Source: a virus. From it: a DNA stretch of 20,909 nucleotides. The DNA lies in the IMG/VR virus record IMGVR_UViG_3300007539_000285, positions 1-20,909 of that record; one strand, 5' to 3'. Positions within the stretch are counted from its first letter, which is position 1. The number at the start of each line of letters is the position of its first letter. The position numbers and the translations under genes were made by a program. The notes under the pieces were generated by a model. It saw only the letters and a list, made by a program, of their open reading frames with translations, did not search any database and was not told the origin of the DNA. This document shows positions 1 through 20,909 of this stretch, in pieces.

Positions 1-92
1 GGTTGTTCTTGTTGTGAGGCATCAGCCTCCATCATGGCATCAGGCGAATCAAACACCTGAAAACCACCTACTGCTTCGTTTTGCTCTTCCAT
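1..92 (-). CDS. Partial small or larger phage protein, N-terminus only
   Basis: An open frame begins at an ATG at 92 and runs off the left edge of the window, so only about 30 residues are visible. They are acidic and rich in Glu and Gln, starting MEEQNEAVGG and ending in a Gln-rich run. It is the next gene downstream of the 116-residue gene on the same strand, 23 bases away, so it probably belongs to the same late transcript. An acidic Gln-rich N-terminus after portal and small head genes would fit a scaffold or head-associated protein, but too little is visible to assign a function. Confidence 0.6.
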   Translation of the reverse strand, partial: MEEQNEAVGGFQVFDSPDAMMEADASQQEQ

Positions 93-115
93 TGTATTAA
101 ATTATTGAGTTATTC

Positions 116-466
116 TTATTTCGCTGGGCCAAAGTAAACGATACATCCTGCTGCAGACGGAGTGAATGACGTCCATCTACCATAGATTGTAAGTCCCTTT
201 GGGAAAACCTGACCAGTAAGAATGAGACCGCCAGTCCCTTCTACTGAAGTCGCAGGGCTCTCATTGTGAGCGGCTTCTGCAGTATTAAATATTGTTTTGG
301 GGTCCTCCGCGACAAGTCCCGTTGGGGTGTTGTCGTCAAGAAAAGTAATTGCAACGATCACCTTGCCAACTGGCGGGGTTACTGCCGTGGCGGTGTCGAT
401 ATATGCGCTTCCATGCTGACCAAAGGCCATTTGGGAGGAAACCCCTTGATTTGCTAGTGTTGCCAT
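116..466 (-). CDS. Small virion-type protein (116 aa), function unknown
   Basis: The product is 116 residues with no signal peptide. It has a Gly/Ala/Thr-rich, beta-strand-like composition and ends in a segment with VFPKGLTIYGRWTSF followed by a stretch close to IVYFGPAK. From memory, tails of this type (hydrophobic strand, IYGRW, then a glycine-containing end) recur in small structural proteins of marine phages; this was not verified by a search. It follows the 139-residue protein by 10 bases, with the A/T-rich sequence TAATTAGAAC just before the start, typical of Bacteroidota translation starts. Its place in a run of small head/tail-like genes suggests a head decoration or similar virion component, which is inference. 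Confidence 0.6.
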   Translation of the reverse strand: MATLANQGVSSQMAFGQHGSAYIDTATAVTPPVGKVIVAITFLDDNTPTGLVAEDPKTIFNTAEAAHNESPATSVEGTGGLILTGQVFPKGLTIYGRWTSFTPSAAGCIVYFGPAK

Positions 467-476
467 GTTCTAATTA

Positions 477-896
477 TTATGCTCCTGACCCAGAGATTGA
501 GACGTTAGAGTTGTCATATCCAAATACGCCGTACTCTACAATCGTGTCAGCTTTCGTTCCAAAAACGGCTACCGCCTGATCTGGGGGGATTGGTATAAAC
601 GCAAATTCACCTCCCCCAATCTTTGCATAGAGCGCGTCGTTTGACTCAGTTTCATTTCTAAGGTAGATATAGTTCTCTTTTTTGGCATCCAGGTTTCTTA
701 CGAACAGGTATGCGTTATCAAGCTTGTCGTCGGCCTTATAGACGATAAAGTCACTAACATCCGCCGACGTCCCCTTCACCTTCGCTCTAATGAGTGATCC
801 AGAGTCCGCAAGGATTGTAGAATCAACAGCAATAGAAAGCGTAGACGAAAGGACGTCTGGACTCTGAAGACTTAATGATACTCTGACAGCAGCCAT
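477..896 (-). CDS. Small structural protein (139 aa), paralogue of the genes at 899 and 16587
   Basis: I place the start at the ATG at 896 (MAAVRVSLSL), not the further upstream ATG at 935, because the latter would overlap the preceding gene and because the sister protein starts the same way (MATINATITL). The layout matches the 141-residue neighbour: a Ser/Thr-rich N-terminal strand region, a central segment LFVRNLDAKKE against VYIKNLSTTAS, an IGGGEF/IGGNEI element, then FIPIPPDQA against FIPYSADLD. These shared positions indicate gene duplication. No enzyme motif is visible. Likely a virion protein; the exact role (head decoration, neck, tail tube) cannot be told from sequence alone. Confidence 0.65.
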   Translation of the reverse strand: MAAVRVSLSLQSPDVLSSTLSIAVDSTILADSGSLIRAKVKGTSADVSDFIVYKADDKLDNAYLFVRNLDAKKENYIYLRNETESNDALYAKIGGGEFAFIPIPPDQAVAVFGTKADTIVEYGVFGYDNSNVSISGSGA

Positions 897-898
897 TA

Positions 899-1324
899 TT
901 ATGGTGTTGTATAAGTCTGTACAAACACCATCCACTCAACGGTCATGTTGGTGGTGCTAGTGGTGATTGTAATGTCCATATCTGGATTCGTCGTGTCGAG
1001 GTCTGCACTATAGGGAATAAACATCCAGTCCTGAGCATAGAGATAGCCAATCTCGTTACCACCAATCTCAACAAGCACGCTTTCAGATGCGGTTGTAGAA
1101 AGGTTCTTGATGTAAACCTTGTGAGCCTCGTCTTCGGTGTACGTTGCGGCTGAAACAATTGTGTTAGTCCCTGCTGCAGAATACGTCCTTCTGGTTAGGC
1201 CGTCAGTTTGAGACAGACCAGTGTTTACTCCAGCCTCACTCAGGGTAGAGGTGCTAGAAATTGACAGCGCATCGCTTGTAAGATCTGCGCTAGACAAAGT
1301 GATAGTTGCGTTAATAGTAGCCAT
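899..1324 (-). CDS. Small structural protein (141 aa), paralogue of the genes at 477 and 16587
   Basis: The 141-residue product begins MATINATITL and is dominated by Ser, Thr and small residues with alternating hydrophobics, as expected for a beta-sandwich virion protein. It shares a core with the next gene (NLS near residue 75, IGGNEI, FIPYSADLD) and, more distantly, with the 159-residue protein at 16587 (NLSASNSVVVSMP). It lies directly behind a TAnnTTTG promoter box at 1344-1351, so it probably heads a transcript that continues through the next two or three genes. No signal peptide or catalytic motif is seen. Confidence 0.65.
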   Translation of the reverse strand: MATINATITLSSADLTSDALSISSTSTLSEAGVNTGLSQTDGLTRRTYSAAGTNTIVSAATYTEDEAHKVYIKNLSTTASESVLVEIGGNEIGYLYAQDWMFIPYSADLDTTNPDMDITITTSTTNMTVEWMVFVQTYTTP

Positions 1325-1343
1325 TTTTGTTTGTTAGTTTGTG

Positions 1344-1351
1344 CAAATATA
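1344..1351 (-). promoter_or_regulatory. Bacteroidota-type -7 promoter box TATATTTG
   Basis: On the minus strand the bases read TATATTTG followed by C, matching the TAnnTTTG -7 element of Bacteroidota primary sigma factor promoters. It sits 20 bases before the ATG at 1324, in the short gap after the upstream gene. A TTG -33 element at the usual distance is not evident. Confidence 0.55.
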
Positions 1352-1355
1352 GTTA

Positions 1356-1619
1356 TTATCTAGACTTGACCAGGCGAAGCCCCTTGACCCCACTTTTCTT
1401 CCCCTTCCACGAGATCCGCTTGGAACTTGTCTTCTTAGATGCTGATTTATTACATTGAGCGAGTGTTGGCCTGCAGGCTGGATATCCTGTCCCTCTACTC
1501 TCACCCGCCTTCTTTCTCCCACACGGCACAAACTTGCCAGCACGCTTAGAGGCCTTGCAGTCGACCCACCCTCTTCCTTGGTTTCTTCCGAACCACTTTC
1601 TCAACCCTTCTTTTGCCAT
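1356..1619 (-). CDS. Basic cysteine-containing small protein (87 aa), DUF5872-like
   Basis: The start is taken at the ATG at 1619 because it overlaps the stop of the previous gene as TGATG, like its neighbours. The product is strongly basic and contains GWVDCKASK, then PCGRKKAGE, then GYPACRPT and AQC, giving four regularly placed cysteines. From memory this order (WVDC, PCGRK, YPACRPT) is typical of the small DUF5872-type proteins found in phages and large DNA viruses; their function is not known. The cysteine spacing could form a metal-binding knuckle. It is the last of six end-to-end overlapping genes, just before a promoter box. Confidence 0.75.
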   Translation of the reverse strand: MAKEGLRKWFGRNQGRGWVDCKASKRAGKFVPCGRKKAGESRGTGYPACRPTLAQCNKSASKKTSSKRISWKGKKSGVKGLRLVKSR

Positions 1620-1789
1620 CACTTCTTGGATTTGTTCCCCCAGTTTGCAGCACCCACCTTTCTGCAACGAACCAGAGCCCCTGAGGCATAGGCCGAGGGC
1701 CACACCTTATATCTAGCCCTCACCTTGTGGTAGCACTCGTCTTTCTTAGACTCGCTTTTTGCCTTACCTCCTTTCTTGTAGACCTTCAT
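1619..1789 (-). CDS. Basic small protein (56 aa) with WPSAYASGALVRCR motif
   Basis: This 56-residue frame starts MKVYKKGGKA at 1789 and ends in a TGA sharing its A with the next ATG. It carries DECYHKVRARYKVWPSAYAS followed by GALVRCRKVGAANWGNKSK. The motif with two cysteines, a WPSAYASG core and a basic tail recurs, from memory, in tiny proteins of marine phages and giant viruses, usually beside a PCGRK/ACRPT protein as here. Function unknown; nucleic acid binding is plausible from the charge but unproven. Its start overlaps the end of the upstream gene by four bases (ATGA), implying translational coupling. Confidence 0.75.
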   Translation of the reverse strand: MKVYKKGGKAKSESKKDECYHKVRARYKVWPSAYASGALVRCRKVGAANWGNKSKK

Positions 1790-1974
1790 TTCTTGTGAGT
1801 TGCCAACTTAAACTTAGCTTTAGCTATAGCTCCAGGATGCGGTTTGTAATCCCCCTCCATAAGGTAGTATCTGCCACCCTCCTCCATCCAGTGAAATCCA
1901 GCTGGTGGATCAATGGCTTTCGTCTTGCTGGTTACAGCAAAGCTGCCCTTCGTATTTTTCTTTACCGTCTTCAT
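1786..1974 (-). CDS. Small basic protein (62 aa), conserved viral type
   Basis: I chose the ATG at 1974 because it overlaps the preceding stop as TGATG; an ATG twelve bases upstream at 1986 is in frame but would overlap more. The product begins MKTVKKNTKG and has a central PPAGFHWMEEGGRYYLMEGD followed by a basic tail with KAKFKLATHKK. The G-[FY]-H-x-M pattern is common, from memory, in small proteins of marine phages and giant viruses, where it sits beside the other tiny basic proteins of this group. No catalytic motif. It is the third gene from the end of the overlapping cassette. Confidence 0.7.
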   Translation of the reverse strand: MKTVKKNTKGSFAVTSKTKAIDPPAGFHWMEEGGRYYLMEGDYKPHPGAIAKAKFKLATHKK

Positions 1975-2261
1975 CAGCATTTCCACCTTCTGCGTGCCTT
2001 ACATGCTCTTTTTTCTGGAGTGGCTCGACAGTCGATATTGAACTTCTTAATCTGACCGAGGTTGCGGGCACAGAAAGATCTTTTGCGTGGACCGCCTCCT
2101 GGCTGTGGGGCCTTAAGGTTAGATCCAGTCTTTCGGTTGATCATGGATCTACCCTTAGCCGTCAATCCACCAGCCTTGCTCTTGCACCCATTGGAAATGG
2201 TGCAGCCAGACATGGCCCCTTTACTCTTACCGCCTGATTTATAACTTTTTACGCACTTCAT
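1974..2261 (-). CDS. Basic cysteine-rich small protein (95 aa) with FCAR...RRRWKC motif
   Basis: The 95-residue product is rich in Lys, Arg, Ser and Cys. Its N-terminal half has repeated Gly-Lys-Ser segments and cysteines. The C-terminal half has KRSFCARNLGQIKKFN, then a DC, then KACKARRRWKC at the end. The FCAR start and [RK]-W-K-C ending is a recognisable signature, from memory, of small proteins in marine phages and large DNA viruses, with no established function. The ATG overlaps the stop of the 40-residue gene by four bases. Paired cysteines at both ends of the domain hint at a metal-stabilised fold, which is inference. Confidence 0.75.
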   Translation of the reverse strand: MKCVKSYKSGGKSKGAMSGCTISNGCKSKAGGLTAKGRSMINRKTGSNLKAPQPGGGPRKRSFCARNLGQIKKFNIDCRATPEKRACKARRRWKC

Positions 2262-2380
2262 GATGCTTCAACAATATATGACGTAGGCTGAGACACAGTG
2301 ACGATATACTGCGATGGCGCAGATGCCACCACCTCAATCTGGTCTGGAAGAGACGCTGACACTATGTATGTCGTAGGCAT
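2258..2380 (-). CDS. Tiny beta-repeat peptide (40 aa)
   Basis: The frame starts at an ATG at 2380 whose A is the last base of the TAA of the preceding gene (TAATG), and ends in a TGA overlapping the next ATG (ATGA). The 40 residues contain the same short unit three times: YIVSAS, YIVTVS and YIVEAS, separated by Pro/Gln-containing links. There are no charged clusters or cysteines. The exact fit between two overlapping junctions supports it as a real gene. The alternating Tyr-Ile-Val strands suggest a small structural peptide, perhaps virion associated. I do not recognise a family. Confidence 0.65.
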   Translation of the reverse strand: MPTTYIVSASLPDQIEVVASAPSQYIVTVSQPTSYIVEAS

Positions 2381-2817
2381 TACCTGTCGTCAATTTTGGT
2401 TAAGTCAGAAAGAACCGTCATGACTCCCTTAAGGAATGTCGTGTCAGTTCCTGATGAATCTCCAGTAGTGTTGAATTGAATTTCGTAATCGTAGGACCCA
2501 GGGGTCATCGTTTTCATGACCTCAGACCCTATGGATATATTGAATAGCCCTGGGTTCGTTGTTTGGTCTGCGTCAGCAGTGATCACAATGTTTCCCTTTG
2601 TGATTTTCTGAGTCCTGGTGTTGCTGGTATTGGTGGTAGAAATAATCAACCTACCACCCTTAAATGCACTCTCGTAAACCTGCATATAAAATGCATAGTC
2701 GGTTATGTCTATGCCAGTCCCAGAAGAATTTTTCAGGGTGAGGTTCAAGGAGAATGTGTCGCCCTGAACGCATGTGATGTCAAGGCTTTGCGATACGTCT
2801 AGATTTACCTCTGCCAT
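2380..2817 (-). CDS. BppU-N-like / Ig-like virion protein (145 aa)
   Basis: The product begins MAEVNLDVSQSLDI and then CVQGDTFSLNLTLKN, followed by GIDITDYAFYMQVYES, a G-x-[IV]-x-I stretch, TPGSYDYEIQF and a final LKGVMTVLSDLT. This order (QGDTF, LTLKN, IDlTdY, a P-G-x-Y-x-Y-x-I strand and a closing G-x-v-T-V) is the pattern I know from N-terminal domains of phage baseplate upper proteins (BppU type) and related neck proteins. It follows the portal stop with a one-base gap and precedes the cassette of tiny genes. A head-tail or tail component is likely; the specific position in the virion is inferred. Confidence 0.65.
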   Translation of the reverse strand: MAEVNLDVSQSLDITCVQGDTFSLNLTLKNSSGTGIDITDYAFYMQVYESAFKGGRLIISTTNTSNTRTQKITKGNIVITADADQTTNPGLFNISIGSEVMKTMTPGSYDYEIQFNTTGDSSGTDTTFLKGVMTVLSDLTKIDDR

Positions 2818-2818
2818 A

Positions 2819-5236
2819 TCAAAGTTGGTTTATTTGGTTTTCCACGCCACCTTGAATTTCGCCTCCCTGGCCTTGGCGCTGTGATATCAGTTTGCTTGTA
2901 AGCTCTGCCTGCTGGTCGATTCTAGAGGTCTTTCCGTCCTCCTTGAGAACCTCAAGCTTCTCTCTAAACTCCTGATCCTCAGTTCTGAAACCAAGCGTAG
3001 CCTGAGCCCTAATGATCTCGATCTCTCTCTTGTACTCATGGCGCATCTTCTCAAGCTCCATCTCCGCCTGATACTTGGCTTGGATTTTTTGAAGCTCTAT
3101 CTGAGCCTCCATCTGGATCTCTTGCTGCTTGGCTTGCGACGCCGCCTGTGCGGCTTGCTGAGCCTGCTGAGCCTGCATCTGAGAGTTCTGCGCGGCAATC
3201 TTCTGCTGCTCCTTCTGACGATTCTTGCGCTTCACCATAAGCAGTCTCTCTGCTTGGTTTACGTCCTTGATGTTTCGGACAATTAGCGCATCCTCAAGGT
3301 CGATCTCCTTCTGCGACAGCGCTACCTGGATGCTCTGCTCCAAGTACTGCTTGTCAGCAGACTCCATCTCCTTAACAACCTGAACGCCAAAGTTGAACAT
3401 GGGGAGATCCTTAAACGAGTGAAGAGCGTTCATGTTCTCCTTGCCAATAGCGTTCTCGTATGCCTTTGCAATGACCGACTCCTCTGGAATAATCTGAAGG
3501 CACTTAACGATATCGCTGCACACCTTCTTGTAAAGAATCATTGAGGCGTTGGTGATGTCGTAGATGGCATTGTTGCCAGCCGCGATGGCTTGCTCCCTAA
3601 CACCAACCAAGGCATCACCCTTTGGTGACGAAGCGTCCATAGCCTCATTGATACCAGTAGTATCCCTGATGAGCCTCAGGTAATGATTATACAGGGCAAT
3701 GAGCTCGTTGATGTTCCTAATGGCATTACCAATCTCTCGAACTGGTGGGTTTTGGAAAGCCCCGTCTGGGTTCTTGCTCCTGTAGTAGAACACACCAGTC
3801 TGCTCGTAGATATCATGCAGATCCAGTGGCTGAAGCTCACCGCCTTTTCCAAGCTGAACATTCTCCAGACCCTCGATATCAATAATCAAGCCATCAGGCT
3901 TTGCCTTGGCGATAGCTTGCTGAATCTTAAGGTGTGTGAGCTGGAGCATATCGGCAAAACCAACACAGCTGTCCACCATAGACTTGGGGAGCATTCTGTT
4001 GATGTTGGTCGACACCACCGAGTAAGAGAGCTTGGCTCTGCTTATATCGTGAATGTTCTTGGGGATGTTTGTGGCCTTTCCGTAATTGATGATGTGGTCA
4101 GTACCCATCACAAATGTTCCGCCATAAACACACTCAATGCTCATCTTGTGGGGAGTCCTATCGAAAACAGTGTTTTCTTTCTCCTTGTAGCTGAAGCCTT
4201 CGTAAAAGAAGTTGGTGTTTCCGTGCCTATTCTCTTTCTCCTCGAAGTACATGGTGTCGACAGAGATGAACTCAAAGTCCAAAATGTCTAGTGTCCACTC
4301 ATCGTACTCGTAGATCGTTCTGTCGCCAAGATCGTCGTACTGTGTAGCCTGTGGGTATGAAGACCCACCCTTTGCCTTTTGGGAAATTTTCTTGTAATCC
4401 TCCTCGGTCAACTGATCCCCAGCCAACCGCTTCAGCTCTCCAATGGTAATGGTTCTAATGTGGCCAGCGTACACCATATCATCGAATGATGGGTCCTCGG
4501 TGTAGCTATGAACAAATTTTTCAGGGTCGACATACTCAACGCGAATACCCTGATTTGGATCGTTCGACCTCTTTACGACGGACATCCCTAGAGCAACGAG
4601 ATCATTAACGCATCTTCTAAAGATGCCGTCGTTGAAATTGTTCCACGAGAGGGTTAGGTTTGTTGCTATCTGCGCAGAAATCTCTGCATCAGTCTTTATG
4701 TTGCTATCCAAGTAGATTTCAGCCTCCTCCATAGTCTCTGGAAGCTGATCTGGATCTTGACCGAGAACGAGACCGCCAGTAACCTCTTTGAGCTGCTTCA
4801 ACTGCTCTCTGAGCTCAACTTGGTTTTTGATTCGTCTCTTCTCATTGTTCTTTTCAGACGAAGAGAATGGGTCTACTGCCTCAAGGTTTGGGTATGGATT
4901 CTTGGAAAGAATCTTATTGACTACAATTCGAACGAACTTTGGGAGAATAGGGACTGGGGTATAGTCCAAATTCATAAGGCTTCCGTCACCAGAGTTTGGA
5001 TCCAGTGTATTAAGAAGCCTTTTGTAAATAGAAGTGTCTTGGATACCAAGCGCATACTTTCTGTTGCGCTCGAATATTTTCCTCCTTTTCTTCTGTAGTG
5101 AATTCTTGTCCCCAGCTCCCCTCCACTGTGCCTCAATAGCCCTAGCGTACTGAAGGCCATACTTCTTCAAGGACTTCTTCTCTGCTGGCGCTAAGGGATC
5201 AGGAAATGACCTGCTGGTCTTGGAGCTATTATACAT
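2819..5236 (-). CDS. Phage portal protein (805 aa)
   Basis: The portal is the dodecameric ring at one head vertex through which DNA is packed and ejected. This 805-residue protein lies directly downstream of the terminase, the usual place. It has a basic helical N-terminus, a PKFVRIVVNKILSKNPYPN segment near residues 100-120 typical of the portal wing, and a mixed alpha/beta middle containing RDTTGINEAMDA and KGDALVGVREQA, a pairing common in large Bacteroidota phage portals. The last 130 residues (about 672-770) are a Gln/Ala/Glu/Lys-rich coiled coil, then a Gly/Gln-rich end. The length and Gln-rich C-terminal coil remind me of portals of crAss-like and related phages; this is recollection, not a search result. 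Confidence 0.85.
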   Translation of the reverse strand: MYNSSKTSRSFPDPLAPAEKKSLKKYGLQYARAIEAQWRGAGDKNSLQKKRRKIFERNRKYALGIQDTSIYKRLLNTLDPNSGDGSLMNLDYTPVPILPKFVRIVVNKILSKNPYPNLEAVDPFSSSEKNNEKRRIKNQVELREQLKQLKEVTGGLVLGQDPDQLPETMEEAEIYLDSNIKTDAEISAQIATNLTLSWNNFNDGIFRRCVNDLVALGMSVVKRSNDPNQGIRVEYVDPEKFVHSYTEDPSFDDMVYAGHIRTITIGELKRLAGDQLTEEDYKKISQKAKGGSSYPQATQYDDLGDRTIYEYDEWTLDILDFEFISVDTMYFEEKENRHGNTNFFYEGFSYKEKENTVFDRTPHKMSIECVYGGTFVMGTDHIINYGKATNIPKNIHDISRAKLSYSVVSTNINRMLPKSMVDSCVGFADMLQLTHLKIQQAIAKAKPDGLIIDIEGLENVQLGKGGELQPLDLHDIYEQTGVFYYRSKNPDGAFQNPPVREIGNAIRNINELIALYNHYLRLIRDTTGINEAMDASSPKGDALVGVREQAIAAGNNAIYDITNASMILYKKVCSDIVKCLQIIPEESVIAKAYENAIGKENMNALHSFKDLPMFNFGVQVVKEMESADKQYLEQSIQVALSQKEIDLEDALIVRNIKDVNQAERLLMVKRKNRQKEQQKIAAQNSQMQAQQAQQAAQAASQAKQQEIQMEAQIELQKIQAKYQAEMELEKMRHEYKREIEIIRAQATLGFRTEDQEFREKLEVLKEDGKTSRIDQQAELTSKLISQRQGQGGEIQGGVENQINQL

Positions 5237-5254
5237 CTATCCTAATTATTGATG

Positions 5255-5262
5255 CAAATATA
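5255..5262 (-). promoter_or_regulatory. Bacteroidota-type -7 box TATATTTG before the portal gene
   Basis: The minus strand reads TATATTTGC in the 31-base gap between the terminase stop (5268) and the portal ATG (5236). This matches TAnnTTTG and is the same octamer found before several other genes here. No clear -33 TTG at a standard distance is visible, since that position falls inside terminase coding sequence. Confidence 0.55.
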
Positions 5263-5267
5263 ACAAA

Positions 5268-7382
5268 TCATCCTATGGGCTTATAACGCCTAAAGAATTT
5301 AGACTCAGAGAAGTTAGATGCCTTTTTTTGTCTTGCCTTTTGAGCTGCCAAAAGAGCCAGCCCAGATGAGATGGTAAGGTCAAATTTGGTTCTGTTGTCT
5401 ATCTGAAAACCAATCCAGTCCTCAAGCGTTCTATTGAAATACATGTTGCCGTAATCGCCCGTATCCCTATTCATGCCAACATGATCGTGTATGTAGGCCT
5501 CGATAGCGTGAGCGTGAGCCTGAATGATGTCCTGTGAGTTTGATGGGATGCCCTTTGTCTTCACTTTGATGGAGGCGGTCCCTGACCCCAGGTGGGCTGG
5601 CCTATCCATTAGGTAGCCATCGTAACCCCTTGATTCAAAGTATCTTGCAATCCCGTACTTATTGTTCTCAATTAAGATTGGGTACCCATAGAAGTATGCG
5701 GCCATGAGCACATCCTCATAGAATATTTTGGCTAGAGGCGGACGGGATGCATACTCCAGCACAAACATGTTCGATGGATGCTCCATGTGAAACTTGTTGT
5801 ACAGGTGTAGCGCCCCCTTAGACCCACGTCCGTCGACGGTGGCATCAAGGTCATAGGAGTCAACCCCTCCGACCCCCAGCTCTGCATTTGGTGCAACTCT
5901 CTTTCCCCTCTCCGTCTTGCTTACGTTCCTAAGCTCATCAGGCGGCATCCATGACACCCTAAACCTGCCCTTGGGATCTGGAGAGAAAATTACGCTTGTG
6001 TCCTGCTTCCCATCCTTCCATATAAAGTTTCCAGTTACAACGGGATTTGGGAATAGGTCGTCATTATACTGTATCTGTTCGTATATCTTTCCTACATTAA
6101 AGATGCTGCCATCGATACTGTCTCTGAAAGCTTCGTCCTCAGTAAATGGGAACTGCCTCGTAACCTCATTAAGTTCCGACGGGTCGTTCTTAAGGCTCTC
6201 TCTTTCATTCTTGAGATAAGTCTTTGCGCCAATTGTGATGTCTTCACCATCGAGTCCCTCAACAACACTTGGCGGGTCGTATGACACGGCATTTCCAAAC
6301 ACGTCAAAAAATCCCTCTAGGGACTTATGTGCTGGAATAAATAGGCGGTATAGGCCTGAAACTGTTCTACCGTTCGCGTTCCTCTCCGATGGATTCGAGT
6401 CCCTCCATAGCTCCTTGTACTCCCTTCCACCTTTGTCCATCGGATTTACTGTGCTTCCTACCAGTGCCTTTCCGACGACCTTTCGCCCTACGATCAAACA
6501 GGTCCGTTGAATCCTCCAGGCGTCTCTTATGTCTGTAGGTTTTTCCCATTTTCCAGCCTCATCTAAATACAGTATGTGGAGCTTCTCCCCATCATACGCA
6601 TTGTTTGTTGTGTTCTTCCAGTTTATGACCGTATTAAGAGCCTCGCCCTTCTGCGCAGTCTTATTTTTCTTCGTGATTCTCTTACTCGGCTCGCGAAAAG
6701 CCAGCTCCATGCGTGGGTTAGTGGTGCCATCCTGAATTGGTTTAAAGAAGAACGGGTAGTGCCGAAACATCTGCACCACCTTCTTCATAAAAATGTTCTC
6801 CTGCGCGTCTTTCCCTGTCTTAGACTGTATTCCCAACAACTTATCCTTAACCTGCGTAGCTTCATCAAGGATGACTGAAGAACAGATATTAGTGTATCCA
6901 GAACGGCGACACTTAGTGTAGAGTTGGCCAATACAACGTGAATCAGCCTCACACGCAGCCATGTGTAAAAATATCTCACGTTGAAATGCAAGGTACGAAG
7001 GATATCCTATATCCATTTTCGTCCACTGCAGCATCATGTAATGCCTGCCCGTAATATACGTAGGTGTACCGTTATTATAAAACCAAAAGCCCTCACGGCG
7101 ACGGCGAAACTCCTCCTCGATATACGGAGAAAACCTCTGTCTAAACTCCCTTGGCATCTCCCCCCACTCATCCATAGACTTAATCCTAGACAGCTCCTCT
7201 GGCATAGGAACCCTCTCCCACAGCTGCAGGTGGTTTGGACGTCCATGTCCTGCAATTTCTTTTTGGGGAGGCTGAGCGGGAAGTGCAATGAGTAGCCCAC
7301 CGATTGAAATAACCTCACCTTGCGTACCCTTGGGGCAAATTGCAACAACGTCCTCATCATAGTCATCGACCCTGACTAGCAT
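5268..7382 (-). CDS. terL: Terminase large subunit (704 aa)
   Basis: This is the ATP-driven motor and nuclease that packages DNA through the portal. The N-terminal ATPase shows an adenine-region-like segment (NGTPTYITGRHYMMLQW, residues about 104-120), a Walker A-like loop TKCRRSGYTN (156-165) with Tyr where Lys normally sits, Walker B ILYLDEAG (270-277, D274 E275) and a coupling motif VGSTVNP (308-314). The C-terminal RNase H-like nuclease has candidate acidic residues D508 (GVDSYDLDA), E572 (ILIENNKYG) and D668 (KFDLTIS). The start at 7382 is supported by the extended N-terminus with PKGT and IALPAQPP; it overlaps the 43-residue upstream gene by 20 bases. The altered Walker A resembles what I recall for crAss-like terminases. 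Confidence 0.92.
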   Translation of the reverse strand: MLVRVDDYDEDVVAICPKGTQGEVISIGGLLIALPAQPPQKEIAGHGRPNHLQLWERVPMPEELSRIKSMDEWGEMPREFRQRFSPYIEEEFRRRREGFWFYNNGTPTYITGRHYMMLQWTKMDIGYPSYLAFQREIFLHMAACEADSRCIGQLYTKCRRSGYTNICSSVILDEATQVKDKLLGIQSKTGKDAQENIFMKKVVQMFRHYPFFFKPIQDGTTNPRMELAFREPSKRITKKNKTAQKGEALNTVINWKNTTNNAYDGEKLHILYLDEAGKWEKPTDIRDAWRIQRTCLIVGRKVVGKALVGSTVNPMDKGGREYKELWRDSNPSERNANGRTVSGLYRLFIPAHKSLEGFFDVFGNAVSYDPPSVVEGLDGEDITIGAKTYLKNERESLKNDPSELNEVTRQFPFTEDEAFRDSIDGSIFNVGKIYEQIQYNDDLFPNPVVTGNFIWKDGKQDTSVIFSPDPKGRFRVSWMPPDELRNVSKTERGKRVAPNAELGVGGVDSYDLDATVDGRGSKGALHLYNKFHMEHPSNMFVLEYASRPPLAKIFYEDVLMAAYFYGYPILIENNKYGIARYFESRGYDGYLMDRPAHLGSGTASIKVKTKGIPSNSQDIIQAHAHAIEAYIHDHVGMNRDTGDYGNMYFNRTLEDWIGFQIDNRTKFDLTISSGLALLAAQKARQKKASNFSESKFFRRYKPIG

Positions 7383-7494
7383 AACGCTTCCTGTAGTTCT
7401 TGGACGACTTGTTTTTTGATGACTTGGTTTTGGCGTGCACGCCCTTTCTCTTGACGCGCTTCGCCTTGTAGGTTGTTACTTGGACTTTTGCCAT
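7363..7494 (-). CDS. Very basic small peptide (43 aa) preceding terminase
   Basis: An ATG at 7494 opens a 43-residue frame beginning MAKVQVTTYKAKRVKRKGVH and continuing with KTKSSKNKSSKNYRKRYASQ then GR. About half the residues are Lys, Arg or Ser. The pattern KGVHAKTKSSKNKSSKNY...R-x-Q-G-R matches a tiny protein that I recall from many Bacteroidota phages and prophages, of unknown role. It overlaps the start of the terminase gene by 20 bases and lies just downstream of tRNA-Arg. The charge suggests nucleic acid binding, which is inference. The A/T-rich leader AATTAAA precedes the start. Confidence 0.75.
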   Translation of the reverse strand: MAKVQVTTYKAKRVKRKGVHAKTKSSKNKSSKNYRKRYASQGR

Positions 7495-7508
7495 TTTAAT
7501 TGAATTCG

Positions 7509-7582
7509 TACACCTGACAGGATTCGAACCTGTGACCGTCTGCTTAGAAGGCAGATGCTCTATCCAGCTGAGCTACAGGTGC
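7509..7582 (-). tRNA. tRNA-Arg (anticodon TCT)
   Basis: The minus strand folds as a complete 74-base cloverleaf: acceptor GCACCTG with CAGGTGT (six Watson-Crick pairs and one G-T), U8/A9, D stem GCTC/GAGC with a GG-containing loop, anticodon stem TCTGC/GCAGA with loop CTTCTAA, variable CGGTC, T stem ACAGG/CCTGT with loop TTCGAAT, and discriminator A at 7509. The anticodon TCT reads AGA. No CCA is encoded. It lies between the HNH-like gene and the 43-residue gene, inside what is probably one transcript, so processing would release it from the mRNA. AGA is a codon that phage tRNAs often supplement. Confidence 0.95.
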
Positions 7583-7588
7583 ATAAGT

Positions 7589-7837
7589 TTATTTCCTAGT
7601 GCTGCCCTTAAGCCTTGACTTCTCCTTTCTGCCCCTATTTACTGAGGCAGGCTCTATTCTTGTAAATGTTTTTCCCCCTACTGTATAGTGATGGACGTCT
7701 TTCCCGTCTCCCTTTGAGACCTGACCGCTTCTTAGTGCGCGGCGTCTTCTGAGGTTCCTCCCTGCCCTAGCCTTCTTTGCCGATGGGCTAGAGTGGAACT
7801 TCTTGTACTCGTCTTTGTAGTCTCTCTTAAGACGCAT
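7589..7837 (-). CDS. HNH-like small protein upstream of terminase (82 aa)
   Basis: The 82-residue basic protein starts MRLKRDYKDEYKKF, has a RAGRNLRRRRALRSGQ helix and then KGDGKDVHHYT, followed by a basic tail with NRGRKEKSRLKGS. The GDG-x-D-[VI]-HH core and the RN-x-x-R-R context are those of small phage HNH proteins that, from memory, sit next to terminase genes. The usual second part of an HNH motif (a D-G/N-N stretch) is missing and replaced by VGGKTFTRIEPASV, so the nuclease may be degenerate or divergent. HNH partners of terminases assist cleavage of packaged DNA in cos phages, so its place before terminase fits. A promoter box lies five bases before the ATG. Confidence 0.65.
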   Translation of the reverse strand: MRLKRDYKDEYKKFHSSPSAKKARAGRNLRRRRALRSGQVSKGDGKDVHHYTVGGKTFTRIEPASVNRGRKEKSRLKGSTRK

Positions 7838-7841
7838 GTGA

Positions 7842-7849
7842 CAAATATA
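7842..7849 (-). promoter_or_regulatory. -7 box TATATTTG almost touching the start codon
   Basis: The minus strand reads TATATTTGTCAC then ATG of the gene at 7837. With the TAnnTTTG box ending only four bases before the ATG, transcription would begin at or next to the start codon, implying a leaderless or nearly leaderless mRNA if the box is used. Confidence 0.5.
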
Positions 7850-7856
7850 ACAACTA

Positions 7857-9008
7857 TTATCTAAATATGGTCACATGACCAGCCATATCAACAACTTTCC
7901 TTGATTCGAGGGAAGTTGCCTTGATGGTCCAGACATACACCCCATCAGGAACGTAGGTGTCAAGTTTATTTCCCAACCATATATCTGATGGTTCTACACT
8001 CCACCATACCAAACCACCCCATCTGTTGTACACTCGGCACTCCCAATCCAGCCAGCACTCACTAAGAGTAATTGGCCTCCAGTAGTCGTTGATGTTATCA
8101 TTGTTTGGGGTAAAAGTGTTAGGTACCTTGATGCATGGGTCGTTGCAATCAGGATCTTCAGGACCATAAATGCACTCCCCTTCTACACTGCAGTCGTCGC
8201 AGTAATTCAGGGCATCAAAGTCTAAGCATCCCTGATACACGCAACTCCCATCATCCTCGTTAGCGGTATCGTCATAGTTGTAGGCATTCTCATCTATACA
8301 ACCTGGGTACACGCAGCTTTGATCATCTATAGTGGCCTCTGGGTTGTAGTTAGCGGCTGCCTCATCAATGCACCCAGCATACACGCAGCTTCCATCACTA
8401 ATAGTAGCAAACTCGTCATAATTGTAGGCATTTGGATCAACACACCCATACACTACTGGCGGAGGCGGTGGATCGCACGAACCAGACAAAGAGAACTGAA
8501 TCCAGTTGTTGTATATGTCTTCATCTGGGTACGGGAATCCCCCCAAACCAGGCCCGCCAATCAAAGTCTCACTATCATTTATCTGCCAAATAGTAAGGAT
8601 AATGCATTCCTCAAAATACGACCCAATGGTCATTACGTTCTCCCAACAGTAAAGAGTCCCACTCCCAGCAAGCTCTGTATCCTCTATGATGTTAAATGTA
8701 ATCGTATCCCCAGCCTGCAGTATGTTGTCAGGACCTTCTCCAATATCAAATCCTGGAAAGTCGAGGGGGTACAGCAGATAGGCCCATTCGGCTCCAGCCG
8801 ATAGACACTGAAAAGGAGATGGGTCAAGTGGCGGGTTGAATGTCATTGCCAAAACAAACTCCCCAATGCTATCTGCCTCCGTGCCACACTGCCCACCGTT
8901 AATACCTATTGTAATGTCAGTTGAGATTGGATTGAATCCAATTATCTCCATGTCGCACTGACCCCAAGACATTAGCGGGATCAGGAACCAGATAAGTCTT
9001 TTTATCAT
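7857..9008 (-). CDS. Secreted repeat protein with T9SS type B sorting domain (383 aa)
   Basis: A signal peptide (MIKRLIWFLIPLMSWGQ) is followed by a beta-rich region (about 20-175), a Pro run, four 24-residue repeats (188-280) and a C-terminal domain (295-383). Each repeat follows GC-x-D-x-x-A-x-NY...DDGSCVY, a cysteine-containing unit frequent in secreted proteins of marine Bacteroidota. The C-terminal part has VPNTFTPNNDNINDYW, VYNRWGGLVW and PDGVYVWTIKA, the hallmark of the gliding motility-associated (CHU_C, type B) domain that targets proteins through the type IX secretion system. The gene overlaps the upstream metalloprotease by four bases (ATGA), so the two are coupled. The product should be exported to or beyond the outer membrane by the host, most likely an adhesin or surface factor (inference). 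Confidence 0.85.
   Translation of the reverse strand: MIKRLIWFLIPLMSWGQCDMEIIGFNPISTDITIGINGGQCGTEADSIGEFVLAMTFNPPLDPSPFQCLSAGAEWAYLLYPLDFPGFDIGEGPDNILQAGDTITFNIIEDTELAGSGTLYCWENVMTIGSYFEECIILTIWQINDSETLIGGPGLGGFPYPDEDIYNNWIQFSLSGSCDPPPPPVVYGCVDPNAYNYDEFATISDGSCVYAGCIDEAAANYNPEATIDDQSCVYPGCIDENAYNYDDTANEDDGSCVYQGCLDFDALNYCDDCSVEGECIYGPEDPDCNDPCIKVPNTFTPNNDNINDYWRPITLSECWLDWECRVYNRWGGLVWWSVEPSDIWLGNKLDTYVPDGVYVWTIKATSLESRKVVDMAGHVTIFR
8166..8447 (-). repeat. Four tandem 24-residue GC-D-NY-DDGSC coding repeats
   Basis: Residues 188-280 of the protein encoded at 7857-9008 contain four successive units beginning YGC, AGC, PGC and QGC. Each has a conserved Asp, Ala, Asn-Tyr and a Ser-Cys ending; the last unit is diverged, with extra cysteines (NYCDDCSVEGEC). 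The acidic DDGS segments could bind calcium, which is inference. Confidence 0.85.
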
Positions 9009-10918
9009 TGAACGAATATTTTTTTGGTTTCCTTATTGCACTTCTGAATGTAGATGCCTGGGGCCAACCCCTCTATTGGCCCTGGAACAATACGGCCAGA
9101 CATATCATAATATACAGGAATTCCAACATCACCATATCCAGAGCCATCCTGTTGCACCGCTTCTATGATTTCTGAAACCTGGAAGCTAGCCTCCGCAGTA
9201 ATCAGACAGTCGTTCTGACCGAAGTATGCCAAAAACTCAAGAAGGTCAAGAACGTTGACAATGCCGCTGCCGTCAAGATCGCCAACGCAATCTCCAACGC
9301 AGTTGTAGTCATTGATAAGTATAGCGACATCCTCCACACCAACCACACCATCATTATCGAAATCAGCAGGGCATGTGTTCGTCGATTCCGTCTCTACGCA
9401 GAACTCGAACACAAGCTCACCCCACTCCCCAGATACATCTACATCAAGCGGCTCACCGTTAATCCACATCGATATCTCACCACCGTAAGGGATACCATCA
9501 CCCCCAGCATCGTAGATAATGAAGTTGTAGCACCCATTAGGGAGACACGTCTCGTAACTCCTAGTAGTAATACCTGATGGCCAGTTCCCATCTTCGATGA
9601 CAGGGGTCTTGTCGCCCTGTGGAAGCAACACCCACTCTGTCTCTGCAGCAAAGAAGTCACTAGTAAAGTCCATCTCCCACAACGCCCCAGGCTCGTAGAC
9701 GACGCTACCGTAGGCGGTGTCGTTACCCGCGTACTGATCATTCCCAGAAAACAGCGTCACAGAGAAATCTCCCTGCAATGTCACACCTTCGAACAGCGCC
9801 TCATAGCTTTCCCCAAAAGCAATATCATGCAGCATGTAGTTATAAGACCCCGCATCACTCGTCAAAGTAACAGTAGCTGTAGGGATGGTGACTGGACCAA
9901 CCCCAGTAACAGTAACTGTGACGTCTTGTTCGGGCAGGCAAAACGGGGTGTTATAATCAACATTGGATACAGCTGCGTCGTAATCTACAGGAGGTACACA
10001 TGCAAAGTTGTTGTTCCATAAGTCATACCTCCCACCCAACAAACACTCATGCATGCGCTCTGCCTGTCCAGTGGTGTACATATCCCTACACTGCTCCCCA
10101 GTATAATCCATGTAATTCTTTATGAGAGCATCAGGACAATCTGGAAAACTGCAGAAGTTGTTCGTCGTTGTGGGCGGGGTATCACAAACCTTATCCCCCT
10201 GAGTCTCGCAGTTGGTCTCTGAAGTACACGAGAATGTGTTGGCAAACGTATGATCGATGGTCAAGTAGTGCCCAAGCTCATGCACAAACGTCTTCCCAAG
10301 GTTAAATGGGGAAACAACCATCTTGTTTGAAAGCATCACAACCCCATCTCTGCAGTCATTAGTGGGGCCTAGGTAAGCATATCCCTGAATACCCCCGCCA
10401 CCGTTATTACCCCCAATCTCCGTAACAATATAAATGTTAACGTACTTGTCTACATCCCAGCAAGCAATCTCCTTCATCTGCAAATCGTTCATCCCAGACT
10501 GAAGACTACTCGAAGCCACACCATCCTGCACATACGCTGAAATACCTGATAGGTCATGACGAGTAATTCCTGTTGTGGGATTCCCATCAGGATCACGCTG
10601 TGCCATGCAGAAGTCTATCTTCGTGTCTACCCCTTCCCCATCACCCACAGAGCCAGGAACCTTTCGGAACATATCGTTGGCCTCACCAAGCATCTCAATG
10701 ATCTGATCGTCAGTAATGTTTGCACCCTCGCCAATGGCTTGGCCAGTATGCATAATGTGAAACACTATGGGTAGCGTAACGATGTCTACATCTTCAAGGT
10801 TTGGGTCAACTCTGTCAAAACCCATGATTTTTGGGCGTGGCAGCAGGTCTGTGGCGCACTCTTGTGCATTGATGGCGCCAGAAAGGATGATGAAAAGCGA
10901 TAAAATAAGATTGCGCAT
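9005..10918 (-). CDS. Secreted M43 pappalysin-like metalloprotease with T9SS tail (637 aa)
   Basis: The start at 10918 gives a clean signal peptide (MRNLILSLFIILSGAINAQ); the longer frame would begin inside the promoter. The catalytic zinc motif is HELGHYLTIDH (213-223), followed by CDTPPTTT and CPD segments and the Met-turn NYMDYT (268-273), all typical of peptidase family M43. A beta-rich region follows (about 315-510), then two dockerin-like calcium repeats (DFDNDGVVGVED near 519 and DLDGSGIVNVLDLLEF near 547), then a short C-terminal sorting domain (DMSGRIVPG, LAPGIYIQ, KKIFVQ) of the type A T9SS family. It heads a two-gene operon with the type B cargo at 7857. Secreted proteolysis of host or environmental protein is the likely activity; its benefit to a phage is unknown. 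Confidence 0.9.
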   Translation of the reverse strand: MRNLILSLFIILSGAINAQECATDLLPRPKIMGFDRVDPNLEDVDIVTLPIVFHIMHTGQAIGEGANITDDQIIEMLGEANDMFRKVPGSVGDGEGVDTKIDFCMAQRDPDGNPTTGITRHDLSGISAYVQDGVASSSLQSGMNDLQMKEIACWDVDKYVNIYIVTEIGGNNGGGGIQGYAYLGPTNDCRDGVVMLSNKMVVSPFNLGKTFVHELGHYLTIDHTFANTFSCTSETNCETQGDKVCDTPPTTTNNFCSFPDCPDALIKNYMDYTGEQCRDMYTTGQAERMHECLLGGRYDLWNNNFACVPPVDYDAAVSNVDYNTPFCLPEQDVTVTVTGVGPVTIPTATVTLTSDAGSYNYMLHDIAFGESYEALFEGVTLQGDFSVTLFSGNDQYAGNDTAYGSVVYEPGALWEMDFTSDFFAAETEWVLLPQGDKTPVIEDGNWPSGITTRSYETCLPNGCYNFIIYDAGGDGIPYGGEISMWINGEPLDVDVSGEWGELVFEFCVETESTNTCPADFDNDGVVGVEDVAILINDYNCVGDCVGDLDGSGIVNVLDLLEFLAYFGQNDCLITAEASFQVSEIIEAVQQDGSGYGDVGIPVYYDMSGRIVPGPIEGLAPGIYIQKCNKETKKIFVQ

Positions 10919-10939
10919 AGTTTTTGGTTTGGTTCTATA

Positions 10940-10947
10940 CAAAGATA
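10940..10947 (-). promoter_or_regulatory. -7 box TATCTTTG before the metalloprotease operon
   Basis: The minus strand reads TTTGTATCTTTGTATAG, containing TATCTTTG, which matches TAnnTTTG. It ends 21 bases before the ATG at 10918. The cargo operon therefore appears to carry its own promoter, as independently expressed accessory genes in phages often do. Confidence 0.6.
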
Positions 10948-10986
10948 CAAACCACTAGGCCGCGCTATTTCGCAACAAATTCCTTG

Positions 10987-11063
10987 TCCGCGAGGTGGGA
11001 CTTGAACCCACATGTGACCAGTTACCCTTTCTACAAGGTATAAGCTTGAGGGGATACTCGCGG
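10987..11063 (-). ncRNA. tRNA-like element with non-canonical D and anticodon arms
   Basis: The 77-base minus-strand segment has a perfect 7-pair acceptor stem (CCGCGAG with CTCGCGG), U8 and A9, a perfect T stem (GTGGG/CCCAC) with canonical loop TTCAAGT, and discriminator A. The rest is irregular: the D region (TCCCCTCAAGCTTATA) lacks the GG pair and a convincing stem. The best anticodon arm is TACCT/GGGTA with an 8-base loop; GTA (Tyr) would be the nearest candidate anticodon, but it is not well framed. It begins one base after the stop codon of the gene at 11064. It may be a degenerate tRNA, a divergent tRNA, or an acceptor/T-arm mimic used for RNA processing. Confidence 0.6.
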
Positions 11064-11207
11064 TTAGTCCTCAAACTCGTCATTCCAGGACTCCTCCCAG
11101 AACTTAAAGTCTGATTTGTTCTTTTGCCACACGATGTCTTGCCAGTTACTTAGAGAATCTTTCAGCAAATCCTCCGCTATAATCTTTGACTTCTTCAATC
11201 TCTCCAT
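11064..11207 (-). CDS. Small acidic-tailed protein (47 aa) overlapping the previous gene
   Basis: An ATG at 11207, inside the end of the 96-residue gene but in another frame, opens a 47-residue frame: a basic start (MERLKKSKIIAEDLLKD), a Trp-containing middle (SNWQDIVWQKN) and an acidic end (FWEESWNDEFED). Four Trp, mostly helical, with opposite charges at the two ends: this looks like coding sequence rather than a chance frame. The overlap is 62 bases, longer than others here. The stop codon directly abuts the tRNA-like element. I recognise no family. Confidence 0.55.
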   Translation of the reverse strand: MERLKKSKIIAEDLLKDSLSNWQDIVWQKNKSDFKFWEESWNDEFED

Positions 11208-11436
11208 GGTCTCTAAGGTCTTTGATCATTTGCTCCAACCGCTGTCTCTCAACGATCAGCTCCTTGCAGTCCGTTGCTGTTTGTTTGATTGATTGCAACT
11301 CAGCTTTTCTGGCGGCACCACCAGCTTCTGGATCGACGGGCTTCTTCACCTCGTCAATCATGTTGTTTATTGCGATCTCCATGCTGGACATGAGTCGCTG
11401 CGCAGCCTCAATTGTTGTGAACTTCTTCTTCGACAT
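11146..11436 (-). CDS. Helical coiled-coil protein (96 aa), unknown function
   Basis: The product starts MSKKKFTTIEAAQRLMSSME and is almost entirely helical and charged, with a long predicted coil around KAELQSIKQTATDCKELIVE and RQRLEQMIKDLRD. No DNA-binding or enzyme motif is seen. The ATG overlaps the end of the GroES-like gene by 29 bases. Small coiled-coil proteins in phages can be small terminase subunits, scaffolds or regulators; none of these is specifically supported here, and no small terminase subunit is otherwise evident in the window. Confidence 0.65.
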   Translation of the reverse strand: MSKKKFTTIEAAQRLMSSMEIAINNMIDEVKKPVDPEAGGAARKAELQSIKQTATDCKELIVERQRLEQMIKDLRDHGEIEEVKDYSGGFAERFSK

Positions 11437-12007
11437 ACAGAAGGTCTTCAGCTCGTGTTCGGTACATCTCTACGCCATCGATTTTGATGCGGTAGTCTCT
11501 ATTTTGCTTAAACCCAACAACATCGCCAGGCTGAACGCCCATGTCGTCAGATTCGTCGCATGTGTACACAACCCTGCCCTTCGTTGGCAGCTTCTCGTTA
11601 AGCTCTACCAGCTCGATGACTTCAGACTTTTGACTTTCCTCGTCCACAGGCTCAAGCAGAGTCCATCCGCCTAAGCAACGTATCTCACCAGTCCTTTTGC
11701 TCTTGTAAGCAATGGCTTGATTCCCAATAGCTATCTCTGAGTACTTGACAAAGTAGTTGTTGTCAACCCCAGTAAGAGCCTGACCCTCTTGCATCACAAC
11801 AAGGTGGTGGAAGTACAGCGTGTCACCAACCTCAACTCCAGTGTCGTACTTAAAGGGCACAGCAACAACTGGTCCTTCAGTAACTCTGTAGTCGAATTCT
11901 GCGTTTTCGAATTTGGTCTCGATATAAAGTTCGAGGCCTGAGTCGGTAGTAATGGTGTCGTTGACTGTCTTCTCTAGCTCTACGATGAACAGATCAAATG
12001 TCTTCAC
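11408..12007 (-). CDS. GroES-like co-chaperonin with two Cpn10 domains (199 aa)
   Basis: The start is taken as the GTG at 12007 (KTFDLFIVELEKT follows), overlapping the upstream gene by 14 bases; an in-frame ATG further upstream would overlap that gene entirely. The second half reads as a full Cpn10 domain: GWTLLEPVDEES (114-125), KGRVVYTC, VQPGDVVGFKQN (158-169), IKIDGVEMYRTRAEDLLYV (174-192), matching the GroES order of LVKR, GEVVAVG, VKVGDRVLF and DGEEYLILREDDILAV. The first half repeats it: FDLFIVELEKT, VTEGPVVAVPF, VEVGDTLYFHH and NNYFVKYSEIAI. Phage co-chaperonins such as T4 gp31 adapt host GroEL for capsid folding; a tandem form is unusual. No GroEL is encoded here. Confidence 0.75.
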   Translation of the reverse strand: MKTFDLFIVELEKTVNDTITTDSGLELYIETKFENAEFDYRVTEGPVVAVPFKYDTGVEVGDTLYFHHLVVMQEGQALTGVDNNYFVKYSEIAIGNQAIAYKSKRTGEIRCLGGWTLLEPVDEESQKSEVIELVELNEKLPTKGRVVYTCDESDDMGVQPGDVVGFKQNRDYRIKIDGVEMYRTRAEDLLYVEEEVHNN

Positions 12008-12179
12008 TCTTAGGCTTATTGTATGGGAACATCTTGTTGAGCATGGCCTGGCGCTTTGCACATCCACACGGCTTGCCAGTGGCTTTTGTGTAGGCATCCA
12101 CAATGTTCTTGATTCTCGTGGCTCTGGTGATCTGATCTATCGTGTCTCCGAGCCCTTCTGGTTTTTTCTTCTCTTCCAT
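11994..12179 (-). CDS. Small protein (61 aa) with CGCAKR...LN...FPY motif
   Basis: The 61-residue product has GLGDTIDQITRATRIKNIVD, then TGKPCGCAKRQAMLNKMFPY and a short charged end. The order GLGD-x-I, K-x-x-VD, a C-x-C-x-x-R motif, LN-x-x-FPY is one I recall from small proteins in many Bacteroidota phages; function unknown. The C-G-C pair with following basic residues could bind metal or nucleic acid, which is inference. It follows the 79-residue gene by one base and overlaps the GroES-like gene by 14 bases, so all belong to one transcript. Confidence 0.75.
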   Translation of the reverse strand: MEEKKKPEGLGDTIDQITRATRIKNIVDAYTKATGKPCGCAKRQAMLNKMFPYNKPKSEDI

Positions 12180-12180
12180 A

Positions 12181-12420
12181 TCAAAAGTTTAAGTCAAATT
12201 CAATCATGCATGGCATGTTATCCACTGCCTTCCAGAGAACTTGTGATTCGTCCTCTTCTTGCAAATATATGAGATATCTTTTAGATCCGTACCTAAATAG
12301 ATGTTCATCGTCCAAAATGATGGCGCTGACCTGCCCCCTACCTGCCCTCATGCCGATGTAGTATGCCATTGCGTCCTTAGGATCTCTCCCAATAACAATC
12401 TTTCTAATGAGTCCCTCCAT
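12181..12420 (-). CDS. Conserved phage protein of unknown function (79 aa)
   Basis: The product reads MEGLIRKIVIGRDPKDAMAY followed by a Gly-containing stretch, IILDDEHLFRYGSKRYLIYL, then LWKAVDNMPCMIEFDLNF. The N-terminal IRKIVIG-x-DPK-x-AM-x-Y and the terminal IE-[FY]-[DN]-LNF are, from memory, features of a small protein common in marine Bacteroidota phages, without known function. It lies one base after the stop of the 95-residue gene and one base before the 61-residue gene. A TATATTTG-like octamer inside it (12262-12269) is part of coding sequence and not counted as a promoter. Confidence 0.7.
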   Translation of the reverse strand: MEGLIRKIVIGRDPKDAMAYYIGMRAGRGQVSAIILDDEHLFRYGSKRYLIYLQEEDESQVLWKAVDNMPCMIEFDLNF

Positions 12421-12421
12421 T

Positions 12422-12709
12422 TTAATTTAGCGATATGCCAAGACCGTCTAACAAGTCGTCGAGGTCTGGCCCGTTGTCTTTTTCAACGTATGTGTCCTGC
12501 ATAAACTCAATAAGCTCATTGAGCTCCTCTTTGTTGTGTAGATTATAGCTATATACAGCCTTCATGTTGGTCTCACCGTCTTCGTTGAGCTCAGTAACGC
12601 CAATAATCATGATTGACATGAGCCTATCCCTAAGGCCATACTCATCTACAAGATCATCCATTTCAACTGCCAGCTCTCTAATTTTGTACAAAAACTCCTC
12701 GTCTTCCAT
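12422..12709 (-). CDS. Acidic small protein (95 aa), unknown function
   Basis: The 95-residue product is very acidic, starting MEDEEFLYKIRELAVEMDDL and ending DLDDLLDGLGISLN. Between these lies a beta hairpin-like part (SIMIIGVTELNEDGETNMKA, then VYSYNLHNKEELNELIEF). No cysteines and no known catalytic motif. It heads the minus-strand cluster that runs through the co-chaperonin and ends at the tRNA-like element. It is divergent from the plus-strand gene starting 26 bases away at 12735, so the cluster promoter should lie in or near that short gap or inside the other gene, but no TAnnTTTG box is visible on the minus strand there. Confidence 0.65.
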   Translation of the reverse strand: MEDEEFLYKIRELAVEMDDLVDEYGLRDRLMSIMIIGVTELNEDGETNMKAVYSYNLHNKEELNELIEFMQDTYVEKDNGPDLDDLLDGLGISLN

Positions 12710-12734
12710 ATCTTAGCGGTTGTAAGTTAGCAAA

Positions 12735-13157
12735 ATGCCATCAAAGAAGTCCAAGAACAAGCTGTTCCGTGAGTTCTCGAAGCTCAATCAAAGGTACGTA
12801 AAAAACAATCACCTTAAGTACCTGAGAAACAACATAAATGACTTCTGCAAGAAGAACGACATCTTCGAGAGGGAGCTCATGTTTATGCTGTGGGCTTACG
12901 ACCTAGAGTTCTGGACCCTTAAGCACGCAGCGCAAGATTATGGATATCAATCCCCAGAAAAAATTGGCGAACGCATTGTATATGAGTTAGTTAACAATGG
13001 TTACATCTACAAATACTTTGACAAGCTAACGCCCTCTAAAACGTATGAAGATCACCTGTTTAGGGAGGAAACGAAATTCAACTACAGGGTTAGGTACGGA
13101 CTGACACAGAAGGCAAGGCTTCTGGTACAAAGGTTCTACAGAGAGCTTATAGATTAG
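12735..13157 (+). CDS. Winged-helix-like protein (140 aa), possible regulator
   Basis: This is an isolated plus-strand gene among minus-strand genes. The product is basic at the N-terminus (MPSKKSKNKLFREFSKLNQR), then helical, with RELMFMLWAYDLEFWTLKHA, a KIGERIVYELVNNGYIYKYF segment and a final YGLTQKARLLVQRFYREL. A recognition-helix region, then a wing, then the LT-x-x-[AG]-x-x-L-x-x-x-F-Y ending resemble MarR-type winged-helix proteins, so DNA binding is likely; the specific role is unknown. TAATTTTG at 12679-12686 fits the TAnnTTTG box 49 bases before the ATG. The last 11 bases overlap the convergent gene at 13147. Confidence 0.6.
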   Translation: MPSKKSKNKLFREFSKLNQRYVKNNHLKYLRNNINDFCKKNDIFERELMFMLWAYDLEFWTLKHAAQDYGYQSPEKIGERIVYELVNNGYIYKYFDKLTPSKTYEDHLFREETKFNYRVRYGLTQKARLLVQRFYRELID

Positions 13158-13401
13158 GCACGTCTGGGGGGGCTACATACCACTCCCCCTGCTCGTCATT
13201 TATGATTGCAAGAATCTGCTCGTGGGTGTAGTTCTGTCCAGACGAGAGCACAGGCGGGGTGGGCCCCTCCCAGCTCACAATACACTTTGTGCCGTCGTGA
13301 GACTTTCTTACTGTGTCCTTGTTGTTCTGGTTCACCTCATCAATAACTGGCAGGGTGAGATCGTCAAACAGGATTATCTGATATGTGCTTGATACCTGCA
13401 T
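13147..13401 (-). CDS. Small protein (84 aa), last gene of the endolysin/fibre operon
   Basis: The 84-residue product starts MQVSSTYQIILFDDLTLPVI and contains CIVSWEGPTPPVLSSGQNYT, then an EQILAIIND helix and a Trp/Pro-rich end (EWYVAPPDVP). The ATG overlaps the stop of the LamG gene as TAATG. No family recognised. Its position directly behind a fibre-like protein suggests a small accessory to it, such as a chaperone or a virion protein. The gene converges with and overlaps the plus-strand winged-helix gene by 11 bases. Confidence 0.6.
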   Translation of the reverse strand: MQVSSTYQIILFDDLTLPVIDEVNQNNKDTVRKSHDGTKCIVSWEGPTPPVLSSGQNYTHEQILAIINDEQGEWYVAPPDVPNL

Positions 13402-14168
13402 TACAAGAATGGTACTGTTTCTGTGTACGAAGGACTATTGGCCAAAGTGATGGCACTTCCGTTTCCAGTAGCGTCGTCGGCAGTCTCGTTGAGCTGCCAC
13501 CACCTTACGAGGTCCGCTGAGTTTGTATAGTCTCCTTCGTCTTGGGAGAGATTGTGATGAGTGTAGATCTCCGTTATGGCGTCGTCACTAAGGACGGTAT
13601 CCCACACAGCAACCTCATCCGTAATTTGCTGACTGTAAGAGAGGGAGTTATAAGCTTTCCCCATAAACAACCTCGCTGGAGATCCTGGGTCAATGGTCGT
13701 GCTTGATGTTGGGAACGAACCAGATGGAGTCAACTTAGTGCCATCCAAGTGAAGCGTAGTTATAAACGGCCCACCAGTAGCATCAAGCGTTATCGTAATC
13801 ATGTGGAACGTCGCTGGAGAGATGACCGACGTATAGTTCTGAAACACAGAAAGGGTTCCGCTAGAATACCCCAGGATGGTGAGGGTTGTCCCAGAATGGA
13901 ACAACCTAAAGTAGTTGGTCGAAGAAGTCCCCTTCTCCATAATATACTTTGTTCCGCTAAGGTTATCAAAGTACACCCAAAAAGAGATAGTGCCCTCATC
14001 CGTAGTTGTGGCAAGCGCCGCCCCGATAGGATCGTTGCCGTGGTCCCACCGCATATTCTGGTCCACACCGTCAACCTCAAGTGCGTGAGTGTTCCTGTAG
14101 GCGCCTCCTACGTCATCGCCCACACCGACACCACCGTTATACATTAAAGATGATCCTAATCCAAGCAT
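13401..14168 (-). CDS. LamG/concanavalin-like tail or fibre protein (255 aa)
   Basis: I start at the ATG at 14168 (MLGLGSSLMYNGG), which overlaps the stop of the 45-residue gene as TAATG. Residues about 25-225 form a laminin G-like jelly roll: HALEVDGVDQ, then TISFWVYFDN, YFRLFHSGTT, WHM-like ATFHMITITLD, TTLHLDGTKL, and ITDEVAVWDTVLSDDAITEI. The end (DLVRWWQLNETADDATGNGS then ITLANSPSYTETVPF) is a pattern frequent in marine phage LamG proteins. LamG domains bind carbohydrates, so host receptor or capsule binding on the virion is likely. It lies in one operon with an M15 endolysin. Confidence 0.75.
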   Translation of the reverse strand: MLGLGSSLMYNGGVGVGDDVGGAYRNTHALEVDGVDQNMRWDHGNDPIGAALATTTDEGTISFWVYFDNLSGTKYIMEKGTSSTNYFRLFHSGTTLTILGYSSGTLSVFQNYTSVISPATFHMITITLDATGGPFITTLHLDGTKLTPSGSFPTSSTTIDPGSPARLFMGKAYNSLSYSQQITDEVAVWDTVLSDDAITEIYTHHNLSQDEGDYTNSADLVRWWQLNETADDATGNGSAITLANSPSYTETVPFL

Positions 14169-14305
14169 TATCCACTGCAGCTTTCGCAATCCTCAGGGGA
14201 GTCGAGGTTGCAGGTTATCTCTCCAGACTCGATCTTTTGCTCTTGGTCCTTGAGCTTCTTTTGATCGAGGAAGCTGATGTCATCAAATTCTTCTTCGTGT
14301 CTCAT
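14168..14305 (-). CDS. Small acidic cysteine-containing protein (45 aa)
   Basis: The ATG at 14305 overlaps the stop of the M15 peptidase gene (ATGA), and the stop shares a base with the LamG start (TAATG), so both ends are fixed by overlap. The product starts MRHEEEFDDISFLDQKKLKD and ends with CNLDSPEDCESCSG, giving three cysteines in the last 13 residues. It has no hydrophobic membrane segment, so it is not a holin. No family recognised. Confidence 0.65.
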   Translation of the reverse strand: MRHEEEFDDISFLDQKKLKDQEQKIESGEITCNLDSPEDCESCSG

Positions 14306-14775
14306 TTGTCAAATATTACTTCGTAGTAAGTTTTCCCTTGATCGTCTCTACAAGCTTTGAGACACCTCTTACGATTATCACCACCATAAACGTAACTGAC
14401 GTGAACCCAATCTGGATTATCGTCCGTACCAAACTCCCAAACAAGTTGATCAAAGTCAAGATTGTTCTTGATATAGTGGAATATTTCAGCGTTCGATACA
14501 CGACCGAATACGTCTGCATCCAGATCCAGTGCGCGACCTTCCATGTGCTGACTACGCTTCGCCCCACCGATTGCACGGTTGAGTTCAGCACCCCTATAGC
14601 CTGACGACACGTATATAGGAACTCCGAAATGATCGCGACAAGGTTGAAATACGTTTTCTGCAATTTGTTTAAGATTCTCTGTAGCCCATTCATCTGGTGT
14701 ATTGTCTATGCCAAGTCGTTTAGCCGTTGAGCTTTTCGTTACCTCGGCGAGTGATAGATTTTTTGACAGCTTCAT
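14302..14775 (-). CDS. M15 family peptidase, probable endolysin (157 aa)
   Basis: Zinc peptidases of family M15 cut peptidoglycan cross-links and are common phage lysins. The product has SSGYRGAELNRAIGGAKRSQ, then H77-M-E-G-R-A-L-D84 (the SxHxxGxAxD signature with zinc ligands H77 and D84) and WVHVSY with H125 as third ligand. The length (157 residues) matches stand-alone phage lysins. There is no signal peptide, so release would need a holin; none is identified nearby. The start MKLSKNLSLAEVTKS is typical. The upstream promoter box at 14927 and the overlap with the 45-residue gene downstream place it near the head of an operon. Confidence 0.88.
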   Translation of the reverse strand: MKLSKNLSLAEVTKSSTAKRLGIDNTPDEWATENLKQIAENVFQPCRDHFGVPIYVSSGYRGAELNRAIGGAKRSQHMEGRALDLDADVFGRVSNAEIFHYIKNNLDFDQLVWEFGTDDNPDWVHVSYVYGGDNRKRCLKACRDDQGKTYYEVIFDK

Positions 14776-14851
14776 TGTTTAGTCGTCGTTTTTCATTCTC
14801 CACATTGGGATCCTGTCGCTTCTTCTTCGGATTGAAGTAATACTTCCTCAC
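14720..14851 (-). CDS. Possible basic peptide (43 aa, GTG start) ahead of the endolysin
   Basis: A GTG at 14851 opens a 43-residue frame (VRKYYFNPKKKRQDPNVENE, then a basic end) that overlaps the first 56 bases of the M15 gene in another frame. An in-frame extension upstream to a stop adds seven residues and contains FLKR. It would fill most of the gap between the promoter box at 14927 and the endolysin start. Its strongly basic, charged character resembles other tiny phage proteins here. There is no independent motif, and an alternative is that this is just an untranslated leader. Confidence 0.35.
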   Translation of the reverse strand: MRKYYFNPKKKRQDPNVENEKRRLNNEAVKKSITRRGNEKLNG

Positions 14852-14926
14852 CCTTTTAAGGAATTTTTGCAGTCAAAATTTGGACGGGGTTGGAGATTTT
14901 CCATATACTGAGATCAGCGATTTCAG

Positions 14927-14934
14927 CAAAGTTA
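14927..14934 (-). promoter_or_regulatory. -7 box TAACTTTG for the endolysin operon
   Basis: The minus strand reads TTTTGTAACTTTGCTG, containing TAACTTTG, identical to the box at 19230-19237. It lies 76 bases before the possible GTG at 14851 and 152 before the endolysin ATG at 14775. The -33 position is weak. Confidence 0.45.
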
Positions 14935-14956
14935 CAAAATTTAATTCAATCACATT

Positions 14957-15412
14957 ATGCGAAACCTAGCAACAGCCATCATGCTCATCGTGAGCAGCAC
15001 AGCCTTCGGTCAGCTGTCAAAGTGCGTCACAGAGCGTTTTACATGCAGCGACAATGACGTAGAATTTATCCAAGTATTCCGCCTTCCTGGCATCTACCCA
15101 CAAGACGGGGAGCGTTACATTGTAGAGGCCAACGTATTCACCATCGACATGGAGCACGTGGCTACATACTACGACGACATGGCTATTCACACATGGGATG
15201 AGCCTGGACTGTACGTTGTCATGTGCACCGACTCCACATACACACCAACATCTCACGGATCGTTCTTCGTCATCAATGAAGACTACGTAGATGCCTTTGA
15301 GAAAAACGAAAGCGACCTAGTTGTCGTAGAGCAAAGCTTCATCATCAACCTTAACGATCAGCCCGTGTGCCGCAAAAACGCACCAGAGCTCGTTCAAGCA
15401 ATCTGGGAATAA
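14957..15412 (+). CDS. Secreted protein of unknown function (151 aa)
   Basis: The protein starts with a signal peptide (MRNLATAIMLIVSSTAFGQ, cleavage likely near residue 19). The mature part has CVTERFTCSDNDVEF, a Tyr/Asp-rich middle (VATYYDDMAIHTWDEPGLYV), a further Cys in VVMCTDSTYT and a late Cys (PVCRKN). The E-P-G-L-Y-V-V-x-C stretch looks like a small beta domain. No lipobox and no clear sorting domain. With the following gene it forms a plus-strand pair that runs opposite to the surrounding genes and ends in a strong terminator. No TAnnTTTG box is obvious upstream. It could be a periplasmic or surface factor expressed independently of the late operons (inference). Confidence 0.7.
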   Translation: MRNLATAIMLIVSSTAFGQLSKCVTERFTCSDNDVEFIQVFRLPGIYPQDGERYIVEANVFTIDMEHVATYYDDMAIHTWDEPGLYVVMCTDSTYTPTSHGSFFVINEDYVDAFEKNESDLVVVEQSFIINLNDQPVCRKNAPELVQAIWE

Positions 15413-15436
15413 TCATCAATCAAAATAATTAGAACT

Positions 15437-15838
15437 ATGAATAAGACAATTTTAACCTCCGTCCTCGCGATCCTCGTATCGCTTTCTGCATCGTCACAAG
15501 TAACTGTTATGGCTGGAAGCCACTGGGGAGCTATGGGGTGCTACTTCACTATCGATCAAATCGATGCCAACGGCAATATCGTCGCAACACACAGCGACAG
15601 GTTGTTCAGAAAAACAAGCATCGATAACATGAAGGCCTCAGACGACAACACGTTCAGGTTCCGAATCCACCGCTTCCGACCTGACGGCGAAGTGGTAGTG
15701 GACAAAACATACACCGTTAGTCGAGATGGGGATGGTAAGATGATCGCTACAACAGAAAACCCAGTAACTCAGGCCATCATCGTGCTAGAGGGTGAATTCA
15801 GTTGGATGGACTTTGAGAGATGGAATGCAAACCTGTAA
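15437..15838 (+). CDS. Secreted protein of unknown function (133 aa)
   Basis: A signal peptide (MNKTILTSVLAILVSLSASS, ending SQ) is followed by a small beta-rich domain: VTVMAGSHWGAMGCYFTIDQ, then DANGNIVATHSDRLF, FRFRIHRFRPDGEVVVDKTY and VIVLEGEFSWMDFERW. Only one Cys in the mature part, no lipobox. It starts 24 bases after the previous stop in the same direction, so the two are co-transcribed. I do not recognise a family. Together with its neighbour it is likely exported to the periplasm or cell surface of the host. Confidence 0.7.
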   Translation: MNKTILTSVLAILVSLSASSQVTVMAGSHWGAMGCYFTIDQIDANGNIVATHSDRLFRKTSIDNMKASDDNTFRFRIHRFRPDGEVVVDKTYTVSRDGDGKMIATTENPVTQAIIVLEGEFSWMDFERWNANL

Positions 15839-15843
15839 CAAAG

Positions 15844-15869
15844 AAAAAGGGGCCTTGAGCCCCTTTTTT
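15844..15869. terminator. Bidirectional intrinsic terminator
   Basis: AAAAAGGGGC (15844-15853), loop CTTGA and GCCCCTTTTT (15859-15868) form a ten-pair hairpin with a T run after it on the plus strand and, by symmetry, on the minus strand. It sits between the convergent genes ending at 15838 (plus) and 15887 (minus), so it would stop transcription from both sides. Confidence 0.9.
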
Positions 15870-15886
15870 AATTTTTGTTTTTACTA

Positions 15887-16567
15887 TCAGTCTCTCTCTG
15901 CCGCTTCCATTCTGCTCAGACCGCCAAGGAATGACATCATGGATGGATCAGGGGCCGTACTTCCGCTTGCAACGACCTTGCGGAACTCCCTACCCTTACT
16001 TCCACGATACTTTTCTGCAAGCTTCATAAGCTCTTCTGCCCTCTTTTTGTTTTCAAAACCACCTCTTCTCATAAGAAGGTTTGCTTCATTGATCATGTCG
16101 CTAGCCTTCTGAGTAGCTGCCTCTGTGGTGTAAGGGGTAGCAGCTGAGCTTGCCTCACCCGTAAACTCTGGGTCGTATGCAACTCCAGCGCTTTTGTATC
16201 TTCCAGCTTCCTGGATGGCCATTGGGCGACTCATGCCAGACTCAACGAGGTAGTCGGTGAAACCCTTAAAATCCATAGGCGTCTGACCGCCAACCATAAA
16301 GTATCCTCCTGAAGGGCCTTCTCCTCCACTCATGACGTACTCAACTTGATCGGAATAGTCTCCGCGATATGGTGTCCCACCATTCTCATAAAGCTTCGAT
16401 CCCGTTCCATTTTCTTTGACAAGGCGCATACCTTGCATCATCATCTTGCGGCCATACTCCGCAAGTTTTTTCCCGTAGTCTTTTTTGTTGAGCATTTTAA
16501 AGTCCTGTTTGTCAATCTTTCCGTTGTTGTTCAGATCGAGTTTATGTTGATTCCCCCTAAGTGGCAT
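15887..16567 (-). CDS. Phage protein with N-terminal EF-hand-like motif (226 aa)
   Basis: The 226-residue product starts MPLRGNQHKLDLNNNGKIDK with the calcium-binding loop D-L-N-N-N-G-K-I-D (residues 11-19) followed by QDFKMLN, as in a single EF hand. The middle is Gly/Tyr/Met-rich (YVMSGGEGPSGGYFMVGGQT), and the C-terminal third is helical with RAEELMKLAEKYRGSKGREF. No enzyme motif seen. A HKLD-x-N-x-[DN]-G-K-I start is one I recall from structural proteins of marine phages. A promoter box ends five bases before the ATG. A virion-associated role is likely but not assigned. Confidence 0.6.
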   Translation of the reverse strand: MPLRGNQHKLDLNNNGKIDKQDFKMLNKKDYGKKLAEYGRKMMMQGMRLVKENGTGSKLYENGGTPYRGDYSDQVEYVMSGGEGPSGGYFMVGGQTPMDFKGFTDYLVESGMSRPMAIQEAGRYKSAGVAYDPEFTGEASSAATPYTTEAATQKASDMINEANLLMRRGGFENKKRAEELMKLAEKYRGSKGREFRKVVASGSTAPDPSMMSFLGGLSRMEAAERD

Positions 16568-16571
16568 GGTG

Positions 16572-16579
16572 CAAATATA
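16572..16579 (-). promoter_or_regulatory. -7 box TATATTTG just before a start codon
   Basis: The minus strand reads TATATTTGCACC then ATG (16567). The box ends four bases from the start codon, the same geometry as at 7842 and close to that at 17818, so transcripts from it would be nearly leaderless. Confidence 0.55.
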
Positions 16580-16586
16580 TAGATAA

Positions 16587-17066
16587 TTAACTAGCGATAA
16601 ATACCTCTATGATGGCATCAGCGGTAGTGGCGTTCACGGAGATGCTTTCAACGTTTACAAGACTAGCAGCCGCAATTGGGGTGGCGGCAGTGCTATCTAC
16701 GGCAATTGAGTTTAAAGCTGAACCAAATATAAAGCTCCTTCCAGCTGCAAGTTTGAAGCTCATCACATCGTCAGCCACTCCATCAGCTGGGCCAGTCGTA
16801 GTATCAATAGGCATAGAAACAACCACACTATTTGATGCGGACAGGTTGCTTACTCTCATGTACTTAACGTTATCTACGTCAACTGCTCCTGTAGATGTAT
16901 TGACTGCTGTTTGAAACGTAACGACTGATGTATTAACCCCAACGGGGCAAGTAACGATCCTGTTGAACGTGTCGTTAACTCCTGTTATAGATGCAGATCG
17001 TGTGGCGCCTCGTTCTACGCCATTGATGGTGATCTCTTCTGTAATTGTTGATGTAAGTGTGGCCAT
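16587..17066 (-). CDS. Small structural protein (159 aa), third paralogue
   Basis: This 159-residue protein starts MATLTSTITEEITINGVERG and resembles the genes at 899 and 477: the same MAT start, Ser/Thr-rich strands, a central VKYMRVSNLSASNSVVVSMP element (compare VYIKNLSTTASESVLVEIGG) and AAGRSFIFGSALN (compare DWMFIPYSADLD). Its ATG shares one base with the stop of the upstream gene. The copy lies more than 15 kb from the pair, which suggests an old duplication and dispersal within a virion gene set. Function unknown; a beta-sandwich virion component is likely. Confidence 0.65.
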   Translation of the reverse strand: MATLTSTITEEITINGVERGATRSASITGVNDTFNRIVTCPVGVNTSVVTFQTAVNTSTGAVDVDNVKYMRVSNLSASNSVVVSMPIDTTTGPADGVADDVMSFKLAAGRSFIFGSALNSIAVDSTAATPIAAASLVNVESISVNATTADAIIEVFIAS

Positions 17067-17812
17067 TATACTAGTCCTCTTGTGTTTCCTTTAATGTAGG
17101 AGTGTTGTCGTGTTGATCTTTTTAGTTTGGATCCCGTCGCATTCTGATTTGCCAGAAAGTTTAGCGTCCCCTGAGTGCCGCCAGTCTGAAACGCATTCTG
17201 CGCACCCTGCTGCTGCATCATTTGCATCATCATCTGCATCATCTGCGGATTAGACATCATTTGCTGCATCATGGCGTTAGCATCACCGCCCAGGCCTGGA
17301 ACTCCACTGCCACTCATAGGGATGTCTCCAGCTGCACTAGCAACAACATCCTGTACGCCTCCGCCTACCGCAGGGTTGGCACCTCCGCCGCCACCAAGTG
17401 ATGTAGCCAGTCCAGCGGCAGAGCTTACTACCGATTTTGCGATATCTCCCCTTTGAAGTTCCTGGCCTTCAGGGTCGTTACCCTCAGATACTTCTTGGGC
17501 CTCACCAGCCATGTATTTGCCAAAATCACCTGCACCCTGCGCAGCAAGACGAAAGTTTCCTGTAAGTGCACCGCCCAATACCTTTGCCCCAGCCAAGCCG
17601 CCCTCTGTAATGGCCCTGGTTCTCTCCCCCTTGATAGTATCACAGTACTTAAGTGTGTTCTTTTGTGACTCAGAAAGCGGTGCCCCTGACTCTTCAAGCT
17701 CCCTAAGCTGCTTACAATCCCCCTTATCGTACTCCTCCATGCCATAACGATCCATGTCGTCATAGCGTTCTTTAAAATTCAGGGCTTGACCCATGTTTTT
17801 GAGCAGTTCCAT
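17066..17812 (-). CDS. Gly/Ala- and Met-rich protein (248 aa), possible ejection or internal virion protein
   Basis: The N-terminal 65 residues are charged (GDCKQLRELEESGAPLSESQ and two Cys). The middle (about 70-180) is Gly/Ala-rich with hydrophobic stretches such as VVSSAAGLATSLGGGGG. Residues about 180-205 are an unusual Met/Gln run (AMMQQMMSNPQMMQMMMQMM). The end is basic (GSKLKRSTRQHSYIKGNT). Such low-complexity, Gly/Ala-rich proteins with amphipathic segments often are internal virion or DNA-ejection proteins, but that is inference. A promoter box lies five bases before the ATG; the stop shares a base with the next start. Confidence 0.6.
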   Translation of the reverse strand: MELLKNMGQALNFKERYDDMDRYGMEEYDKGDCKQLRELEESGAPLSESQKNTLKYCDTIKGERTRAITEGGLAGAKVLGGALTGNFRLAAQGAGDFGKYMAGEAQEVSEGNDPEGQELQRGDIAKSVVSSAAGLATSLGGGGGANPAVGGGVQDVVASAAGDIPMSGSGVPGLGGDANAMMQQMMSNPQMMQMMMQMMQQQGAQNAFQTGGTQGTLNFLANQNATGSKLKRSTRQHSYIKGNTRGLV

Positions 17813-17817
17813 AGGGT

Positions 17818-17825
17818 CAAATATA
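17818..17825 (-). promoter_or_regulatory. -7 box TATATTTG close to a start codon
   Basis: The minus strand reads TATATTTGACCCT then ATG (17812), matching TAnnTTTG and lying only five bases from the start codon. It sits between the stop of the 44-residue gene (17830) and the next gene. Confidence 0.55.
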
Positions 17826-17829
17826 CGGA

Positions 17830-17964
17830 TTATTTGCTTTGGCTTTTAAAGAACTCTACCTGCTTGAGTCTCTTCATAGCCTGGAGCTTGGACTTGTAGG
17901 GACCGCCTAGGTTCTTTTTCTTTTCGGATACCACATAGTACCCATCTGGCTTCTTGACAATCAC
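17830..17964 (-). CDS. Small basic protein (44 aa) with GGPYKSK motif
   Basis: A GTG at 17964 overlaps the stop of the preceding gene as GTGA and opens a 44-residue frame: IVKKPDGYYVVSEKKKNLGG, then PYKSKLQAMKRLKQVEFFK. The order YYV-x-SEK, NLGGPYK-[ST]-K, A-x-[KR]-RL-x-QVE-[FY]-FK is one I recall from very small proteins in many phages; the function is unknown. The GTG start is chosen because it fits the overlap pattern seen throughout the window and there is no ATG before the conserved part. Confidence 0.75.
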   Translation of the reverse strand: MIVKKPDGYYVVSEKKKNLGGPYKSKLQAMKRLKQVEFFKSQSK

Positions 17965-18728
17965 TTCAGCCTACTCTTTACCCTCTCCCTAAACTCAGGG
18001 CGTCTATCGACAGTCCCCATATTCCAATACTTCTGCCAGAAGTCTACAGGATCCATCCTTCCTGATAACACTTCAGCCGTTGGCACGTACCCCCTGCCAT
18101 ACATATATGCATAAGCAAGCAGTTTTCTGTCTTCATCAGATAGCCCTACCGCATCCATAATCTCCTCATCGGTAAAGTTACGAGGATCCAGACCCATGCC
18201 CTTGGCCAACTTATCAGCATACTTCGCGGCATCTCTACGTGCGGCCTCCTCCATCTGCCACTCAGTCTGAGCCCTACGCTCTTTTCTTAGAAGCGGTGCC
18301 CTTTGATAGATGTTTTCTCCACCGCTTTCTCCGTATGCGTAGAGGTCCATAAGTTCATCGAACGTATACTTTGGCGACTTACCAGCCTTCTCATCGGCCC
18401 TACGGGCGATATCTTGATACGAGATGGTACGCGGTGCTGGTTCTTCAGGGAAGTTCATCCCAAACAAGGAGCTAGCCATCTCTCTTTTCGTCAACTGAGG
18501 GCGCGGACCCACAGATACATCGATTCCGAGGTCCTTCATGCGTGCTGCATCGAACGACTCCTTCGATTTGGGTGCACCAGACATAAACCAGTCGTACAAC
18601 CATGCAGGATTCTCCTCAACCACATCTGATGGCATCCCATACTTCTCAAATTCCTCCCACGTATAGTCCTTTTTAGGGGGATCTTTCTTCAAAGACATCC
18701 CATTGGGCTTTGTTCTGTTAAGTCTCAT
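17961..18728 (-). CDS. Charged helical phage protein (255 aa), unknown function
   Basis: The 255-residue product is charged and mostly helical, beginning MRLNRTKPNGMSLKKDPPKK, with Trp/Tyr-rich segments (EENPAWLYDWFMSG, VDFWQKYWNMGTV) and a long Arg/Glu/Ala stretch (RKERRAQTEWQMEEAARRDA). No domain recognised. The ATG shares one base with the stop of the 133-residue gene (TGATG), and the stop overlaps the next GTG by four bases. Proteins of this style in late operons are often internal virion or tail-assembly proteins, but there is no direct evidence. Confidence 0.6.
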   Translation of the reverse strand: MRLNRTKPNGMSLKKDPPKKDYTWEEFEKYGMPSDVVEENPAWLYDWFMSGAPKSKESFDAARMKDLGIDVSVGPRPQLTKREMASSLFGMNFPEEPAPRTISYQDIARRADEKAGKSPKYTFDELMDLYAYGESGGENIYQRAPLLRKERRAQTEWQMEEAARRDAAKYADKLAKGMGLDPRNFTDEEIMDAVGLSDEDRKLLAYAYMYGRGYVPTAEVLSGRMDPVDFWQKYWNMGTVDRRPEFRERVKSRLK

Positions 18729-19129
18729 CAGTATATACCTGCTGTTTTGGCCGCTAGCTCAATTGCTTTACGCTTGTACCATGGTGTTTCTCTAAGCTCA
18801 AAGATAGAGTCTAATACCTCTGGAAAATCCACCCCATAATCCTGGCTTAGCGACTGTGCTTGCGATTTTATCTCTGGAAGATTCTCAAATGCCTTCCCTA
18901 TACCGCCAGAAACGTCGCCCTTCTCTTCAGGAGCCATGCGATTGACAAGATCGAGCAATCCCATCATCTCTTCATCGCTCATATTCATGAGTTTTTGGTA
19001 GTCCAGCCCCCTAATGCTATCAAACCCTTGAAGCGGTCGCCCACTCACCTTCTGGGCTCGTCTATAAAAGGACTGCTTTGGGTCCTCTTGTGGCGGATCG
19101 TTCTGATCGGTTGTCTTTCTTAGAATCAT
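18728..19129 (-). CDS. Helical phage protein (133 aa), first gene of the right minus-strand operon
   Basis: The 133-residue product starts MILRKTTDQNDPPQEDPKQS and is charged and helical, with MSDEEMMGLLDLVNRMAPEE and LDSIFELRETPWYKRKAIEL. It shares with its downstream neighbour a Pro/Asp-rich N-terminus and a basic C-terminal helix, but no family is recognised. It is the most upstream gene of the block read leftward from the gene-poor region. A promoter candidate at 19230-19260 lies about 100 bases before its ATG. Confidence 0.6.
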   Translation of the reverse strand: MILRKTTDQNDPPQEDPKQSFYRRAQKVSGRPLQGFDSIRGLDYQKLMNMSDEEMMGLLDLVNRMAPEEKGDVSGGIGKAFENLPEIKSQAQSLSQDYGVDFPEVLDSIFELRETPWYKRKAIELAAKTAGIY

Positions 19130-19177
19130 GGTATAGCTATCCCGTATTTAACAGTTAAAAATAGATGGGATCGTGTT

Positions 19178-19191
19178 GTGTGTGCACACAC
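19178..19191. repeat. 14-base perfect palindrome
   Basis: GTGTGTGCACACAC is a perfect palindrome about 50 bases upstream of the gene at 19129 and just downstream, in transcription direction, of the promoter candidate at 19230-19260. It could be an operator. Confidence 0.6.
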
Positions 19192-19229
19192 TCCCCCCTA
19201 TTTCGGCTGCTTCATTCTTGATTGGATAG

Positions 19230-19260
19230 CAAAGTTATAACAGAATTCTTTAAAAGTCAA
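19230..19260 (-). promoter_or_regulatory. Complete Bacteroidota-type promoter, TTG-N20-TAACTTTG
   Basis: On the minus strand TTG (19260-19258) is followed after 20 bases by TAACTTTG (19237-19230). Both boxes are present with the same spacing as the plus-strand promoter at 19741. It faces the leftward gene block beginning at 19129, leaving a leader of about 95 bases that contains the 14-base palindrome. Confidence 0.65.
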
Positions 19261-19457
19261 GACTAAACCAATACTTTAAGCATGGGACCGCTTCTTACTG
19301 ATTATGAGTGCTTTAGCTTAGGTTGAGTGGAGTCAATAATATTATGTAAAATGAATAATTGGGGTGATTTAGGCGGATTTTTCGGTTTGGGGGTGAAAAA
19401 AATGATCAGAAATATGTGCCTAGGGGATAATATAGAACACAGACGGCCCCCAAATCT

Positions 19458-19478
19458 TTTGGAAATTACATTTCCAAA
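19458..19478. repeat. Inverted repeat with 9-base arms
   Basis: TTTGGAAAT and ATTTCCAAA are separated by three bases (TAC). There is no T run after the hairpin, so it is more like a protein binding site or cruciform than a terminator. Confidence 0.6.
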
Positions 19479-19740
19479 CCCCCTCCCCTAACTTCTGCCA
19501 CTATTCCGCAATTTCACTTTGACTTTTCATCTGCTTGATTACCAGTCAGTTAGGCGTTGTTACCTCCATCATCACTGCACTTGACCGATGGTAGGTAGCT
19601 CTACCCGAAGGTTGGACAGACCCTACCCTAAAGTATTGCTTCACCCAATCCATACCTGCTTGGGGGTGACACAATGAACATAACCTCGTATAAATTTGCC
19701 TCTGAAACCCGCGTCATTACTGGCTTTAACATCCGTTGGC

Positions 19741-19771
19741 TTGACATCGCTGTTTGATTTCCCTATCTTTG
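19741..19771 (+). promoter_or_regulatory. Complete Bacteroidota-type promoter, TTG-N20-TATCTTTG
   Basis: TTG (19741-19743) and TATCTTTG (19764-19771) are spaced by 20 bases, matching the TTG / TAnnTTTG pattern. The start of transcription should fall near 19777, about 45 bases before the ATG at 19821. This is the likely driver of the rightward GC-rich operon and the ribozyme. Confidence 0.7.
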
Positions 19772-19820
19772 GGGTCATCGGTTCGAAGGTCGAGCCGAGC
19801 AAACTTCAAACTTTTTACCC

Positions 19821-20474
19821 ATGTCTGCGAAGACCACCTACACCCCCACACACTGCCCCGAGACAGGGCGCAAGTTGACCCGTGCCGAACGCCGTGAGGC
19901 GAACAAGGCCAAGTTCGCACAGGAGCAAGCGGCCAAGCGCAAGAGCGCGAAGCCGAAGGCGACCAAGCGCAAGGCCACGCCCAAAGCCAAAGCCACGACT
20001 GCGAAGCAGTCCCGTGCGAGCGTGCTGTGCAAGGAGTACGGGCTGACGATGGAGCAGATGTTCGACATCATGGATGCCTGTCAGACGGCCAACACGTACA
20101 CACCCGTGGACGTGCAGGAGGACGACACTCCTCCCGCACCCAAGCGCACGAAGGCCAAGCGCAAGACCAAGAACGACAAGTTGGAGGCACAGGCACAACG
20201 CCTGAGCAACCGAGCGAGCGCGAAGCGCAACGTGCGAAAGACCGAGGTTGTGTGCGACAACAAGCCCACGAAGGCATCGCCATTCGGCACACGCACGGAG
20301 GTTGACGCACCTGCGCCCAAGCCCAAAGCGCAACGTCCTGCGAACTACACGCCACCAACCCCATTCGAGGTCATGAAGGCCAATGGGTACACGGACATCA
20401 TGGATATGTTGCGAGCAGACGCGATGAACCGCGACCTGGGCGAGGACGGCATCACTGCTGACGACATCTTGTGA
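19821..20474 (+). CDS. Lys/Ala-rich basic protein (217 aa), histone-H1-like composition
   Basis: The N-terminal 75 residues are a basic, disordered-looking tract (LTRAERREANKAKFAQEQAA, then repeated KPKAT / KRKAT units), similar in composition to histone H1-like tails. A short helical unit follows (CKEYGLTMEQMFDIMDAC), then a second basic tract (APKRTKAKRKTKNDKL), and a C-terminal helical unit (FEVMKANGYTDIMDMLRADA) ending in an acidic GEDGITADDIL. The two helical units share G-[LY]-T-x-x-[QI]-M-x-[DI]-[IM], possibly an internal repeat. DNA or RNA binding is likely. The base composition (38 of 60 G or C at 19861-19920) is far above that of the rest. CAAACTTCAAA precedes the start by 10 bases. 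Confidence 0.7.
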   Translation: MSAKTTYTPTHCPETGRKLTRAERREANKAKFAQEQAAKRKSAKPKATKRKATPKAKATTAKQSRASVLCKEYGLTMEQMFDIMDACQTANTYTPVDVQEDDTPPAPKRTKAKRKTKNDKLEAQAQRLSNRASAKRNVRKTEVVCDNKPTKASPFGTRTEVDAPAPKPKAQRPANYTPPTPFEVMKANGYTDIMDMLRADAMNRDLGEDGITADDIL

Positions 20475-20514
20475 GCCGACACAATAAACGGAAAACTGGA
20501 ACGTTAATCAATCA

Positions 20515-20536
20515 GGGGAGGCAACTCCGTCTCCCC
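20515..20536 (+). other. Hairpin in the leader of the 56-residue gene
   Basis: GGGGAG (20515-20520) can pair with CTCCCC (20531-20536) around a ten-base loop, 17 bases before the ATG at 20554. There is no T run, so it is not a standard terminator; it may shape the mRNA between the two genes. Confidence 0.45.
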
Positions 20537-20553
20537 ACAAACTTCATACACCC

Positions 20554-20724
20554 ATGCCCAACAAAGCATCAACCCCCAACGAGGCGCGTCAAGAGCGCGT
20601 GAAGGCCTTGACTCAACTCCTCGACTTCGGCTTCCCTGTCGAGTACACGCTCACGCAGGTAGCCAATCACTTCGGAGACGAGGAACTGACTCTCGCTGAC
20701 CTGATTGGAACGAAGAGCGCATGA
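20554..20724 (+). CDS. Small protein (56 aa), unknown function
   Basis: The ATG at 20554 opens a 56-residue frame: MPNKASTPNEARQERVKALT, then QLLDFGFPVEYTLTQVANHF and GDEELTLADLIGTKSA. It is helical with a small hydrophobic core and no cysteines. It shares the GC-rich codon choice of the 217-residue gene upstream and is in the same orientation, 79 bases further on. CAAACTTCATA lies five bases before the start, close to the leader motif of the preceding gene. The TERM-like end with DLIGTKSA is followed 15 bases later by the hammerhead ribozyme. No family recognised. Confidence 0.65.
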   Translation: MPNKASTPNEARQERVKALTQLLDFGFPVEYTLTQVANHFGDEELTLADLIGTKSA

Positions 20725-20738
20725 GCAAGTGACGAACA

Positions 20739-20788
20739 GGCACACTGACGAGTCCTGATTGGACGAAACCCCTTCGGGGGTCTGTGTC
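20739..20788 (+). ncRNA. Type I hammerhead self-cleaving ribozyme
   Basis: All core positions of the hammerhead are present. Stem I is GGCACA (20739-20744) with TGTGTC (20783-20788), six pairs including one G-U. Then CTGACGA (20745-20751; C3 U4 G5 A6 N7 G8 A9). Stem II is GTCC/GGAC (20752-20755, 20761-20764) with loop TGATT. Then GAA (20765-20767; G12 A13 A14). Stem III is ACCCC/GGGGT (20768-20772, 20777-20781) closed by a C(TTCG)G tetraloop, giving A15.1-U16.1. H17 is C20782, so the cleavage triplet is GTC and cleavage falls between 20782 and 20783. With stem I open it is type I. It lies between a 56-residue gene and a tRNA-like element, so it should cut their joint transcript. Confidence 0.92.
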
Positions 20789-20819
20789 AAAGCGAACGTG
20801 GCTTTGAGGGGCATAGCCC
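20788..20819 (+). other. Two hairpins between ribozyme and tRNA-like element
   Basis: CAAAGC/GCTTTG (20788-20793, 20801-20806) with a seven-base loop, and GGGC/GCCC (20809-20812, 20816-20819) with loop ATA, lie directly downstream of the cleavage site. They would form the 5' leader of the tRNA-like element after self-cleavage. Confidence 0.55.
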
Positions 20820-20822
20820 GCA

Positions 20823-20890
20823 AGGTGTAATGGTGTAACAGGATAGCACGCCACTATGTGGAGGTGCGGGTTCGAATCCCGCTACATCTC
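20823..20890 (+). ncRNA. tRNA-like element with collapsed anticodon arm
   Basis: Acceptor AGGTGTA (20823-20829) pairs with TACATCT (20883-20889), with one G-U; the discriminator is C. The D arm is good: GTGT/GCAC around a loop with GG and flanking A14/A21-like bases. The T arm is perfect: GCGGG/CCCGC with loop TTCGAAT. The anticodon region is only CCAC-TAT-GTGG (20851-20861), a four-pair stem with a three-base loop, so no normal seven-base anticodon loop exists. There is one extra A after the acceptor. At 68 bases it is five to six short of a standard tRNA. It could be a deleted tRNA gene, a non-decoding tRNA mimic for RNA processing, or an assembly deletion. Confidence 0.65.
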
Positions 20891-20898
20891 AAATTTGT

Positions 20899-20909
20899 CA
20901 AACTTCAAA
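20899..20909 (+). repeat. Third copy of the CAAACTTCAAA leader motif, at the window edge
   Basis: CAAACTTCAAA here is identical to 19800-19810 and differs by one base from 20538-20548 (CAAACTTCATA). The other two copies lie 10 and 5 bases before start codons, so a start codon is expected within about 5-15 bases beyond the window end. Confidence 0.5.

Follow-up and report, generated by a model that had tools for sequence, protein, structure and literature searches.

In prophages and phages, hammerhead ribozymes can occur in clusters, several of them bordering a single gene or a short block of genes, and it has been proposed that they process phage polycistronic RNA to operon- or gene-length mRNA; the Agrobacterium triple cleaves both in vitro and in E. 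coli (Perreault 2011, PMC3088659). HHphage of haloviruses HF1 and HF2 is located 13 nt before a start codon in an early polycistronic transcript, and a mapped transcript 5' end lies within 3 nt of its cleavage site (PMC3088659). In 2017, the function of hammerheads in bacteria and phages was described as an open question (PMC6155905). The initial annotation of the locus analysed here, which regarded such ribozymes as usually without known purpose, understated a literature in which message processing had already been put forward.

The window, i.e., the whole stretch of DNA analysed, corresponds to a linear virus record in IMG/VR, 20909 bases long. Judging by its terminase, it is a flavobacterial podovirus, because the nearest terminases in the phage collection belong to a Manatee Spring podovirus (50% identity), Elemovirus phages of Flavobacterium (41%), and Cellulophaga phages (36-37%). 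The left 19 kb carries mostly leftward structural genes (terminase, PHROG 6681; portal, PHROG 6547; endolysin), and at about 19.8 kb a rightward operon begins with genes for proteins of 217 and 56 amino acids; its layout suggests that this operon is probably early. We consider it likely, from sequence evidence, that an active type I hammerhead serves here as an intercistronic processing element of this divergent operon. The ribozyme sequence, its covariation, its position, the leader, and the sharing of one slot by different elements are all seen directly.

During synthesis of the polycistronic RNA, the hammerhead would fold and cut at 20782/20783, leaving the upstream mRNA (217- and 56-aa genes) with the ribozyme structure and a 2',3'-cyclic phosphate at its 3' end, whereas the downstream RNA would start with a 5'-OH UGUGUC. 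In most relatives, the cut would provide the following cistron with a short leader resembling that left by a promoter. The same slot in the same operons is taken elsewhere by promoters, by tRNA-like elements, or by long hairpins that are probable RNase III sites. At the window copy, a tRNA-like element lies between cut and leader, so cleavage would also free its 5' side.

Sequence and Architecture of the Hammerhead

At 20739-20788, the core CUGANGA...GAAA...UH is present in the correct order and is surrounded by three stems, of which stem I is open and stems II and III are capped by loops (Table 1). It is the only type I hammerhead that the descriptor finds on either strand of the window. Direct reading, the descriptor, and covariance model R1 all bear out the initial annotation of all core bases, three stems, and a UUCG loop; thus, it is confirmed that this segment encodes a complete type I hammerhead ribozyme, predicted to self-cleave. 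The cleavage site placed earlier at 20782/20783 agrees with that predicted from direct reading.

A covariance-model search had been suggested as a check, and its outcome is divided. RF00163 (Hammerhead_1) gives 14.4 bits at 20739-20788, below its gathering cut-off of 34, and RF03152 (RAGATH-1), the best Rfam score, gives 23.0 bits against a cut-off of 56.3, whereas the phage-hammerhead model R1 gives 68.3 bits (E 3e-16, unfiltered), with 8.6 bits for the runner-up place in the window. A gathering threshold is a curated cut-off and no biochemical definition of a hammerhead. At gathering, RF00163 and RF03152 report none of the hammerheads in six hammerhead-rich loci (L123, L084, L137, L116, L124, and L100), and one phage operon with eight perfect hammerheads in series is among the loci missed. 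Because rows of other perfect hammerheads are also passed over, the sub-threshold score is a limit of the Rfam models. R1 was therefore built, from 20 hammerheads with other stem I sequences and with the window's close group left out. As the Rfam thresholds hide a whole class, annotated genomes probably contain more phage hammerheads than current counts suggest.

The low Rfam scores would suit a chance match or an inactive look-alike. However, 200 dinucleotide-shuffled windows yielded zero hammerhead matches, loose stem-length settings included, the independent model separates the site widely from the next one, and the junction is conserved in relatives, which makes such an origin extremely improbable. 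The minimum-energy fold of 55 nt at the site is only 1.55 SD better than that of shuffles and was set aside as evidence, and folding of 131 nt gives a minimum-energy structure without stem I that lies up to 6.3 kcal/mol below the hammerhead fold. Hammerheads generally fold co-transcriptionally.

Table 1. Coordinates of the hammerhead, its parts, and neighbouring features in the window
Feature	Position	Strand	Details
Promoter-like element TTGAC-N18-TATCTTTG	19741..19771	+	Belongs to the rightward operon; Bacteroidota type, by eye; same place in L122, L124
Leader element AAACTTCA	19801..19808	+	20 nt before ATG of 217-aa gene
Gene for 217-aa Lys/Arg-rich protein	19821..20474	+	First gene of rightward operon; L122-L124 homologues 73-75% identical
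Hairpin GGGGAG...CTCCCC	20515..20536	+	Adjoins next leader upstream; slot of hammerhead in other junctions
Leader element AAACTTCA	20539..20546	+	Before 56-aa gene
Gene for 56-aa protein	20554..20724	+	Directly upstream of ribozyme
Putative tertiary-contact signature	A 20738, A 20789	+	Flank stem I, with loop II UGAUU; UNANU class
Type I hammerhead ribozyme	20739..20788	+	Direct reading, descriptor, covariance model R1, covariation in 59 relatives
Stem I	20739-20744 / 20783-20788	+	GGCACA / UGUGUC; 6 pairs, one G-U
Core CUGACGA	20745-20751	+	Direct reading
Stem II	20752-20755 / 20761-20764	+	GUCC / GGAC; loop UGAUU 20756-20760
G12 A13 A14	20765-20767	+	Direct reading
A15.1 paired with U16.1	20768, 20781	+	Direct reading
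Stem III	20768-20772 / 20777-20781		CCCC 20769-20772 / GGGG 20777-20780; loop UUCG
H17 (C) and predicted cut	20782; 20782/20783	+	
Hairpin CAAAGC-GAACGTG-GCTTTG, then GAGGGGCATAGCCCGCA	20788..20822	+	Conserved 5' extension of tRNA-like element (four-phage alignment)
tRNA-like element without anticodon loop	20823..20889	+	Acceptor AGGTGTA/TACATCT, T arm GCGGGTTCGAATCCCGC
Leader element AAACTTCA	20900..20907	+	Contig ends 2 nt later, before expected ATG; ATG present in L074

Conservation among Relatives

A DNA similarity search with the ribozyme region gave no match in the phage collection, and a pattern search of genome contigs (host) gave 16 matches, none of them a complete type I hammerhead; the two that were inspected (L164 and L177) resemble coding sequence. 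In 59 relatives whose stems I and II have 6 and 4 bp and whose loop II has 5 nt, a set in which full pairing was partly selected for, 12 of the 15 pairs vary on both sides (186 cells); the covariation score reaches 0.610, compared with 0.022 to 0.062 for slid-partner controls. Pairing of stems I and III was unselected in the 130 sequences that were retrieved with only the core and stem II as pattern, among which 92 are complete type I and 23 are type III hammerheads; shuffled flanks of the same sequences lead one to expect 0.1 and 1.1, respectively.

Core and stems are intact in all 40 R1 matches, which come from 28 related loci; this figure is to be read with the fact that most comparison loci were retrieved by intact-core patterns, so that intactness and pairing are partly selected for. 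The copy number, which ranges from 1 to 4 among close relatives, the shifting positions, and the varying genes found beside prophage hammerheads (Perreault 2011, PMC3088659) would fit a neutral or selfish passenger that spreads among phage intergenic regions without serving the phage. Nonetheless, the intact matches, the compensatory changes, and the strict start-codon spacing with use of the same leader (see below) render this reading very unlikely. At about 4260-4305 of L053, a second hammerhead core, which lacks U16.1, directly follows an intact one and is possibly a decaying copy.

Hammerheads with a 5-nt loop II share the pattern UNANU, and As flank stem I in 76/79 and 75/79 of them, compared with only 8/25 and 5/25 in the 4-nt class. 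The window, with UGAUU, A20738, and A20789, conforms to the former class, and this combination may reflect the contact between loop II and stem I that fast hammerheads need.

Position between Genes

Among 156 different viral hammerheads whose flanks were long enough, 77% have a frame of 40 codons or more, opened by ATG, that starts 8-60 nt past the cut; the figure is 28% at random sites and 13.5% on the opposite strand. The cut-to-start distance peaks sharply at 25-27 nt. The viral contigs are mutually related, so that percentages over the hammerhead set are not independent counts. A stop codon of the upstream gene falls within -40 to +30 of C3 in 79% of hammerheads versus 25% of random sites. 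It lies inside the ribozyme in 87/168 and coincides with the core catalytic UGA in 29 (17%); by comparison, 10.7% of other CTGANGA sites end an ORF. In one phage locus (L084), 8 hammerheads occur in about 6 kb, before nearly every gene, with Shine-Dalgarno-like leaders instead of AAACUUC.

Three phages of 64-65 kb (L122-L124) were reached through homology of the 217-aa protein, which itself has no match in Pfam and PHROG searches. The hammerhead lies 3' of the 56/59-aa gene in all four phages (the window, L122, L123, and L124) despite the differing next cistron, which is a tRNA-like element in the window, a 40-aa gene in L122 and L124, and a 58-aa gene in L123. L123 has four hammerheads in series between genes, and L122 and L124 have one each; in L122, the stop codon of the homologue of the 56-aa gene is the ribozyme's own UGA. 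The element thus sits between co-directional genes, of which the upstream one is seen in the window and the downstream one, beyond the end of this contig, in L122-L124 and L074.

Such a location, always after the end of a gene and frequently overlapped by its stop codon, might mean that the ribozyme chiefly makes a protected 3' end (hammerhead structure plus cyclic phosphate) that stabilises the upstream mRNA; the chemistry of the cleavage products is established knowledge. However, the spacing between the cut and the next AUG and leader varies less than that to the upstream stop, and long hairpins and promoters substitute for the ribozyme before the same leader, which makes 3'-end protection an unlikely main purpose.

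A Common Leader and Its Proposed Alternative 5'-End Makers

Flavobacterial phages of this group carry a standard leader, AAACUUCA, behind the cut, 19-21 nt ahead of the AUG. The cut and then UC-AAACUUCAA...AUG were found for 31 hammerheads in 24 loci, and in most relatives the new 5' end lies 6 nt before the leader and 25-27 nt before the next AUG. The window copy departs from this usual geometry because the tRNA-like element separates cut from leader. The word AAACTTCA occurs 144 times in 23 related loci, compared with about 7 for the shuffled word, and 105 copies precede an ORF start; its spacing to ATG is 19-21 nt in 22/25 hammerhead-made leaders and in 49/72 others.

Leaders without a hammerhead are preceded by promoter-like TAnnTTTG boxes, T arms of tRNA-like elements, or long hairpins, and a stem score of at least 11 in the 90 nt before the leader is reached by 47% of them versus 12.7% of random stretches. 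Long near-perfect hairpins, e.g., GAGAGUGUUAGUAUAUAUACUCUCUCUGAACGUAGUGAAGAGAGUAUAUAUACAACACCUCUC, stand at gene junctions upstream of AAACTTC leaders in L126, L130, L064, L144, L149, L150, and others; these hairpins are probable RNase III sites. The copies of AAACTTCA at window positions 19801, 20539, and 20900 and in the 23 related loci are candidate translation start elements, perhaps for hosts without Shine-Dalgarno use, and the leader may recruit ribosomes or otherwise act in translation. A mere transcription-start sequence was considered for AAACTTC and rejected, since it apparently also follows hammerheads at junctions without a promoter.

We conclude that a 5' end before this one leader can be made in four alternative ways: by a hammerhead, a hairpin, a promoter, or a tRNA-like element. 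Because leader and slot are common to all four, the ribozyme looks like one of several interchangeable intercistronic cutters. One concrete task, severing messages at gene junctions, is indicated by the constant cut-to-start distance, by the common leader, and by the interchange with hairpins.

tRNA-Like Element and tRNA Junctions

Downstream of the cut, the window contains, in this order, UGUGUC, a 6-bp hairpin, GAGGGGCAUAGCCCGCA, the tRNA-like element, the AAACUUCA leader, and the contig end. The tRNA-like element noted previously is real by score (RF00005, 36.9 bits; cut-off, 29). A normal tRNA was rejected for this element, which ARAGORN misses in the window and which lacks an anticodon loop: the anticodon arm has 4 bp and a loop of 3 nt, where an anticodon loop would have 7 nt, and that of L074 has a GAAA-containing loop. 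The tRNA-like fold is supported because the acceptor pair next to the D arm covaries (A-U, G-C, and U-A in three types). Four phages carry the element (window 20788-20889; L074 7510-7637, minus strand; L132 2921-3024; L162 12570-12674, minus strand), with the 5' extension of a 6-bp hairpin with a 7-nt loop and then GAGGGGCATAGCCCGCA.

Elsewhere, in other phages, at least nine hammerhead/tRNA junctions were observed in which the cut falls exactly at nucleotide 1 of tRNA-Tyr(GTA), the 3' strand of stem I being the 5' acceptor strand (L089:8394+, L093:6872+ (=L112), L094:6478+ and 6628+, L179, L205, L221, L232:2314+, and L233). All tRNA neighbours found are tRNA-Tyr, although L089, L093, and L094 lie in clusters of 18-22 tRNAs. 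This arrangement suggests that hammerheads make the 5' ends of these tRNAs in place of RNase P.

It might be argued that the window copy mainly releases the downstream structured RNA (5' hairpin, GAGGGGCAUAGCCCGCA, and tRNA-like element) with an exact 5' end, mRNA processing being incidental. The exact cuts at tRNA-Tyr would agree with this, as would L074, a different phage with the same order of hammerhead, hairpin, GAGGGGCATAGCCCGCA, and tRNA-like element, in which the next gene is visible. However, L132 and L162 carry the same RNA element with no hammerhead just upstream, yet keep the UGUGUC start, and nearly all other hammerheads of the group stand in front of genes without a tRNA-like element; release of this RNA as the main task is therefore somewhat unlikely. 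The window copy probably also frees the tRNA-like RNA, judging from the order of elements. The separation of the upstream mRNA from the downstream RNA that was envisaged at the outset fits these observations, whereas the two points stressed then, the tRNA-like RNA and the upstream 3' end, are probably of secondary importance. The general role is more likely to divide a polycistronic message into cistrons, each headed by a defined 5' leader, because in nearly all relatives, which lack a tRNA-like element, the ribozyme lies 25-27 nt before the next start, at the leader. Tentatively, one may go further: hammerheads may be the standard 5'-end generator of a large class of phages, replacing promoters, RNase III sites, and tRNA punctuation before a uniform leader so that each cistron becomes its own short-leader 5'-OH mRNA, and also making the 5' end of phage tRNA-Tyr instead of RNase P. 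This broader proposal is quite possible, but we would not yet favour it.

Other Features of the Window

Between the endolysin and the terminase (7857-10942, minus strand), the window encodes two proteins that are unusual cargo for a structural module, a secreted metallopeptidase of the M43 type and one bearing a type IX secretion (CHU_C) signal, and a tRNA-Arg (TCT) lies within the structural gene block (7508-7582, minus strand). At 19801-20400, where the rightward operon starts, GC rises from about 47% to 61%. This jump is probably not an assembly chimera, because the homologous genes of L122-L124 have the same codon style.

A Cultured Relative

The same element is present in a cultured pair, Flavobacterium phage elemo on Flavobacterium sp. 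BAL314, so its role is directly testable. The hammerhead of Flavobacterium phage elemoA 7-9A (17289-17348, minus strand; 51.5 bits with R1) has an AAACUUU leader and lies 28 nt before the AUG of gp69. Its stem III contains one mismatch, and it was consequently missed by the descriptor and found by the covariance model. The region is 95-100% conserved in 68 records, which derive from one host strain. On the opposite strand, the annotated elemoA gp68 (NC_055852.1, 17275-17382, plus strand) overlaps the hammerhead and is probably not a genuine gene. An R1 search of the related phages MW202828, phi46:3, phi40:1, and Gundel_1 gave no match; because some related phages are without one, the hammerhead is not essential to the wider phage group.

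Comparison with Known Systems

In the mostly open-access literature covered, we did not find fixed spacing, a common leader, exchange with hairpins or tRNA-like elements, or cutting at nucleotide 1 of tRNA-Tyr. The clusters of Perreault 2011 resemble the present loci in having several hammerheads between genes and a proposed processing role, which is here deduced from sequence. However, the hammerheads described here have a fixed position relative to the start codon, one leader motif, and a slot common with hairpins and tRNA-like elements, and they occur within the divergent operon of one group of flavobacterial podoviruses. HHphage of HF1/HF2 belongs to archaeal viruses and is a single copy with a variant core, whereas here a canonical type I core occurs in many copies with a leader motif. 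The theta ribozymes of gut phages are likewise small self-cleaving ribozymes beside phage tRNAs, but they have an HDV-like fold and lie at tRNA 3' ends (Kienbeck et al. 2024, PMC10879173), in contrast to a hammerhead upstream of a tRNA-like element or, elsewhere, at the 5' end of tRNA-Tyr.

RAGATH-1 (RF03152) has a very short stem II, whereas stem II is here a full 4 bp, and the locus falls outside that family by score as well as by stem II. In phage T7, polycistronic early mRNA is cut between genes at intercistronic RNase III sites. Cutting in T7 depends on a protein, whereas here the RNA is predicted to cut itself, with RNase III-like hairpins occupying the same slot in relatives.
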